From Polynucleobacter sp. MG-Unter2-18 (GTDB lineage: Bacteria > Pseudomonadota > Gammaproteobacteria > Burkholderiales > Burkholderiaceae), in contig NZ_CP061302.1 in NCBI RefSeq assembly GCF_018687675.1, positions 880,192 to 944,191 of the forward strand: DNA of 64,000 nt, in the 5' to 3' direction. Below the pieces are notes generated by a model. The model made no database searches. It was not told where the DNA came from and saw only the letters and a list, made by a program, of their open reading frames with translations. This document shows, one piece after another, positions 1 through 64,000 of the stretch (positions are counted from its first letter, which is position 1; each line of letters begins with the position of its first letter). A program made the position numbers and the translations under genes.

Positions 1-689
1 GAGCTCAGAAGGAGGGATGGAACTTTAGTGAGCCCAAGGATGTCTAGGTATCTGGCAACTTGTTTGCTATGCCACCTTGTCGAGCCTGAGGCTGTTTTGG
101 CTTTTGTTGACTCAAGTACCCTTGCTATGGCGCTATAGGACATGCCTTGCTGTCTAAGAGGCTTGATTAGCGGCTCTAAGGCCTTCGCTCTAGCTACGGA
201 GTTATCTTTCTTAACTTTGTTTCTTTTGAGCGTCTTATCTCTCAGGCCACCCAGTTTTACACCCCGGGCTTTTGCTTCTTTTAGGGCTGCAATAGTCCTT
301 TGGGATATGAAGTCTCGCTCCTGCTCGGCAAGTGCTGCATATAGGTGAAGTTGAAACTTATCCGCCTGGGGAAGGCAGGCAACCTTAAATTGCAATTTTT
401 TGTCCTCCATTAGGCTTGCAATAAATGCAACCTTCCTTGATAGCCTGTCGAGTTTTGCAACCAGCAGAATTGCCTTTTCCTTTTTCGCGAGTTCGATGGC
501 CTTCTCAAGCTCCTCCCTGTTGTCATCAGACCCCGAAAGGATGTCTACGAACTCAGCAATTACCTCATATGGCTGACCAGAGTAATGCGTCAAGTATGTA
601 TATAAATCTCGATTTTGGGCTGCTAATCCAAGGCCTGATTTGCCTTGTTCTGCTGTAGAAACACGTCTATAGGTTATGTACTTGTGCAC
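1..689 (-). CDS. Serine recombinase (resolvase/invertase family), 3' end cut by window edge
   Basis: This is a site-specific DNA recombinase of the resolvase family, which cuts DNA through a catalytic serine. The frame opens at GTG (687-689) with a weak AGGTG ahead of it and stays open to base 1, giving at least 229 residues, so the stop must lie just outside the window. The N-terminus YRRVSTAEQGKSGLGL holds the catalytic Ser at about residue 11. KLDRLSR near residue 78 and EQERDFISQRT near residue 120 are conserved resolvase motifs. The C-terminal 60 residues, with QGMSYSAIARVLE, look like the recombinase helix-turn-helix. It sits in the integrative element beside the NERD gene. It could act within the element (resolution or inversion) or be a passenger. 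Confidence 0.85.
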   Translation of the reverse strand, partial: MHKYITYRRVSTAEQGKSGLGLAAQNRDLYTYLTHYSGQPYEVIAEFVDILSGSDDNREELEKAIELAKKEKAILLVAKLDRLSRKVAFIASLMEDKKLQFKVACLPQADKFQLHLYAALAEQERDFISQRTIAALKEAKARGVKLGGLRDKTLKRNKVKKDNSVARAKALEPLIKPLRQQGMSYSAIARVLESTKAKTASGSTRWHSKQVARYLDILGLTKVPSLLLS

Positions 690-735
690 CCTAATCACCT
701 AGTTAAATGTAATAACTAGATCTTATCCATTTCTG

Positions 736-775
736 GACATATGTCAACGACCGTTGTGACTGTCTCAATATGTCA
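736..775. promoter_or_regulatory. Palindrome and direct repeats upstream of the recombinase
   Basis: A perfect 10-bp palindrome GACATATGTC lies at 736-745. The octamer ATATGTCA occurs at 739-746 and again at 768-775, 29 bp apart. The location, just upstream of the recombinase start, would suit an operator or a recombinase binding site. This is inference from position and symmetry only. The remainder of 690-901 shows nothing I can support apart from a run of eight G at 832-839. Confidence 0.3.
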
Positions 776-901
776 TAGTTTCATAAACGAGAGTAATTAA
801 TTGACGAAAAGGGTCTTAGCAGTGTGGTGCAGGGGGGGGTAAGAAAAAAAGTCAATGTATCGAGTGGGAACTCAAAAATTTCTACTAAATTATTTTGAGT
901 G

Positions 902-1528
902 CTACTGGAATCTAGAGGCTAGGTGTTCCTTATGCTCTACATCGGTCATTCGTGTCAGAGCTAGTCTCTTGCATTCCAGTCGCCCCACACAGAATTGCAT
1001 ACGGTTCTCGGTCAGAAGTTCTTCATTCAAACCTTTGAGATACAAAAGCAGTGAGCCTAGGGTGTGAACTCCAAGGGGGTGATCGGTCTTGAAGGTGGCA
1101 TCACCAGTAAAAACCACCATTGGGAAGATATGCTCAGGTGGAATGAAGTCCAGGAGTTCTTGAACTGCTTTTAGGTGTTTGAAGTTTTGGCGAAGTGGAT
1201 TTTGAAATCGGAACTTCTTTTTGTAGATCACCTGAGTCCAGTCCTTCGAGTTGGCATCTCCAAAAATCCAGCCACTGTAATGCTTGGTCTCAATTACAAA
1301 GACACCGAACCTGGACACCAAGATATGGTCAACCTGAGTGGTGCCTTTATCAAGTTTGAGGGTGATGTTGTTGAGTAGGTGCCAGGAGTCGCTCGGAAGG
1401 TTGGTGATGATGGCATCACGAACTAGGGCTTCACCTTTGTTCTGAAAACGGTATCTGCCATAGGATTGAAGCAAATAACCGCCCCCAAGCACGGCTGGGA
1501 TGAGGAGGAGCCACAGATACAGGTTCAT
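902..1528 (-). CDS. Membrane-anchored NERD-domain protein
   Basis: The 208-residue protein has one N-terminal membrane segment (residues 3-22) followed by a NERD (nuclease-related) domain. Residues fitting the PD-(D/E)XK-like core are visible: E33 in NKGEALV, D67 in TQVDHIL, and E80 and K82 in VIETKHYSG. NERD domains are thought to be nucleases, but no substrate is known for this group. The domain would face the cytoplasm or the membrane surface, depending on anchor orientation. It is the last gene of a minus-strand group of three with the two small membrane proteins at 1545-2117, 16 bp after the previous stop. A weak AGAAG precedes the ATG. A role in DNA handling or defence of the element is possible but unproven. 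Confidence 0.8.
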   Translation of the reverse strand: MNLYLWLLLIPAVLGGGYLLQSYGRYRFQNKGEALVRDAIITNLPSDSWHLLNNITLKLDKGTTQVDHILVSRFGVFVIETKHYSGWIFGDANSKDWTQVIYKKKFRFQNPLRQNFKHLKAVQELLDFIPPEHIFPMVVFTGDATFKTDHPLGVHTLGSLLLYLKGLNEELLTENRMQFCVGRLECKRLALTRMTDVEHKEHLASRFQ

Positions 1529-1544
1529 GATTTACTTCTGATTG

Positions 1545-1787
1545 CTATTCTTTGTGACATTCGTAATCACCATTGACTGTATTGCTATGCTTCTCATAAA
1601 GGGCAGCAACGGTTCCCATGATGCAGTCATCTTCAGTTTTATATTTTCCTGCATCAACGACATTCGACAAGTTGTATCGATCGGGGTAGGCATACCCCTG
1701 CCAATCTTTGCTTTGTGATTTGACGAGCACAACGATAGCGATAATTCCAATAAACCAGTAGATGTATTTTTGATCGTTCTTTGCCAT
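1545..1787 (-). CDS. Small membrane-anchored protein of unknown function
   Basis: The product has 80 residues from ATG 1787; a TTG directly before it could add one residue. It has a hydrophobic segment at about residues 10-23 (IYWFIGIIAIVVLV) and then a polar domain with two cysteines (DDCIMG and DYECHKE), suggesting a single-pass protein with an exported, possibly disulfide-bonded tail. I do not recognise a family. It starts 3 bp after the stop of the 108-residue membrane protein and precedes the NERD gene, so the three are probably co-transcribed. Confidence 0.6.
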   Translation of the reverse strand: MAKNDQKYIYWFIGIIAIVVLVKSQSKDWQGYAYPDRYNLSNVVDAGKYKTEDDCIMGTVAALYEKHSNTVNGDYECHKE

Positions 1788-1790
1788 CAA

Positions 1791-2117
1791 CTAATCTCTA
1801 TGCAGACCTGATAAGTGTGCGTATATTTTCCCGATTCCAACCATGATGGCTAGGTAGAACAAGCCCATCCCAAGTGCCCTTACAAATTCGGGGGTGTTTG
1901 AGGTGTTACGAACAATGACTGAATTTTCTTCAGCCAGGAGGAACATAAAAAATTCAGCAACAAAAACGGCACCAGCAAGTGCAATTTGTTTAATGATGGT
2001 TTCAATCCGATCCATCCAGTCAGGATTTTCAAGTGAGTCAATGTGCTTGTCGTATGCCATATAGCAAAGGAGGCAAGCCAGGAAGACCCCTAGAACGGAA
2101 GTAATTATGATTCCCAT
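1791..2117 (-). CDS. Small multi-pass membrane protein of unknown function
   Basis: The 108-residue protein has about three predicted membrane segments: residues 2-21, 44-63 and 83-101. The intervening loop carries DKHIDSLENPDWMDRIE. No family is recognised. It is the first gene of the minus-strand trio that ends with the NERD protein, and it is divergent from the Sel1-repeat gene at 2250. The 132-bp region between them carries inverted repeats that may control both directions. A shared role with the NERD protein is inferred from order alone. Confidence 0.6.
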   Translation of the reverse strand: MGIIITSVLGVFLACLLCYMAYDKHIDSLENPDWMDRIETIIKQIALAGAVFVAEFFMFLLAEENSVIVRNTSNTPEFVRALGMGLFYLAIMVGIGKIYAHLSGLHRD

Positions 2118-2206
2118 GGTTAAACCCCAATATTTCTCAATTTCATAACTATAAACCCTCAGTTTTTAGGATTAAATACTTGGGGGTGCATTATTCTTAA
2201 AGTGTG

Positions 2207-2221
2207 ACCAATTTAATTGGT
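2207..2221. promoter_or_regulatory. Inverted repeat in the divergent region upstream of the Sel1 gene
   Basis: ACCAAT (2207-2212), TTA, ATTGGT (2216-2221) form a perfect inverted repeat with a 3-bp centre, 28 bp upstream of the ATG at 2250. A looser pair, CCCCAATATTT (2125-2135) and AAATACTTGGGG (2174-2185), brackets the middle of the same divergent region. Symmetry and position suggest an operator. No regulator is identified. Confidence 0.35.
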
Positions 2222-2249
2222 ATTTGATGGATCTAACCGAGGTGCAGTA

Positions 2250-3281
2250 ATGGAGTTTCTGATAATCATTGCCTTAGCTGGTATCGCTTTTTATTATTTT
2301 AAAAAAGCGAAAAAAACACCGCCAATTCAAAAAACCACCAAAGACTTCAAAATTGGTAGTAACTATGCATTTGGTAAAGGTAGCCCAGGCATTGATAAAT
2401 TATCAGCAGAGGTATTTACGGAGCAGGCTGGCAAAGGTGACATTGAAGCCCATGCAGCGTTGGGGAATATGTATGGGCTTGGCATTCACTTCCAAAAGGA
2501 TGTTGAGCAATCAGTCAAGCATTACCAAATTGCCTCCGATGCTGGTCATGCAACTGCAACATACGAATTGTTTGGTTGCTACCTTGAAGGTGCTGGTGTG
2601 CCAAAAGATGAGCAAAAAGCCATTGAGCTATTAAAGAAAGCTGCCGAAATGGGGGAGCCATCAGCACAGGCAGTTATGGGTATATTTATTAGCGGAGGTG
2701 TGCATGGCTTTACGCAAGATCAAACAGAGGCTTTGCATTGGTTTATGAAGGCTGCCCAAGGAGGTTCTGCACACGGACAACTGAGGCTGGCTGATGCCTA
2801 CATTGCTGGAGAGCTTATTCAGCCAAATTATGAAAAAGCATTTGAGTATTACAAAAAAGCGGCAGACCAGGATATGTTGGCAGCCTGTGAGCGATTGGGT
2901 ATTTTTTATCAAACAGATGCTTACAACGAAAAAAATGCGGCTGAGGCATTTAAGTGGAATATGAAGGGTGCGACTCTTGGCTCACCCAAGTGTGCCTATT
3001 TTGCGGGGGCAGCTCTTTTATTTGGTGATGGTGTCGAGCTAAATTACGAACACGCAAGAACTGTTCTAGAAGTGGCAGCAGAATCTGATTACGCAGATGC
3101 TCAATACCTTTATGGAATGATGCTTGATCGTGCTTTAGGTGGTGATAGAGATCAGCTGAAAGCGATCGAATGGCTAGGCAAGTCGGCTGACCAGGGAAAT
3201 GAAAAAGCTTTGGCAGAACTCCATCAGATGCGTGAAGATATTGATAGATCACTGGATGGGATCACTGGGATTTCGAGGTAA
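2250..3281 (+). CDS. Sel1-repeat (TPR-like) protein with N-terminal membrane anchor
   Basis: The 343-residue protein begins with a membrane anchor (about residues 2-15, FLIIIALAGIAFYYF), followed by a basic stretch and then roughly seven Sel1-type repeats from about residue 45 to 330. Repeat signatures such as AHAALGNMYGLGIHF, ATYELFGCYLEGAGV and ADAQYLYGMMLD show the A-x-x-x-L-G-x-x-Y spacing. Sel1 repeats are protein-interaction scaffolds found in signalling, secretion and some host-contact systems. ATG 2250 is preferred over a TTG at 2217 because GAGGTG (2239-2244) lies 5 bp ahead of it. It opens the plus-strand cargo operon that runs to 6989. Its partner is unknown. Confidence 0.85.
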   Translation: MEFLIIIALAGIAFYYFKKAKKTPPIQKTTKDFKIGSNYAFGKGSPGIDKLSAEVFTEQAGKGDIEAHAALGNMYGLGIHFQKDVEQSVKHYQIASDAGHATATYELFGCYLEGAGVPKDEQKAIELLKKAAEMGEPSAQAVMGIFISGGVHGFTQDQTEALHWFMKAAQGGSAHGQLRLADAYIAGELIQPNYEKAFEYYKKAADQDMLAACERLGIFYQTDAYNEKNAAEAFKWNMKGATLGSPKCAYFAGAALLFGDGVELNYEHARTVLEVAAESDYADAQYLYGMMLDRALGGDRDQLKAIEWLGKSADQGNEKALAELHQMREDIDRSLDGITGISR

Positions 3282-3317
3282 GGTTCTAAGTCTTAGACTG
3301 AGTAATTAAGGATTAAT

Positions 3318-3815
3318 ATGGATTTTCACATTAGCAAAACTGAGATTCACGCAAGCTTTCATTGCACTGATGGGTCTGATTACAGAACTCGATCAATGGT
3401 CACTCTGTATGGTGCAATGATTCAATTTGATAATCCGAATGAGCAGTTCAGGAACGAATTCCCGCAGAATATTCGAAATTCAAAAAATCAAAAAATCCTT
3501 GCGGTATGTGCAGGCAAGAGTGAACAGGAATTTCTTGAAAAGGGTTCAAGTGTTGAAAAAACTAATATCAAGCTTGATTTGTCGGTCGTAAATAATGAGC
3601 TCGAGATTAGCGGAACGCTCTATTTGCTGAAAGATGATTTCGATCGTCTAGTTCGCATTGTCGAGGGATTGCCTCGTCCAAATACATACTTATATGGGAC
3701 TATCGTGACCATCGGCGGGAAAGTGTCAAGCCCAAGCAAGGCATACATTGAGGGCTACTGTGAAGGGCTAACAACATTGAGTTATTTGCATGGTGAGGAG
3801 AAAAGTAATGGCTAA
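3318..3815 (+). CDS. Hypothetical protein of the cargo operon
   Basis: The 165-residue protein has no signal peptide or membrane segment and is probably cytoplasmic. The sequence is rich in alternating hydrophobic residues suggestive of a beta fold (VTLYGAMIQF, LEISGTLYLL, TYLYGTIVTIGG). I do not recognise a family. AAGGA at 3309-3313 precedes the ATG. It lies 36 bp after the Sel1 gene and its 3' end overlaps the start of a 14-codon micro-ORF that leads into the next gene, so it is in the same transcription unit. Confidence 0.65.
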   Translation: MDFHISKTEIHASFHCTDGSDYRTRSMVTLYGAMIQFDNPNEQFRNEFPQNIRNSKNQKILAVCAGKSEQEFLEKGSSVEKTNIKLDLSVVNNELEISGTLYLLKDDFDRLVRIVEGLPRPNTYLYGTIVTIGGKVSSPSKAYIEGYCEGLTTLSYLHGEEKSNG

Positions 3816-3852
3816 GTATGAGGTCAGGATTCACCATAAAAGAAGGGGATGA
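3808..3852 (+). CDS. 14-residue micro-ORF bridging two cargo genes
   Basis: ATG 3808 lies inside the last codons of the 165-residue gene. The frame reads MAKYEVRIHHKRRG and stops with TGA (3850-3852), which overlaps the ATG (3849-3851) of the next gene as ATGA. A GAGGAG-like ribosome site lies 8 bp ahead of it. Ribosomes finishing the upstream gene could translate this bridge and re-initiate on the next gene. The overlaps are seen directly; that it is translated, or that the basic peptide has a role, is inference. Confidence 0.35.
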   Translation: MAKYEVRIHHKRRG

Positions 3853-4358
3853 AATTGAGGGTTAAAGAATTGCTAAATGGTTTAAATGGTTGGCAAAGAT
3901 TATTTGCAGGCTTTCTTATTTTTATTTATTTGCCGATTACCTTTGTAATTGTTTCTGATGCAGGAAGATTTCAGATTCCGAATGGTCAAGAGTTGACCAA
4001 GATCATGCCCGATCAAGTGTTGAATAGTCTTCATACAAAGGAATCAATATTGCAGCAAATGTCGGATGGCATCGACTGGGATCTTGCAACTGAAAAGGAC
4101 TACAAGTTATATCGTGTTGGCGATCCTGATAGGAGCTGGGAATATGCCTTGTATGTCTCAAATAAAATTGAACCAGCTAAAGCTAAGGCCATGGCAGACG
4201 ACTTTAGTAGGGCAATGAAATCCTATGCATTCAGATCGATTCTTATTGAACGATTGGCGACCTTCATTTACTTTCTAGTCGGTGCGATCTGTATCTACGC
4301 TTTCGGTTTGACTTTGGCTTGGATTTATAGAGGGTTCAAAAGAGGTGCAAATGGATAA
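3849..4358 (+). CDS. Two-pass membrane protein of unknown function
   Basis: The 169-residue protein has membrane segments at about residues 17-36 (LFAGFLIFIYLPITFVIV) and 137-158 (FIYFLVGAICIYAFGLTLAW), with a polar loop of about 100 residues between them, which is likely periplasmic. AGAAGGGG (3841-3848) is the ribosome site. The gene ends by overlapping the next small membrane gene by 8 bp, so translation is probably coupled. No family recognised. With the two following genes it forms a run of three membrane proteins, possibly one complex. Confidence 0.65.
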   Translation: MKLRVKELLNGLNGWQRLFAGFLIFIYLPITFVIVSDAGRFQIPNGQELTKIMPDQVLNSLHTKESILQQMSDGIDWDLATEKDYKLYRVGDPDRSWEYALYVSNKIEPAKAKAMADDFSRAMKSYAFRSILIERLATFIYFLVGAICIYAFGLTLAWIYRGFKRGANG

Positions 4359-4518
4359 CGAAGTTGGCGGGTTAGTCTTTTTCCTGTTTGGAATATTTTG
4401 TGCCTATTGGGCACAGACGACAAACCGGAGTGCATGGCTTTGGTTTTTCCTGGGGCTTTTCTTTGCTCCGATAGCTGGACTGGTTTTGCTTTATAAGAAC
4501 TCTAAGGCGAGTAAATAA
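4351..4518 (+). CDS. Small two-helix membrane protein
   Basis: The 55-residue protein has two hydrophobic helices, at about residues 7-20 (GLVFFLFGIFCAYW) and 28-48 (WLWFFLGLFFAPIAGLVLLY), ending in a basic tail. AGAGGTG just ahead of the ATG is a good ribosome site. It overlaps the preceding gene by 8 bp and the following gene by 1 bp (TAATG). The tight overlaps and ribosome site support a real gene. The helix-turn-helix membrane hairpin with FFAPIAGL resembles many unnamed small bacterial membrane proteins. Function unknown. Confidence 0.65.
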   Translation: MDNEVGGLVFFLFGIFCAYWAQTTNRSAWLWFFLGLFFAPIAGLVLLYKNSKASK

Positions 4519-5117
4519 TGTTGATGATGATTATTGCCGTGGTAATCGGTGTGCTGATTGCCCTGGTGATTTATAACAATCCTGAAATCATCATTGACCT
4601 GGCAAAGCTTGCGTTTTATGGTGCTATTGGCATAGGGGCAATATTTATATTGGTGATGATTTATTTCTCAATTTTTGAGAGTGGATCAAAAACTACCAGC
4701 AAGATGATTCCAGTAAATGTTAAAAGTGGGCAAAGTCTTGCAGCTGAGTCCGTAAATCTAGCTCTGTCGCAATACGAGCCAATTAATAAGCAGTGTACCC
4801 AAGAGCTGACGAATAAGCATTTGCACACTGCATTTGAATTTAATTTTAAAAAATATCTGATTGTCGAATCGAGCTGCACTCCCCAGGGCGGTAACCAGAA
4901 TTTTGACTACATCAATTTAATTGAGATAGATTCATCGGGAAAGTTCATTGAGCGAGATGCAATTAATTTTAGAGGTATTCTAAACAGCGTCAATATTGAA
5001 AATGGATTTATCAATATTCGGTATGCTGGTTACGCTGCAAACGACCCAAAATGTTGTCCATCACTAGCAACCATTGAAAAGTATGAGATTTTTGACAATC
5101 GTTTAGTTAAAAAATGA
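4518..5117 (+). CDS. Membrane-anchored protein with cysteine-containing outer domain
   Basis: The 199-residue protein has two N-terminal membrane helices (about residues 2-19 and 32-53), followed by a polar domain of about 145 residues. That domain has four cysteines (NKQCTQ, ESSCTP and DPKCCPS), which could form disulfides if the domain is periplasmic. I do not recognise a family. The start overlaps the stop of the 55-residue gene by 1 bp and the stop overlaps the next ATG as ATGA. This supports co-translation with its neighbours. Confidence 0.65.
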   Translation: MLMMIIAVVIGVLIALVIYNNPEIIIDLAKLAFYGAIGIGAIFILVMIYFSIFESGSKTTSKMIPVNVKSGQSLAAESVNLALSQYEPINKQCTQELTNKHLHTAFEFNFKKYLIVESSCTPQGGNQNFDYINLIEIDSSGKFIERDAINFRGILNSVNIENGFINIRYAGYAANDPKCCPSLATIEKYEIFDNRLVKK

Positions 5118-5293
5118 TCTACCCCAAAAAGCCACCTAAACCCAAAGCCACCATCAAAGATCTGCTCAATAGCGATCAACTGGTGAAGGGTAAGGTGCTG
5201 CTTGAAAAGAAGCTGGCAGAACAGAAGGTTATGGCAGAGGCAATGGAATTTGAAATGCGGAACCGAAAGTCAAAAGCAGGGCGAACTAAATGA
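5114..5293 (+). CDS. Small charged protein (59 residues) just upstream of HNH-HIT
   Basis: The 59-residue product is lysine-rich, with a proline-lysine N-terminus (PKKPPKPKATIK) and a probable helical or coiled-coil middle (VLLEKKLAEQKVMAEAMEFE). It overlaps the gene before it (ATGA at 5114-5117) and the HNH-HIT gene after it (ATGA at 5290-5293), so translation of all three is probably coupled. No family recognised. The basic composition would suit nucleic-acid binding or an adaptor for the HNH-HIT protein, which is inference only. Confidence 0.55.
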   Translation: MIYPKKPPKPKATIKDLLNSDQLVKGKVLLEKKLAEQKVMAEAMEFEMRNRKSKAGRTK

Positions 5294-6294
5294 CCTTTTC
5301 TGAGTTAAAAAAATTTATTACCCAGGATATGTCTATGAGCCATATCTATCAGCCCGTGATGCTGATAGAGCTATTGAAAGGCGGTGGTAAGGCTTCAGTT
5401 CGAGAAATTGCCCAGGCAATCCTCAATCATGATCCAACTCAGGTCGACTACTACTCTGAGATTGTTAAAAACATGGTCGGCAAAGTTCTGACCAAGAGCA
5501 GGGGCATTACAGAAAAAGAGAAGGATACATACTTACTTCGTGGATCTGATCAATTAAGCGATGCTGAGAAGGCAGAGCTCGTTGCCCTGTGTGAGTCCAA
5601 AATTCTTGATTACGAGATTAAGCGCAATGGTGAGCACTGGGATCACCGTAAGCGTGGCAGGAACCCAATCTTAGGATCGATCCGCTACGAGGTGCTAAAG
5701 CGATCTAAGTTTCGTTGTGATCTATGTGGTATCTCAGCTGACAAACGTAGCCTAGAAGTTGACCATATCCATCCTAAGAGTTTGGGTGGCAAGGATGACA
5801 TCAGTAATTATCAGTCACTTTGCTATCTATGTAATGCACAGAAAAATAATCGTGATGATTCTGACTTCAGAAATCATGAGCACTTTTACGATCACCGTTC
5901 TGAAGGCTGCTTGTTCTGCGATTTACAGGCAACTAACCGCACCAGGATCGTTGATGAGAACGAATTAGCCTATGTAATCAGGGACGGCTTTGCGGTCACT
6001 CCGCATCACTCACTTTTTATTCCTAAGAGACACGCAGCTGACTACTTTGAATTGACTCAGCCTGAAGTCAATGCAATTAACCAGCTGATACAGATGCAAA
6101 AAGTTGCTCTGGAGAAGCTGGATCCAACCATTGAGGCATTTAATATTGGAATGAATTGTGGTGAAGCGGCAGGGCAGACGGTATTTCATTGCCACGTGCA
6201 CCTCATTCCAAGGCGAAAGGCTGATGTAGATAATCCCAGGGGTGGAGTTCGCCATGTCATCCCAGGTAAAGGTCATTACCAGGATAAAAAATAA
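5290..6294 (+). CDS. HNH endonuclease - HIT hydrolase fusion protein
   Basis: The 334-residue protein joins three parts. Residues 1-120 are an unassigned N-terminal region. Residues 130-190 are an HNH nuclease module: zinc pairs C143/C146 and C178/C181 bracket VDHIHPKSLGG with D158-H159. Residues 205-325 are a HIT domain with a CLFC zinc pair (C207, C210) and the triad HCHVHLI (H300, H302, H304). HNH modules cut nucleic acids; HIT proteins hydrolyse or transfer nucleotides, for example from dinucleotide or AMP-conjugated substrates. All key motif residues of both domains are present, so both may be active. The gene overlaps the 59-residue gene by 4 bp. A defence or DNA/RNA-end-processing role is inferred, not shown. 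Confidence 0.85.
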   Translation: MTFSELKKFITQDMSMSHIYQPVMLIELLKGGGKASVREIAQAILNHDPTQVDYYSEIVKNMVGKVLTKSRGITEKEKDTYLLRGSDQLSDAEKAELVALCESKILDYEIKRNGEHWDHRKRGRNPILGSIRYEVLKRSKFRCDLCGISADKRSLEVDHIHPKSLGGKDDISNYQSLCYLCNAQKNNRDDSDFRNHEHFYDHRSEGCLFCDLQATNRTRIVDENELAYVIRDGFAVTPHHSLFIPKRHAADYFELTQPEVNAINQLIQMQKVALEKLDPTIEAFNIGMNCGEAAGQTVFHCHVHLIPRRKADVDNPRGGVRHVIPGKGHYQDKK

Positions 6295-6312
6295 ACGGTT
6301 AGAGTTGACGAT

Positions 6313-6810
6313 ATGAAAAAACTAATACTTGTGGCATTAATTTTTCTAAGTGCCTGCTCTGTTCGGTACACGCAGCGTATCCCTGGCATCCAGCCTGGCT
6401 ATGTCGATACTCAGCTGGGTCAAGATACATATCAGGTCAAGATCGGAGAGGCATGGCAAAAGGACTGGGCTGACTTGGAGAAGTTTGCGATGTACCGTGC
6501 TTCCGAAATCACAGAGTCACGAGGTAAACGCTACTTTATTGTGCTCAATTCAAGCACCCAAGTATCGACTTACTACATTACAACACCGTCAACGACCAAC
6601 ACTAATGCCACTGCTACAGTTTCTGGATCTACTGCATATATCAATTCAACTTCCACCACGACTCCGGGAGTTACCGCACCCATTAGTGGTGGTTGGTACA
6701 CATTGGACTTCAGAATCCTCAGTGATGCTGATCTAGCAAAGACCCCAAGGGTGGTTGATGCTCAGCAGGTAAAGCGTGATTACCAAATGTTTATTGATGG
6801 TAGGCGGTAA
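6313..6810 (+). CDS. Lipoprotein, CC0125/CC1285-like
   Basis: The 165-residue protein has a short lipoprotein signal with lipobox LSAC (Cys at residue 15). The mature part contains GYVDTQLGQDTYQVKIG and an RASEITESRGKRYFIVL segment, resembling the CC0125/CC1285 lipoprotein family, whose function is unknown. A Ser/Thr-rich stretch (about residues 95-120) follows. It starts 18 bp after the HNH-HIT stop and overlaps the next small gene by 1 bp. A lipoprotein in this operon adds to the group of envelope proteins around the HNH-HIT gene. Confidence 0.75.
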   Translation: MKKLILVALIFLSACSVRYTQRIPGIQPGYVDTQLGQDTYQVKIGEAWQKDWADLEKFAMYRASEITESRGKRYFIVLNSSTQVSTYYITTPSTTNTNATATVSGSTAYINSTSTTTPGVTAPISGGWYTLDFRILSDADLAKTPRVVDAQQVKRDYQMFIDGRR

Positions 6811-6989
6811 TGAGTGATATTGAGTTTTTTGCCAAGCTAAATCCAAAGCCTTTTAAGAGCCTTGCAATCATTGAGAAAGACCGGGTCGAGGAGCTTAAGC
6901 GGGAAAAGGAGTTGGCTCTCCTGAAGGCTGCTGGCAAGATCCCGGCCGAGCCTGAACCACCAGAAACACGGGAACCGTTCTACGACTAA
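6810..6989 (+). CDS. Small charged protein (59 residues), end of cargo operon
   Basis: The 59-residue protein has a charged helical centre (EKDRVEELKREKELALLKAA) and a proline/glutamate-rich tail ending FYD. It starts in the stop of the lipoprotein gene (TAATG). No family recognised. It matches the length of the small charged protein on the other side of the HNH-HIT gene, but I see no sequence similarity between them. It closes the overlapping gene run that starts at 2250. Confidence 0.5.
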   Translation: MSDIEFFAKLNPKPFKSLAIIEKDRVEELKREKELALLKAAGKIPAEPEPPETREPFYD

Positions 6990-7011
6990 TGCGATTAATT
7001 TTGAATTGCTA

Positions 7012-7039
7012 TTGACTTTGTCCTATTGAATTTGCTAAA
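7012..7039 (+). promoter_or_regulatory. Possible sigma-70 promoter
   Basis: TTGACT (7012-7017) is separated by 16 bp from GCTAAA (7034-7039). The -35 is good and the -10 is weak. It lies in the 82-bp gap before the gene at 7072 and could restart transcription after the cargo operon. Confidence 0.35.
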
Positions 7040-7071
7040 GGTGGTAGCACCACACCCAATAAGGACAAGAA

Positions 7072-7413
7072 ATGTCTGAAATACCATTTGTTTTAGCTCA
7101 GCAAGAAAAGGACTGTATGTCCTTCAATACTGAAACACCCCCAAATCCAATTGTGGATTCATACAAGGAATCAGCCTTTTTCCCTGAAATTCATGCCTAC
7201 GTGACTACAAATGCGAGGGTCAGGGAGGATGGCGACTTCTGGATTGAGTTTAATACCATGGCTGGAGAGCGTCTATCGGGAATGGAAATGTATATAAACC
7301 GATTTACCAATGTCGAGGAGGGGCTCCAATTCCTTAAGAAGCTTCAGAGGGTATCTGAAAACCTCATTGGTTTTATTGAAAAGAATCACTTGAAGCAAGC
7401 ACCTAAGGATTGA
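7072..7413 (+). CDS. Hypothetical cytoplasmic protein
   Basis: The 113-residue protein has no signal or membrane segment. It is acidic to neutral, with a central segment DFWIEFNTMAGERLSGMEMY that suggests strands followed by helix. AAGGAC at 7061-7066 is the ribosome site. A possible promoter lies just upstream. It overlaps the alternative TTG start of the next gene, and the two form a pair. No family recognised. Confidence 0.6.
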   Translation: MSEIPFVLAQQEKDCMSFNTETPPNPIVDSYKESAFFPEIHAYVTTNARVREDGDFWIEFNTMAGERLSGMEMYINRFTNVEEGLQFLKKLQRVSENLIGFIEKNHLKQAPKD

Positions 7414-7415
7414 GT

Positions 7416-7841
7416 ATGGGTAATGCAGGATCTTACTTGTTGCTAATCTTTCCGATCATCATCCTTGTATGGATCTTTATGCCTTCAGCAAAGACTCCCC
7501 CAGCTGATTATGCGCACATCGTATTGTTTGAGAATAGCAAGAAGTCCAACTCTAGTCGTTATAAGATCGTAATTAATGGTGAAGATGTTTCTTCAAAGTT
7601 TGGTGCTGATTCAGATGGCTTTATTAGGACTCATCATCTCGACTGGGAAGGTAAGTTTAATAAAGGGTGTAGCCTCAGAAGTCAGACTGGGTTAGAGCCA
7701 CTTTTCTATCACAAAGTTTATCTAAAAGGCGAAGAGCCTAACTATTCATACGGTTATGGAAAGATAAAGTCTTATTACCATGAGAATAATCCTCAGGCAA
7801 TGTATGAAGCCGTGCTAGACATAAGTAAAAATAAATCCTAG
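7416..7841 (+). CDS. Membrane-anchored hypothetical protein
   Basis: From ATG 7416 the product has 141 residues. AGGA (7406-7409) has 6 bp spacing to this ATG but none to the TTG at 7410, which decides the start. A membrane anchor at about residues 7-22 (YLLLIFPIIILVWIFM) precedes a soluble domain of about 115 residues with tyrosine-rich GEEPNYSYGYGKIKSYY. No family recognised. It is convergent with the secreted repeat protein, with only 13 bp between stop codons and no visible terminator. Confidence 0.6.
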   Translation: MGNAGSYLLLIFPIIILVWIFMPSAKTPPADYAHIVLFENSKKSNSSRYKIVINGEDVSSKFGADSDGFIRTHHLDWEGKFNKGCSLRSQTGLEPLFYHKVYLKGEEPNYSYGYGKIKSYYHENNPQAMYEAVLDISKNKS

Positions 7842-7854
7842 TTGTGCTTATTTA

Positions 7855-8154
7855 TTACCTTCCGTTAGGTCGATAGTAAGGGTTATTAGGGGTCGGTTGC
7901 CGATACCCGTCTGCCCCTTGTTGATACTGAGTTGTTCCACTACCGATTGTGTTGTTTCTGATATCCCCGTAGTAGGAAGTATCTCCGACTCTGTTCTCCG
8001 TTCCCACTACTGTATTGGTTGTATCTTTGTAATAGGTCGTATTCCCCACAGTATTGGCTGACCCCACTACATTGTTGTATTGATCCCTGTAGTAGGTGGT
8101 CTGAGCGATAGCTGAGGAGGAGATAAGAAGTAGGGAGAGCAAGATCTTATTCAT
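7855..8154 (-). CDS. Secreted protein with three 20-residue tandem repeats
   Basis: The 99-residue protein has a clear signal peptide (residues 1-17, ending SSAIA). Three repeats of about 20 residues follow, with the pattern T-T/S-Y-Y-x-D-x-x-x-N-x-V-V-G-x-x-N-x-V-G. The first two units (TTYYRDQYNNVVGSANTVGN and TTYYKDTTNTVVGTENRVGD) are very alike; the third is diverged. The tail is Gln/Pro/Asn-rich. Similar Y-Y-D-x-x-G repeats occur in small exported bacterial proteins of unknown role. The start overlaps the stop of the 46-residue gene (ATGA), so it belongs to the integrase operon. Confidence 0.7.
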   Translation of the reverse strand: MNKILLSLLLISSSAIAQTTYYRDQYNNVVGSANTVGNTTYYKDTTNTVVGTENRVGDTSYYGDIRNNTIGSGTTQYQQGADGYRQPTPNNPYYRPNGR

Positions 8155-8291
8155 TCTAGCTCCTCATCACTTTGTTGGGGAAGAGGCTCATCGTGATCCT
8201 TGTCATCCTTAGGAGTTAGGTCAGTCTCATAGTCCACTAAAGCAGCGACTACTTCATCTCTAGATAGGTCATCAGTCTTATTCTTTGGCAT
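8151..8291 (-). CDS. Small acidic protein between integrase and repeat protein
   Basis: The 46-residue protein is highly acidic (KDDKDHDEPLPQQSDEELE). It overlaps the next gene by 4 bp (ATGA) and starts 25 bp after the integrase stop, which supports a real, co-translated gene. No family recognised. Its size and place next to an integrase would suit an excision or regulatory factor, but it has no evident helix-turn-helix and is acidic, so that is a weak guess. Confidence 0.5.
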   Translation of the reverse strand: MPKNKTDDLSRDEVVAALVDYETDLTPKDDKDHDEPLPQQSDEELE

Positions 8292-8316
8292 GGTTATTTG
8301 ACTCTATACCCTTTAG

Positions 8317-9510
8317 TTACTTACTACCTACGACTTTAAGAAACTTCTTGGCTACCTTTGCGTTCCAAGGCCTGAGCGTATCCATCTCAGCCTTAGAGTA
8401 GGTGTCAAAGGTGATCTTTCCAGTGGTGTGCCTCATCAATCGAACAATGTTCAAAGGCTCACACCCAATTGCCTCAAGCTCCTGAGCGTATCTCTTACGA
8501 AGTCCGTGGGTTGTCTTTGAGCTATATCCAAGGTCTTTAGATAGTCCGTTGAAGTTCCTCTGAATCCTCCTAAAGAGCCCCTTGTTCTCGAATGGAATTC
8601 GTTTCAGCAAGGTGTTTACCTCAGGAATCACTGGAAGATAGGCCGAGGAGGCCACGTTCTTAGTGCCTTCTACATAGATAGACCCAGTGTCTTTAGGTTT
8701 GATCTTGAAGACTTCGCTTATACGAAGGCCAAGGAGGAGGGCTACAGTTACACAATCTCTCGTATCGGAGAATAAGTCGGGGTGATTAAAGAGGGCTTTT
8801 AGCTCCTCATCGGTGTGGGCTATAGCTCCATCTCCACCTTTGCCCTTAGCCCCAGCACCCTCAGCGTAGTTCCTCTCAACAATTCCAGACCTGATGGCTG
8901 ACTTGAAAAGTAGAGATATTTGGGAGAGTTTGTTGTTTGCTGTTTTCGCTGAGAGCTTCTCCTCGGTGGTCATATGATCTACCCAAGAGGCTAAGTGTTT
9001 GGTTTTAACAACATCAATAAAGACTAGTCCACTGTGCAAGGAGAACTCTCTGACGGCTTCTTTTAGTCTTCTTTCTGCGTTCTTTTGGTCGAACTTTTCG
9101 GGATACTTTTTCTCTGCAATCCATCGCTTAATTTGTTGCTCAGCGAGTGTGTGAAGTGAGGTTCTTCCTTCGAGTTCACCCATCAATCTTTGAGAGGTGA
9201 TCTTGTCTAACTTCTCTGAGAGGTTCTTTGCAATCTCCCAAGATCTTTCGTCTGTCTCATCATCTTTAGTGTGGTGTTTGATATCAAGAATTAAGTTCGT
9301 TACGTAGTCTCGTGAATTGAACTTCTCAAACTCTTTGAAGATCTCGCTTACTACTTCGTGAAGTCTTCTCTTAGCTACCTGTAGATCCTTTGTACGTAGT
9401 GAGCGAACAATGATTTCTTTACCAACATAGGGTGCGAGTTTCGTAGGTACACGAACACGGGCGTAAAATGTCCCATCAGGTCTAGGTTGGAAGAGATAGT
9501 TAGGTTTCAT
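8317..9510 (-). CDS. int: Tyrosine recombinase / phage-type integrase
   Basis: The 397-residue integrase catalyses integration and excision at the tRNA-Pro att site 86 bp upstream. The N-terminal half holds arm-binding and SAM-like regions. The C-terminal catalytic domain shows the full set: Arg in LLLGLRISEVF, His and Arg in HGLRKRYAQ, His in LMRHTTGKI and the nucleophile Tyr in TFDTYSK. ATG 9510 (MKPNYLFQPRP) is preferred; GTG 9522 would add four residues. No good ribosome site precedes either. Two copies of TGTTAACACA lie over the start region and could be operators or integrase arm sites. The gene is followed by two small genes in the same direction. Confidence 0.93.
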   Translation of the reverse strand: MKPNYLFQPRPDGTFYARVRVPTKLAPYVGKEIIVRSLRTKDLQVAKRRLHEVVSEIFKEFEKFNSRDYVTNLILDIKHHTKDDETDERSWEIAKNLSEKLDKITSQRLMGELEGRTSLHTLAEQQIKRWIAEKKYPEKFDQKNAERRLKEAVREFSLHSGLVFIDVVKTKHLASWVDHMTTEEKLSAKTANNKLSQISLLFKSAIRSGIVERNYAEGAGAKGKGGDGAIAHTDEELKALFNHPDLFSDTRDCVTVALLLGLRISEVFKIKPKDTGSIYVEGTKNVASSAYLPVIPEVNTLLKRIPFENKGLFRRIQRNFNGLSKDLGYSSKTTHGLRKRYAQELEAIGCEPLNIVRLMRHTTGKITFDTYSKAEMDTLRPWNAKVAKKFLKVVGSK

Positions 9511-9513
9511 GAC

Positions 9514-9544
9514 TGTTAACACAATTTAGATAAATGTTAACACA
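9514..9544. promoter_or_regulatory. Paired TGTTAACACA repeats over the integrase promoter region
   Basis: TGTTAACACA occurs at 9514-9523 and again at 9535-9544. The copies are 21 bp apart, about two helical turns, so both lie on the same face of DNA. Each has a palindromic core TGTTAACA. They lie 4 and 25 bp upstream of the integrase ATG. They are likely binding sites for a dimeric repressor or arm-type integrase sites. Confidence 0.5.
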
Positions 9545-9595
9545 TAATAATATTCAAAACTCTATGGAATAAGGCTTAGAGAGGGGTGGCATAAT

Positions 9596-9619
9596 GTTCA
9601 AATCCTCTCGCCCCGACCA
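9596..9619 (+). other. Attachment site: 3' fragment of tRNA-Pro
   Basis: The 24 bases hold a tRNA T-loop (TTCAAAT), T-stem 3' strand (CCTCT), acceptor 3' strand (CGCCCCG), discriminator A and CCA. A C1-G72 pair is implied, since the missing 5' strand should read CGGGGCG; together with A73 this is diagnostic for tRNA-Pro. No D-arm or anticodon arm precedes it, so it is only a 3' fragment. It is the chromosomal att copy at the element's end. Confidence 0.8.
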
Positions 9620-9641
9620 TTCAATTTCCCATCTACTTCCC

Positions 9642-10043
9642 ATGACATCAAACTCAAACAACACTACGTATTTTGGATTGACCATTCCGTTTTTAGCTCA
9701 CCTGGGGGTAGTGCCTGAGTATGCCGAAGGCGGTAAATCACGTATTAGCTTAGTCATTCAGCCAGAATTTGAGAATAGCTTTCAGATTGCTCATGGTGGT
9801 GTTGTGATGACCCTTTTGGATTTTGCAATGGGGGCGGCAGCTCGTAGCACTGTCAACCAGCAACTTGGCGCTATGACAATTGACATGAACGTCAGCTTCT
9901 TACGCCCAAGCGTTGGCAAGATTGTGGTGGAGGGTAGTGTTCTCAAGTTTGGTAAAACGATTCATTACTGTGAGGCCGTAGTATTAAATGAGGCTGGTGA
10001 AGTTACTGCTAAATCTAGTGGTACATTTATGCTGAGAAGGTAA
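9642..10043 (+). CDS. PaaI-type hotdog thioesterase
   Basis: The 133-residue protein is a hotdog-fold thioesterase expected to hydrolyse acyl-CoA or aryl-CoA in the cytoplasm. The motif FQIAHGGVVMTLLDFAMG is the PaaI-family HGG(x)3-5 D signature, with the acid in LDFAMG. A SFLRPSVGKIVVEG strand follows. ATG 9642 is chosen. An upstream in-frame ATG at 9594 would translate the tRNA-Pro fragment and add 16 residues unrelated to the family. It is the first chromosomal gene beyond the integrated element, so its native upstream region may have been replaced by the element. Confidence 0.88.
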   Translation: MTSNSNNTTYFGLTIPFLAHLGVVPEYAEGGKSRISLVIQPEFENSFQIAHGGVVMTLLDFAMGAAARSTVNQQLGAMTIDMNVSFLRPSVGKIVVEGSVLKFGKTIHYCEAVVLNEAGEVTAKSSGTFMLRR

Positions 10044-10245
10044 TTTTTAATAATCACTATAAATATAGTATTTATAATGATTATGTTGTTTAATTGATTA
10101 ATTATTAAAATACAGCCCTATTAGTGTGGGGTTATAAGCGCCATTTAATTAAATACCATTATTCTTTAATATATGGATATAATAAATGCTTAGGAGTATC
10201 AAATCCTTTGTTATTCTATAAATTGATTATCTGGATAAACTAAAA
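10044..10245. promoter_or_regulatory. AT-rich upstream region of the H-NS-like gene
   Basis: This 202-bp stretch is strikingly AT-rich and holds perfect symmetric elements: TATAAATA-TAG-TATTTATA at 10058-10076 and the palindrome ATTTAATTAAAT at 10143-10154. AT-rich curved DNA is the typical H-NS target, so autoregulation of the downstream gene is plausible. No confident -35/-10 pair can be picked out of the AT background. Confidence 0.4.
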
Positions 10246-10530
10246 ATGTCATCATATAAAGAGTTGTTAGCCCAACGTGATTTGTTGGATAAGCAGATTA
10301 AAGAAGCAGTTTTACGTGAAAAGGCCGATGGCATTGCTAAAGCCAAGCTCATCATTGAACAATACGATTTAACAGCATCAGACTTATTTAGCCGTAAGGC
10401 TGGCGTCCGTAGTTCAGGCGGTAAGGTTGCCCCTAAGTATCGCAATCCCTCTAATGGTGATACTTGGACTGGTCGCGGCAAGGCGCCTAAATGGATCGAA
10501 GGTAGAGATCGCAGTAACTTCTTGATCTAA
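10246..10530 (+). CDS. H-NS family nucleoid protein
   Basis: The 94-residue protein has an N-terminal helical oligomerisation part (residues 1-50) and the H-NS C-terminal DNA-binding motif KYRNPSNGDTWTGRGKAPKW at about residues 65-84. It binds AT-rich DNA and silences horizontally acquired genes. It lies about 630 bp from the end of an integrative element but is separated from it by a core-like thioesterase gene. A strong bidirectional terminator follows. A linker rich in Gly/Ser (KAGVRSSGGK) connects the two domains. Confidence 0.93.
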   Translation: MSSYKELLAQRDLLDKQIKEAVLREKADGIAKAKLIIEQYDLTASDLFSRKAGVRSSGGKVAPKYRNPSNGDTWTGRGKAPKWIEGRDRSNFLI

Positions 10531-10560
10531 ATTATTGATTTAAATAGATTTATTGTTAAA

Positions 10561-10593
10561 AAAAGCCGCTCATTGCAAGATTGAGCGGCTTTT
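10561..10593. terminator. Bidirectional rho-independent terminator
   Basis: AAAAGCCGCTCA (10561-10572) pairs perfectly with TGAGCGGCTTTT (10582-10593) around a 9-base loop. A/T tracts on both sides let it serve both the H-NS-like gene and the convergent regulator at 10619. Confidence 0.88.
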
Positions 10594-10618
10594 GTGTTTT
10601 ATGTAGCAAGGTCAGAGC

Positions 10619-11320
10619 TTAGGCGCACTTTCTATTGAGCGCCTGAATAAATATAGGCTCTAAGAGTTCATGGCGATTTTTATCTCCCATAGTATTTTCT
10701 AGTTCTGGGTTGGTAGCTGGATAGCCAATAATCAGTGGATTTTGGTCAATTAGGCCATTTTCAAGCTCCTCCTGAAGAACTTCAGGGTAGCGTGACTTTA
10801 CCCCCACTGTATTTTCATCAGCTAGGCCTATAACCCCAGGATGAAGGCGAATAAACCCTTCATCTACCAAAATAGGAATACGCTGTGTGTCCTTGTTTTT
10901 ACTCAAATAATGGATGAGATGCACCTGCTCAACTGGTGGAATCAGGGCATCTAGAAATATGAGGTCGGGGGCGATTGAAACTGCCTTCATCAGACCCTCA
11001 AGGCTATCAACAGATACCTCCATATCTACCTTTAGCTGCCAACATTGAATAGATTCGATTAACTCGTGGCTATTTTCGGCTCTTCTGAATATCCCCATGG
11101 CAATACAGTTTTGGGTAGTTTTCTGGCGCATCGCTCTTTTGCGACGTGCTAGCTGCTGATCTAAAGAGCTTGCCAGGATACGCCTATGACCTCCACGGGT
11201 CTTCCAGGCGATTAATTCACCTAATTCAACCATTTTCTGGACGGTGCCAAGTGATACCTGCAGCACTTTTGCGCTTTGACGGGTGCTTAGATATTCCAAT
11301 TCTGGGGTAATCGCTTTCAT
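10619..11320 (-). CDS. DNA-binding regulator: excisionase-type HTH plus degenerate receiver domain
   Basis: The 233-residue protein starts with an excisionase/MerR-like winged helix (residues 10-55; STRQSAKVLQVSLGTVQKMV, then WKTRGGHRRI). Residues 68-190 resemble a response-regulator receiver, with a possible phospho-acceptor Asp in LIFLDALIPP. The acidic pair normally found after the first strand is missing (NCIAMGIFRRAENS), so phosphorylation is doubtful. A C-terminal helix follows. It is divergent from the odhA operon across 298 bp and could regulate it. The target is not shown by the sequence. Confidence 0.8.
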   Translation of the reverse strand: MKAITPELEYLSTRQSAKVLQVSLGTVQKMVELGELIAWKTRGGHRRILASSLDQQLARRKRAMRQKTTQNCIAMGIFRRAENSHELIESIQCWQLKVDMEVSVDSLEGLMKAVSIAPDLIFLDALIPPVEQVHLIHYLSKNKDTQRIPILVDEGFIRLHPGVIGLADENTVGVKSRYPEVLQEELENGLIDQNPLIIGYPATNPELENTMGDKNRHELLEPIFIQALNRKCA

Positions 11321-11524
11321 ATGTCCCTAATCTCATTAATTTATTTGGAGATTTAGAGAATACGAATCAAGTCTGAGGGAATCTGTCGGGCATGGTTTAA
11401 ATCAGAGTAGGAAAATTCTTATTCAAGTCCTAAAAAGGGGTAGCAGCTCTAAAAGTCCTCAAATCAGGGAAAGCCCTTTATGAATCAATGGGTAGTCGTG
11501 TTAAATTAGCATGGTTGTAAGAGT

Positions 11525-11603
11525 ATTCGCACAGATCAGTTCGTAAAGCGGTTTAGCCGCAGAGCGAATGGTTTTAACCACAGTTTTTATTCGGGAAACC
11601 CGA
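11525..11603 (+). ncRNA. Structured leader of odhA, candidate sucA RNA motif
   Basis: A chain of hairpins lies just before the odhA ribosome site. ATTCGC (11525-11530) pairs with GCGAAT (11564-11569), enclosing GCGG-TTTAG-CCGC (11548-11560). TGGTTTTAACCA (11569-11580) follows, and then TCGGG-AAA-CCCGA (11591-11603), ending 2 bp before AAAGGTG. The published sucA RNA motif is a conserved 5' UTR structure restricted to sucA genes of Burkholderiales, and the position and lineage match. I could not run a covariance model, so membership is inferred. It probably acts in cis on translation. Confidence 0.6.
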
Positions 11604-11618
11604 TGAAAGGTGAGCATC

Positions 11619-14474
11619 ATGATGCAAGATCAAAGAGATAGCTCCTATCTCTTCGGTGGAAACGCCCCTTACGTAGAAGAACTCTACGAATCCTATTTGC
11701 ATGATCCAGGCTCTGTAGCTGATCATTGGCGAGATTATTTTGATAATGTGAAGCAGGTCCCAGCGGTAGATGGTTCTTCAAGAACTGACATTGCCCATGG
11801 ACCTATTGTTGCTTCATTTGCTGAGCGGGCCAAGCAAGGGCCCATCAGAACAGTTTCTGATTCGGCTGACTCTGAGATGGGGCGCAAACGCGTTGCCGTT
11901 CAGCAGTTAATCGCCGCATATCGTAACGTCGGTAACCGCTGGGCCGATATTGATCCTTTGAAGCGAACTGAGCGCAAGGATATTCCGGAGTTAGATCCAG
12001 CTTTTTATGGCTTTACAGATGGCGATATGGATATCGTCTTCAATACTAGTAATACCTTCTTTGGTCGCAATGAAATGACCTTGCGTGATTTATTGCAAGC
12101 ATTGCGTCAAACTTACTGTGGCACCTTAGGTGCTGAGTACATGTTTATTGCTGACCAGACTATCAAGAAATGGTGGCAAGAAAAATTAGAGTCGATCCGC
12201 TCAACTCCGAGATTTAATATGGACGAGAAGCGCCATATTTTGGATCGCGTTACTTCGGCAGAAGGTTTGGAGCGCTATCTTCAAGCAAAGTATGTAGGCC
12301 AAAAGCGATTTTCTCTCGAAGGTGGTGAGAGTTTTATCGCTTGTATGGACGAGTTGATTCGTGAATCTGGTGCCAAGGGCGTCCAAGAGATTGTGATTGG
12401 TATGGCCCATCGCGGCCGACTGAACGTGCTGGTGAATGTTTTAGGAAAAATGCCTTCAGATCTTTTTGCTGAGTTTGAGCATAAGGGCCCAGAAACATTG
12501 CCTGCAGGTGATGTGAAGTATCACCAAGGATTCTCGAGTGATATTTCTACTCCGGCAGGACCTGTCCATCTGTCGCTGGCATTTAATCCTTCCCATTTAG
12601 AGATCGTGAACCCGGTAGTAGAGGGTTCTGCACGTGCTCGTATGGAGCGTCGTGGAGATATGTTAGGTGAGCAAGTATTGCCAGTATTAGTACATGGAGA
12701 TGCAGCTATTGCTGGTCAAGGTGTGATGCAAGAAACCTTAGCAATGGCGGAGGTCCGCGGCTACTACACTGGCGGCACGATTCACATCGTCATTAATAAT
12801 CAGATTGGTTTCACAACATCCGATCCTCGTGACTTGCGCTCAAGTTTGTATTGCACAGACATCATGAAGGTGATTGATGCGCCTGTATTGCATGTGAACG
12901 GTGATGATCCTGAAGCGGTTGTTTTGGCTACCAAGCTGGCTGTTGAGTTCCGTACTCAGTTTCACAAAGATGTTGCCATCGATATTGTTTGCTTCAGAAA
13001 GCTGGGTCATAACGAGCAAGACACTCCTGCCATGACTCAACCTCTGATGTACAAGATCATTGCGGCTCATCCAGGTACACGTAAGTTGTATGCAGATAAA
13101 TTAGAAGCTCAAGGTGTATTGCCTGCCGGCACCGGTGAATTAATGGTGAAGGAGTACCGTGCGGCCATGGATGCTGGTAAGCAGACTTCAGACCCTGTGC
13201 TCAGTAATTTCAAAGGTAAGTTTGCAGTTGATTGGTCTCCATTTCTCAATAAGCGTTGGACCGACGAGGCTGACACTGCCATCCCATTGACTGAGTGGAA
13301 GCGACTCGCAGAACGAGTCTCTACTGCTCGAGAAGGATTTAAGGTTCATCCTTTGGTCGAAAAGGTCTTAAAAGATCGTGCTGCTATGGGCCGCGGAGAA
13401 ACTAATGTTGACTGGGGTATGGGTGAGCATATGGCTTTCGCATCCCTAGTAGCTAGTGGCTACCCAGTTCGCTTATCCGGCGAGGATAGTGGTCGCGGCA
13501 CCTTTACCCATCGCCATGCAGTTTTGCATAATCAAAACCGCGAAAAATGGGATACCGGAGTCTATATTCCCTTGCGCCATATAGCCAAAGATCAAGCTCC
13601 TTTTTTGGTAATTGATTCCATCCTCTCTGAAGAGGCGGTACTTGGTTTTGAGTATGGTTACGCAGCTGCTGAACCAAATACCCTGACTATTTGGGAGGCT
13701 CAGTTTGGCGACTTCGCGAACGGCGCTCAAGTAGTGATCGATCAATTTATCGCTTCAGGAGAAGTAAAGTGGGGTCGTGCAAACGGCTTAGTCATGATGT
13801 TGCCTCACGGCTATGAGGGTCAAGGCCCAGAACACTCATCTGCACGATTAGAGCGCTTTATGCAGTTATGCGCTGATACTAATATGCAAGTGATTCAGCC
13901 AACAACCGCATCGCAGATCTTCCACGTCTTGCGTCGTCAAATGATTCGTCAGTTCCGCAAGCCTCTGATCTTGATGACACCAAAATCATTGCTCCGTAAC
14001 AAAGAGGCTGCTTCGCCATTGACTGAGTTCACCAAGGGTGGTTTTCATACCATTCTTCCGGAGCGCGATGAGAGTATCGATGGCAAAAAGGTCACTCGAT
14101 TAATTATGTGTTCCGGTAAGGTCTATTACGATTTGGCCAAAACACGTGCCGATAAAAAACTAGAGGATGTGGCGATTATTCGTTTGGAGCAGCTCTATCC
14201 ATTCCCTCATAAGGCATTGACTGCTGAGTTGAAGAAGTACCCAAATCTGGAGGAGGTAGTGTGGTGTCAAGATGAGCCACAAAACCAAGGCGCCTGGTTC
14301 TTTGTTCAGCATAATATTTTGGAGAATATGTCTGAAGGCATGAAATTAGCCTATGCAGGTCGTCCAGCTTCTGCTTCACCAGCTTGTGGCTACGCCCATC
14401 TCCATCAAGAACAACAGAAGTCTCTTCTTACTGCAGCATTCGCAAAACTTAAGGGTTATGTCATTACGAAGTAA
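11619..14474 (+). CDS. sucA: 2-oxoglutarate dehydrogenase E1 component
   Basis: This is the thiamine-diphosphate E1 subunit that decarboxylates 2-oxoglutarate and passes the succinyl group to the lipoyl domain of E2 in the TCA cycle. The product is 951 residues, close to the usual 930-960. Visible features are the N-terminal SSYLFGGNAPYVEELYESYL segment, IGMAHRGRLNVL (active-site His, about residue 265), FNPSHLEIVNPVVEG, and the CFRKLGHNEQDTPAMTQP block near residue 460. ATG 11619 is favoured, with AAAGGTG 6-7 bp upstream; GTG 11610 overlaps that ribosome site. It is the first gene of odhA-odhB-lpdA and has a structured leader. Confidence 0.97.
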   Translation: MMQDQRDSSYLFGGNAPYVEELYESYLHDPGSVADHWRDYFDNVKQVPAVDGSSRTDIAHGPIVASFAERAKQGPIRTVSDSADSEMGRKRVAVQQLIAAYRNVGNRWADIDPLKRTERKDIPELDPAFYGFTDGDMDIVFNTSNTFFGRNEMTLRDLLQALRQTYCGTLGAEYMFIADQTIKKWWQEKLESIRSTPRFNMDEKRHILDRVTSAEGLERYLQAKYVGQKRFSLEGGESFIACMDELIRESGAKGVQEIVIGMAHRGRLNVLVNVLGKMPSDLFAEFEHKGPETLPAGDVKYHQGFSSDISTPAGPVHLSLAFNPSHLEIVNPVVEGSARARMERRGDMLGEQVLPVLVHGDAAIAGQGVMQETLAMAEVRGYYTGGTIHIVINNQIGFTTSDPRDLRSSLYCTDIMKVIDAPVLHVNGDDPEAVVLATKLAVEFRTQFHKDVAIDIVCFRKLGHNEQDTPAMTQPLMYKIIAAHPGTRKLYADKLEAQGVLPAGTGELMVKEYRAAMDAGKQTSDPVLSNFKGKFAVDWSPFLNKRWTDEADTAIPLTEWKRLAERVSTAREGFKVHPLVEKVLKDRAAMGRGETNVDWGMGEHMAFASLVASGYPVRLSGEDSGRGTFTHRHAVLHNQNREKWDTGVYIPLRHIAKDQAPFLVIDSILSEEAVLGFEYGYAAAEPNTLTIWEAQFGDFANGAQVVIDQFIASGEVKWGRANGLVMMLPHGYEGQGPEHSSARLERFMQLCADTNMQVIQPTTASQIFHVLRRQMIRQFRKPLILMTPKSLLRNKEAASPLTEFTKGGFHTILPERDESIDGKKVTRLIMCSGKVYYDLAKTRADKKLEDVAIIRLEQLYPFPHKALTAELKKYPNLEEVVWCQDEPQNQGAWFFVQHNILENMSEGMKLAYAGRPASASPACGYAHLHQEQQKSLLTAAFAKLKGYVITK

Positions 14475-14516
14475 TCGTAGACCTCACTCTTATATAAATA
14501 CTAAATAGGATTAATC

Positions 14517-15707
14517 ATGGCTATTTTTGAAGTTAAAGTCCCCCAGCTCTCCGAGTCAGTAGCAGAAGCTACTTTGTTGCAATGGAAAAAGAAAGTCGGC
14601 GATGCCGTCGGTCAAGATGAGATCTTGATTGAAATTGAAACAGACAAAGTTGTATTAGAAGTTCCTTCACCGTCTGCTGGTGTGATTACCGAGATCGTTA
14701 TTGCTGATGGCGGCACTGTAGTTGCTGAGCAACTGATTGCGAAGATTGATAGCACAGCTGTCGCTGCTGCGGCTCCTGCCGCCGCTGCTCCAGCTGCCGC
14801 TCCAGCTAAAGCTGCGCCTGCAGCAAAGTCATCTGGCGCTGCTGCTGCACCTTCCGCAGCAAAAATTTTGGCTGAAAACAATATGACGACTGGTCAAGTT
14901 GCAGGCTCTGGTCGTGATGGTCGTGTGACAAAGGGTGATGCACTCAATGCCGTTGCGGGAGGTTCATCTTCCGCTGTATTACCAAGCGCACCAATTCCGC
15001 TAGGTAATCGCCCAGAAGAGCGTGTACCAATGAGTCGCTTGCGTGCTCGTATTGCCGAGCGTTTGTTAGAGTCCCAGGCAAACAATGCCATCTTGACTAC
15101 CTTCAATGAAGTCAATATGGCTCCAGTAATTGCTATGCGCAACAAGTACAAAGATCAGTTTGAAAAAGTGCATGGCGTGAAGTTGGGCTTCATGTCCTTC
15201 TTTGTTAAAGCAGCTACCCATGCCTTGAAGAAGTTCCCATTATTGAATGCATCTGTTGATGGCAATGACATCGTGTATCACGGTTACTTTGACATTGGTA
15301 TTGCAGTGAGCTCACCACGCGGTTTGGTTGTTCCAATTTTGCGTGACGTGGATCAAATGAATTTGGCTGATATCGAGAAGAAGATTGCTGAGTTTGGCGT
15401 AAAAGCGCGCGAAGGTAAGTTGTCATTAGAAGATTTAACTGGCGGCACATTCTCCATCTCTAATGGTGGCGTATTTGGTTCGATGCTTTCTACTCCGATT
15501 ATCAATCCCCCACAGTCTGCGATTTTAGGCATTCATGCAACTAAAGAGCGTGCAGTGGTTGAGAACGGTCAAATCGTGATTCGTCCGATTAACTACCTGG
15601 CTTTGTCATATGACCATCGCATTATTGACGGTCGTGAGGCAGTGCTTGGCTTAGTAGCCATGAAGGATGCATTGGAAGATCCTTCACGTCTTCTCCTAGA
15701 TCTGTAA
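14517..15707 (+). CDS. sucB: 2-oxoglutarate dehydrogenase E2, dihydrolipoyl succinyltransferase
   Basis: The 396-residue E2 core transfers succinyl from E1 to CoA. Residues 1-78 form the lipoyl domain, with the lipoylated Lys43 in [10 protein letters not shown]. An Ala/Pro-rich swinging linker (about 80-110) follows, then the peripheral subunit-binding domain (about 112-145; [18 protein letters not shown]). The catalytic domain starts near 165 and carries the active-site His367 in [11 protein letters not shown]. It lies 42 bp after sucA and 11 bp before lpdA, so the three E1-E2-E3 subunits are made from one operon. Confidence 0.97.
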
Positions 15708-15718
15708 AAGGAAAGAAC

Positions 15719-17155
15719 ATGAGCCAATCATTTGACATAGTAGTAATCGGCGGTGGTCCTGGCGGTTATATCGCTGCGATTCGTGCGGCGCAACTTGGCT
15801 TTAAGGTTGCCTGCGCTGAATCCAGTGCCTATGACGATCCAAAGGGTGAGATACGTCTGGGTGGAACTTGCTTGAACGTTGGCTGTATTCCTTCTAAAGC
15901 TTTGCTTTCTTCGTCTGAGGAATTCGAGAAGATTAGTCATCACGTAGCTGATCATGGCATTACTGTTGGATCAGTCAAGTTAGACTCTGGCAAGATGATT
16001 GCTCGTAAAGATGGGATTGTGACCAAGATGACTGCTGGTATTCAGTTCTTGTTCCGCAAAAATAAAATTACCTTGTTAAAAGGCCATGCATCTTTTGAGG
16101 GTAAGAATGCTGACGGTTATCAAGTCAAAATTGACGGTAAAGATAAAGAAGTAGTTAATGCTAAAAATGTGATTATTGCTACCGGATCTAAAGCGCGTCA
16201 TTTGCCAGGCATTCCAGTCGATAACGTGTTGATTAGCGATAACGAAGGTGGTCTCAAGTTTGATTCCATTCCCAAGAAACTTGGCGTGATCGGAGCTGGT
16301 GTAATCGGCCTGGAGCTGGGCTCTGTATGGCGTCGTGTTGGCTCTGATGTGACTATTCTTGAAGCGCTCCCAACTTTCTTGGGCGCAGTTGATCAGGGTA
16401 TTGCCAAAGAAGCTCACAAAATCTTTACCAAGCAAGGCCTCAAGATCAATATGGGCGTCAAGATTGGTGAAGTCAAAGCCGACAAAAAAGGCGTTGTAGT
16501 TAACTACACCGATAGTGAAGGCAAGGCTCAGAAATTAGAGTGCGATCGTTTAATCGTTTCTGTTGGCCGGGTTCCGAATACCGATAAACTGGGTCTCGAT
16601 AAGATTGGTCTGAAAGTAGATGAGCGTGGTTTCATTCCAATCGATGACCATACTTGCGCAACAGCAGCGCCCAGTGTTTACGCTGTGGGTGATGTAGTGC
16701 GTGGACCTATGCTGGCTCACAAGGCAGAAGACGAAGGTGTGCTCGTTGCTGAAACGATCGCCGGTCAAAAGCCACATATTGATTACAACTGCATTCCTTG
16801 GGTGATTTACACCGACCCCGAAATTGCTTGGGTTGGTAGAACTGAAGAGCAGCTCAAACAGGCTGGCATTGCCTACAAAGCAGGTCAGTTCCCATTTGCA
16901 GCTAATGGCCGTGCACTAGGTATGGATCGTGCAGAGGGTTTTGTCAAAGTATTGGCCGATGAAAAAACAGATGAAATTTTAGGCGTCCATATCATTGGAC
17001 CAAACGCATCTGACCTAATTGCAGAAGCAGCCGTAGCGATGGAATTTAAAGCAGCAGCGGAAGATATTGCTCGTATCTGTCATCCACATCCAAGCCTATC
17101 GGAAGTGGTTCGCGAGGCAGCATTAGCGACGGATAAACGTGCATTAAACATGTAA
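15719..17155 (+). CDS. lpdA: Dihydrolipoyl dehydrogenase (E3)
   Basis: The 478-residue flavoprotein re-oxidises dihydrolipoamide on E2 with NAD+. FAD-binding GGGPGGYIAA is at residues 11-20. The redox disulfide is C51/C56 in GGTCLNVGCIPSK. The NAD-binding GAGVIGLELGSVW lies near residue 192, and the C-terminal catalytic HPHPSLSE near residue 455. GAGE-like acidic residues before the cysteines (DDPKGEIRLGG) are typical of this subgroup. It ends directly against the start of zapE, so the operon continues. Confidence 0.97.
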   Translation: MSQSFDIVVIGGGPGGYIAAIRAAQLGFKVACAESSAYDDPKGEIRLGGTCLNVGCIPSKALLSSSEEFEKISHHVADHGITVGSVKLDSGKMIARKDGIVTKMTAGIQFLFRKNKITLLKGHASFEGKNADGYQVKIDGKDKEVVNAKNVIIATGSKARHLPGIPVDNVLISDNEGGLKFDSIPKKLGVIGAGVIGLELGSVWRRVGSDVTILEALPTFLGAVDQGIAKEAHKIFTKQGLKINMGVKIGEVKADKKGVVVNYTDSEGKAQKLECDRLIVSVGRVPNTDKLGLDKIGLKVDERGFIPIDDHTCATAAPSVYAVGDVVRGPMLAHKAEDEGVLVAETIAGQKPHIDYNCIPWVIYTDPEIAWVGRTEEQLKQAGIAYKAGQFPFAANGRALGMDRAEGFVKVLADEKTDEILGVHIIGPNASDLIAEAAVAMEFKAAAEDIARICHPHPSLSEVVREAALATDKRALNM

Positions 17156-18259
17156 TTGAAAGCATTAGAGTTTTACCATCAAGAGTTAAAGGCGCGCGGG
17201 TATCACAGTGATCCCGCGCAACTAGCTGCTATTGAGCGCTTGCAGCGCTGTGAAGATGAGTGGGTTGCTTATAAAGAAATCCGCAGCAATGGCTTAAAAA
17301 AGAAGCTCTTCAAACCAAAACTTCCACGCGGCGTCTATTTGTGGGGCGGAGTAGGTCGCGGCAAATCCTTTTTGATGGATGTTTTTTTTGCTGCATCTCC
17401 TCTGGAGAAAAAAATCCGGATTCATTTTCATGAATTCATGCGAGAAGTGCATCGTGAGCTTCATGAGCTTTCCGGTATGGCGGATCCACTAGATGAACTT
17501 GCCAAAAGAATTGCTAATAGGTACCGACTCATTTGTTTTGATGAGTTTCATATCAATGATATTGCCGATGCCATGATTTTGTATCGCTTGCTGAGCGCAC
17601 TCTTTGAAGATCGCGTCCAGTTTGTGATGACCTCAAACTATGAACCTAGCCAGCTCTATCCCAACGGCTTGCATCGGGATCGTTTGCTACCGGCCATTAA
17701 GCTATTAGAAGAGCAACTCGATGTCATGAATGTCGATGCCGGTAATGACTATCGCCGCGTACAGATGGCTCAGGTTCAGGCCTACCTAACACCAGTCAAT
17801 GCCGCCACCCATGCGATCTTGATGCAGATGTTTCAAACCCTAATCGGCAATCAAAAAGAGACTGTTCGTCCGGTGTTACGCATTGAATCTCGGGAGCTAA
17901 GACCTCTGCATATGGCCCAAGGGGTGGTTTGGTTCGATTTTCAAACCTTATGCTGCGGTCCAAGGTCACAAAACGACTATTTGGAGATTGCTAAACAGTT
18001 CCATACGGTGATCCTGTCGGGAGTCCCTTATATGCCCCCTAGAATGACTAATGAAGCCCGCCGCTTTATTTGGCTTATTGACGTCCTTTATGACCATAAA
18101 ATCAAATTAATCATCTCCGCAGAGGTTCCAGCGGTCGATTTATATACCGAGGGCCAGATCACCAGTGAGTTCTCCAGAACGGTTTCTCGTTTAATTGAGA
18201 TGCAGTCTCGGGATTACCTAGATGCACCCCGTCGGGTAATTGATACCAGCTTGACCTAA
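17156..18259 (+). CDS. zapE: Cell division protein ZapE, AFG1-like ATPase
   Basis: The 367-residue P-loop ATPase of the AFG1/ZapE family acts at the division ring or in membrane-protein quality control in related bacteria. Walker A is GGVGRGKS (residues 64-71) and Walker B is RLICFDEFHINDIADA near residue 127. The start is a TTG immediately after the lpdA stop. The alignment of the N-terminus (LEFYHQELKARGYHSDPAQ) with the family supports it. Position after lpdA is common in this lineage. Length is typical. Confidence 0.93.
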   Translation: MKALEFYHQELKARGYHSDPAQLAAIERLQRCEDEWVAYKEIRSNGLKKKLFKPKLPRGVYLWGGVGRGKSFLMDVFFAASPLEKKIRIHFHEFMREVHRELHELSGMADPLDELAKRIANRYRLICFDEFHINDIADAMILYRLLSALFEDRVQFVMTSNYEPSQLYPNGLHRDRLLPAIKLLEEQLDVMNVDAGNDYRRVQMAQVQAYLTPVNAATHAILMQMFQTLIGNQKETVRPVLRIESRELRPLHMAQGVVWFDFQTLCCGPRSQNDYLEIAKQFHTVILSGVPYMPPRMTNEARRFIWLIDVLYDHKIKLIISAEVPAVDLYTEGQITSEFSRTVSRLIEMQSRDYLDAPRRVIDTSLT

Positions 18260-18268
18260 AATAGGTTC

Positions 18269-19117
18269 ATGACTAGCAATTCCAACCTAAATGCAGATTT
18301 ACACTGCCATTCCGTTGTGTCTGATGGAACTCTGACCCCTGAGGAGCTGGCGGAGCGTGCCTATTCGAACGGCGTGCGTCTATGGGCATTGACCGACCAC
18401 GATGAGTTGGGTGGTCAAGAGAGGGCACAACTTGCTGCAAACGCACTGGGTATGGATTATCTACCTGGGGTTGAGATTTCGGTAACTTGGATGGGGCAAA
18501 CCATCCATATCGTTGGCTTAGGAATTGACGCTGCCCATGCCGGAATTCTAGAGGGCTTACGTCGTACCCGCGAAGGTCGTGGTAATCGCGCTAAACAGAT
18601 GGCCGAACAATTATTGAAAGCCGGGATACCTGGCGCCTATGAAGGTGCATTGCATTTTGCGGGTAATCAAGAACTCATTTCTCGTACACACTTTGCACGC
18701 TTTCTGGTGGAGCAGGGTATTTGCAAAGATACTGACCAAGTCTTTAAAAGATATCTCGTTGAAGACAAGCCAGGTTACGTGCCGCATCTGTGGGCAACAT
18801 TAGATGATGCGGTTGCTTGGATCAAAGAGGCTGGTGGAGCAGCTGTGATCGCACATCCCGGCCGTTACAAGCTGAGCGCCATGCAGATGGATGAACTCTA
18901 CAAGCACTTCAAAGAAATTGGCGGCATGGCCATTGAGGTCATTACTGGCAGTCATAGCCCCAATCAATACCAAACCTATGGCAAGATTGCTCAGCACTAT
19001 GGATTTTTAGCTTCCCGAGGATCAGATTTTCATGACCCAGAGGAAAGCTATATTGACCTGGGCACCTTGCCTCATTTGCCGGATCACCTTACTCCAGTGT
19101 GGTCGCTATTTCATTAA
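18269..19117 (+). CDS. PHP-domain phosphoesterase (RNase AM / TrpH type)
   Basis: The 282-residue PHP metallo-phosphoesterase is related to E. coli TrpH/RNase AM, which trims 5' ends of RNA and hydrolyses 3',5'-nucleoside bisphosphates. Metal ligands are visible: H12 and H14 in LHCHSVVSDG, the ALTDHDELGG motif near residue 40, the AVIAHPGRY motif near 192, and the RGSDFHDP motif near residue 250. It begins 9 bp after zapE and precedes trpS, the same neighbourhood as trpH near trp genes elsewhere. Confidence 0.88.
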   Translation: MTSNSNLNADLHCHSVVSDGTLTPEELAERAYSNGVRLWALTDHDELGGQERAQLAANALGMDYLPGVEISVTWMGQTIHIVGLGIDAAHAGILEGLRRTREGRGNRAKQMAEQLLKAGIPGAYEGALHFAGNQELISRTHFARFLVEQGICKDTDQVFKRYLVEDKPGYVPHLWATLDDAVAWIKEAGGAAVIAHPGRYKLSAMQMDELYKHFKEIGGMAIEVITGSHSPNQYQTYGKIAQHYGFLASRGSDFHDPEESYIDLGTLPHLPDHLTPVWSLFH

Positions 19118-19166
19118 GCCGTCCACACCAAACCTTTTTAACTACTCTTAAAGAATAAAGATCAAG

Positions 19167-20369
19167 ATGTTTGCAGAACGAGTTCTCTCTGGCATGCGCC
19201 CAACTGGTAGCTTGCACCTTGGCCACTACCATGGTGTTTTAAAGAATTGGGTTCGCTTGCAATCTGAGTACCCCTGCTACTTTTTTGTCGCAGACTGGCA
19301 CGCCTTAACGACTCACTATGAAACTCCAGATGTAATAGAGAAGTCGGTGTGGGATATGGTGATTGATTGGTTGGCATGTGGCGTAGATCCAAATCAAGCG
19401 ACTTTATTTATTCAGAGCAAAGTGCCTGAGCATGCAGAGCTATTTTTATTGCTGGCGATGGGCACTCCTTTGGGTTGGTTGGAGCGCGTGCCAACATATA
19501 AAGATCAAATTGAAAAACTCAAAGAGAAAGATTTGCAAACCTATGGTTTCTTGGGATATCCCCTCCTGCAAGCGGCTGATATTTTGATGTACCGCGCTCA
19601 ATTTGTTCCAGTAGGCGAGGATCAAGTACCGCATGTGGAGATGACCCGTGAGGTAGCGCGTCGTTTTAATTATCTCTATGGTCGCGAGCCTGGCTTTGAA
19701 GAGAAAGCCTTAGAAGCGGTTAAAAAATTAGGAAGTAAACGCGCCAAAATGTACGCTGAATTGCGTGTCGCTTTTCAGGAGCGGGGCGATGAAGAGGCTC
19801 TAGAGCAAGCTCAAGCATTGTTACAAGAAGCGCAAAGTTTGTCGATGGCTGATCGCGAGAGACTGTTTGGTTTCTTAGAGGGCGCACGCAAAATTATTCT
19901 GCCAGAGCCACAAGCTTTGTTAACCACCGCATCCCGCATGCCGGGTATTGATGGGCAGAAGATGTCCAAGTCTTACGGTAATACGATTAGTATTCGCGAA
20001 AAACCTGAAGAGGTAATTCGTTCAATCCGCACTATGCCAACTGATCCTGCTCGGGTGCGCAGAACTGATCCAGGCGACCCCGCACGTTGCCCTGTGTGGC
20101 AACTCCATACTGTGTATTCAAATGAAGACACTAAAACCTGGGTTCAAAAAGAATGTCAGTCTGCAGGCATCGGCTGCTTAGAGTGCAAGCAACCCGTGAT
20201 TGATGCCATTCTTGCTGAGCAGCAGCCCATGTTCGAGCGTGCCCAAAAATACTTGGATGATCCAAGCTTATTGCGTTCCATCATTGCCGATGGTTCTGAT
20301 AAAGCGCGTAAGGTTGCTCAAGAAACCATGCGCGAGGTCCGAGAGTCTATGGGCTTGGCTTACGACTGA
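19167..20369 (+). CDS. trpS: Tryptophanyl-tRNA synthetase
   Basis: This class I synthetase charges tRNA-Trp. The HIGH-type motif is HLGH (residues 17-20) and the KMSKS motif (QKMSKSYGN) is near residue 265. At 400 residues it is longer than the 334-residue E. coli enzyme; an insert of about 60 residues (around 165-240; AKMYAELRVAFQERGDEEAL) accounts for this and is seen in other betaproteobacteria. It stands 49 bp after the PHP gene and just before a methyltransferase gene, so it probably belongs to the same transcript. Confidence 0.96.
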   Translation: MFAERVLSGMRPTGSLHLGHYHGVLKNWVRLQSEYPCYFFVADWHALTTHYETPDVIEKSVWDMVIDWLACGVDPNQATLFIQSKVPEHAELFLLLAMGTPLGWLERVPTYKDQIEKLKEKDLQTYGFLGYPLLQAADILMYRAQFVPVGEDQVPHVEMTREVARRFNYLYGREPGFEEKALEAVKKLGSKRAKMYAELRVAFQERGDEEALEQAQALLQEAQSLSMADRERLFGFLEGARKIILPEPQALLTTASRMPGIDGQKMSKSYGNTISIREKPEEVIRSIRTMPTDPARVRRTDPGDPARCPVWQLHTVYSNEDTKTWVQKECQSAGIGCLECKQPVIDAILAEQQPMFERAQKYLDDPSLLRSIIADGSDKARKVAQETMREVRESMGLAYD

Positions 20370-20385
20370 GGAAATCTTGACTGCA

Positions 20386-20940
20386 ATGCATGATGCAATC
20401 GCAAATGCTTCGCCTTGGGTGAAGCGTTTCGCTGCAGTAATTCCGACTGATGGTGTGGTTCTTGATCTGGCCTGTGGCTCCGGTCGGCATACTGCCTTGC
20501 TGGATTCTCTAGGCCATCGGATTCTGGCGGTTGACCAAGATATTTCTACTATTGAGCTGTTGAAAAGTGATGCTGTCCAAATCCAGAAACTCGATCTGGA
20601 GGGCTCAGATTGGCCATTACTAGACCAGCGGTTTTCAGGAATTGTGGTGACGAATTATCTTTATCGTCCATTTTTAGAGCAATTGCCCAACATGCTGTCT
20701 GAGGGTGGAGTCCTCATCTACGAGACCTTTGCCGACGGGAATGCTGAATTCGGCAAACCTTCAAACCCAAACTTTTTGCTAAATCCAGGTGAATTGCTAG
20801 CTTTGGCGCAGCGTTCAGGCCTTAAAGTGATTGCCTACGAGGATATTTACCTCGATCAGCCTAAACCAGCTGTGGTTCAGAGGATTTGTGCCGTAAAAGG
20901 GCATTTAAAAGGGTGCATTCCGTTACAATTTGCTGGTTAA
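20386..20940 (+). CDS. Class I SAM-dependent methyltransferase
   Basis: The product has 184 residues from ATG 20386. Motif [17 protein letters not shown] (about residues 21-36) binds S-adenosylmethionine, followed by [10 protein letters not shown] and the post-motif strands [12 protein letters not shown]. The substrate is unknown; the fold is close to tellurite-resistance/TehB-like and small-molecule methyltransferases. TTG 20377 is an alternative start that is better spaced from GAGGAAA (20368-20374). The gene lies 16 bp after trpS and 25 bp before dapA. Confidence 0.85.
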
Positions 20941-20965
20941 CATTCAGAAAATTCAGACACATTCA

Positions 20966-21889
20966 GTGACTAACACAACACTATCCAAAGTCAGTAAAAA
21001 GCCTATCGCAGGCAGCATGCCTGCTATTGTGACGCCGATGTTCGAGGACGGAAGCCTGGATTTTCCTGCTCTGCGTTCCTTGCTAGATTGGCATGTTGCT
21101 GAAGGTTCTGATGGCATTGTCATTGTCGGCACTAGTGGTGAGTCTCCCACAGTATCTGTAGAAGAACATTGCGAGCTGATTAAAGTGACTGTAGACCATA
21201 TTGCTGGGCGTATCCCGGTAATCGCCGGTACTGGTGGTAATTCCACTACCGAGGCAATCGAGTTGACTAATTTTGCAAAGTCAGTTGGTGCTGATGCCAG
21301 CCTCCAGGTTGTGCCTTACTACAACAAGCCAACTCAAGACGGTATGTATGCCCACTTCAAGAAAATTGCGGAGTCGGTTGATCTGCCTGTGATTCTGTAT
21401 AACGTTCCCGGTAGAACAGTTGCTGATCTTGCTGGCGAGACAACTGTTCGCCTGGCAGGAGTGCCGGGCATTATTGGTATCAAAGATGCCACTGGAAGTA
21501 TTGAGCGCGGCACTTTATTGCTTGCTGATCTAAAGCGTGCTGGACACCAAGAATTTTCCGTATTTTCTGGCGATGATCTTAGTGCGGCAATGCTGATGCT
21601 CATGGGCGGCAAAGGCAATATTTCTGTAACGGCTAATATTGCGCCTCGCTTGATGCATGAGCTGTGTCAGGCCGCAATGTCTGATGATGTGGTCAAGACG
21701 CGCGCTATTCAATATCAATTACTGGCTGTACATAAAGCCATGTTTACCGAGGCAAATCCGATTCCTGTGAAATGGGCCCTGCATGAAATGGGTAAAGTGA
21801 CCTCAGGCATTCGATTACCTTTAACCCCTTTGAGTCTCGCCTTGCGCGAACCTTTGAAGGCTGCATTGAAACAGGCTGGCTTACTATGA
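20966..21889 (+). CDS. dapA: 4-hydroxy-tetrahydrodipicolinate synthase
   Basis: The 307-residue aldolase condenses pyruvate with aspartate semialdehyde in lysine and diaminopimelate synthesis. Active-site features are the [10 protein letters not shown] loop, the Tyr in ILYNVPGRT and the Schiff-base Lys in [13 protein letters not shown] 20966 is chosen, since the sequence before it (from TTG 20930) overlaps the upstream gene and has no family character. The ribosome site is weak. The start is about 15 residues longer than in E. coli. The stop overlaps the bamC ATG. Confidence 0.95.
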
Positions 21890-23037
21890 TGAATTTGATG
21901 CGACCTTTGCGCCAACACTGTGCAACCCTACTAACGCTCTCGTTGGTAAGCGTTGTTTTAATTGGCTGTAAATCTGTAACAACGAGTGATACAGTCGACT
22001 ACAAATCTGCTGGTGCCGTGCGTGGGCCTAACTTATCCTACCCCCCAGATCTGATTACTGCTCAAGCCGATCGTCGTTATATCGTTCAGGATGGTTCTGC
22101 GACCATGTCTGAGTACAACGCAGCAGTAAAAAAATCGGTACAAACTCGCAAGAACGTCATGACTGGTATTCCAGGTATGCGTATCGCTCGTGACGGTGAG
22201 CGTCGTTGGTTGGTTGTAGAAAAGCCAGCTCCAGAGCTGTATCCAAAAATTAAAGATTTTTGGCAGGAGAATGGTTTCCTTTTGGTAATTGATTCACCCT
22301 CTACCGGCATTATGGAAACGGATTGGGCTGAAAACCGCGCTAAGATCGCGCAAGACTTTATTCGCTCCACAATTGGCGGCGCATTAGATTCTCTTTACGA
22401 TACTGGTGAGAGAGATAAGTACAAGACCCGCCTTGAAGTCAGCAAGCCTGGTGAAACAGAAATTTATATTACACAACGTGGTGCTATTGAAAAGTGCGTA
22501 ACAGACAGTACAACTACTGCGTGTAATTCAACTATATGGACAGGGCGTCCAAATGATCCCGAGCTTGAAGCAGCATTTTTGGCTCGCTTAATGGAGCGCT
22601 TGGGTATGACCCAGGAAATGGCTAAAGCTCAAGTTGCGGCGCCACTTGGCCCAAAGACGCCTAAGGCGAAGTTAGTTCAAGAGGGTGTGAATACTGCTTA
22701 TATTGAAATGGCGGCTGGCTTCGACCGCGCATGGCGCGACACTGGACTTGCCTTAGATCGTTCCAACTTTACCGTTGAAGATCGTAATCGTGCGAATGGT
22801 GTTTACTATGTACGTTACGTCAACCCTAAGGATTTGGGTGATACCAAAGGGTTTTTCACTAACTTATTCAGTAGCAAAGACGACTCAAGTTTGAAGGCGA
22901 AGAAATACCTCGTGGTGGTCAAGTCGACTAGTGATGGCTCTTCAAATGTATATGTTCAAAATGCGGATGGTAAGCCCGAAAATACCGCTGCTGGATTGCA
23001 ACTCTTGACATTGCTGACGGAGCAAATGGCTCGATAG
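21886..23037 (+). CDS. bamC: Outer membrane assembly lipoprotein BamC
   Basis: The 383-residue lipoprotein (NlpB/DapX family) is part of the Bam complex that inserts outer-membrane beta-barrels. The signal ends in lipobox LIGC (Cys about residue 28). The unstructured segment after it ([16 protein letters not shown]) resembles the part of BamC that contacts BamD, and two helix-grip domains follow (about 90-210 and 250-383). It follows dapA with an ATGATG overlap, as in many gamma- and betaproteobacteria, and is closed by a strong terminator. Confidence 0.92.
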
Positions 23038-23065
23038 ATGCCAAAGCTGAGAGAAATTAGATAAT

Positions 23066-23093
23066 AAAAAAGCCGCTTATCAGCGGCTTTTTT
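23066..23093. terminator. Bidirectional rho-independent terminator
   Basis: AAAAAAGCCGCT (23066-23077) pairs with AGCGGCTTTTTT (23082-23093) around the loop TATC. It lies between convergent bamC and the small lipoprotein gene and has T tracts for both directions. Confidence 0.9.
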
Positions 23094-23109
23094 TTCTTCA
23101 ATAAGAAGA

Positions 23110-23298
23110 TTACTTCTTAGCGTCAGCAGCAGGTGCAGCTGGAGCGGCTGGAGCAGCTGGAGCAGCAGCAGGAGCGTCAGCAGCTGGAGCAGCAGCAGGT
23201 GCAGCTGGAGCAGCTTCAACAGGTTTTGCTTCTTCTTTTTTACCGCAAGCGGTCAAAGCGATTGCCAACATTGCTACGAGTGCTAGTGACTTCTTCAT
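23110..23298 (-). CDS. Small Ala/Pro-rich lipoprotein
   Basis: The 62-residue lipoprotein has a signal peptide ending in lipobox LTAC (Cys18), then a charged GKKEEAKPVEA and an Ala/Pro-rich tail of about 30 residues made of AAPAAP-type units. The repeated codons give a low-complexity DNA stretch at 23115-23215 that could vary in length by slippage. No enzymatic domain. It may be a spacer or cell-envelope filler protein; several betaproteobacteria have similar small lipoproteins of unknown role. Confidence 0.75.
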   Translation of the reverse strand: MKKSLALVAMLAIALTACGKKEEAKPVEAAPAAPAAAPAADAPAAAPAAPAAPAAPAADAKK

Positions 23299-23413
23299 TT
23301 GTAATTTCCTCTTAAAAAAATATCTTGAATAACCGGTTATGAATACTTGGTTAGTATAGGGTTAGACCCTAAGTACTTTCCAGAATGCATTATAGCCATC
23401 TACTAATTGATCG

Positions 23414-24640
23414 TTAAAAAAGCAGCCATCCTGCCTCAAAAGCCCCAAAAAGACTGTTATTTAATCCAATTTTCCCTAAGGATCCTGTGAACTGTTTGCT
23501 ACGTGCCAGTGAGCGCCAGGCGGCTTGAGTTGAGGCATCTTGACCGTCGGTCATCTCTTCACCATTGCAGTAAATCCTTGGGCCCAGAGCGAGAACCCTT
23601 GTATAGGGGTGTACTTTTAAAGCTTGCTTGCCAAGATGACGTCTAAATTGTTCGGGCGAGAGATTATTGGCTACTCCATCAAAGTAGGCCTGAGGTTTTG
23701 GTTCGCTGAGATAGGCGGCTATGCCGGGAAGGAATGTTTCTACACGATCGAGTTTTAAGCCTTTTAACTTTTGCCTTACTTGCGTAATGATTTCTGCTGG
23801 AAGTTGTTCTGCGCAATGAGTTGCTGATTGTTTGGGATCTGCAAAGTGACTATTTAACTCAGGAATATCTTCTAGTGACTCAGCCAAACGCCACAAGCCT
23901 TCTTGCAAGATTTCTTTATAGCTTTGTGATCTAAAGCCAACTGACCAAGTTTGGCAGCCTGCATCCAAAGCAATGCCATCATGAGCAATATGTGGTGGTA
24001 GGTAAAGCATGTCGCCTGGCTCCAGATCCCACTCTTGCTCCACTCTAAAGTCCTCCAGAATTTTCAAGGGCAAATTTGGATTCAGCGTTAAATCCTTTTG
24101 CTCAGAAATGCGCCAACGTCTGCGTCCCGACATCTGAATTAAAAAGACATCATAAGAATCAAAGTGGGGGCCTACGCCACCACCAAGACCAGCAATGCTG
24201 ATCATTAAATCATCTAAGCGTGCATCCGGAATAAAGCGAAACCAAGAAAGTACTTTTGCAGCTGCAGGATGTTTTGCCTCCATACCTTGAAGTAAAAGTG
24301 TCCAATCCGTCTTCTCAATAGCAGGAATCAATTTCTTTTTAAATGGGCCATTTGTAAAAGCCCAAGGCTTTGCCTTAATTAATCTGGATTCCACCGTATC
24401 ATCACCCGCTATTTTGAATAACTCTTGAGGTGATATCGCGCTACCCAAGGGCTGGCCTATTTGTTTGGCGAGCTCAAAGGCGGGGATGGCGCCTCGTACT
24501 AATAGTGGTTTCTTATGCCAATAGGATTTCATGAACTGTTGAGGGCTATTGCCCCCTAGAAGAGCCCATGGGCGATCTAGCGGAAGGTTTTGGGGTGCCT
24601 GTGGCGGATCGTAAGGCTTGCTCAAGTAAAATGCTGTCAT
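23414..24640 (-). CDS. roxA: JmjC-type ribosomal protein hydroxylase (RoxA/YcfD-like)
   Basis: The 408-residue cupin/JmjC 2-oxoglutarate- and Fe(II)-dependent oxygenase is related to E. coli RoxA (YcfD), which hydroxylates an arginine of ribosomal protein L16. Iron ligands are H and D in GPHFDSYDVF (about residue 165) and the later His in LPPHIAHDG. The C-terminal winged-helix part is present. ATG 24640 (MTAFYLSKPYDPP) is preferred to TTG 24667. The start codon is only 44 bp from that of the divergent FKBP gene. Substrate is by family analogy. Confidence 0.88.
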   Translation of the reverse strand: MTAFYLSKPYDPPQAPQNLPLDRPWALLGGNSPQQFMKSYWHKKPLLVRGAIPAFELAKQIGQPLGSAISPQELFKIAGDDTVESRLIKAKPWAFTNGPFKKKLIPAIEKTDWTLLLQGMEAKHPAAAKVLSWFRFIPDARLDDLMISIAGLGGGVGPHFDSYDVFLIQMSGRRRWRISEQKDLTLNPNLPLKILEDFRVEQEWDLEPGDMLYLPPHIAHDGIALDAGCQTWSVGFRSQSYKEILQEGLWRLAESLEDIPELNSHFADPKQSATHCAEQLPAEIITQVRQKLKGLKLDRVETFLPGIAAYLSEPKPQAYFDGVANNLSPEQFRRHLGKQALKVHPYTRVLALGPRIYCNGEEMTDGQDASTQAAWRSLARSKQFTGSLGKIGLNNSLFGAFEAGWLLF

Positions 24641-24684
24641 ATCAGTAAGAAGCTGTTTAAAACACAATGTTGAATGAATTACGC

Positions 24685-25272
24685 ATGAAGATCGAAAAAA
24701 ATACTGTTGTATCCCTGCGCTACAAACTAACTGATGCGCAAAATAATATTATCGAGGAACCAGACTCCCCGATGGTATACCTGCATGGCGGATATGAGGG
24801 CACTTTTCCCAAAATTGAAAACTTATTAGATGGCCAGGATGTGGGTTATGAAGCTAGCATTCAGCTTGAGCCTAGCGAAGCCTTTGGAGAGTATGACCCA
24901 GAGTTGCTCAAGATTGAGCCACGCGCACGCTTTCCTGAACCCTTGGAAGTCGGTATGCAGTTTGAGGGTGTTCCTGATGAGGAAGTAGAAGACGATGGCG
25001 ACGAAGATGAAGAGCCCTTGATCTATACCGTAACTGATGTGGCTGATAGCCAAGTTGTTTTAGATGGGAATCATCCACTTGCTGGTATGGCCTTGCGCTT
25101 CTGGGTTCAAGTGGAAGATATCCGAACTGCTACAGATGAAGAGATTGAAAATCGACATCCTGAGGGCGCAGAAGCATTTGCATTTGGGATGCCTGACGAT
25201 TTAGACGATGGTGAGGATGACTCTGCCGACCCAATCTCTCAACCTGGTGGTTCTTCACCAACTCTGCATTAA
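24685..25272 (+). CDS. slyD: FKBP-type peptidyl-prolyl isomerase, SlyD-like
   Basis: The product has 195 residues from ATG 24685 (MKIEKNTVVSLRY); ATG 24667 would add six residues. The FKBP domain with an inserted flap domain is typical of SlyD: YLHGGYEGTFPKIENLL and PSEAFGEYDPELLK mark the fold. Unusual features are an acidic insert (EEVEDDGDEDEEP, about residues 104-116) and an acidic tail (PDDLDDGEDDSADP) in place of the histidine-rich metal-binding tail of E. coli SlyD. It therefore probably acts as a chaperone/isomerase without the nickel role. Confidence 0.88.
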   Translation: MKIEKNTVVSLRYKLTDAQNNIIEEPDSPMVYLHGGYEGTFPKIENLLDGQDVGYEASIQLEPSEAFGEYDPELLKIEPRARFPEPLEVGMQFEGVPDEEVEDDGDEDEEPLIYTVTDVADSQVVLDGNHPLAGMALRFWVQVEDIRTATDEEIENRHPEGAEAFAFGMPDDLDDGEDDSADPISQPGGSSPTLH

Positions 25273-25282
25273 AACTAAAAGA

Positions 25283-26047
25283 CTACTCTTTAAGCCACTC
25301 TTTTAGGACTCCAAGATCACGCTTGGTATCGCTAGATTCTTCTGCATGTGATGGCGTATTGCTCAATTTCGCTAGCGCTTTCTCAAGTGCAGCGATCTTA
25401 GCCTCTTGTTCTAAGGTAGCATCAATTAAACCTTTTAATGCCATAGAAACTGGATCATCTACATTGGGTGTGACGCCATAGGCTGAAAAGTATTCTTTAG
25501 CCTTGCTATCTGGTGTGCTGGCCTGAGGCAAATCAGGATGCAAGATGCGCGCAGGAATTCCCACGGCAGTTGCTCCAGCTGGGATTTCCTTTAGAACTAC
25601 TGCATTAGATCCAACACGAGCGCCATCACCTACAGTAAAGCCTCCAAGAACCTTAGCTCCCGCGCTAATGACTACGCCCTTGCCTAAAGTGGGGTGACGT
25701 TTTACACCCTTATAAAGGGATGTCCCGCCTAAGGTAACGCCTTGATAGATAGTGCAGTCATCGCCAATTTCAGTAGTCTCGCCAATCACAATACCTAGGC
25801 CGTGGTCCAAAAATACTCTACGACCGATTTTTGCTCCAGGATGTATTTCAATGCCAGTAATGAAGCGAGCTAGCATCGATAGAAGGCGCGCAATCCACTT
25901 CAAACCTAAGTTCCATAGACCATGTGATATCTGATGTATCCAAACAGCATGTAGCCCCGGATAGCAGGTTATGACCTCTAAGCGATTCCTTGCGGCAGGG
26001 TCACGAACAATGATGGAGTCGACTTGGTCGAAGAGCGAATTAAGCAT
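25283..26047 (-). CDS. cysE: Serine O-acetyltransferase
   Basis: The 254-residue enzyme makes O-acetylserine from serine and acetyl-CoA, the first committed step of cysteine synthesis. A short N-terminal helical part is followed by hexapeptide repeats forming the left-handed beta helix (about residues 65-170; [18 protein letters not shown], then [15 protein letters not shown], with the catalytic His in LDHGLG and in VKRHPTLG). The N-terminal domain is shorter than in E. coli CysE, as in the CysE type of many non-enteric bacteria. The C-terminal 60 residues are helical and poorly conserved. It lies convergent to slyD, 10 bp away. Confidence 0.93.
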
Positions 26048-26075
26048 AAATGGATTTTAACGGGTAAAGCCCAAT

Positions 26076-26825
26076 CTATTTTTTCAAGAGCATCTGTTTG
26101 GCAATCCCACGGAGCAGGTCGATTTCTTCTTTGTGCAGGCGCGTTCTAGCAAATAGTGCTTGTAAGCGGGGCATGAGTTTTTTGGGATTTGTGGGATCAA
26201 GGTAGCCAATCGCCTCCAAACCCTCGCGCCAGTGCTCCAGCATGGCAGCTACAGCTGCAGGATCCGCATAACCTACCGTCTCAGTGTTATTGCCTAAGGC
26301 CACTAGCCCCAAATCCTCCCCAAGGGATTCTCTGAGGGTGAAGGCGCAAACCATGATGGCTTGGGCGAGGTTAAGGGAAGGGTAGAGTGGGTTCGCATCA
26401 AGCCATACGCGATGGGTGCATAGTGAGAGATGGTGGTTATCTAGGCCAGTGCGCTCTGGCCCAAAGAGGAGCGCGACTTGCTGATTGGCCGCGATAGCTG
26501 CCTGAACTAACGGGCGAGCGGCTTGCCAATTTAATGCTGGTGGCCCAAATTCACGATCACGACTGGTGAGGCCTAAAACAAGACTGCAGCCTTGAACAGC
26601 TGATCCCAAAGATGAAGTTTCTTGACTGGACTCCAGCACATCGACCGCACCACTGGCTAGAGCAATGGCCTCTGACGTCTGGGCAACACCCGCAATCTTG
26701 GGTGAAATTAAGTGCAGGTCACTAAACCCCATGGTTTTTAGTGCGCGGGCTGCCGACCCCACATTTCCAGGGTGGCTGGTTTCAACTAAAACCCAGCGTA
26801 GTAACTGTGCTTGGGAGGCATTCAT
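26076..26825 (-). CDS. trmJ: tRNA (cytidine/uridine-2'-O)-methyltransferase TrmJ
   Basis: The 249-residue SPOUT methyltransferase methylates position 32 of tRNA. Trefoil-knot motifs are visible: VLVETSHPGNVGSAARALK near the N-terminus, LLFGPERTGLDNHHLS near residue 127 and YPSLNLAQAIMV near residue 153. A C-terminal helical extension (about 185-249) is typical of TrmJ. It lies directly upstream of cysE in the same direction (28 bp gap), so the two may share a transcript. Confidence 0.92.
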   Translation of the reverse strand: MNASQAQLLRWVLVETSHPGNVGSAARALKTMGFSDLHLISPKIAGVAQTSEAIALASGAVDVLESSQETSSLGSAVQGCSLVLGLTSRDREFGPPALNWQAARPLVQAAIAANQQVALLFGPERTGLDNHHLSLCTHRVWLDANPLYPSLNLAQAIMVCAFTLRESLGEDLGLVALGNNTETVGYADPAAVAAMLEHWREGLEAIGYLDPTNPKKLMPRLQALFARTRLHKEEIDLLRGIAKQMLLKK

Positions 26826-26955
26826 ATCAACAGGAATTCTCTAGTAGCTTGGGAGTTCAATGTAGCAATCGTTTAGAATCAGGATGTTAGCTCCTTATTG
26901 TCCTGCAGTTTGCAATCTGGTGAGCTCGTTCTTATTTAATTTGTCCATCAATACT

Positions 26956-27744
26956 ATGCATCCCATGTTAAATGTGGCCGTGAAGGCTGCCCGTCGTGCC
27001 GGAACCGTGATTAATAGAGCCTCTCTGAATTTAGAGCGACTTCAGATTGACCGCAAACAACATAATGATTTCGTAACTGAGGTGGACAGACAGGCCGAAG
27101 CAGCCATTATTGAAACGCTCAGCGAAGCCTATCCTTCGCACGGCTTCTTGGCTGAAGAAACTGGCGCCCAAAATACTGATGCTGAAAATGTTTGGATCAT
27201 TGATCCACTCGATGGCACAACTAACTTTATTCATGGTTTTCCGCAGTATGCAGTTTCCATTGCACTGTCTGTCAACGGGGTAACCCAACAAGCAGTAGTT
27301 TACGATCCGACCCGCGATGAACTATTCACTGCCACGCGCGGTGCAGGTGCATATTTGGATCGTCGGCGTTTACGTGTTGCCACGCAAGATCGTTTAGCGA
27401 ATTCATTATTGGGTACTGGCTTTCCTTATCGCGACGACCAAGACTTAGAAAAATATTTAAAAATCTTTGCAGATATGTCGCGCCAATGTGCCGGCCTGCG
27501 TCGTCCTGGAGCTGCATCTCTTGACTTGGCCTATGTTGCTGCTGGTCGTTACGATGGATTTTTTGAGAGCGATCTCAAGCCATGGGACATGGCAGCAGGG
27601 GCTTTATTGATTACTGAGTCTGGTGGACTTGTCGGCAACTACCGCGGCGAAGAAGGCTTCCTACAAAGCGGTGAAGTGATGTGCGCTAACCCTCGCATCT
27701 TTGCCCAGATGGTTCAGTGCTTATCTAAATATTCCACCTTTTAA
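26956..27744 (+). CDS. suhB: Inositol-1-monophosphatase family protein
   Basis: The 262-residue Mg-dependent phosphatase belongs to the SuhB family, which also assists ribosomal RNA antitermination in E. coli. Metal-binding motifs are GFLAEETG (about residue 65), [18 protein letters not shown] (about residue 81) and [17 protein letters not shown] (about residue 210). ATG 26956 ([16 protein letters not shown]) fits the family; the open frame continues upstream without family character. It is divergent from trmJ. Confidence 0.93.
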
Positions 27745-27757
27745 TACGGCAGCAGTA

Positions 27758-28546
27758 TTAAGTTTTGATCAGGTCGGTGTAACGTACTCCGTCTTGATTA
27801 ATGAGTAGGGCGCTTGCGCGTGGCCGCCCACTTTCAGGGTGATCTAAATCCCAATCTGATAAGACCCAGCGTTGCCATTCCTGATCTTGTAGATGCTCTT
27901 GATGTTGTTTTGGTCGGTGAGTGTGACCATGTATCAGTTGATACCCAGCTTGATCTTTAAGCACTGCAGCGCAGGCAGCTAAGGTCACATTCGTTTTGGC
28001 TTGTGCGCCTTCAACTGAAAATTGCATTGACCGTTGATATTGCACGCTACTATTACTGCGCAGGTGATTAGCAATAGAGCGGCGCCAATTTAAGGGCATT
28101 CTCAAGAATAGTTTTTGGATCCAAGGTTTGCGGACCCAGCTACGAAAAACTTGGTAGCCAATATCTGCCGTGCAAAGTGAGTCGCCGTGACAGAGAACAT
28201 ATTCAGAGCCTGCAATATGAATCTTGCTAGGATCAGGCAAGAGTGTCATGCCTGTTTTACTTAAAAAATGCTTACCAACTAAAAAGTCCCGATTACCATG
28301 AAGGTAATAGGTTTTCACTTTAGTGGACAGGGTTGCAAGTGCATTCTTTACCTCTTGGTGAAAAGGTGAATGTAGAGCAGCATCATCTCCAACCCAATAC
28401 TCAAATAGATCACCTAAGATCAATACAGCTTCTACCTTAGGCGCATCTTTTTCACAAAAATCAAAGAAGCGTTGCGCCGTCAAGGGCATTGACGGCGTGA
28501 GATGTAAATCAGAAATGAGCAGTGCGCTCGCGTATTGCGGAATCAT
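27758..28546 (-). CDS. lpxH: UDP-2,3-diacylglucosamine hydrolase
   Basis: The 262-residue metallophosphoesterase cleaves UDP-2,3-diacylglucosamine to lipid X in lipid A synthesis. The metal motifs are in order: [44 protein letters not shown] and [10 protein letters not shown]. The start overlaps the ppiB stop (ATGA), the same pairing as in many proteobacteria. It is convergent with suhB, with 13 bp between stops. Confidence 0.95.
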
Positions 28547-29046
28547 TCCTCGAGAACGCTTGCCTTTTCAATGAGGACGTCTTCAGCAGGAACATCTTGA
28601 TGAAAGCCGGAATTACCTGTTTTAACTTTACGAATGACATCAACCACATCAAGACCATCAGTGACTTTGCCAAAAACAGCGTAACCCCAACCTTGAGCAT
28701 TAGGGGCGGTGTGGTTTAAGAAGTCATTGTCATTGACGTTAATAAAAAATTGCGCTGTCGCAGAGTGCGGATCGCTAGTGCGAGCCATAGCTACTGTGCC
28801 ACGTTCGTTTTTAAGACCATTGTTCGCTTCATTCTCAATTTGGGCGCCAGACGATTTTTCTTTTAGGCCAGCAGTCATGCCGCCACCTTGAATCATAAAA
28901 TTATCAATCACGCGATGGAAAATCGTGCCATCGTAATGACCGCTTTTGACGTACTCTATAAAATTAGCAACAGTCTTTGGCGCTTTTGCAGCATCCAGGG
29001 TAAGAGTGATATCGCCCTTATTTGTTTTTAGTAGAACTTTGGACAT
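28543..29046 (-). CDS. ppiB: Cyclophilin-type peptidyl-prolyl isomerase
   Basis: The 167-residue cytoplasmic cyclophilin lacks a signal peptide. Family motifs are [18 protein letters not shown] (residues 38-55), the [17 protein letters not shown] active-site segment (about 90-106) and the [16 protein letters not shown] strand. It catalyses cis-trans isomerisation of proline bonds. It is translationally coupled to lpxH by a 4-bp overlap. Confidence 0.95.
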
Positions 29047-29091
29047 GATGAATTTACTTTCTATAAGTTAGTAGATAAAAAGGTATGAAAA

Positions 29092-29904
29092 TTATTTTGA
29101 AGTAGGCGTTGCTGGGATTGCAGGCGCCGCTGACACAACGCCTTTTTTAGCCGGCTTCAGTATCTCCATCAATGCTTTTGCACGATTGGTGTATTGACGC
29201 TGATTTAAGACTGCATCTTTTGCGGCATTGTCATAGGCTTGAGCTGCCAGGCGAATATAGACCTCGCCTAAGTTAGCTGAGGCAACCGTGTAGCTCGGGC
29301 GTAATTTCAGGGCGAGCTCTAAATAGTCTCTTGCCTCAATCCAATTGCCTTGATTTGCTGCTAGTGCAGCTAAGTTGTTATAAGGCTCAGGCAGCTCCGG
29401 AAACTGTTGGGTAATCTCAACCAAGGTCTTTTTAGCTTCTACCCACTGGCGCGTTTCAATCTGGATACGTGCCTTAACGTAACGTAACTGCACATTACCC
29501 GGTGTTTTCTGAAGTTGCTTATTGATACTGTCGATAGCTTCAGGATATTTTTTGGCTTTGACTAGCTTTTCAATATCGGACGGAACTCCATTTCTAGTTA
29601 CTGGGTCTGGCTCAATAATCAAAAAGGATAAAAACGGAACGGCGACAGAGTCAGACAACTCAGCATTAAATTGATCGTATCCAGCGTCGTTTCCGGCAAG
29701 TCTTGGAGGGTCATTGGGGCCGTAAGATCCTAGATAGGGCGCTTGAGTACCTTGAGCACTAGCGGGGGCACTATTCAGGGCATTAATTTCAGCCTCTGCT
29801 AACTGTTGCCCAGGAGTGCTACAGCCCGCAAGGAATAAAACAGCAAAAAAGGCGCACAAGCCGCACAGCTGAGCTGGACGTAGAAAAAAATGGTTAGCTG
29901 ACAT
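29092..29904 (-). CDS. TPR-repeat lipoprotein
   Basis: The product has 270 residues from ATG 29904 ([10 protein letters not shown]); ATG 29931 would add nine. A lipoprotein signal ends in LAGC, followed by a disordered Ala/Gly/Pro segment. Tetratricopeptide repeats run from about residue 110 to 230, including [20 protein letters not shown] and [23 protein letters not shown] lipoproteins act as scaffolds in envelope assembly. No specific partner is indicated. It lies upstream of ppiB in the same direction and is divergent from cysS. Confidence 0.82.
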
Positions 29905-29991
29905 AGGGTTTGGGATGAAAAACGGGCTCATTCGATATACTCAGCGCTCAGTCTAACAAATTGGCGCTACTTGCCCACCTTTATAGCCTCT

Positions 29992-31413
29992 ATGCTGCAA
30001 ATCTATAACACCCTCAGTCGTTCTAAACAGGCCTTTAAACCCATTGAGCCGGGCAAGGTAAAGATGTACGTCTGCGGAATGACGGTTTATGACTTTTGCC
30101 ATATTGGCCATGCCCGGGTGATGATTGTCTTTGATATGGTGGTGCGCTGGTTGCGTGCCAGTGGTTATGAGGTTGTTTTCGTCCGCAACATCACCGATAT
30201 TGATGACAAGATCATCAATCGTGCGATTGAGAATGGCGAGCCTATTTCTGCATTAACACAACGTTTTATTGATGCAATGCATGCCGACTCAAATGAATTG
30301 GGCTTGATGCACCCCGATCACGAGCCTCGTGCCACTGATTACATCGGGCAAATGCAGGACATCATTGGCCGCTTAATTGAAAAAGAATTGGCCTATCAAG
30401 GCGAGGATGGGGATGTCAATTTCGCGGTTCGATTGTTTCCAGAATATGGTCGCCTTTCCGGTAAATCCTTGGATGAATTAAATGCTGGTGACCGTGTCGC
30501 AGTTGGTGGTGGTAAACGAGATCCATTGGACTTTGTTCTATGGAAGAGTGCCAAACCAGAGGAGCCTGCGGATACCCGTTGGAAATCCCCCTGGGGTGAA
30601 GGTCGCCCTGGATGGCATATTGAATGTTCTGCCATGTCATGCGATTTGCTAGGTGAGCATTTTGATATTCATGGCGGTGGTGCGGATTTGCAGTTTCCGC
30701 ATCATGAAAACGAGATTGCTCAGAGCGAGGGCGCCCTCTATGGACAAGATCATCAGGCTAACGATCAGCCTTTTGTAAATTACTGGATGCATAACGGGCA
30801 TATTCGGGTAAATGAAGAAAAGATGTCGAAGTCATTAGGCAATTTTTTCCTCATTCGTGATGTCTTGAAGAGTTTTGACCCCGAGGTCTTGCGTTTCTTC
30901 ATGCTCCGCGCCCACTACCGTAGCCCAATTAACTATAGTGATGCGCAGCTTGAAGAGGCTCGTGCAGGACTGATCCGTCTTTACACCGCTTTAGCGCAAG
31001 TGAGCTCAAGCGATCATCCTGTAGACCCCCATTCGCCATGGTCTGAGCGCTTCACTAATGCGATGAATGATGACTTTAATACGCCCGTGGCGATAGCAGC
31101 CCTGTTTGACTTAGCTAGTGAAGTGAATCGTGCGCAGGGTGAAGAGAAGCTTCAATTGGCTAGCGTTCTCAAAAGCTTGGCTGCAGCTCTCAATTTCTTG
31201 CAACGTGACCCGATCGTATTCTTGCAAGAAGGATCCCGAGGTGGCGATGCTGGATTATCTGCTACTGCTATTGAAGAGCAAATTGCGGCACGAGTCACTG
31301 CAAAACTCGCCAAAGATTTTGCGAAAGCAGATTTAATTCGCAAGACATTATTAGATCAGGGCGTAGTATTGGAAGATAAGCCCGGTGGCATTACCGAATG
31401 GCGCAAAAGTTAA
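29992..31413 (+). CDS. cysS: Cysteinyl-tRNA synthetase
   Basis: The 473-residue class I synthetase (from ATG 29992, [15 protein letters not shown]) charges tRNA-Cys. [17 protein letters not shown] carries the HIGH motif and a zinc-ligand Cys; the GWHIECSAM and [12 protein letters not shown] segments carry the other zinc ligands. The KMSKS motif is [10 protein letters not shown]. The C-terminal anticodon-binding part is present. The open frame upstream (from 29971) lacks family character. Confidence 0.96.
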
Positions 31414-31429
31414 TTGAAGAATATTTATT

Positions 31430-32086
31430 TTGAGTAAAGCTGCACAGCAATTAATCATTGAAGAAGTTGCTCCTGATTATTGGGAGCAGGCTTGTGCTGA
31501 GTTGATGAAGCATGATCGTATTTTAAAAAAACTGATTCCAAAATACGGCCTAGGTTTTTTGCGAACGCGTGGAGATGCATTCACTACTTTGGCAAGGGCT
31601 ATCGTTGGCCAGCAAATTTCGGTTGCTGCAGCTCAGTCTGTCTGGAGCAAGGTTTTATTGGCATCCAAAAACAAGGTAAACCCTAAAAATATTCTTGCTT
31701 TAAGTATTGAAGATTTGCGTGCAGCAGGATTATCGGGTCGCAAGGTGGAATACATCCGCGATTTGGCTGAACACTTTGATTCTGGTCGTTTACATGCCAA
31801 TCAGTGGAAAGGCATGGAAGATGAGGTCATCATCAAAGAATTGTGTGGGATTCGGGGAATTGGTCGCTGGACAGCGGAAATGTTCCTGATTTTCAACATG
31901 ATTAGGCCCAATATTCTCCCTTTAGACGACGCCGGCCTGATTAAGGCTATTTCCCTCAATTACTTCAGCGGAGAGCCTGTGAGCAGGCATGAAGCCCGTG
32001 AAGTAGCTGCAAATTGGGCCCCATGGCGCACGGTAGCGACATGGTATATGTGGAGAAGTATCGACCCCAAGCCCGTTGAATATTAA
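31430..32086 (+). CDS. DNA-3-methyladenine glycosylase (AlkA-like, HhH-GPD)
   Basis: The 218-residue base-excision repair glycosylase removes alkylated bases. The helix-hairpin-helix ELCGIRGIGRWTAEMFLIF (about residues 141-159) and the catalytic Asp in ILPLDDAGLIKAI (about residue 165-177) are present. It is the short, catalytic-domain-only form, without the N-terminal domain of E. coli AlkA. The start is a TTG 16 bp after cysS. It precedes accA by 9 bp. Confidence 0.92.
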   Translation: MSKAAQQLIIEEVAPDYWEQACAELMKHDRILKKLIPKYGLGFLRTRGDAFTTLARAIVGQQISVAAAQSVWSKVLLASKNKVNPKNILALSIEDLRAAGLSGRKVEYIRDLAEHFDSGRLHANQWKGMEDEVIIKELCGIRGIGRWTAEMFLIFNMIRPNILPLDDAGLIKAISLNYFSGEPVSRHEAREVAANWAPWRTVATWYMWRSIDPKPVEY

Positions 32087-32095
32087 AATCAAGCT

Positions 32096-33067
32096 ATGAA
32101 AACGACTTTCCTGGATTTTGAGCAGTCAATCGCTGAATTAGAGTCAAAGATTGAAGAGCTGCAATTTGTGCAAGATGAATCATCAGTAGACATTTCTGAT
32201 GAGATCAAAACCTTGACTGAAAAAAGTCAGCAACTTACAAAAGATGTCTATGCCAATTTAAGTCCATGGCAAGTTTCTCAAGTAGCGCGCCATCCTCAGC
32301 GTCCTTACACATTAGATTATGTTGGAGCATTGTTCACCGATTTTCATGAGCTTCATGGCGATCGTAATTTTGCAGATGACCAATCCATCATTACTGGCCT
32401 GGCTCGTTTTCAGAATCAACCTTGCATGGTCATTGGCCATCAAAAAGGCCGCGATACTAAAGAGCGTGCTTTAAGAAACTTTGGCATGAGTCGCCCTGAG
32501 GGTTACCGAAAAGCAAAGCGCGTCATGCGTTTAGCGGAAAAATTTAAATTACCGGTGTTTACGTTTGTGGATACGCCGGGTGCATTTCCTGGAATTGATG
32601 CAGAAGAGCGCAACCAATCAGAGGCGATTGGTCACAACCTCTATGTTCAGGCGGAATTAGAAGTGCCGATCATTGCCACCATTATTGGTGAGGGTGGTTC
32701 GGGTGGCGCACTTGCGATTGCAATGGGTGATGTGGTGTTGATGTTGCAAAACTCAACTTACTCGGTCATCTCACCAGAAGGCTGCGCATCCATTCTTTGG
32801 AAGACTGCAGATAAAGCACCTGAAGCTGCTGAGCAATTGGGCTTGACTGCACAACGTTTAAAAGCCATTGGCTTGATCGATAAGATCGTCCCTGAGCCTA
32901 CTGGTGGCGCACATCGTGATTACGACACCATGATGAACAATATGCGCAAAGCATTAGCTGAGTCACTAAAGACTTTCGATGGGATGAAAGTGGATGCGCT
33001 GTTAGAGCGTCGCCATGAGCGCTTGATGAGTTATGGCAAGTTCAAGGAAATCGAAGTCAAGTCTTAA
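32096..33067 (+). CDS. accA: Acetyl-CoA carboxylase carboxyltransferase subunit alpha
   Basis: The 323-residue alpha subunit works with AccD to transfer carboxyl from biotin to acetyl-CoA, the first step of fatty acid synthesis. Features are the N-terminal coiled region ([17 protein letters not shown]), [20 protein letters not shown] and the oxyanion-forming [15 protein letters not shown] and [11 protein letters not shown] loops. It overlaps the tilS start by 35 bp. Length and motifs are typical. Confidence 0.96.
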
Positions 33068-34346
33068 GGCAGCTTTACCAGCAGCCAAACGGATTGGGCT
33101 TGCCTTAAGTGGTGGGCTTGATTCTGTTGTGTTACTCGATACAGTTTGTAAAGCCCTCAAAGCAAATTCTAATGACCCAACTGAGCTTTGGGTATTTCAT
33201 ATTCATCATGGTTTGCAAAAGCCAGCCGATCAATGGTTGGAGTTTTGTGAGCGACTGGCCAAAAAATACCAAGTACATTTTGACTTTCGTCTACTGCACT
33301 TTGCTGATCTATCTCAGGGCAATATTGAAGCTAGAGCGAGGGCAGAGCGTTACGATGCTTTGACTGATTTATGTATTGAGCATGGCATTGAGGATTTGCT
33401 GCTCGCACACCATCAAAACGACCAGGCTGAAACTGTGCTTTTACAGCTGCTACGTGGCTCTGGCGTAGCTGGTCTCTCTGGCATGCCTTTGCATCGTGCT
33501 AACGTCAACCAGGGCGACTCAATTACTCTCTGGCGCCCATTACTCAATCAATGCAGGGCAGAGTTAGAGGTCTATGCCAAAGAATACAAACTCAAATGGG
33601 TAGAAGACCCTAGCAATCAAAATACACGCTATCGCCGCAATGCGATCCGTAAAGAAATCATTCCAAGGCTGGAAAAAATTCAGCCAGGCGCAATTGGCAA
33701 TCTAGCTCGAAGCGCTACTTTATTGGCTCAATCTCAAGTGTTGCTCGATCGCCTAGCTAAGCTAGATGGGAAAGATCTTTTTAAAGGTAGTAAGTTAAAG
33801 CTGGCGCCTCTCTTGGCCCTAGCCAAAACAGATCAAGCTGCAGCGAATAATGTCCTGCGTTATTGGTTGAAGTTAAATAATCTGGCAATGCCATCCCAGG
33901 AACGTCTTGAATCTTGGTGGAAAGACCTTAAGGCTGTAAAACCAGACTCTAGCTTGGAGTGGCAACATGATGAAGTCAGTATTTATCTGTGGCGCAACGT
34001 CTTGCAGATAGCGCATTGCATGACAGGGCAGTGGGTGTTTCAAAATGTGCCCTTACGAAGTAAGTCACTTGGCTTGCCTGCTGATTGGGTCAATACCGCC
34101 AAAGAACAAGGCCTAATTGAGGAAAGACTGCGCCAGGGAGCAGAAAAGATTCAAATCAAACCCAATACCCCACGCAAAACACTCAAGAATCTCTTTCAAG
34201 AATCGGATACACCGCCTTGGGAGCGACAGGCTCCGCTGCTCTATATCAAGGACCAGCTCGTAGCCGTTGCTGGAGTGGGGGCGAGCTACCCTCATCTAGT
34301 CTCCATTGGCAGGCGAGTGCTCCCTGTGTGGCTTGAGAAGCCATAG
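33033..34346 (+). CDS. tilS: tRNA(Ile)-lysidine synthase
   Basis: The 437-residue enzyme makes lysidine at position 34 of the AUA-reading tRNA-Ile. The PP-loop [14 protein letters not shown] is at about residues 23-36, and [10 protein letters not shown] and [23 protein letters not shown] follow. The C-terminal TilS domain with [11 protein letters not shown] and [12 protein letters not shown] is present. The ATG at 33033 lies 35 bp inside accA and no start codon occurs in frame between it and the PP-loop, so the overlap is real and suggests coupled translation with accA. Confidence 0.94.
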
Positions 34347-34388
34347 TAAAGCGTAAAACCCTGTAAAATAAGCCCCTTTTAGACCCTG

Positions 34389-34403
34389 GGGAATGTAATT
34401 CCC
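34389..34403 (+). promoter_or_regulatory. Small hairpin in the lysC leader
   Basis: GGGAAT (34389-34394), GTA, ATTCCC (34398-34403) form a perfect 6-bp stem, 25 bp ahead of the lysC ATG. TAAAAT at 34364-34369 could be the -10. No T tract follows, so it is not a terminator. A role in lysC expression is only a possibility. Confidence 0.25.
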
Positions 34404-34428
34404 TATAAATAACAATACAACGGTTTTT

Positions 34429-35679
34429 ATGGCTCTTATCGTTCATAAGTATGGTGGCACCTCAATGGGCTCGGTTGAGCGCATTCAGAATGTCGCTAAA
34501 CGCGTTGCCAAGTGGATGCGTGCAGGTCACCAAGTGGTTGTAGTGCCATCAGCGATGTCCGGCGAAACCAATCGTTTGCTTGGCTTGGCAAAAGACATTA
34601 ATCCTGATGCAAGCCCACGCGAACTCGATCAAATTGCCTCCACAGGCGAGCAAGTCAGTTCGGGTTTATTGGCCTTGGCCTTGTTGCGTGAGGGTGTTGA
34701 TGCAGTTAGCTATGCCGGTTGGCAAGTAACAGTTCATACAGACTCCTCATTTACTAAAGCACGCATCAAGAGTATTGATGACAAAAAAATCCTTGCTGAT
34801 CTCAATGCAGGACGTGCAGTAGTAGTAACGGGCTTTCAGGGTGTTGATCCAGATGGCAATATCACCACCTTAGGTCGCGGGGGTTCTGATACATCAGCTG
34901 TTGCGATGGCTGCAGCGCTTAAAGCAGATGAGTGCTTGATCTACACCGATGTGGATGGTGTCTACACCACTGATCCCCGAGTTTGTGAAGATGCACGTCG
35001 TCTAGACAAGATTACTTTTGAGGAGATGCTAGAGATGGCAAGTCTAGGCTCAAAGGTATTGCAGATTCGTTCAGTTGAGTTTGCCGGTAAGTACAAAGTT
35101 AAAACCCGTGTTCTGTCATCATTGACAGATCCGTTGATGCCCTTAGACCAAGAGATGAAGTCGGGCACCTTGATTACATTTGAAGAGGACAGCACTATGG
35201 AAGCCGCAGTTATTTCCGGCATCGCCTTTGCGCGTGATGAAGCAAAAATTACCGTTCTGGGGGTTCCTGATCGCCCAGGTATCGCCTATCAAATCTTGGG
35301 TCCAATCGCAGATGCCAATATTGATGTGGATATGATTATTCAGAATCAATCATTTGAAGGTAAGACAGACTTTACTTTTACAGTTCCCCGCGCTGACTAT
35401 CAAAAAGCTTTGGACTTGCTCAAGAAAAATGTGCAAGCTCATATTGAAGCAAAAGAAATTAATGGCGATCCCAAGGTTTCTAAGGTGTCAGTGGTAGGTG
35501 TAGGCATGCGCTCCCATGTGGGTGTTGCTAGCAAAATGTTCCGCACGTTATCGGAAGAGGGTATCAATATTCTGATGATTTCTACTAGCGAAATCAAGAT
35601 TTCAGTGGTGATTGATGAAAAGTATATGGAGCTAGCTGTGCGTGCATTGCACAAGGTGTTTGATCTGGATCAGAAGTAA
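34429..35679 (+). CDS. lysC: Aspartate kinase
   Basis: The 416-residue monofunctional aspartokinase phosphorylates aspartate for lysine, threonine and methionine synthesis. The kinase motif is VHKYGGTSMGS (residues 4-14), followed by TLGRGGSDTSAVAMAAAL and IYTDVDGVYTTDPR. Two C-terminal ACT domains (about 265-410; VPDRPGIAYQILG and VGVGMRSHVGVASKMF) bind the feedback effectors lysine and threonine. It is a single gene followed by tRNA-Ser. Together with dapA it covers early lysine synthesis. Confidence 0.96.
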   Translation: MALIVHKYGGTSMGSVERIQNVAKRVAKWMRAGHQVVVVPSAMSGETNRLLGLAKDINPDASPRELDQIASTGEQVSSGLLALALLREGVDAVSYAGWQVTVHTDSSFTKARIKSIDDKKILADLNAGRAVVVTGFQGVDPDGNITTLGRGGSDTSAVAMAAALKADECLIYTDVDGVYTTDPRVCEDARRLDKITFEEMLEMASLGSKVLQIRSVEFAGKYKVKTRVLSSLTDPLMPLDQEMKSGTLITFEEDSTMEAAVISGIAFARDEAKITVLGVPDRPGIAYQILGPIADANIDVDMIIQNQSFEGKTDFTFTVPRADYQKALDLLKKNVQAHIEAKEINGDPKVSKVSVVGVGMRSHVGVASKMFRTLSEEGINILMISTSEIKISVVIDEKYMELAVRALHKVFDLDQK

Positions 35680-35769
35680 GAATACGCAGGAATTACCTAA
35701 AAAAGGCATTAAAAGCTCGCAGTCAAGCAAATCCGTTAAACTGTGAGTCGTTGTAGATGTAGTGGGTAG

Positions 35770-35864
35770 GGAGACGTGGCCGAGCTGGTCGAAGGCACTC
35801 CCCTGCTAAGGGAGCATCGGGGCTAAAACTCTGATCGGAGGTTCGAATCCTCTCGTCTCCGCCA
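35770..35864 (+). tRNA. tRNA-Ser(GCU)
   Basis: The 95-nt class II tRNA has acceptor GGAGACG (35770-35776) pairing with CGTCTCC (35854-35860), discriminator G and encoded CCA. The anticodon is GCT at 35815-35817, flanked by CT and AA. A long variable arm (GCATCGGGGCTAAAACTCTGATC) and T-arm GAGG-TTCGAAT-CCTC complete it. It reads AGU/AGC codons. A terminator follows at 35910. Confidence 0.95.
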
Positions 35865-35909
35865 AATCCTTGTGATTTAACCTGCTCATTACCGCTGCGA
35901 CAAATAACT

Positions 35910-35934
35910 AAGCCCCATAACTGGGGCTTTTTTA
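35910..35934. terminator. Rho-independent terminator after tRNA-Ser
   Basis: AAGCCCCA (35910-35917) pairs with TGGGGCTT (35922-35929), followed by a T-run. It lies 4 bp before the stop of the convergent amidase gene and can serve both directions. Confidence 0.85.
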
Positions 35935-35937
35935 TTT

Positions 35938-37254
35938 CTACCTTTCATCTTTGAAGCACGTTTCAGCAAATTCAGCGATGTTGAGTAGTTTTTCATCTTC
36001 CCTGTAATTGCCAATCAGCTGAATTCCTAGCGGTAATCCGTTGCTAGATTGATGCACTGGAAGTGCGATTGCTGGGGTGCCTATAAAAGTCCAAAGGGAG
36101 CAAAAGATGGGGTTTCCGGTAAAGCTCAGACCCTTGGGGGCTTCCCCCGTGGCAGGAGCTGCCAGTATTGCATCAAAGTTTTTAAAATATTGTGAAATGG
36201 CGAGACGTAAATTCGCTTGAAGATCTTTTGCCTGCAGGTAATCTTCCATCGAATGAGACCTACCTTTTTCTATGAGCTCTTTGATATCGAATCCTAAAAG
36301 CTCCGGAAACTGCTCTAAATGCTTTTCATGAACAAGCGCAGCTTCGCAAGCCATTAAGACAGCCAAGGCCTCGATACCATCCCAGTATATTTGGGGTAGT
36401 GTCATTTCCTCGATATGAGCACCCGATTTCTTAAGCAAAGTTGCCGCATGGTTCACAGTCTTTATCTGTTCTTGGCTTAATAATTCATCAAAGGGCGTTT
36501 TGAGATAAGCAATGCGAGGCTGATGATTGCTTAGTTCTTCACTCAGAGGTTTAGACAAGATCTCAGGAATAACAATGGCATCTTTCTCATTGATATCGGT
36601 GTTGCGGAGTAAATTAAAGGCGTATCTCGCATCTGCAACCGTTCTAGTAAAAAATCCAATATGGTCTAAGGAGTCGGAGACGGGGTGTGCGCCTGTTCTT
36701 GGGACGGCTCCAAAGCTAGCCTTATAGCCCACGACCCCGCAATAAGATGCCGGCCTAATAATGGACCCAGCTGTTTGCGAGCCTAAGCTCAAAGGGACTA
36801 TTCCACTGGCAACAGCTGCAGCTGAACCACTAGATGATCCGCCTGGTGTGTGAGCACTATTCCATGGGTTGCTTGTGGCACCTGCGTGACGCCAAGCAAA
36901 TTCAGTAGTGACTGTTTTCCCAAAGATGACGCCACCTAAATTACGAATCTTTCGGATAATTTCAGCATCTTCACTAGGTACAAAGTTTTTGTATATTGGT
37001 GAGCCATTCGTTGTTACAAAATCCTTTGTTGCAATGATGTCTTTTACGGCTACAGGTATCCCCATCAGTGGACCAAGCCCTGACCGTTGGCAAAGCTCTT
37101 TTAAAGAGGCTCTCACTGTAAACGCCTTTAATTCGGACTCAACTTGATCCGCGCGTTCTACACATTCGGCTAGATAGTCATCGACCTTAAGCTGACCTTG
37201 TTGAATTTTCTCGCATGCTTGCAATAAACCGATGGCTGGTCTCATTTTGCTCAT
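35938..37254 (-). CDS. Amidase signature family hydrolase
   Basis: The 438-residue amidase hydrolyses an amide of unknown identity. The Ser-cisSer-Lys triad is visible: Lys in MGIPVAVKDIIA (about residue 83), the cis-Ser in PGGSSSGSAAAVASG, and the nucleophile Ser in LGSQTAGSIIRPAS. It is a stand-alone cytoplasmic enzyme, not GatA, since no GatB/GatC lies nearby and the sequence lacks GatA's longer C-terminus. It stands alone between tRNA-Ser and a small accessory cluster. Confidence 0.88.
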   Translation of the reverse strand: MSKMRPAIGLLQACEKIQQGQLKVDDYLAECVERADQVESELKAFTVRASLKELCQRSGLGPLMGIPVAVKDIIATKDFVTTNGSPIYKNFVPSEDAEIIRKIRNLGGVIFGKTVTTEFAWRHAGATSNPWNSAHTPGGSSSGSAAAVASGIVPLSLGSQTAGSIIRPASYCGVVGYKASFGAVPRTGAHPVSDSLDHIGFFTRTVADARYAFNLLRNTDINEKDAIVIPEILSKPLSEELSNHQPRIAYLKTPFDELLSQEQIKTVNHAATLLKKSGAHIEEMTLPQIYWDGIEALAVLMACEAALVHEKHLEQFPELLGFDIKELIEKGRSHSMEDYLQAKDLQANLRLAISQYFKNFDAILAAPATGEAPKGLSFTGNPIFCSLWTFIGTPAIALPVHQSSNGLPLGIQLIGNYREDEKLLNIAEFAETCFKDER

Positions 37255-37339
37255 ATCCGCCTCTAAGTGGGTTTTCTCACTTTATCACTGACCCTCATTT
37301 TCAGGCTAATTTAAGCCCGAATAAATATTATTAATAAAC

Positions 37340-37369
37340 TTCACAACTTCACAACTTCTGTGGTATAGT
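37340..37369 (+). promoter_or_regulatory. Promoter of the small zinc-ribbon cluster
   Basis: TTCACA (37340-37345), an 18-bp spacer and an extended -10 TGG-TATAGT (37361-37369) make a convincing sigma-70 promoter. The heptamer ACTTCAC / ACAACTTC pattern is repeated three times at 37338-37357 and could bind a regulator. The ATG follows 19 bp after the -10. Confidence 0.6.
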
Positions 37370-37387
37370 ATTTGCAAAGGAGGTGAA

Positions 37388-37567
37388 ATGAGAAGAGCGA
37401 TACCAAAAACACATCAAGCTTTAGATTGGATAGGGAAGGGAATGACCGCAGCTCAGGCCGCTAGGAAGATGGAAATTTCAGAATCTAGCGTCTATGCCGC
37501 CTTAAGAAAAACCAAAGCAAAAGATTTGGGTTGTTGTCCAACCTGTGGCCACAAAATAAGGAAATAA
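37388..37567 (+). CDS. Small HTH protein with C-terminal zinc ribbon
   Basis: The 59-residue protein begins with a helix-turn-helix (LDWIGKGMTAAQAARKMEIS, then ESSVYAALRKTK) and ends with a CC-PTC-GH zinc-binding knuckle (residues 48-55). It is most likely a DNA-binding regulator. A near-perfect ribosome site, AAGGAGGTG (37377-37385), indicates strong translation. It is 1 bp from the next gene, and a good promoter lies upstream. Family not recognised beyond HTH and zinc knuckle. Confidence 0.65.
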   Translation: MRRAIPKTHQALDWIGKGMTAAQAARKMEISESSVYAALRKTKAKDLGCCPTCGHKIRK

Positions 37568-37568
37568 G

Positions 37569-37865
37569 ATGAAGAAAACTCTATTGGCAGTTGTCTCAAT
37601 CTCTGTAGCTGCATTTGCATATGCAAATACCTCATCGGATTCTTCTGAATTGCTAAGCCAGCAATGCAAGATTTCTGCTGAAGCAGTGTCTACATTGAAG
37701 GGCTTGCGCTACGGCAATACCTCCATTCGAAAGGATGTAGCAGGCTTAATCAATTTAAATCTAAAGGTCCAAGAGAATAAAGAGGCGGCGCAAATGACTC
37801 TAAACCGAATGGTGGATGATCAAATCAATTCAAGCTCTGCTTTAGAGGCAAAATATTGTTCTTAA
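37569..37865 (+). CDS. Small secreted protein
   Basis: The 98-residue protein has a signal peptide (about residues 1-19, ending AFAYA) and a helical mature part with two cysteines (SQQCKIS and EAKYCS) that could pair in the periplasm. No family recognised. It starts 1 bp after the HTH/zinc-ribbon gene and is probably controlled with it. Confidence 0.6.
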   Translation: MKKTLLAVVSISVAAFAYANTSSDSSELLSQQCKISAEAVSTLKGLRYGNTSIRKDVAGLINLNLKVQENKEAAQMTLNRMVDDQINSSSALEAKYCS

Positions 37866-37911
37866 TGCTGTAATGAGTTGGGTATTGCTCAATCATCTGT
37901 GAAGGCGTTTG

Positions 37912-38352
37912 ATGACCCATTCATTTGAGTGTCCAGAATGTGGCAATTCCCGAGGAATGCTTGGGGCATGTCATCAATGCGGAAGTGAGGAACTTCCTCT
38001 GCCGCACAGTGACACGATGGTGCTGAATGTAAAGTTCGATAGTCCAAGTGCCGAGGAGGCTTTGGATAGATTAACTATTGGACTGCGTCGAGCATCTGAG
38101 GTCGGTATTAAGGCAATCATCCTGATACATGGTTATGGATCCAGCGGTGAGGGTGGCAAGATTAAGTGGGCCATTCATGATGCCCTTAACAACAACTATT
38201 TCTCAGATCGGGTTGATGAGTATCACTTCGGCGAACAAACCGCATTTGGTAGCGAGGCATACCATGCCCTTTTAAGAAGAAGGCCAGGATTAAAGGCCTA
38301 TCTGAAGCACTTCAAGGAGGGTAATGCAGGTATGACGGTATTAATACTGTGA
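37912..38352 (+). CDS. Zinc-ribbon protein with Smr-like domain
   Basis: The 146-residue protein has an N-terminal zinc ribbon (CPECG and CHQCG, residues 7-24), then a domain resembling Smr (small MutS-related). EEALDRLTIGLRRASEVGIK and IILIHGYGSSGEGGKIK match the helix and HGxG...GG parts. The usual DLHG motif is replaced by VLNVKFDS, so the nuclease-associated His of that motif is missing. Smr domains bind or nick nucleic acids and some act in ribosome rescue. ATG 37912 is chosen because GAAGG has 6-bp spacing to it. Role unknown. Confidence 0.6.
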   Translation: MTHSFECPECGNSRGMLGACHQCGSEELPLPHSDTMVLNVKFDSPSAEEALDRLTIGLRRASEVGIKAIILIHGYGSSGEGGKIKWAIHDALNNNYFSDRVDEYHFGEQTAFGSEAYHALLRRRPGLKAYLKHFKEGNAGMTVLIL

Positions 38353-38418
38353 TCTCTGTTGGAATTGCTTAGAATGGGCTTATCCCATTAAATTTGATGG
38401 CATCAGCAAGGAGTGGTA

Positions 38419-38754
38419 ATGACTGCTAAAAAATCGACAACTGTGCAGGAAGAAGCGAACATCAATTCTGAAAATTTAATTGGTGACTTTAAGGCGCTGA
38501 TGGCAGATGCAGAGGAGCTCATTAAGGCAACGGCAAGTCACGACGATGGCCAGCTTGGCGCAATTCGTTCCAAAGCTTTGGAGACCCTTAATAGCGCAAA
38601 AGAAAGTCTTTCCTCTGTAGAGGGCACTGTGACCGAAAAGGCCAAAGTCGTTGCTGAGCGTACGGATGAGTTTGTCCATCGAAATCCCTGGGAGGCGGTA
38701 GGCGTCGCTGCCGGGATTGGCTTGTTGATTGGTCTATTTATTCGTCGTCACTAG
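38419..38754 (+). CDS. ElaB/YqjD-type membrane-anchored protein (DUF883)
   Basis: The 111-residue protein has a long amphipathic helix and a C-terminal membrane anchor (NPWEAVGVAAGIGLLIGLFIRRH; anchor about residues 89-108). Family members bind ribosomes and anchor them to the membrane in stationary phase in E. coli. AAGGAG (38408-38413) has proper spacing to ATG 38419, so the GTG at 38413 is rejected. It opens a three-gene operon with a holin-like protein and a small helical protein, matching yqjD-yqjE-yqjK order. Confidence 0.88.
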   Translation: MTAKKSTTVQEEANINSENLIGDFKALMADAEELIKATASHDDGQLGAIRSKALETLNSAKESLSSVEGTVTEKAKVVAERTDEFVHRNPWEAVGVAAGIGLLIGLFIRRH

Positions 38755-38760
38755 GTATTT

Positions 38761-39129
38761 ATGTCACAAGAAAATCTTTTTTCCGCACTAAAGAATCTTG
38801 TCTCCACTGGGGCATCGATTGCTCAGACTCGTTTAGAGTTGATCTCTACTGATGTGCAGATTGCACGCACTCAGTTTCTGAATCTCTTAGTGATGGTGAC
38901 CTGCGCATTATTTTTCTTGTTCTTTGGTTTGGTGATGCTCGCCTTACTCATTGTGATTTATAGCTGGGAGACTGATAGGGTACTGGCGCTGAGTCTATTA
39001 ACAAGCGGTTTCTTAGTCGTAGGCATTATTCTGGCGCTGGTAGTTTTGCGCTCAATCAAAACGATGCCCAAATTATTCGAGGCAACGATTGCAGAGTTGG
39101 CTAAAGACCGCCAGGAGCTTTCTAAATGA
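38761..39129 (+). CDS. Phage holin family / YqjE-like membrane protein
   Basis: The 122-residue protein has two membrane helices (about residues 40-65 and 75-100) and a cytoplasmic C-terminal helix (LFEATIAELAKDRQEL). It matches the YqjE/holin-superfamily III proteins encoded beside YqjD. It is unlikely to be a lysis holin, since no endolysin or phage genes are nearby. It overlaps the next gene by 4 bp. Confidence 0.83.
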   Translation: MSQENLFSALKNLVSTGASIAQTRLELISTDVQIARTQFLNLLVMVTCALFFLFFGLVMLALLIVIYSWETDRVLALSLLTSGFLVVGIILALVVLRSIKTMPKLFEATIAELAKDRQELSK

Positions 39130-39410
39130 TGAGTCAAAAGCTAGCTGAACTTCAGGCTAGACAAAGAGTGCTGCAGGAACAGGCAGCCCAAGAGCGTGCT
39201 GACTTCGCCTTGCATTTCGAGCCCATAGAAAAGCCCCTATCCTGGGCTGATAAAGGTATAGATGCGTTTAATTTCATGAAGAGCACCCCAATTTTGTGGA
39301 CAAGCGCGTTCGCTGTGCTAGCCCACTACAAACCCAAGCTTGCTAGTAAGTTGCTTACCGTAGGCTGGGGTACCGTCAAGCTTCTAAAGGGTGCTAAGAG
39401 TCTTCTGTAG
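39126..39410 (+). CDS. YqjK-like small protein
   Basis: The 94-residue protein has an N-terminal coiled helix rich in Gln/Arg (LQARQRVLQEQAAQERADF) and a C-terminal hydrophobic stretch (about residues 54-94; LWTSAFAVLAHYKPKLASKL). Its position after a YqjE-like gene and its composition suggest a YqjK-type protein. The function is unknown. It is convergent with apt, 7 bp between stops. Confidence 0.65.
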   Translation: MMSQKLAELQARQRVLQEQAAQERADFALHFEPIEKPLSWADKGIDAFNFMKSTPILWTSAFAVLAHYKPKLASKLLTVGWGTVKLLKGAKSLL

Positions 39411-39417
39411 CTAGAAC

Positions 39418-39936
39418 TTAAGCAACTAAGACCGTCTTATTGGTAATTCCGGTTTGGCTCAAGATCTTGCCACCATTTAACCCATCGATTTCTAGCAAGG
39501 TCAAAGCGCCAGCTACGTCAAAGCCAGCTTTTTTCAGTAGTTTGCTAGCCGCAATGATGGTGCCTCCAGTGGCCAGAACATCATCCACAATCAAAACACG
39601 CGCACCTACTGGCATAGTAGATTGCGCAATTTCAAGGGAGTCAGAACCATATTCCAGTCCATAAGACTCTCGGTGGCTGGCTAAAGGTAGCTTATTGGGT
39701 TTTCGGGCTAAAGCGAGGCCCTTATGGGTTTGATAGGCGAGGGCAGTGCCAAAAATAAAACCCCGTGATTCAATACCTAAAATATGGCTGTAATCAAACT
39801 GCTGTGCAAGGGCCTCTAGCTGTAGCGTAGCCTCCTTAAACGCACTCGGGTTGGCCAACAAAGGGGAGATATCCCTAAAGAGGATCCCCGGCTTTGGAAA
39901 GTCTGGAACTCCGGGTAGATAATCTAATAAATTCAT
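39418..39936 (-). CDS. apt: Adenine phosphoribosyltransferase
   Basis: The 172-residue purine-salvage enzyme makes AMP from adenine and PRPP. The PRPP-binding motif is RVLIVDDVLATGGTI (about residues 117-131), and the N-terminal PDFPKPGILFRDISPLL is typical. ATG 39936 is chosen; the frame extends to 39957 without family character and would overlap the divergent gene. Its start lies only 11 bp from that of the divergent nucleosidase, which also releases adenine-type bases. Confidence 0.95.
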   Translation of the reverse strand: MNLLDYLPGVPDFPKPGILFRDISPLLANPSAFKEATLQLEALAQQFDYSHILGIESRGFIFGTALAYQTHKGLALARKPNKLPLASHRESYGLEYGSDSLEIAQSTMPVGARVLIVDDVLATGGTIIAASKLLKKAGFDVAGALTLLEIDGLNGGKILSQTGITNKTVLVA

Positions 39937-39947
39937 TATTGGCTGAT

Positions 39948-40511
39948 ATGAAAACACAATTGCTCATTATTACCGCATTAGAGTCCGAGCTGGATAAAAG
40001 CGCATTGCCCGCCGGTGTAGATATTGTGTATTCCGGGGTCGGAAAAATCAATGCAACGGCAGCAAGCCTGCAGGCTATCCATCAATATCAGCCTCAACGG
40101 ATAGTGAACTTTGGGACCGTTGGAAAAATTAACTCTACGCTAGAAGGTTTATTAGAAATCGGTAGGGTGATTCAGCGTGACATGATGACAGTACCTCTGG
40201 CTCCACGAGGGCAGACCCCATTTTGCTCAAAACCGTCTCAATATTTATCACTTGGCGGTGAGCATACTTGCGGAACTGGCGATAGTTTTGTAACGGCTCA
40301 CGATCCTTGGTTGATATCCCAGGGTATTGATGTGGTGGATATGGAATTATTTGCTATTGCCAATATTGCTTATCAATTTAATATCCCATGGCAATCATTT
40401 AAATACGTGACCGATGATGCTAATGCTGACTCTGGAAAAGAATGGACTGACCGCGTCAATCACGGTCAAGAACTCTATTTAGCCAAGCTTAAAGACTTGA
40501 TGAGCGTCTAA
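39948..40511 (+). CDS. 5'-methylthioadenosine/S-adenosylhomocysteine nucleosidase-like protein
   Basis: The 187-residue protein of the purine nucleosidase/phosphorylase family is expected to split adenine from a thioadenosine-type substrate. The Mtn-like VDMELFAIANIAYQF (about residue 128) and KYVTDDANADSGKEW carry the substrate and catalytic Asp. A GVGKINATAAS loop near residue 28 marks the fold. It is shorter than typical MTA nucleosidases (about 230), so substrate is uncertain. It is divergent from apt with 11 bp between start codons, which links it functionally to adenine salvage. Confidence 0.8.
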   Translation: MKTQLLIITALESELDKSALPAGVDIVYSGVGKINATAASLQAIHQYQPQRIVNFGTVGKINSTLEGLLEIGRVIQRDMMTVPLAPRGQTPFCSKPSQYLSLGGEHTCGTGDSFVTAHDPWLISQGIDVVDMELFAIANIAYQFNIPWQSFKYVTDDANADSGKEWTDRVNHGQELYLAKLKDLMSV

Positions 40512-40547
40512 AGCAGGCTCAACATCATTACCTAATTAACTGCGCAG

Positions 40548-42215
40548 ATGAATACTCAAAAACCTTGGCTGAAAAACTATCTCGAAGGCGTTCCTCATGA
40601 GATTGATTTGGCAGGGTACGCATCAATTGTTGATTTCATAGAAGAATCTTTTGCTAAGTACCCCGATCGCATTGCAATAGAGTCGATGGGCCACAAAATC
40701 AGCTATCGTCAACTTGATATCCTATCCAAGGACTTTGCTGCTTATTTGCAAACTTTAGGTTTGGAGGCGGGCTCGCGTATCGCCATCATGTTTCCAAACG
40801 TTCCACAGTACTTAATTGCAATGTTCGGTACCCTCCGCGCAGGATATGTTGTGGTGAATATAAATCCGCTCTACACCGCCAGAGAGCTCGAACATCAATT
40901 ACAAGATAGCGGAGCATCTATTTTGGTGATGCTAGAAAACTTTGCTCATGTGTATCAGGAGATTGCAAATCAGGGACTTGTCAAAAAGGTGATTGTGAGT
41001 AGCTTGGGTGAGAGCCTAGGCCCTAAAGGCGTCATCATCAATTTAGTCGCTCGCCATATTAAAAAGCTCATCCCACACTGGAAGTTTCCTTGCGTTAAAT
41101 TGAATCAGGCCCTTAAGCTAGGTGCTGGCCATGGCTTTACTAGGCCGACTTTAGCGCAAGACGATATCGCGTTTTTGCAATACACGGGAGGCACTACGGG
41201 GGTATCTAAAGGCGCAGTTTTATTACATCGCAATATATTGGCCAACATCATTCAAATTGAATCTTGGCTTGAGCCTGCCTTGAAAAAACGGCAGCAGCAA
41301 TTAGTTTTTTTATGCGCCTTACCTATGACTCATATCTTTGCCTTGACTGCCTGTGGTCTGCTTGGAATGCGTAAGGGCGCTCAATTATTATTAGTCGCCA
41401 ATCCCCGTGATATCACTAGCTTTATTAAGCTCTTGATGAAACGCCCTGATATCAATATTTTCCCGGGTGTCAACACGCTATTTCATGCGCTGATACACCG
41501 CCCAGAATTTAAACAGGTACGCCTACCTAATCTCTTGGTCACGATCGGCGGTGGCATGGCGGTTCAAAAGAAGACAGCTGAACTTTGGCAGCAAATGATG
41601 GGGGTACCGATTGCTCAGGGATATGGGCTATCGGAAACTTCACCAGTGGTGTGTGTCAATACTCCATTTGTAAAAGAATTTACTGGATCCATTGGTATGC
41701 CAGTGCCTAGTACGGATGTAGTGATACTGGGTGATGATGGAATAGAAGTTCCATTTGGCATGACCGGAGAAATTTGTATTCAGGGTCCGCAGGTGATGGC
41801 AGGTTACTGGAATAGACCTGAGGACACGGAACAATCTATTACACCAGCGGGATATTTTAAATCTGGCGATATCGGCATCATGAGTCCTGATGGCTTTGTA
41901 CAGATTGTTGATCGCAAAAAGGACATGATTGTAGTTGCTGGCTATAAAGTATTCCCCAATGAAATCGAGGAAGTCATTTCTCAAATGCCTGGCGTAAGAG
42001 AATGTGCCGTCATTGGATTGCCGCACCGTAAGCTGGGCGAGATCGTCAAGGCCTACATCATCAAAGACAAGTCTGAACTAACTGAGGCCCAAGTCATTCA
42101 GTATTGTAAAGAGCAAATGACCAGTTACAAGCGCCCCAGAAAGATTGCTTTCATCGATGAAATGCCCAAGTCGAATGTGGGCAAAATCTTGCGCCGTCAT
42201 CTGCGCGACTTATAA
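40548..42215 (+). CDS. fadD: Long-chain fatty acid-CoA ligase
   Basis: The 555-residue AMP-forming ligase activates fatty acids to acyl-CoA. The P-loop FLQYTGGTTGVSKGA is near residue 208, followed by ALPMTHIFALT, the A-loop QGYGLSETSP near residue 360 and the hinge/C-terminal VDRKKDMIVVAGYKVFPNEIEE near residue 450. The C-terminal catalytic Lys lies in PKSNVGKILRR. Length and motifs match FadD. It starts 36 bp after the nucleosidase gene. Confidence 0.93.
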   Translation: MNTQKPWLKNYLEGVPHEIDLAGYASIVDFIEESFAKYPDRIAIESMGHKISYRQLDILSKDFAAYLQTLGLEAGSRIAIMFPNVPQYLIAMFGTLRAGYVVVNINPLYTARELEHQLQDSGASILVMLENFAHVYQEIANQGLVKKVIVSSLGESLGPKGVIINLVARHIKKLIPHWKFPCVKLNQALKLGAGHGFTRPTLAQDDIAFLQYTGGTTGVSKGAVLLHRNILANIIQIESWLEPALKKRQQQLVFLCALPMTHIFALTACGLLGMRKGAQLLLVANPRDITSFIKLLMKRPDINIFPGVNTLFHALIHRPEFKQVRLPNLLVTIGGGMAVQKKTAELWQQMMGVPIAQGYGLSETSPVVCVNTPFVKEFTGSIGMPVPSTDVVILGDDGIEVPFGMTGEICIQGPQVMAGYWNRPEDTEQSITPAGYFKSGDIGIMSPDGFVQIVDRKKDMIVVAGYKVFPNEIEEVISQMPGVRECAVIGLPHRKLGEIVKAYIIKDKSELTEAQVIQYCKEQMTSYKRPRKIAFIDEMPKSNVGKILRRHLRDL

Positions 42216-42218
42216 AAA

Positions 42219-43145
42219 TTATAGGCCACCGCCAAAGCGGTATTGCCAAGAAATACCATACAAGTCATAGCTATTATTGGTTCTTGAGTAAGCCCCCGTG
42301 CTCGCTGAAAGGCGAATCGAATTATGTTTATTTACTGGGTAGGACATCGTTGTACCAAAGCGCCAATTCTCTTGACTGCTACTAATCGGGTTGCCATTGA
42401 GATAAGATTGCCCGCCAATAAAGTAAGTGGCATCTACTGAGATCCAGGCGGTATTCTGAAAGTAGTAGATTCCGTGTGTTTGTGTTGAGTAAACCGGGTT
42501 CTGAGATAGCGAGTTGCCGTCCATATAGTCAGTATTGCTAGTGTAGAAAATACCAGCACCAGCAAGCTCAAATCTCCAAGGGCCAACTGCCTTAGATACG
42601 CCAAGACCCGGCTGGATAAACCAACGATTAGCACCTACATTAATCAGTTGATTGTCATCGTATTTGCCCCACGGGACCGAGGCTGCAAGACTCACGCCAG
42701 CAATGAGATCTTGCTGATAGTCCTTAAATTGATCCAGCGTTAATGCTGGAGCTCCGTAGAGATTAATCGCAGCCTTGATGAGTGGGTCAGATAAACCCTC
42801 AGTGCTCGCATTGACTGTGCGCCCGCCAATTATTTTTGACCCACTAAATTGAGCGTACGGAAGGACAAGTGTGAGCTTGCCTGACTGCCCGCCAGCATCA
42901 AATATATGAGTCAGGCTCATTACTTCGCTAGTAAGGCTGTAGTTATTCGTTTTCGCCTGAACTACACCGGCACTCAAAAAATTAATTCCGATAGGGGTGT
43001 TGGAGTAGGTGCGCGCCTCGATTTCTTGGGAATGAGATAAGGTTGGTACTAAAGCAAATGTAATGAACAATAGGCAGGCGCCTATTACAAAAGCCCGACT
43101 ATGAGGAATGGAGGGTAAATTAATCATCCGAGTTGCATCACTCAA
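42219..43145 (-). CDS. Outer-membrane transporter-like protein (phenol degradation MetA family)
   Basis: The 308-residue protein has a signal peptide (cleavage about residue 38 near SHSQE) and a beta-rich body with repeated aromatic-ended strands (LTLVLPYAQF, NWRFGTTMSY), ending GISWQYRFGGGL, as in barrel proteins. It matches the family often annotated as transporter near aromatic degradation genes. The substrate is unknown. It is convergent with fadD (3 bp), which would fit uptake of a hydrophobic compound, but that link is speculative. Confidence 0.75.
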   Translation of the reverse strand: MSDATRMINLPSIPHSRAFVIGACLLFITFALVPTLSHSQEIEARTYSNTPIGINFLSAGVVQAKTNNYSLTSEVMSLTHIFDAGGQSGKLTLVLPYAQFSGSKIIGGRTVNASTEGLSDPLIKAAINLYGAPALTLDQFKDYQQDLIAGVSLAASVPWGKYDDNQLINVGANRWFIQPGLGVSKAVGPWRFELAGAGIFYTSNTDYMDGNSLSQNPVYSTQTHGIYYFQNTAWISVDATYFIGGQSYLNGNPISSSQENWRFGTTMSYPVNKHNSIRLSASTGAYSRTNNSYDLYGISWQYRFGGGL

Positions 43146-43151
43146 GCTTGA

Positions 43152-43688
43152 TTAGTTGGGCTTCGATTTGTCACCAAACAAAATCTTCAGGGTAGCGTTG
43201 CTGCCAAGCATGATGGTCATCCCTGTGAAGAGTAAATAAGGCCACACAATTAACCAGTACACAATCGACATGGCCACTACGCGTAAAGGATTGGATTGCC
43301 CAAAGTCAGTCATGGATATCAAAAACGGTTTGCCATGAATTAATCCATGTACTCCGGCCTCTAAATAATTTAAGCCTAAAACAACCAGAAGATAAATTAG
43401 GGACTCCAAGAGAAGTGAACTCACAATCCCATGTCGCTTATTCACTTTAATTGGGAATGCAGCCTGAGCTAGTAGCATAAACTTGGCGCAGATAGCCGCT
43501 TTGAACAAAGCAAAGCCAAAGATAGATAAAGGAATCGGCCTCTCATCTAGTGAGGTTGCGGCCAAAAAGGCCAGAGCACAAAACCACGCTCCAAAGTAAA
43601 TGGTTAGCTGAAATGCTTTGACAAACTCCTTTTTAGCTTTTTCTTTCAAGCTTTGTGTTGGAGCAAAATTAGGCGACGTCGCGCTCAT
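43152..43688 (-). CDS. Four-helix membrane protein of unknown function
   Basis: The product has 178 residues from ATG 43688 (MSATSPNFAPTQSLK). Four membrane helices are predicted at about residues 32-50, 59-82, 92-112 and 137-158. The longer frame upstream would run antisense into the U32 gene's end and lacks sense. The N-terminus is charged (KEKAKKEFVKAF). No family recognised. It lies between the transporter-like gene and the U32 gene, all in one direction, so the three may be co-transcribed. Confidence 0.65.
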   Translation of the reverse strand: MSATSPNFAPTQSLKEKAKKEFVKAFQLTIYFGAWFCALAFLAATSLDERPIPLSIFGFALFKAAICAKFMLLAQAAFPIKVNKRHGIVSSLLLESLIYLLVVLGLNYLEAGVHGLIHGKPFLISMTDFGQSNPLRVVAMSIVYWLIVWPYLLFTGMTIMLGSNATLKILFGDKSKPN

Positions 43689-43710
43689 AAAAACTTTCTT
43701 GAGTATTGCA

Positions 43711-45009
43711 TTAGCAGTTGCTGCAAGAGCTAGCTTCAACAGGCGCTGGTTCTTGGGTATAGCGCGCAATAAATGCATGCTTACTCTTGAGTGGCAATTT
43801 AATCCACACGAAGTGACCCGAGCCAGGGGCAACATCAATGGGTTCATCTTTGAGATTCCACATGGCATCGAGCACCATATCTTGATTACCCTCGGGCTCA
43901 ATGATTTCTAACTTATCACCAATCGAGAAACGATTTTTTACATCTACCTTGACGCGACCAGAGGCCTCATCAATTTCTAAAGTTTCGCCAACATATAGAC
44001 TTCTACCCGAGAGGGAGTGACCACGCATATAGAGCTGATACTCTTTATCGTGGTGACGCTCATAAAAACCATCGGTATAGCCACGATTGGCAAGACCTTC
44101 AAGATTACCAATCAGAGACATATTCATTGGACGACCAGCTACTGCATCATCAATTGCAGTGCGGTAGGATTGGCAGGTGCGAGAAACGTAATAGGGCGAC
44201 TTGGTGCGGCCTTCAATCTTGAATGAATCGACACCCATCTTTGTTAAGCGCTCAATATGCTCAATTGCCCGCAAATCTTTAGAGTTCATGATGTAGGTGC
44301 CATGCTCATCTTCTTCCATGGGCATTAAGTCATCTGGACGACGTGCTTCTTGCAGGAGCACCACATCGCCGCTGGTATTTTGTTGTCCCGGCTTTACTTT
44401 GTAATCCCAGCGACAGGCATTGGTGCAAGCACCTTGATTTGAGTCACGATGGGACATGTAACCAGATAGTAGGCAGCGACCAGAATAAGCAATACACAGG
44501 GCGCCATGCACAAATACTTCTAATTCCATTTCTGGGCAGTCTTGACGAACTTCTTCAATCTCATCGAAAGAAAGCTCACGTGACAATATCACCCGGCTAA
44601 TACCAACAGAGCGCCAGAATTTTGCTGAGGCACCATTGACCGTATTGGCCTGAACGGATAAATGAATTGGCATATCTGGCCAAGCTTCTCTGGCCATCAT
44701 GATGAGGCCTGGATCAGACATGATCATCGCATCAGGTTTTAATGCAACTACAGGATCCATATCTTTAATGTAGGTACGTGTCTTACCGCCATGAGGAAGT
44801 AGGTTAGATACCAGATAAAACTTTTTACCTAAAGCATGTGCGGTATCAATACCTTCTTTGAGCGTCTCCATTTTTCCGAAGTCGTTATTACGTACTCGAA
44901 GGGAATAGCGCGGCTGTCCGGCATAAATGGCATCGGCACCAAAGTCAAAGGCAGTACGCAGCATGGAGAGGCTACCGGCGGGGGCGAGGAGTTCTGGAAT
45001 CTTGGTCAT
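43711..45009 (-). CDS. trhP: U32 family protein, TrhP/YegQ-type
   Basis: The 432-residue U32 family protein, annotated earlier as a peptidase, is by family (TrhP/YegQ) a tRNA U34 hydroxylation factor acting with a terminal-carboxylating partner in E. coli. The N-terminal barrel has LLAPAGSLSMLRTAF. The cluster VFVHGALCIAYSGRCLLSGY supplies iron-sulfur cysteines, with further Cys in GACTNACRWD. The C-terminal tail ends SSCSNC. Assignment to TrhP rather than RlhA or UbiU/V rests on length and this motif. Confidence 0.85.
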   Translation of the reverse strand: MTKIPELLAPAGSLSMLRTAFDFGADAIYAGQPRYSLRVRNNDFGKMETLKEGIDTAHALGKKFYLVSNLLPHGGKTRTYIKDMDPVVALKPDAMIMSDPGLIMMAREAWPDMPIHLSVQANTVNGASAKFWRSVGISRVILSRELSFDEIEEVRQDCPEMELEVFVHGALCIAYSGRCLLSGYMSHRDSNQGACTNACRWDYKVKPGQQNTSGDVVLLQEARRPDDLMPMEEDEHGTYIMNSKDLRAIEHIERLTKMGVDSFKIEGRTKSPYYVSRTCQSYRTAIDDAVAGRPMNMSLIGNLEGLANRGYTDGFYERHHDKEYQLYMRGHSLSGRSLYVGETLEIDEASGRVKVDVKNRFSIGDKLEIIEPEGNQDMVLDAMWNLKDEPIDVAPGSGHFVWIKLPLKSKHAFIARYTQEPAPVEASSCSNC

Positions 45010-45198
45010 GAGCCTATTTTAGTGAATACAGACATTCTTGCTAAATTTAATGGGCTTAAAAGGCTCTAGAGCCTGCTAGATCTGGTTTTATCTATGTATT
45101 TCAGCTAATCAGATAGTTAATGAAGAGTATCCTACGGGGTCTGTGGCGCGCCTTTCCACTCGTATTTAGAGCGCCTACTAAAGAATGTAGAAAGAACA

Positions 45199-45783
45199 AT
45201 GACAAAACTTACATCCAAACCCATCCTAAAAAAAGCCAGCGGCATTTTGGCTCAAGAGTTTGCTATACCTAAAGATATCGCCTGGGCCTGGGTTACATTG
45301 CTGCTTTCGCAAGAAGAGCAAAAGCGCGATAGCGAAGAAAAACGCTACGCCCGTATTGCAGAATTTGAAACCTGGATTATGGAATTAAATCTCCCAGCTG
45401 ATCCAAAAAATCCCAAGGGCGGCGCAGTAAGTCCAGAGTCAGTAAAAAATTCAGCCAGAAATGTATTTGAGTGGCCTCATGAATATATTTTTGATGAGCC
45501 CGCAGCGCCCAAACACCCAGACTCTAAAGTCACCTATGGCGATACGATTACCAAGCCAATCTTAGATGCTATTAAAGATGCCGGAGGATCCGATGATCGC
45601 CCAGCACTCATTGCTATTTTGGAAGGCTATGCAAAAGAGGGTAAAGAGCCTTTTGCCAATGTCACAGCAGAGGGCATTGAGTGGAAAGGCAGTAATTGGT
45701 CAGAAGGGGATAAGCTCAATCTACTTACCATCAAGACTTTAAATAACCGCCTTGCCAACCTAAAAAAGAAGGGGTTGATTTAG
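45199..45783 (+). CDS. Hypothetical soluble protein
   Basis: The 194-residue protein has no signal or membrane segment. It has a charged helical N-terminal half (AWVTLLLSQEEQKRDSEEKR) and a C-terminal half with GDKLNLLTIKTLNNRLANLKK that looks helical. AGAAAGAAC precedes the ATG. I recognise no family. It stands alone between the U32 gene and tRNA-Asn, and its own terminator follows. The 190 bp upstream show no clear promoter or structure. Confidence 0.6.
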   Translation: MTKLTSKPILKKASGILAQEFAIPKDIAWAWVTLLLSQEEQKRDSEEKRYARIAEFETWIMELNLPADPKNPKGGAVSPESVKNSARNVFEWPHEYIFDEPAAPKHPDSKVTYGDTITKPILDAIKDAGGSDDRPALIAILEGYAKEGKEPFANVTAEGIEWKGSNWSEGDKLNLLTIKTLNNRLANLKKKGLI

Positions 45784-45814
45784 ACTCAATTGATTCACCG
45801 AGACCGTCAAAGAA

Positions 45815-45838
45815 AAAACCACCTAAAAAGGTGGTTTT
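45815..45838. terminator. Rho-independent terminator
   Basis: AAAACCACC (45815-45823) pairs with GGTGGTTTT (45830-45838) around an A-rich loop, followed by T-rich sequence. It lies between the hypothetical gene (+) and the convergent tRNA-Asn, and can serve both. Confidence 0.8.
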
Positions 45839-45846
45839 CTTGTATT

Positions 45847-45921
45847 TGGCTCCTCGACGTGGGATCGAACCACGGACCAACAGATTAACAGTCTGCTGCT
45901 CTACCGCTGAGCTATCGAGGA
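45847..45921 (-). tRNA. tRNA-Asn(GUU)
   Basis: The 75-nt tRNA has acceptor TCCTCGA... pairing with the 3' ...TCGAGGA, followed by discriminator G and CCA. The anticodon GTT is the complement of 45887-45889, with the anticodon stem CAGAC/GTCTG and T-arm GTGG-TTCGATC-CCAC. It decodes AAU/AAC. Confidence 0.95.
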
Positions 45922-45942
45922 ATAAGCCGATATTATAGCAAG

Positions 45943-46827
45943 ATGAAATCATCTACTCCAAGTTCTGTGCAGATCCCTAAAGTATTGACCATCGCTGGGT
46001 CCGATAGCGGTGGTGGCGCGGGCATTCAGGCTGACCTTAAAGTTATTTCAGCCCTGGGTGGATATGGGATGACTGTCATCACGGCGATTACCGCCCAGAA
46101 CACTTTGGGAGTGACTCGTATTCAAGACATTGATCTTGATGTGGTTGAGGCTCAGATCGATGCGGTATTTATGGATATTGGGGTGGACATCGTCAAGATC
46201 GGCATGTTAGCCAGTCCAGAGATCGTTCGCACTGTGGCATCTGCCCTAAAGCGCCATGGAGCTAAAACAACAGTCCTAGACCCTGTATTGAGAGCTACTT
46301 CAGGTGCTAGTCTTGGCGGAGACGACACCGCTCAAGCCATGATTAAAGACTTATTTCCGATGGCAAGCATAATCACTCCTAATTTAGAAGAAGCGGGTTT
46401 GCTCTTAGGTCGTGAGATTCAGGGAGTGAAAGATTTCAAAATGGCGGCAGAGGAGTTGCTTGAGATGGGTCCTCAGGCAGTCTTGATCAAGGGTGGACAT
46501 CTGGATGCGAGCCATACTCAGCTGACAGATTTTCTGATGTGGCGAACCATTGAAGATGGTCTGGAAGTTGTTCAATCAAAAGAATTTAAGCACTATCGTG
46601 TTAATACGCTCAATACCCATGGCACTGGCTGCTCACTATCATCTGCGATTGCGACTTATTTAGCAGATGGTCATGATCTTGCTCATGCGGTTGCTAAGGC
46701 GATCTCTTATGTTGAGGCTGGGCTAGAGAAAGGACGCTTCTTAAGTATTGGTGAAGGTCCAGGACCTTTATGGCACATGCATGATTTTTATCCAACTGCA
46801 TTGCCAGAAGAAGAGGGTAAGTATTAA
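45943..46827 (+). CDS. thiD: Hydroxymethylpyrimidine/phosphomethylpyrimidine kinase
   Basis: The 294-residue kinase phosphorylates HMP and HMP-P in thiamine synthesis. N-terminal VLTIAGSDSGGGAGIQADLK carries the substrate loop. ILITPN-type substrate and metal region appears as SIITPNLEEA, and NTHGTGCSLSSAIA carries the anion hole and catalytic Cys/Asp region. It is convergent with thiE and lies just downstream of tRNA-Asn. It is not under the TPP riboswitch found on the other strand. Confidence 0.95.
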   Translation: MKSSTPSSVQIPKVLTIAGSDSGGGAGIQADLKVISALGGYGMTVITAITAQNTLGVTRIQDIDLDVVEAQIDAVFMDIGVDIVKIGMLASPEIVRTVASALKRHGAKTTVLDPVLRATSGASLGGDDTAQAMIKDLFPMASIITPNLEEAGLLLGREIQGVKDFKMAAEELLEMGPQAVLIKGGHLDASHTQLTDFLMWRTIEDGLEVVQSKEFKHYRVNTLNTHGTGCSLSSAIATYLADGHDLAHAVAKAISYVEAGLEKGRFLSIGEGPGPLWHMHDFYPTALPEEEGKY

Positions 46828-46858
46828 AGATTAAACACTAAAGACTAAAGATTCAGCC

Positions 46859-47785
46859 TTAGGTTTTCATTAGCTCTTGGAGTTTCATGACTGCCACCTT
46901 AGGATCGCTAGATCCATTGATTGCTCTAACAACCGCAACTGAACCAACTCCGCTTTGCGCTACTGCATGAATACTATTTTCATCAATGCCGCCAATAGCC
47001 ACTAAAGGATAGTGACTCATCAATTGAGCATATTTATATAAACGTCCCAAGCCTTGCGGAGCGGTTGCCATCTTTTTCAGATTGGTTGCAAAGACTGCGC
47101 CCATCGCGATATAACTCGGGCAGAAGCGATCTGCATGAACCATCTCAGCATAGCCGTGGGTACTCAGACCTAAGCGAAGGCCTGCAGTTCGAATTGCCTC
47201 TAAATCTGCCACTTCTAAATCTTCTTGACCTAAATGAACACCATAGGCATTAGCTTCAATCGCCTCTTGCCAATAATCATTAATAAAGAGCAAAGTTTTG
47301 CTGCCTTTGACTGCTTCAACAGATTGTGCAATCTGCTTACGGATCAGTCTGCGATCATCTGATTTAAGGCGCAGTTGCACCGTTGGTACTTCAGCCTCAA
47401 TTGAGCGCTTTACCCAATCAGCATCTGGCATAACAGCATATAAACCCAAGCGCTGAGGGCACTCCGCAAAGGCATTGGGATTCATGTTGCGTGTCCAGGG
47501 GAGTAAATCAAAATGCTCGGGCCTAGAAGGCCATTTAGATGGATTAAATCCACCATCTTGGTGAGCCATGCGTGACCAAGCTTTGCCTAATACTTTGGCA
47601 TCACATTCAATAAAGCCCATCTCAATCGATGCAAGTGCGCCTGCCAGCTCATAGTGATCTGCTGCGTGCTCATTATCAATTTTTGGTGGTGGGGATGACG
47701 CGCTATACGCTGGGATCGGTAAGCACACATCATCCTTGACATGAGCTGCAACAATTTGATCCGCAAGATCTCGCACTAAGCTCAT
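46859..47785 (-). CDS. thiE: Thiamine phosphate synthase with N-terminal extension
   Basis: The 308-residue protein holds a normal thiamine phosphate synthase domain from about residue 110 (LGLYAVMPD, then VQLRLKSDDR, FINDYWQEAIEANAYGVHLGQED, GLSTHGYAEM and ALGGI-type PLVAIGGIDENS), which joins the pyrimidine and thiazole halves. The first 110 residues have no ThiE counterpart in E. coli (211 residues). They contain a helical stretch and DGGFNPSKWPSRP, and similar extensions occur in Burkholderiaceae ThiE. The role of this part is unknown. It is the last gene of the thiC-O-S-G-E operon. Confidence 0.92.
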   Translation of the reverse strand: MSLVRDLADQIVAAHVKDDVCLPIPAYSASSPPPKIDNEHAADHYELAGALASIEMGFIECDAKVLGKAWSRMAHQDGGFNPSKWPSRPEHFDLLPWTRNMNPNAFAECPQRLGLYAVMPDADWVKRSIEAEVPTVQLRLKSDDRRLIRKQIAQSVEAVKGSKTLLFINDYWQEAIEANAYGVHLGQEDLEVADLEAIRTAGLRLGLSTHGYAEMVHADRFCPSYIAMGAVFATNLKKMATAPQGLGRLYKYAQLMSHYPLVAIGGIDENSIHAVAQSGVGSVAVVRAINGSSDPKVAVMKLQELMKT

Positions 47786-47797
47786 CTCATTGACTCT

Positions 47798-48616
47798 TTA
47801 ACTTTGATGCCAGAAAGGCGTGCCAACTAATGGCGTACTAGCTTGGGCGGATTGTTGGGCTTTCATAGCGCCAGAGAGGTAGGCAGTCCGCCCAGCATCG
47901 ACTGACATTGCAAATGCATTAGCCATCGCCACTGGATCATCAGCTAGTGCAACAGCTGTATTGAGTAGGACTCCATCAAAACCCCACTCCATTACGCTGC
48001 ATGCGTGCGAGGGAAGACCTAAACCAGCATCCACCAGAAGAGGAACTGTTAAGCGGTCACGTAAAAGTTTTAATGCATAAGGATTTAAAGGGCCTTGACC
48101 TGTGCCAATGGGAGCGGCCCACGGCATTACTGCCTGGCATCCAACATCGACTAAGCGTTGGCACAAGATCAAATCTTCAGTGCAATAAGGCAAGACTTTG
48201 AAACCATCTTTAATTAACGTTTCGGCTGTAGATACTAATCGCAAAGTATCTGGTTGCAGAGTGTAGTCATCGCCGATCAGTTCTAATTTAATCCAGCTCG
48301 TTTCAAAAACCTCACGTGCCATTTGTGCAGTGGCAATCACTTCTTTTGGGCTGTGACATCCTGCAGTATTCGGTAAGACCGGTACAGCCATTTTCTTTAA
48401 GAGGTCCCAAAAACCAGAATGCGCTTCTGTAGTTGAAGTGCCTTGCCGACGCAGGCTTACCGTAATCATTCCGGGATTGGATTGCTTCACGGCATTTTCT
48501 AAAACCTGCGGAGAGGGGTAACGCGAGGTTCCTAGTAATAAGCGACTAGCAAAGGTCTCACCGTACAGCACTAGAGAATCGGCCGTCTTGAGAGAGTTTG
48601 GTAGAGGTGCTGTCAT
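47798..48616 (-). CDS. thiG: Thiazole synthase
   Basis: The 272-residue TIM-barrel enzyme (from ATG 48616) forms the thiazole ring from DXP, ThiS-thiocarboxylate and dehydroglycine. The catalytic Lys lies in [17 protein letters not shown]. Phosphate-binding segments are [18 protein letters not shown] and [20 protein letters not shown] 48625 is an alternative start adding three residues. It lies between thiS and thiE, which supplies the glycine/sulfur pathway order thiO-thiS-thiG. Confidence 0.96.
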
Positions 48617-48625
48617 ATTAATCAA

Positions 48626-48823
48626 TTAACCGCCGGTGACTGGTGCAATGACTTCCATCTCATCGCCCTCATGGAGCACTTCTTCTGCATGTCGAGTCTT
48701 TGGAACAAATTCATAATTAATGGCAACAGCAAAGGGGGGCTTTGCATTAATCAGCATAAGAACGTCATCAATCGTACTCTGATCTGGAATCTCCTGAGCA
48801 ACTTGATTCACCATTATGCGCAT
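48626..48823 (-). CDS. thiS: Sulfur carrier protein ThiS
   Basis: The 65-residue ubiquitin-like carrier ends in the diagnostic Gly-Gly (VIAPVTGG), which is adenylated and thiocarboxylated for thiazole synthesis. GAGGAG with 8-bp spacing precedes the ATG. It overlaps thiO by 10 bp and precedes thiG by 9 bp. Confidence 0.95.
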   Translation of the reverse strand: MRIMVNQVAQEIPDQSTIDDVLMLINAKPPFAVAINYEFVPKTRHAEEVLHEGDEMEVIAPVTGG

Positions 48824-49965
48824 GTACTCAGCTCCTCATTTGAAGAGGCTGTCACCTGAAGACCCAAATCAATCGCTGTGCTACTAGACCCGGAATCTAA
48901 TATTTCTAACGCGCAATCCAGAATCGCTGGTGAGATCATGAAACCATGTCGATAGAGTCCATTAATCATCATCAGGCCAGCTTGATTTAGTTTTTGATCA
49001 ACGGAAATCTCTGGCAGATTATCTTTGAGCGTAGGGCGACATTGCGTTGCCATTTCCAAAATACGTCCTTCAGCAAAGCCACTATGGACGGTATAAACCG
49101 CACTAAGTAATTCTAGGGCGGAGCGCACACTCATCGGAGAGAGATCTTCGGATTCAATTTCTGTTGCGCCAACAACGTAGACATCATCCTCTTTAGGGGC
49201 GATATAAATCGGATAGCGTGGGTGAATTAGGCGCGTAGGACGACGCAACTTCACTTCGGGGGCATAGAGGCGAATGACTTCACCACGTACTCCTCGTAAA
49301 TCTTTATCAGAGTTACTAGCATGCTCCCAAGAAGCTTTAGCACCCAGGCCACGACAATCAATGACCCAATCAAAACCATTCTTTTGAGTACGAAGTTGTT
49401 CGGGATCGGTAGTTTGATTCCAATGACAAGGCACCTTCATTAAAGTCAGCTCAACTAACAAAGCCTCCAGCAATTGGCGGTTATCAAGCTGGCCTTCATT
49501 GGGAAGATAGAGGCCTTGGTTAAACCGTTCAGCAACACCAGGCTCGATTTCTGCAAGAGACTGACTATCCAAATGAATCGGTTTAGAAAGCGCTTGATTG
49601 TGATCGCAATTTCTTGCCAGATGGGAGGCAAAGCGCTCTGCATCACTAGTATCTTGACGATGCCACAAGATGAGCGTGCCATTTTGCTGAAAATATACCG
49701 GCTTTGCTAATTCATCAATAAGTTGCTTCCAGCGCGGCAGGCTATGAACACCCATGCGTACAACGTTATCTTCGGTGATAGCTGATTCTGCCAATGGAGC
49801 CAACATAGCAGCAGCAATCCGAGCTGCCGCTAAGTTAGCGTCTGAACCGCCTTTCTCAAACAGCTCTACCTGAGCGCCGCGCTTAGCAAGTGCGACCGCA
49901 AGCAGCCGACCCATGAGGCCGGCGCCGACGATAGCATATTTGCTGTTTGAGAATGCGTGACTCAC
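48814..49965 (-). CDS. thiO: FAD-dependent glycine oxidase ThiO
   Basis: The 383-residue flavin oxidase converts glycine to dehydroglycine for thiazole synthesis. N-terminal YAIVGAGLMGRLLAVALAKRG is the dinucleotide-binding fold, and ATQCRPTLKDNLPEI together with MMINGLYRHGFMISP near the C-terminus is typical. It starts with GTG at 49965, immediately after the thiC stop. The presence of ThiO rather than ThiH indicates an aerobic thiazole route. Confidence 0.93.
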   Translation of the reverse strand: MSHAFSNSKYAIVGAGLMGRLLAVALAKRGAQVELFEKGGSDANLAAARIAAAMLAPLAESAITEDNVVRMGVHSLPRWKQLIDELAKPVYFQQNGTLILWHRQDTSDAERFASHLARNCDHNQALSKPIHLDSQSLAEIEPGVAERFNQGLYLPNEGQLDNRQLLEALLVELTLMKVPCHWNQTTDPEQLRTQKNGFDWVIDCRGLGAKASWEHASNSDKDLRGVRGEVIRLYAPEVKLRRPTRLIHPRYPIYIAPKEDDVYVVGATEIESEDLSPMSVRSALELLSAVYTVHSGFAEGRILEMATQCRPTLKDNLPEISVDQKLNQAGLMMINGLYRHGFMISPAILDCALEILDSGSSSTAIDLGLQVTASSNEELSTCA

Positions 49966-52044
<2,079 letters not shown>

Positions 52045-52125
52045 CATCCTTAGATCTTATTTAACCACGAAATGCCTCTTTGCTGGGTGATCAAAATCAA
52101 GCGCTTAAATCCAATTTGGAGGGAT

Positions 52126-52989
52126 CTAGTCCGAACTGGTATTACGCAAAATGAAATCCGCAGTTACAAAGGCAGCATCGCTAGTGAATTCATCGGCCAA
52201 AATGCGGGCTGCAGCCTCTGAAAGCGAGATTTCAATAAAACCACTGACTTCTCCGTCATGATTCGTGGGTATAAAGTGATCTGCTAGTTCTAGGTCATAA
52301 ATATAGAGCTGCTCATCATGAAATCCCCGTCCTTGTATGGGGCGGCGCATGTGTATGCGACCTACGGGCTCAATTTGATCGGAAATCTGGGCTGGCACAC
52401 CCGCTTCTTCCCACAACTCCCTGCGGGCATTAATCCAAGGGGTTTCATCTGCCCCAATACCACCTGCAGCCAGATTATCCAGACGGCCAGGGTCGGTAGA
52501 TTTCGTTTCGCTACGTCTCCCAAGCCAAAGATTGCCAGACTTGGTATATCCATTGATATGGGTTGCCATACTGCGAAAGCCAAAAGCTCGGAAGGTAGAG
52601 CGCTCTAAACGGAAGTATTCGTGACCGTTTTGGTCAATCCAAGCGAAATCCTCATTCCTCCAACCTGGAATCAATCCACCTTGACGCATCCGATCGGCCA
52701 TTTTTGAGAGACTCTCGGAGAGCGTTACAGGTTTTGCAGAGTGAATAGTCAGGCGATCGTGGCCGATTTCAATGTGAGGAATCGGGTTTTTCGCCAATGA
52801 GTTTTGTAAATAGCCAGTGAAATCAGGGCACAGCTGCCCAATAATTTGTCCAGCTGTGGAGCCGCCCAAGAAATGGATGGGTAGGTAATCTGGTGGAGCC
52901 GGTCTTGCCGTATTTTGGAGTAATTCCTCTAGGGCAGCGGTGGTGCTAGGTGTGAGCTTTACTGAGTGCTTATTGTTGAGCTTTTGCAT
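52126..52989 (-). CDS. Nudix hydrolase with DUF4743 domain
   Basis: The 287-residue protein has an N-terminal DUF4743 part (about residues 1-140) and a Nudix domain. The Nudix box appears as GGIGADE...RRELWEEAGV (about residues 172-194), with the metal-binding Glu residues intact. Family members resemble eukaryotic TPP pyrophosphohydrolase Tnr3/Nudt-type proteins, which suits its place right beside the thiamine operon. That link is inferred from position and family, not shown. Confidence 0.87.
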   Translation of the reverse strand: MQKLNNKHSVKLTPSTTAALEELLQNTARPAPPDYLPIHFLGGSTAGQIIGQLCPDFTGYLQNSLAKNPIPHIEIGHDRLTIHSAKPVTLSESLSKMADRMRQGGLIPGWRNEDFAWIDQNGHEYFRLERSTFRAFGFRSMATHINGYTKSGNLWLGRRSETKSTDPGRLDNLAAGGIGADETPWINARRELWEEAGVPAQISDQIEPVGRIHMRRPIQGRGFHDEQLYIYDLELADHFIPTNHDGEVSGFIEISLSEAAARILADEFTSDAAFVTADFILRNTSSD

Positions 52990-53162
52990 GCTCTAAGTGT
53001 AAGAGATATTAAAAATAACAAAAAATTTGCTCTATAAATTTATAAATAAATTTAAATTGTCAACAACTCTTTACGTATATTTTTCCTGAAGGCAGATGCT
53101 CATAAATTAAGCAAGCTAGGTCACTCTATACAAATCTACGACTTACGAAAACTTTTGGGTAT

Positions 53163-53185
53163 TTATCCACACAAGCTGTGGATAA
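53163..53185. promoter_or_regulatory. Inverted pair of perfect DnaA boxes
   Basis: TTATCCACA (53163-53171) and its exact inverse TGTGGATAA (53177-53185) face each other across CAAGC. Both match the strongest DnaA box. A one-mismatch box, TTATCCACT, lies at 53326-53334. The upstream stretch 52990-53060 is very AT-rich. No dnaA or dnaN is nearby, so this is unlikely to be oriC; a DnaA titration or regulatory site is possible. It may also simply be a hairpin ending tRNA-Arg transcription, but it lacks a T tract. Confidence 0.55.
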
Positions 53186-53200
53186 GTTCTGATGAAGAAG

Positions 53201-53275
53201 TGGTCCCGCCGACAGGAATCGAACCTGTATCCCACGCTTAGGAGGCATGTGCACTATCCATTGTGCTACGGCAAG
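53201..53275 (-). tRNA. tRNA-Arg(CCU)
   Basis: The 75-nt tRNA has anticodon CCT (complement of 53240-53242) between CT and AA, D-arm GCAC...GTGC, T-arm ACAGG-TTCGATT-CCTGT and encoded CCA. The acceptor CTTGCCG pairs with CGGCGGG with two G-U pairs at positions 2 and 3. It reads AGG codons. Confidence 0.9.
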
Positions 53276-53336
53276 ATTGAAAAAAAGTAAAACGTTTTAT
53301 TAAAAAGATGTTAAAGCAAGTTTCATTATCCACTGA

Positions 53337-53480
53337 TTACCAGCCACACAGTGCCCACACTTGATTGGTGATTGCTACTGTCAACTCTGGTGCAAAGTAT
53401 GCGGAGAAAATAATTCCTAAGAGCATCACTGTTAGAACATATAAAACCAAGCGCAAAATAGAAGGAGTGGAAATGTTCAT
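53337..53480 (-). CDS. Small single-pass membrane protein downstream of MFS carrier
   Basis: The 47-residue protein has one hydrophobic helix (about residues 8-30; ILRLVLYVLTVMLLGIIFSAY) and a short C-terminal tail with one Cys. It begins 7 bp after the MFS stop, in the same direction, which supports a co-transcribed gene, but the ribosome site is weak. Function unknown; it could be a small partner of the carrier. Confidence 0.4.
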   Translation of the reverse strand: MNISTPSILRLVLYVLTVMLLGIIFSAYFAPELTVAITNQVWALCGW

Positions 53481-53487
53481 GAAAAAA

Positions 53488-54723
53488 TTATGCAGCAGCA
53501 AGGCGCTCAATTGCTCGCTCTTTAACAGGTAAATTAATTAAGAATGCGAACACACCAAAAGCAATCGCTATATTCCAGACGATGAGATAAGAGCCGGTGC
53601 GATCAAATAGATAGCCACCAAAATAAGCCCCGCAGAAGCTACCAAGTTGATGAGAAAAGAACACCAAACCAGAGAGCATGGAGAGGTACTTCACACCAAA
53701 AATCTGCGCAACGATGGCATTAGTCAGTGGGATAGTAGACAGCCATAAGAAGCCCATAATAGCTGCAAAAATATAGGTAGTAGTTGGGCTCAGAGGCATA
53801 TAAACAAAAGCGATGATCGCCAAAGACCTGCCGATATAGATGGTTGATAAGAGGTAGCGCTTTGGCAAGCGTTGCCCTAATATTCCGGCGGCATAGGTTC
53901 CAAAAATATTGAACAGGCCAATTAATGCTAGGGCGGTAGTGGCTACAAAAGGTGCACCAACATCCGGATACATCTTGGATAAATCTTTTAGGTAGGGCGC
54001 TAAGTGAACCGCGATAAATACCACTTGAAATCCACAAACAAAATAACCCAAAGTGAGCAATCTAAAACTGGGGTTACCCATCGCCTCTCTTAAAGCTTCT
54101 TTAATAGTTTGATTGCTACCTTGCTGTAAATTCACAGTATTGGGTTCGCGTAGCATAAACGCAATTGGAATCATCAGACTTGCCATGATCGCTAGTATGA
54201 GTAGTGCATCATTTGCACCAAAATTGGATAACAAGCCTTGCTCAACTGGAATCATTAAAAATTGTCCGAATGATCCTGCAGCTGCTGTGATGCCCATGGC
54301 CCACACTCTTTTTTCTGGAGCAACGTTACGACCTAAGATCCCGTACACCACGCTATAGGTAGTTGCAGTTTGTGCAAGACCGATTAGCAAGCCACCTGCC
54401 AATGTAAAACTAAAAGCATCAGTAGAGATTGCCATGCCGGCTAAACCCAGCGCATAAAGTAGGCCCCCGGCAATCATAATTTTTAGTGCGCCGTAACGAT
54501 CGGCTAATGCCCCAGTGATGGGTTGAACTGCGCCCCAAATTAAATTTTGTAATGCGATAGTAAGAGCAAAAGTTTCTCGTCCCCAACCATTGGTAAAAGT
54601 AATGGGGAGGTTAAAGAGTCCAAATCCATGGCGTATACCCATCGAAAATGTCACCATCAAACCACCAAAGATCAGCAGATTCCTCAGCGTGAGGGTGTTT
54701 GATGGGCTAGATTGCACTGTCAT
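53488..54723 (-). CDS. Major facilitator superfamily transporter
   Basis: The 411-residue carrier (from ATG 54723) has about twelve membrane helices. The loop 2-3 signature GALADRYGALKIM is clear. Helix sequences such as LLIFGGLMVTFSMGIRHGFG and GLLIGLAQTATTYSVVYGILG resemble MFS carriers of organic anions in Burkholderiaceae. The substrate cannot be read from sequence. The neighbourhood (dehydrogenase, CoA-transferase, binding protein) suggests a carboxylic acid. It lies just after the deleted oxidoreductase gene. Confidence 0.87.
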   Translation of the reverse strand: MTVQSSPSNTLTLRNLLIFGGLMVTFSMGIRHGFGLFNLPITFTNGWGRETFALTIALQNLIWGAVQPITGALADRYGALKIMIAGGLLYALGLAGMAISTDAFSFTLAGGLLIGLAQTATTYSVVYGILGRNVAPEKRVWAMGITAAAGSFGQFLMIPVEQGLLSNFGANDALLILAIMASLMIPIAFMLREPNTVNLQQGSNQTIKEALREAMGNPSFRLLTLGYFVCGFQVVFIAVHLAPYLKDLSKMYPDVGAPFVATTALALIGLFNIFGTYAAGILGQRLPKRYLLSTIYIGRSLAIIAFVYMPLSPTTTYIFAAIMGFLWLSTIPLTNAIVAQIFGVKYLSMLSGLVFFSHQLGSFCGAYFGGYLFDRTGSYLIVWNIAIAFGVFAFLINLPVKERAIERLAAA

Positions 54724-54749
54724 TGATGTTTTTCTCGTAAGTCCGGTAT

Positions 54750-55232
54750 TCAGGATAGCTTGATTATTTGTTTGCCCAAACACCTACCTTCAAGTAGGTC
54801 AATAAATATCTGAGGCGCATTTTGAAGGTTTTCAGTAATTTTTTCATGTACCGGCATTCCTGCGGCTCCTAGAAGCCAGGTTTCAGAAAAAGGGGGCTGA
54901 GGAATTGGCTTGATCGCTGCACAATTCATGACGGCATGGGTTTGCCATCCCAGCATGCCAATCACTCTATCTCCCGCTTTAAATTGATCCGATTGGGAGT
55001 CAATCACGATTCCAATGCCTTCGCCAATGACAACATCGCCAAGCGACATTGAAGGTGCATAGGATTTGCGCTCACTCATTCTGCCGCGCACATAGGGATC
55101 TAGCGAAAGCCATTGATTTAAAACTAAGACTTGGCCGTTCTTGAGTGGTGCTATATCAGCGTCAATGCATTGAAAGTTATCTTGTGTTACGGTTTGATTT
55201 GGCCTGTTATGCAGAATAATTTTAGTATTCAT
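54750..55232 (-). pseudogene. Internally deleted NADP-dependent oxidoreductase (CurA/YncB family)
   Basis: The 160-residue product matches only the two ends of a family that is normally about 330-340 residues. Residues 1-120 match the N-terminal catalytic part (LDPYVRGRMSE, then VIGEGIGIVIDSQSDQFKAGDRVIG). Residues 130-160 (ENLQNAPQIFIDLLEGRCLGKQ) match the extreme C-terminus. The whole NADPH-binding Rossmann domain between them is missing, with the frame kept at about LGAAGMP/VHEKITE. It cannot bind cofactor and is most likely a non-functional remnant. Confidence 0.75.
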
Positions 55233-55379
55233 TTTTTATTACAAAATTTTCTTCGTATCTAATCATCAGTGCTTAGGAAAGTTGTATTTTTCTAGGGTTT
55301 TTACTGATTAGTAGGGCCGCAACATTTTTTAATTAATGAGCAATTTTGCCACTTACAAGATTCTTTGGAGTATTTATTT

Positions 55380-56861
55380 ATGTCAGCAGTAAATCATATT
55401 AGTTCGTTATTGAAAGATAAAAATCTCCTTAAGGGTGATGCATTTATCGGCGGTAAATGGCTTCAAGCTAAATCTGGCAAAGTTTTCTCAGTAACTAATC
55501 CTGCAACTGGCGAAGAAATTGCTCAGGTTCCCAATCTTGATGTTGCTGATGCACTGAATGCTGTTGCATCAGCCGACAGTGCATTTGCTTTATGGCGGAC
55601 AAAAACTGGCAAGGAGCGTGCTGCGGTTTTGCGTAAGTGGTTTGACTTAATTACAGAGCACACCGAAGATCTTGGGATCATCATGTCTTTGGAGCAAGGT
55701 AAGCCTTTAGCTGAAGCTAAAGGTGAGATTCATTATGGATCCTCTTTTATTGAGTGGTTTGCTGAAGAAGCAAAACGGGTAACCGGGGCCATTCCTAGCT
55801 CAACTTGGGAAGACAAGCGTCTGATGGTTCTCAAGCAACCAATCGGAGTTTGTGTGGCGATCACTCCTTGGAATTTCCCTAGCGCTATGATTACTAGAAA
55901 GGTATCTCCGGCGCTGGCCGCGGGCTGTTCCATTGTTATTAAGCCTGCCGAACAAACACCTTTGTCAGCATTGGCATTGGCTGAACTAGCTTCTCGTGCG
56001 GGAGTTCCTGATGGTGTAATCAATATTTTGACTGCGGATGCCCACAATTCCATCGCAATTGGTAAGGCCCTTTGCGATTCTCAGGTTGTTAAGCATCTCT
56101 CGTTTACTGGATCTACTGAGGTTGGCAAGTTACTGATGATGCAGTGTGCCCCCACAGTAAAAAAGATTGCTCTTGAGCTGGGTGGCCATGCACCATTTAT
56201 TGTTTTTGAAGACGCAAACATCGACAATGCCGTTGCTGGAGCCATGTTTGCAAAGTATCGTAATGCAGGACAAGCTTGTGTTGCGGCCAATCGCTTTTAT
56301 GTGCATAAAAAAGTTCATGATGAATTTGTTGAAAAGTTTTCGGCTGCTACTAAAGGACTCAAAGTGGGGCATGGTTTAGAGTCAGGAGTGACTCAAGGTC
56401 CATTGATTGATGAGCATGCACTTGCTAAAGTCCAGAGGCATATTGCTGATGCAGTTGCTAAGGGAGCAACCTTGGTTACCGGCGGCAAGTCTTCTGAGCG
56501 AGGCGGTACTTTTTTTGAGCCGACCATTTTGGCTAATGTAGGTAATTCCATGTTAGTGGTAACTGAAGAAACCTTTGGACCAGTTGCACCAGTCATTCCT
56601 TTTGAGTCTGATGAGGAGGTGGTAAAACTGGCTAATAACAGTCAATTTGGATTAGCTTCTTATTTCTACAGCCGTGATATTGGTCGAATCTGGAAGGTTG
56701 CTGAGGCTCTGGAGTTTGGTATGGTCGGTGTAAATACAGGCCTCTTTTCAAACGAGGTTGGCCCATTTGGTGGAGTAAAACAATCCGGTCTCGGTAGAGA
56801 AGGTAGTTCTTGGGGTATCGATGAATACCTTGAGATGAAGTATGTCTGTGTAGGTCTATAA
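55380..56861 (+). CDS. gabD: Succinate-semialdehyde dehydrogenase-type aldehyde dehydrogenase
   Basis: The 493-residue NAD(P)-dependent aldehyde dehydrogenase has the catalytic Glu in KKIALELGGHAPFIVF (about residue 265) and Cys in YRNAGQACVAANRFYVH (about 296-312). ITPWNFPSAMITRK is the cofactor loop. Length and sequence match GabD, which oxidises succinate semialdehyde to succinate. ATG 55380 has GGAG ahead. It precedes a Bug-type binding protein in the same direction. The true aldehyde substrate may differ; the cluster does not contain GABA transaminase. Confidence 0.9.
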   Translation: MSAVNHISSLLKDKNLLKGDAFIGGKWLQAKSGKVFSVTNPATGEEIAQVPNLDVADALNAVASADSAFALWRTKTGKERAAVLRKWFDLITEHTEDLGIIMSLEQGKPLAEAKGEIHYGSSFIEWFAEEAKRVTGAIPSSTWEDKRLMVLKQPIGVCVAITPWNFPSAMITRKVSPALAAGCSIVIKPAEQTPLSALALAELASRAGVPDGVINILTADAHNSIAIGKALCDSQVVKHLSFTGSTEVGKLLMMQCAPTVKKIALELGGHAPFIVFEDANIDNAVAGAMFAKYRNAGQACVAANRFYVHKKVHDEFVEKFSAATKGLKVGHGLESGVTQGPLIDEHALAKVQRHIADAVAKGATLVTGGKSSERGGTFFEPTILANVGNSMLVVTEETFGPVAPVIPFESDEEVVKLANNSQFGLASYFYSRDIGRIWKVAEALEFGMVGVNTGLFSNEVGPFGGVKQSGLGREGSSWGIDEYLEMKYVCVGL

Positions 56862-56885
56862 AAAATAAATGGAGGAGACAAAATA

Positions 56886-57893
56886 ATGCATTCCAAGAAA
56901 AAACAAAAAATCGGAATCTTCTTAGGCTGTTTATTTTCTGCAGCGATGTTGTTTAGCCAGAGTTCTTTTGGTCAGACAGCGACCGCTGAAGAGTCATGGC
57001 CTAACAGACCAATTTCAATGATCATCCCATTTCCGCCGGGCGGGGTTGCCACAGTTGTTGGTAGACCCATTGCTGATGGTATGGCTAAAAATCTTGAAAA
57101 GCCCATCATCATGGAGAACAAGCCTGGGGCAGGTGGCGGGATTGGTAATGCCTACGTTGCCAAAGCAAAGCCAGATGGTTACAACGTTTTATTTGCCATG
57201 TCCTCTGTTTCTACCATTCCAGAGACGGATAAGATTGCTGGCAAAACAGCTTCGTACGCAACCAACCAGCTAAGACCGATTGGCCGCATTACTTCCGATC
57301 CATTAGTGATTGTTGTTAAGAGTGATGCACCATGGAAAACCATGACTGAGTTTGTTGCTGATGCTAAAAAGTATCCAGGTAAATACAATTTCAGCTCTTC
57401 AGGTAACTATGGAACTATGCAGTTGCCAATGGAGATGCTTAAAACGAATCAGAATATTTTCGTGGTTCATATTCCCTATGGCGGCGCTGGCCCTGCTGTA
57501 CTGGCTGTTCTCAGTGGAGAGGTTGATATTGTTGCTAGCGGCCCATCAACCGTCGTTCAAAATATCAAAGCTGGAAAACTGAGAGCTTTAGCTCATACCG
57601 GAACAGGCAAGATGGCTGCGCTACCAGATGTTCCTTCTCTCAAGGAGCTTGGAATTCCCGTTGAATACAATCAGTGGACTGGGATTTTTGTGCCGAAGAG
57701 TACGCCTGAGCCGATTGTCAAAAAATATCGTGATGCATTGAGAGTTGCTGTTAACGACAATTCCATCCGCTCAACCATTGGCAATGCTGGCAGCCCTATC
57801 GATTATCTTGATGAGCCTGAATTCCAAATCTTTTGGGATAAGGATATTGCCAAGATGAATGAAGTGGTCAGAAAAATTGGCAAGCTTGATTAA
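56886..57893 (+). CDS. Bug/TctC-family periplasmic binding protein
   Basis: The 335-residue solute-binding protein of the tripartite tricarboxylate transporter family has a signal peptide (about residues 1-31, ending SSFGQTA). The mature part opens with WPNRPISMIIPFPPGGVATVVGR, the family signature, followed by ENKPGAGGGIGNAYVAKAKPDGY. GGAGGA at 56872-56877 is the ribosome site. No TctA/TctB partners are nearby; Bug proteins in this lineage often stand alone. It probably binds a carboxylate related to the catabolic cluster. Confidence 0.9.
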   Translation: MHSKKKQKIGIFLGCLFSAAMLFSQSSFGQTATAEESWPNRPISMIIPFPPGGVATVVGRPIADGMAKNLEKPIIMENKPGAGGGIGNAYVAKAKPDGYNVLFAMSSVSTIPETDKIAGKTASYATNQLRPIGRITSDPLVIVVKSDAPWKTMTEFVADAKKYPGKYNFSSSGNYGTMQLPMEMLKTNQNIFVVHIPYGGAGPAVLAVLSGEVDIVASGPSTVVQNIKAGKLRALAHTGTGKMAALPDVPSLKELGIPVEYNQWTGIFVPKSTPEPIVKKYRDALRVAVNDNSIRSTIGNAGSPIDYLDEPEFQIFWDKDIAKMNEVVRKIGKLD

Positions 57894-59110
57894 ATCGAGC
57901 CATTTTGTCTGAGCAAAACGATATCCTGTGCGCTAAGACCTAGTCTTTCGCGCAGGATCTCATCAGTATGTTGTCCCAATGTTGGAGGTGCCATTCTCAC
58001 TTCTACAGGTGTTTTTGAAAGTCGCATTGGGCTCGCCACTAGTTTCATATTGCCTGCTGTGGGGTGGGGCACATTCATTTGAATATCACGGGCTTTAACC
58101 TGTTCATTTTCAAATACTTCCTGGAAATTATTAATTGGCCCACAGGGAACATTTGCTTTTTCAAGCAAAGATATCCACTCTGCCTTAGTTTTCTTTCTCG
58201 TCATTTCCTCAAGCAGAGGTACCAGCTTTTCGCGGTGCTTTACCCGCATTGGATTCTCGGAGTACAGGGGGTTGTCGGCTAAATGGGCTTCATCGCCCGC
58301 TGTCACAAAATGCCTAAATTGGCCATTATTTCCTGCAGCAACAATCATCCATCCATCTGATGTTGGAAGTGTTTGATAAGGCACTATTGTTGGAGATGCA
58401 TTACCCCAGCGTTTGGGGATTTCATCAGAGCATAAATAGGCGCTAGCCACATTTGCCATGACTGCTATTTGCGTATCAAGAAGGGCCAAGTCAATGTATT
58501 GACCCTCGCCAGTATGGTTTTTATGGGCAATAGCCGCCAAAATCGAGGTGGTGGCGTACATTCCTGTAAAAATATCGGCGATTGCAACCCCAGCTTTTTG
58601 CGGGCTAGCACCCGGAAAGTCGTCCGCTTCACCGGTAACGCTCATGAAGCCCCCCATTCCTTGGACAATAAAGTCATATCCAGGGCGTTTTGCGTAGGGC
58701 CCAAATTGACCGAATCCAGTAATTGAGCAGTAAATCAGATCTGACTTTACTTTTCTCAAGCTCTCGTAATCAAGTCCGTACTTAGCCAATTGCCCAACTT
58801 TGTAGTTTTCAATAACAACATCAGACTCTTTTGCGAGCTGGCGAACGAGATCCTGACCTTCTGGCTTACTAATATCGATGGTGATTGAGCGTTTATTGCG
58901 GTTAATGGATATGAAATACGCACTTTCAGTCGTATCTTTACCATCTTGATCTCTGGCAAAAGGAGGGCCCCAGTGACGTGTATCGTCGCCCTCACCAGGT
59001 TTTTCAACCTTAATGACGTCTGCACCAAGATCGGCAAGGTTTTGTGTGCACCACGGGCCGGCAAGTACACGGCTGAGGTCTAAAACGCGAATATGACTTA
59101 AGGCTCCCAT
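57890..59110 (-). CDS. Class III CoA-transferase (formyl-CoA:oxalate CoA-transferase family)
   Basis: The 406-residue CoA-transferase moves CoA between carboxylic acids. Family marks are VLDLSRVLAGPWCTQNLADLGADVIKVEKPG at the start (shown over residues 9-39), RNKRSITIDI, and the catalytic Asp in GYDFIVQGMGGFMSVTG (about residue 143). The specific acid is not evident. Its stop overlaps that of the convergent binding-protein gene by 3-4 bp. With the MFS, dehydrogenase and binding protein it makes a carboxylate-uptake and activation cluster. Confidence 0.9.
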   Translation of the reverse strand: MGALSHIRVLDLSRVLAGPWCTQNLADLGADVIKVEKPGEGDDTRHWGPPFARDQDGKDTTESAYFISINRNKRSITIDISKPEGQDLVRQLAKESDVVIENYKVGQLAKYGLDYESLRKVKSDLIYCSITGFGQFGPYAKRPGYDFIVQGMGGFMSVTGEADDFPGASPQKAGVAIADIFTGMYATTSILAAIAHKNHTGEGQYIDLALLDTQIAVMANVASAYLCSDEIPKRWGNASPTIVPYQTLPTSDGWMIVAAGNNGQFRHFVTAGDEAHLADNPLYSENPMRVKHREKLVPLLEEMTRKKTKAEWISLLEKANVPCGPINNFQEVFENEQVKARDIQMNVPHPTAGNMKLVASPMRLSKTPVEVRMAPPTLGQHTDEILRERLGLSAQDIVLLRQNGSI

Positions 59111-59188
59111 CCTGCAATTTTGGCATGAAAAAAAGGGTAATTCAGGAAAATTCAGGTTTTCGTTCAGACATGACTACAATTTGCGCGC

Positions 59189-61177
59189 ATGGCTACCCGT
59201 AAAACATCTGAATACAGCGAATCATCGATTCAAGTCCTAAAAGGGCTCGAACCCGTCCGTCAGCGGCCGGGAATGTACACCCGCACTGATAACCCATTGC
59301 ACATTATTCAGGAGGTGTTAGATAACGCTTCTGACGAGGCATTAGGTGGATTTGGCAAGCAAATCATTGTGACTTTGCATACCGATAGTAGTGTGAGCGT
59401 CGAGGATGATGGTCGCGGCATTCCAGTGGGTATTCATCCGACTGAGAAGCTCCCAGTAGTCGAAATCGTCTTCACCCAACTCCATGCTGGCGGTAAATTC
59501 GAAAAAGGCACTGGTGGTGCCTATGCCTTCTCTGGTGGTTTGCATGGTGTTGGTGTCTCTGTGACTAATGCCCTATCCAAAAGGCTGGAAGTCACGGTAT
59601 GGCGTGAGGGTCAGGTCTCTACATTGACCTTTGCTGATGGCAAGGTCATTGAAAAGCTTAAAACCAGTGCCGCTGGCAAAGAGGATAAATCGCACGGTAC
59701 ACGGGTACGGGCATGGCCTGATGGCAAGTATTTTGATAGTGCAGCCATTCCCATGCCTGAACTGATTCGCTTGTTGCGCTCTAAGGCAGTCTTATTGCCA
59801 GGCGTAAAAGTGACCCTGATTCAAGAAAAGTCTGGCGAGAGCCAAACTTGGCAATATGCCCAAGGCTTGCGCGGCTACTTAAATGAAGCGATGGCGCAAG
59901 CAGGTCACGGAGCGGAAGTCATTCCTCCATTTGAAGGTGAGCAATACGCTACTGGAAACGGAGATGATGACTCCTTTGCTGAAGGCGAGGGCGCAGCCTG
60001 GGTTGTGACCTGGACTGAAGATGGTGCACCTGTGCGTGAGAGTTATGTGAACTTGATTCCGACTCCTGCAGGTGGCACGCACGAAAGCGGACTACGTGAA
60101 GGCCTTTTTAATGCGGTCAAAGGTTTTATTGAGATGCATGCTTTGCAACCCAAAGGCGTGAAGCTCATGCCTGAGGACGTCTTTGCGCGCGCCTCATTTA
60201 TTTTGTCTGCCAAGGTCTTGGATCCACAATTTCAGGGACAAATTAAAGAGCGTCTGAACTCTAGAGATGCAGTGCGCTTGGTTTCAGGTTATGCTAAATC
60301 TGCATTGGAGCTTTGGCTTAACGAACATGTGGATTACGGTCGCAAATTAGCGGACTTAGTGATTAAGCAAGCCCAAGCTAGAACCCGTGCGGGCCAAAAA
60401 GTTGAGAAGAAAAAATCTTCTGGTGTGGCAGTTCTCCCTGGAAAACTTACCGATTGCGAAAGCCAAGACATTAGCCTCAATGAAATTTTCCTGGTTGAGG
60501 GAGACTCAGCAGGCGGCTCAGCCAAGATGGGGCGTAATAAAGAGTACCAAGCGATTCTGCCTTTGCGCGGTAAGGTTCTCAATACTTGGGAAGCCGAGCG
60601 CGATCGCTTATTTGCGAACAATGAAGTGCATGACATTGCGGTTGCCATTGGCGTGGATCCACATGGTGCTAACGACACGCCCGATCTATCGAATTTGCGT
60701 TATGGCAAGGTCTGCATATTGTCTGATGCGGACGTCGATGGCGCGCATATTCAGGTATTGCTGCTCACCTTGTTCTACAAGCATTTTCCTAAGTTAATTG
60801 AACTGGGGCATATTCATATTTCTCGGCCACCATTATTTAGAGTGGATGCGCCAGCGCGCGGTAAAAAACCGGCACAAAAGATTTATGCACTCGATGCCAG
60901 CGAACTGCAAGCAATTGAAGATAAGTTACGTAAAGACGGCGTCAAAGAGTCAGCTTGGCAAATTTCTCGCTTTAAAGGTTTAGGTGAGATGAGTGCCGAA
61001 CAATTGTGGGATACCACCCTCAATCCTGATACGCGCCGCCTCTTACCGGTGACCTTGGGCGCATGGACAGAAGATGAAACAATTAAAACAATGGATATGT
61101 TGATGGGTAAATCCGAATCCGGGGCGCGTCGTGATTGGTTAGAAGAGCGCGGCAACGAAGTTGAGGCGGACATCTGA
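59189..61177 (+). CDS. parE: DNA topoisomerase IV subunit B
   Basis: The 662-residue ATPase subunit of topoisomerase IV works with ParC to unlink daughter chromosomes. The GHKL ATPase motifs are [25 protein letters not shown] and [15 protein letters not shown]. The TOPRIM domain carries [19 protein letters not shown] and [15 protein letters not shown]. Length (662 rather than about 800) and the absence of a GyrB-type insert mark ParE. It shares a base with parC (TGATG), so the two are coupled. Confidence 0.95.
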
Positions 61178-63624
61178 TGGCGATTAAAAAAACTCCAGGT
61201 AGTAATAAACCAGCTGAGCAAGCAGATTTGTTTGATGGTGAGCCAATTGAAATGAATATCGTAGAAGTAGATAAGCCGATTGCAGCTCAGGTGGGCGGAC
61301 CGAATGATCCGCATGATCCCAAAAAGATTGAGCTCAATGAGGATGACAAAGACAGCCTAACGCTAGCCGTCTACGCTGAACGTGCCTACTTAGATTACGC
61401 CATTAGCGTTGTCAAAGGCCGTGCACTACCGGATGTATCCGATGGTCAAAAGCCAGTTCAACGCCGCATTCTGTTTTCGATGAGCGAGATGGGCTTGCGC
61501 GCTGATGCTAAGCCTGTAAAGAGTGCGCGTGTGGTTGGTGATGTCCTGGGTAAATTCCATCCACATGGCGATCAATCGGCTTATGACGCATTAGTACGTC
61601 TCGCCCAGAGCTTCTCATTACGTTATCCATTAATTGATGGACAAGGTAACTTTGGTTCACGTGATGGTGATGGTGCAGCAGCAATGCGTTATACCGAAGC
61701 ACGTTTGACTAAGATTGCCGGTTTGTTGCTGAGCGAGATTGATGAAGGTACGGTAGATTTTGCACCGAACTACGATGGATCGTTCCAAGAGCCGAAGTTA
61801 TTGCCGGCACGCTTACCCTTTGTTTTATTGAACGGTGCATCAGGTATCGCGGTCGGTATGGCTACAGAGATTCCTTCACACAATTTACGGGAAGTAGCCA
61901 GCGCAGCCATTGCCTTGATGAAGTCTCCAAAAATGAGCACGTCAGAGTTGCTTGAAATTATTCCTGGTCCAGACTATCCAGGAGGCGGCCAAATTATTTC
62001 TTCTCCAGCAGAGATCACGCAGATTTATGAAGCGGGTCGTGGAAGTCTAAAAGTGCGTGCGCGCTGGTCTGTTGAGGAATTGGCTCGTGGCCAGTGGCAA
62101 ATTGTGGTCAATGAACTGCCACCATCAACTTCATCGCAGCGCGTATTGCAAGAGATTGAAGAGATTACCAATCCTAAAGTGAAGGTTGGTAAGAAGACTT
62201 TAACTCCAGAGCAAAGTAATCTCAAATCCACCATCTTGAATGTCCTTGATGGCGTCCGTGATGAGTCGAGCAAAGACGCAGCTGTTCGCTTGGTATTTGA
62301 GCCCAAGAGCAAAAATATTGATGTCAATGAGTTTGCCAACTTACTGCTAGCTCACACATCACTTGAATCCAATGCGCCAATGAACTTGGTCATGATTGGT
62401 ACCGATGGTCGTCCACGTCAAAAAGGCCTTAAAGAAATTATTTCTGAGTGGATTTCTTTCAGGGTCGGCACGGTTACACGGCGCACTCAACATCGCTTAG
62501 GCAAAGTGAATGATCGGATGCATATTTTGGAAGGGCGCTTAATCGTTCTTCTGAATATTGATAAGGTCATTAAGATCATTCGCAATAGCGATGAACCTAA
62601 AGCTGATCTCATAAAAGAGTTCAAGCTGAGTGATCGTCAAGCAGAAGATATCTTAGACATCCGCTTGCGTCAGTTAGCCCGCCTTGAGGGTATTAAGATT
62701 GAGCAAGAGTTAAAAGAGCTTAAGTCTGAGCGTGATGACCTTGAAGGTTTATTGCAGAGCGATACTGTTTTACGCAAACGCATCATCAAAGAAATCGAAT
62801 CCGACATGAAGGATTTTGGTGACGATCGCCGCACTCTGATTCAGGAAGATAAGCGTGCTGTAGCTGAGACTAAGGTATTAGACGAGCCTGTCACCGTGAT
62901 TGTGTCGCAAAAAGGTTGGGTGCGCGTTCGTCAAGGTCATGAGCATGATGCAACGCAGTTTGCCTTTAAAGCTGGTGATGCTTTGTATGGCACATTCGAG
63001 TGCCGCACCGTTGATGTGATGCAAGGATTTGGTAGTGATGGTCGCGTCTATACCGTTCCCGTAAGTGAGTTGCCTGGCGCACGTGGTGATGGCTCGCCAT
63101 TAACCAGTTTTGTGAACTTAGCTGCTGGATCACAAATGGTTGCCTACTATGCTGGTCAACCCGATGATCTTGTGTTGATTTCTACTAGATCAGGCAACGG
63201 CTTCCTGGCAAACGTAGCAGACATGTCTACCCGCAATAAGGCTGGTAAATCATTTGTTGGTATCGACAGCAAATTTCCAGGTGGTGATGCCCCTCTGGGA
63301 GCCGCTAAGGTCATGGCAGGTATGAAGCAGGTAGCTTGCTTGTCTGAAAGCTCTAAGTTATTAGTGTTCCCGCTCGATGAGCTGAAGCGCTTACCGACTG
63401 GTGGTAAAGGTGTCATTCTGATGGGCTTGGATGATAAAGAGAAGCTGGCTTCTGCCATTGCGGTTGGACCTGACGGCGCTACGTACTCCGGTGCGGGTCG
63501 CGCTGGTAAGCCAACGGAGTTAAGTCTCGATGCGAAAACCTTGAAGTCGTTTGCAGGTAATCGTGCCCGTAAAGGTCACTTCGTAGAGCCCCGACTCAAG
63601 GACGGAAAACTCAAAGCAAACTAA
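61177..63624 (+). CDS. parC: DNA topoisomerase IV subunit A
   Basis: The 815-residue breakage-reunion subunit has catalytic Tyr in [15 protein letters not shown] (about residue 170) and the quinolone-resistance region [25 protein letters not shown] near residue 125, with the usual residues. A 50-residue N-terminal extension ([13 protein letters not shown]) precedes the family start. The C-terminal domain is a blade-type repeat without the GyrA box QRRGGKG, which fits ParC. A terminator follows. Confidence 0.95.
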
Positions 63625-63650
63625 GAAGCTAAGCTAGTTTTGCTAAATTA

Positions 63651-63680
63651 AAAAACCCGGTCATGATTGATCGGGTTTTT
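63651..63680. terminator. Rho-independent terminator between parC and xdhC-like gene
   Basis: AAAAACCCGGTC (63651-63662) pairs with GATCGGGTTTTT (63669-63680), with one G-T pair and a 6-base loop. A/T tracts flank it, so it works for both convergent genes. Confidence 0.88.
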
Positions 63681-63689
63681 TATTGGCGC

Positions 63690-64000
63690 TTAAACCTTCT
63701 GAGGTATTGGTACGCCGTACTTGACGGCAATCACTTCAGCCAAGATGGATACGGCGATCTCGGGCGGAGTCAATGCGCCAATAAATAAACCAACGGGTCC
63801 GTGAAGACGTTCAACTTGTTCCTGCGTCACATCAAATTCCAGTAAACGGGCTTTCCGTTTCTGAGTATTGATTCTGCTACCCAGTGCTCCCACATAAAAA
63901 GCGGGAGACTTCAATGCCTCCATCAAGGCCATGTCATCCAGTTTGGGATCATGCGTTAAGGCAACAACCGCCGTATGGGAGTCAACCCCAATTTCTAGCA
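63690..64000 (-). CDS. XdhC/CoxI-family protein, C-terminal part (cut by window edge)
   Basis: At least 103 residues of the C-terminal Rossmann domain are present: TAVVALTHDPKLDDMALMEA, then FYVGALGSRINTQKRK and GPVGLFIGALTPPEIAVSI. XdhC-family proteins bind molybdenum cofactor and insert it (often after sulfuration) into xanthine-dehydrogenase-type enzymes. The frame is open to base 64000, so the N-terminus and the start lie beyond the window. An ATG at 63932 within the conserved domain is not the start. Confidence 0.88.
   Translation of the reverse strand, partial: LEIGVDSHTAVVALTHDPKLDDMALMEALKSPAFYVGALGSRINTQKRKARLLEFDVTQEQVERLHGPVGLFIGALTPPEIAVSILAEVIAVKYGVPIPQKV

Follow-up and report, generated by a model that had tools for sequence, protein, structure and literature searches.

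Within a 64,000-nucleotide stretch of the genome of Polynucleobacter sp. MG-Unter2-18 (the window), a row of closely spaced genes on one strand includes a protein in which an HNH nuclease domain is joined to a HIT nucleotide-hydrolase domain. Does this row form one conserved system, as a preliminary description of the sequence proposed, or have its members been brought together separately, and what might the HNH-HIT protein do? The features under discussion are the following.

1..692, minus strand: putative serine recombinase of the element (sequence reading; extends past the window start into L047)
902..1528, minus strand: NERD nuclease-related cargo protein (family match; opposite strand to the row)
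2217..3281, plus strand: Sel1-repeat protein with an N-terminal hydrophobic segment (start ATG 2250 or TTG 2217; Pfam Sel1, 2.3e-38)
3318..3815, plus strand: protein without an assigned family (match in its own genome only, of 186 genus genomes)
3849..4358, plus strand: membrane protein (one relative 34% identical and two weak ones, 186 genus genomes)
4345..4518, plus strand: small membrane protein (ATG 4351; relatives 78% identical in L071 and L072)
4518..5117, plus strand: membrane-anchored protein (match in its own genome only, of 186 genus genomes)
5114..5293, plus strand: small charged protein (46% relative in L072)
5290..6294, plus strand: HNH-HIT protein, 334 aa (Pfam HNH_5, 2e-13; HIT, 4.4e-17)
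6313..6810, plus strand: CC0125/CC1285 family lipoprotein (NCBIfam 60.2 bits, cut-off 40)
6810..6989, plus strand: small charged protein (45% relative in L069)
7072..7413, plus strand: cargo protein without an assigned family (36% relative in L040)
7855..8154, minus strand: small exported protein adjoining the integrase (70% identical in the G109 element)
8317..9522, minus strand: tyrosine integrase with a DUF6538 N-terminus (G109 copy 90% identical, same site)
9596..9621, plus strand: right att repeat, 26 bp, 3' end of tRNA-Pro (left copy at G000:C1:876781, 13,006 bp away)

The row is cargo of a 13.0-kb integrase element located in tRNA-Pro(GGG) and bounded by 26-bp att repeats. A relative, G109, carries the same integrase at the same site with different cargo, and the tRNA-Pro/thioesterase junction is uninterrupted in three of the four relatives looked at. 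The integrase, the att repeats, the intact tRNA gene and the empty sites identify an integrative element at a tRNA gene.

All genes of the row are present on the plus strand in our ORF reading of the window, and the start-stop overlaps described earlier are real (4 bp at 5114 and 5290; 1 bp at 4518 and 6810). The overlap at 4351/4345 is 8 or 14 bp, depending on the start. Of the link said to begin at 3808, all that remains is a 14-codon ORF bridging 3815 and 3849; the Sel1 gene and its neighbour do not overlap, and 18 bp separate the HNH-HIT gene from the start of the lipoprotein gene. The Sel1 protein and the lipoprotein have family matches in Pfam and NCBIfam, respectively. The membrane character of three row proteins is a sequence reading, and a low-confidence model of the 4518-5117 protein (mean pLDDT 65) contains two N-terminal helices. 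Overlaps of this kind are ordinary operon spacing and are not evidence for a fixed-ratio complex. The suggestion of a translationally coupled complex also finds no support in the distribution of the genes: the 3318-3815 and 4518-5117 proteins have no relatives in other genus genomes (n=186), and no other operon gene was found near HNH-HIT at seven Polynucleobacter loci. A conserved operon was rejected on these grounds, since the same gene set does not recur at those loci and, for the operon as a whole, homologues were not found together. Relatives of the small membrane protein 4345-4518 lie in stretches of L071 and L072 with no HNH-HIT, and relatives of the lipoprotein 6313-6810 (77-80%) lie in stretches of L069 and L070 that likewise hold no HNH-HIT. 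Rather than a conserved system, the row is a patchwork specific to this strain, carried as cargo by a tRNA-inserted DNA element.

The description of one product as an enzyme with nuclease and nucleotide-hydrolase domains is borne out, as both HNH and HIT score above their Pfam cut-offs. The 334-aa protein consists of an N-terminal domain (residues 1-112), a zinc HNH domain (about 128-196) and a HIT domain (205-310). The last matched Pfam HIT with 63 bits against a cut-off of 21.5 and has the HIT fold in the structural model; the HNH part, with its zinc cysteines, scored 50.5 bits for HNH_5 and 48.5 bits for HNH, above cut-off. In alignments of 13 and 14 homologues, C143, C146, D158, H159, N173, C178, C181 and N182 of HNH are invariant, as are N285, Q296, H300, H302 and H304 of HIT, and the catalytic motifs of both domains are intact. 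The N-terminal domain had no database match, and in the model residues 1-112 appear winged-helix-like. Its profile found matches in 4 of 321 genomes: three are frames of fusion length (334, 335 and 332 aa), and the fourth covers 24 residues within a 70-aa frame. VIA structure rows listed for the HNH-HIT model cover residues 202-320 (HIT), and the named rows of a Foldseek comparison with viral models were all HIT or HNH matches. A literature search, with most subscription papers outside its scope, found no paper on an HNH-HIT or HIT-HNH fusion, and within the same scope none on HNH with a HIT domain in anti-phage defence or in an operon context.

Fused HNH-HIT is rare and patchy: it was found in at least 8 of 186 genus genomes, in 4 others in a 398-genome sample of the phylum and on 14 viral contigs, and no full-length match (one place covering at least 80% of the query) was obtained in 72,556 plasmid or 50,697 phage records. 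At 11 of 28 fused loci, a Pfam scan of 20 hand-picked neighbours confirmed a nuclease, methylase, Cas9, TIR or helicase. Dnd genes occur near one fused copy, at a distance of about 6.5 kb, and near one HIT+HNH pair, at about 0.5 kb; dndC had no match in the host genome. Against a defence role, the stretches read around some fused copies, for example those in L117, L120, L128 and L173, contain no neighbour recognisable as a defence gene. A comparison of neighbours with PADLOC, covering 111 of 111 ORFs from fused loci and 145 of 156 control ORFs, matched 80 and 8 families, respectively, and is weak because families and not proteins were counted, with redundant methylase profiles of at most two members each. 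The control left out L152 and L154, lacked a HIT gene by motif in L153, L155 and L156, and itself holds HIT+HNH pairs, with 5 control ORFs matching the HNH family of PADLOC. The earlier idea of a defence-like layout is retained only for the HNH-HIT gene, found repeatedly with mobile elements and, at some of its loci, with restriction or defence genes; for the envelope sensor and the nucleotide signal of that layout, no supporting evidence was found.

HIT and HNH were also located as adjacent genes, at 13 loci. In six of these pairs (L017, L021, L023, L024, L102 and L106) the nuclease has a phosphorothioate-binding domain, and the N-terminal profile of these six partners matches solved sulfur-binding domains (4.7e-28). 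For a HIT-partner HNH protein of about 350 aa, no relation of the N-terminus to SBD or to the fusion N-terminus was found. The fused and the split form take each other's place within one synteny block: L039 has the fused HNH-HIT and L194 separate HIT and HNH genes, and in both a Schlafen helicase (74% identical between the two) and a MazG-like gene (68%) follow. Among plasmid records, 89 were matched by the SBD-HNH partner, 16 by the ~350-aa partner and 58 by HNH-HIT. At nine HIT loci inspected from these 58, an HNH or HNH-like gene adjoins HIT in four, and no HNH gene is annotated beside HIT in the other five. In the reverse direction, no annotated HIT neighbour was present within about 4 kb at any of six further plasmids (3 + 3), whose gene tables are incomplete.

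The three-part HNH-HIT is an uncatalogued protein, a putative DNA cutter and nucleotide hydrolase, and may form a new variant of restriction nuclease, because it is often beside restriction or defence genes and is sometimes split into two adjacent genes. The best reading appears to be a mobile nuclease of restriction type that has a nucleotide-processing partner. We consider it about an even chance that the cargo genes of the operon were acquired separately, as a patchwork, and that their one recurrent part is a mobile HNH-HIT, most likely a single-protein restriction-type nuclease. Such an enzyme would target foreign or modified DNA. Its winged-helix-like domain at the N-terminus would provide DNA recognition and its zinc HNH domain the nick or cut, with a nucleotide or nucleotide adduct linked to the cutting reaction as the substrate of the HIT domain. 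The separate HIT protein of HIT+HNH pairs may play the same part as the fused domain. DNA cleavage, its target, the HIT substrate and a role in defence are what we infer for HNH-HIT. A further possibility, which we regard as improbable, is that HIT and HNH constitute an unnamed two-enzyme restriction module, split or fused, with a nuclease directed at backbone-modified (phosphorothioated) DNA and a HIT enzyme that desulfurates or hydrolyses the released nucleotide phosphorothioates, a reaction known for HINT1 in vitro.

Alternatively, HNH-HIT could serve the mobile element or phage and not the host, in packaging, maintenance, homing-like spread or exclusion of rivals. By ORF reading, copies adjoin integrases or serine recombinases in L172, L121, L126, L127, L130 and L176, the L126 resolvase being confirmed by Pfam, and in prophages (L122/L132/L137 and L117) others have terminase and ParB-like genes nearby; an HNH gene in the vicinity of a phage terminase is common and does not have to be a defence gene. 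However, the methylase/Vsr, Cas9, TIR and dnd neighbours point to a hot spot for defence cargo, and homing or packaging nucleases would, to our knowledge, not be expected to contain a HIT domain. We consider this explanation rather unlikely. HNH-HIT could also be a DNA-repair or nucleotide-sanitising enzyme, in which an aprataxin-like HIT domain removes adenylates and HNH trims ends. Repair HIT enzymes are known, and the HIT fold and intact triad would suit this role, but patchy presence and mobile contexts are unlike housekeeping repair, and the HIT domain matches Hint, Fhit and HIT-family structures, with none named aprataxin among the matches listed, leaving this explanation a slim chance. 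That the whole row makes up a single multiprotein envelope/nuclease system with fixed stoichiometry, the original proposal, is already largely refuted and hardly credible, since the start-stop overlaps and common strand in its favour stand against two proteins that match only their own genome of 186, other members found singly or in pairs elsewhere, and the absence of the window's operon neighbours near HNH-HIT of seven relatives.

A recurrent HIT-HNH partnership in which fusion and gene pair are interchangeable, and which is partly linked to phosphorothioate recognition, would give HIT enzymes a concrete, readily assayable role in restriction. This role would bear on which nucleotide they process upon DNA cutting. 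An uncatalogued domain would also gain a name, as would a protein family that current annotation divides between "HNH" and "HIT".

Several known systems share parts of this protein. Septu was rejected, as the sole PtuA match among 10 window proteins scanned with PADLOC was the Sel1 protein (25.8 bits, best stretch residues 95-145), which in Pfam consists of Sel1 repeats and is not an ATPase. The HNH sequence is of the IscB/Cas9 type (NF040563, 51.4 bits, residues 131-205), but the IscB cut-off is 175, the match covers the HNH part only, and no RuvC domain was found. The window protein matched ThsC of Thoeris type II, a PADLOC HIT family, with 31.6 bits; in PMC8565338, ThsC is a defence-tied HIT protein, and HIT hydrolases are hypothesised to be off-switches in Thoeris type II. 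In the window, by contrast, HIT is fused to HNH, and the PADLOC scan of the same 10 window proteins found no ThsA or ThsB. The window protein differs from HIT hydrolases such as Hint/Fhit, B. anthracis 3imi and B. subtilis 1y23 in the fusion of HIT to a nuclease and an N-terminal domain. SBD identity was considered because the N-terminal motif HIYQPVML resembled the SBD motif PHKPLLLL. A PDB profile search with the N-terminal domain returned four rows (E 0.19-0.71) and no SBD row up to E 10, hhalign of the sequence profiles gave a probability of 1.2%, and the protein scored 17.3 bits for NF045808 against a cut-off of 180. The words HIT and "histidine triad" are absent from the main text of the SBD-HNH screen (PMC7461809). 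Phosphorothioate-dependent type IV enzymes (SBD-HNH, ScoMcrA/SprMcrA, NF045808) also combine HNH with an N-terminal DNA-recognition domain. Whereas the window protein has its own HIT domain and no detectable SBD, relatives of the SBD-HNH family are direct partners of HIT in L017, L021, L023, L024, L102 and L106.

The plus-strand gene row at positions 2250 to 6989 of the window, which spans G000:C1:880192-944191 of a Polynucleobacter genome, had been proposed as a translationally coupled, defence-like operon, and all of its claimed open reading frames (ORFs) are present in the sequence as described. Domain scans assigned three of the products; for the remaining operon proteins, the Pfam scan gave no match over cut-off.

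2250-3281, + strand: Sel1-repeat protein
5290-6294, + strand: HNH plus HIT protein (334 aa)
6313-6810, + strand: CC0125/CC1285-family lipoprotein

Start-stop overlaps of 1, 4 and 8 or 14 bp were recovered, but the link at 3808 proved to be a 14-codon ORF. The overlaps amount to normal operon spacing, and so do not carry the fixed-ratio complex that the preliminary description had drawn from them.

The operon is not a conserved system. A genus-wide search of 186 genomes covered three proteins of the operon. Two of these (3318-3815 and 4518-5117) each matched a single genome, the host's own, and the third (3849-4358) matched four, namely the host, one clear relative at 34% identity and two weak ones. 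Around the HNH-HIT genes at seven further loci of Polynucleobacter (L039, L040, L041, L066, L068, L073 and L058/L067, the last two having the same genes and counted as one), tblastn found no other operon gene in the stretches read (E up to 0.01). With two proteins matched only in the host among the 186 genomes and no partner found in the stretches read at the seven loci, the expectation that the gene set recurs together failed. Relatives of the lipoprotein (77-80% identity) and of the small membrane protein at 4345-4518 (78%) occur in stretches from other genomes that lack HNH-HIT. In two such stretches, L071 and L072, integrase-like ORFs lie close to a relative of 4345-4518 and to the 124-aa exported protein that accompanies it. 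A cargo protein at 7072-7413 has a 36% relative in L040, approximately 4 kb from the HNH-HIT gene of that locus.

Beside the operon lie the marks of an integrative element.

8317-9522, - strand: tyrosine integrase with DUF6538 (domain scan), adjoining the 26-bp repeat
9596-9621: 26-bp repeat, equal to the 3' end of tRNA-Pro(GGG)

A second copy of the repeat, with an intact tRNA-Pro(GGG), is found 13,006 bp leftward. In three of four relatives inspected, tRNA-Pro directly abuts a thioesterase gene, and this uninterrupted junction is the empty site; the fourth has other intervening sequence. Genome G109 carries, at the same tRNA-Pro site and with the same 26-bp repeat, an integrase of 90% identity; beyond the integrase, blastp (E up to 1e-3) showed only two genes in common between its element and this one, a small integrase-adjoining gene (70%) and a gene for a small protein of 45% identity. 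Its cargo (L074, G109:C1:905000-922500) is different and includes metal-efflux-type genes by eye. This relative identifies an element that swaps cargo. Given the integrase, the attachment repeats, the empty sites and the G109 element with other genes, the operon is cargo.

For the HNH-HIT protein itself, the best supported reading, to which we give about even chances, is that of a mobile nuclease of restriction type whose HIT partner processes nucleotides, both activities being predicted. A Pfam scan of 20 hand-picked neighbours of fused HNH-HIT genes identified a Schlafen group 3 helicase (L039), HNH (L040, L041), HNH_2 (L058, L121), AAA_12 with zinc-ribbon and weak PLD-like parts (L118), ResIII/DEAD helicase and AAA_23 (L124), GIY-YIG (L127), C5-methylases and Vsr (L134), Cas9 (L135), C5-methylase and TIR (L136), resolvase (L126), AAA_25 (L066) and VWA (L068), and gave no match for GIY-YIG-looking ORFs of L124 and L130. 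At 11 of 28 fused loci the neighbours include a confirmed nuclease, methylase, TIR protein, Cas9 or helicase; the 28 include L135 and L136, nearly identical in HNH-HIT protein. ORF reading also placed integrases (L121, L172), serine recombinases (L127, L129-L131, L175, L176) and prophage terminase and ParB-like genes (L117, L122/L132/L137) at fused loci. Within 1.5 kb, PADLOC reported 80 families among the 111 ORFs of fused loci and 8 among the 145 ORFs of lone-HIT loci, a contrast that is only suggestive, the family counts being redundant.

Several individual loci deserve mention. The viral contigs L135 and L136, with 98% identical HNH-HIT proteins, apparently represent one phage hot spot at which the neighbours differ: L135 has Cas9 and a repeat-like array, and L136 a C5-methylase and TIR protein. 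Genome G587 has HNH-HIT in two near-identical prophages (L122, L123), the second copy interrupted in its N-terminal part. On viral contig L143, a match at 8001-8591 (36% identity) covers HIT and some of HNH, residues 131-312, but not the N-terminal domain. NERD-domain proteins lie near HIT/HNH genes at window 902-1528, L195 6038-7081 (where the gene overlaps HIT by one base) and L039 9255-10970; NERD is common, and this proximity may be due to chance.

HIT also adjoins a separate HNH or HNH-like gene at 13 loci, with -37 to +4 bp between longest ORFs, in a survey that started from HIT and is thus biased toward such pairs. HIT comes first in L017, L018, L020-L024, L075, L077, L102 and L106, and the nuclease-like gene in L184 and L185, plasmids of Hymenobacter and Persicobacter (Bacteroidota). 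An annotated restriction endonuclease lies beside the L184 pair, as do an NTP pyrophosphohydrolase and a DEAD helicase. Of the eight partners scanned (L017, L018, L021, L024, L077, L102, L106 and L184), seven matched Pfam HNH families over cut-off, L184 falling below (19.4 versus 22). Outside the scanned set, the partners in L020, L022 and L075 belong at 41-52% identity to the L075/L077 family.

That the fused and the split form share one job is best supported by their exchange at one synteny block: the same Schlafen helicase, with 74% identity across 624 residues, lies downstream of fused HNH-HIT in L039 and of separate HIT and HNH genes in L194, together with a 68% identical gene on the other strand that we call MazG-like (no NCBIfam match). 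This helicase also follows the fused gene in L041. In a quick HIT tree, whose deepest split is weakly supported, the 10 included pair HITs and viral lone HIT L152 group in one clade (SH-aLRT 95), separately from the fused proteins. Explaining the fused/alone label takes 8 changes, and well supported branches force at least 3 of these. The lone HIT of G045 (L042) and the fused HIT of G178 (L068) are nearly identical, and both lie by the same dnaX/recR-type chromosomal region; HIT parts may therefore also be exchanged, and this pair would reflect recent fusion, loss or exchange.

Against the reading of a nuclease with a HIT partner, no HIT was annotated beside nucleases of the HIT-partner types on six of six further plasmids inspected, so HIT is optional for such nucleases. 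No HNH was annotated beside HIT at five of nine plasmid HIT loci inspected, and lone HIT relatives (60-68% identity) occupy ordinary-looking loci within the genus and order.

A bolder version, in which HIT would act on phosphorothioate nucleotides, draws on sulfur-binding domain (SBD) pairs, two dnd neighbourhoods and known HINT1 desulfuration. The joint N-terminal profile of six HIT partners (L017, L021, L023, L024, L102, L106) matches solved SBDs (8h0l, 4.7e-28; ScoMcrA 5zmo, 3.1e-10). In the alignment with ScoMcrA, an invariant P-H-K stretch falls on what we take to be H116/R117, and a proline that is likewise invariant on what we take to be P165 (residue roles from PMC6224610). Of five partners scanned with NCBIfam NF045808 (cut-off 180), L024 scored 275 bits and the others 85-136, below cut-off. 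In G044 (L193), dndB and dndC, both over cut-off, lie approximately 0.5 kb downstream of a HIT and SBD-HNH pair on the same strand, with one 78-aa ORF between. In G627 (L190, L124), approximately 6.5 kb separates the fused gene from dndB, dndC, dndD and dndE, all over cut-off, and a DndA-like gene (473 bits versus 480); the interval holds a helicase, a DndD-like ATPase and an ORF that by eye looks DUF262-like. HINT1 desulfurates dGMPS and AMPS, releasing H2S, according to PMC8775712. We consider the bolder version improbable, since no SBD is detectable in the fused protein and only one fused copy was seen near dnd genes; a dndC search of the host genome gave no match.

A search of one literature library for HNH-HIT or HIT-HNH by those names found no paper. 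By membership tests, the HNH-HIT protein of the window falls outside Septu, IscB, the SBD-HNH enzymes and Thoeris; the PADLOC authors (PMC8565338) report 167 Thoeris systems with a HIT gene, which they hypothesise to act as an off-switch.
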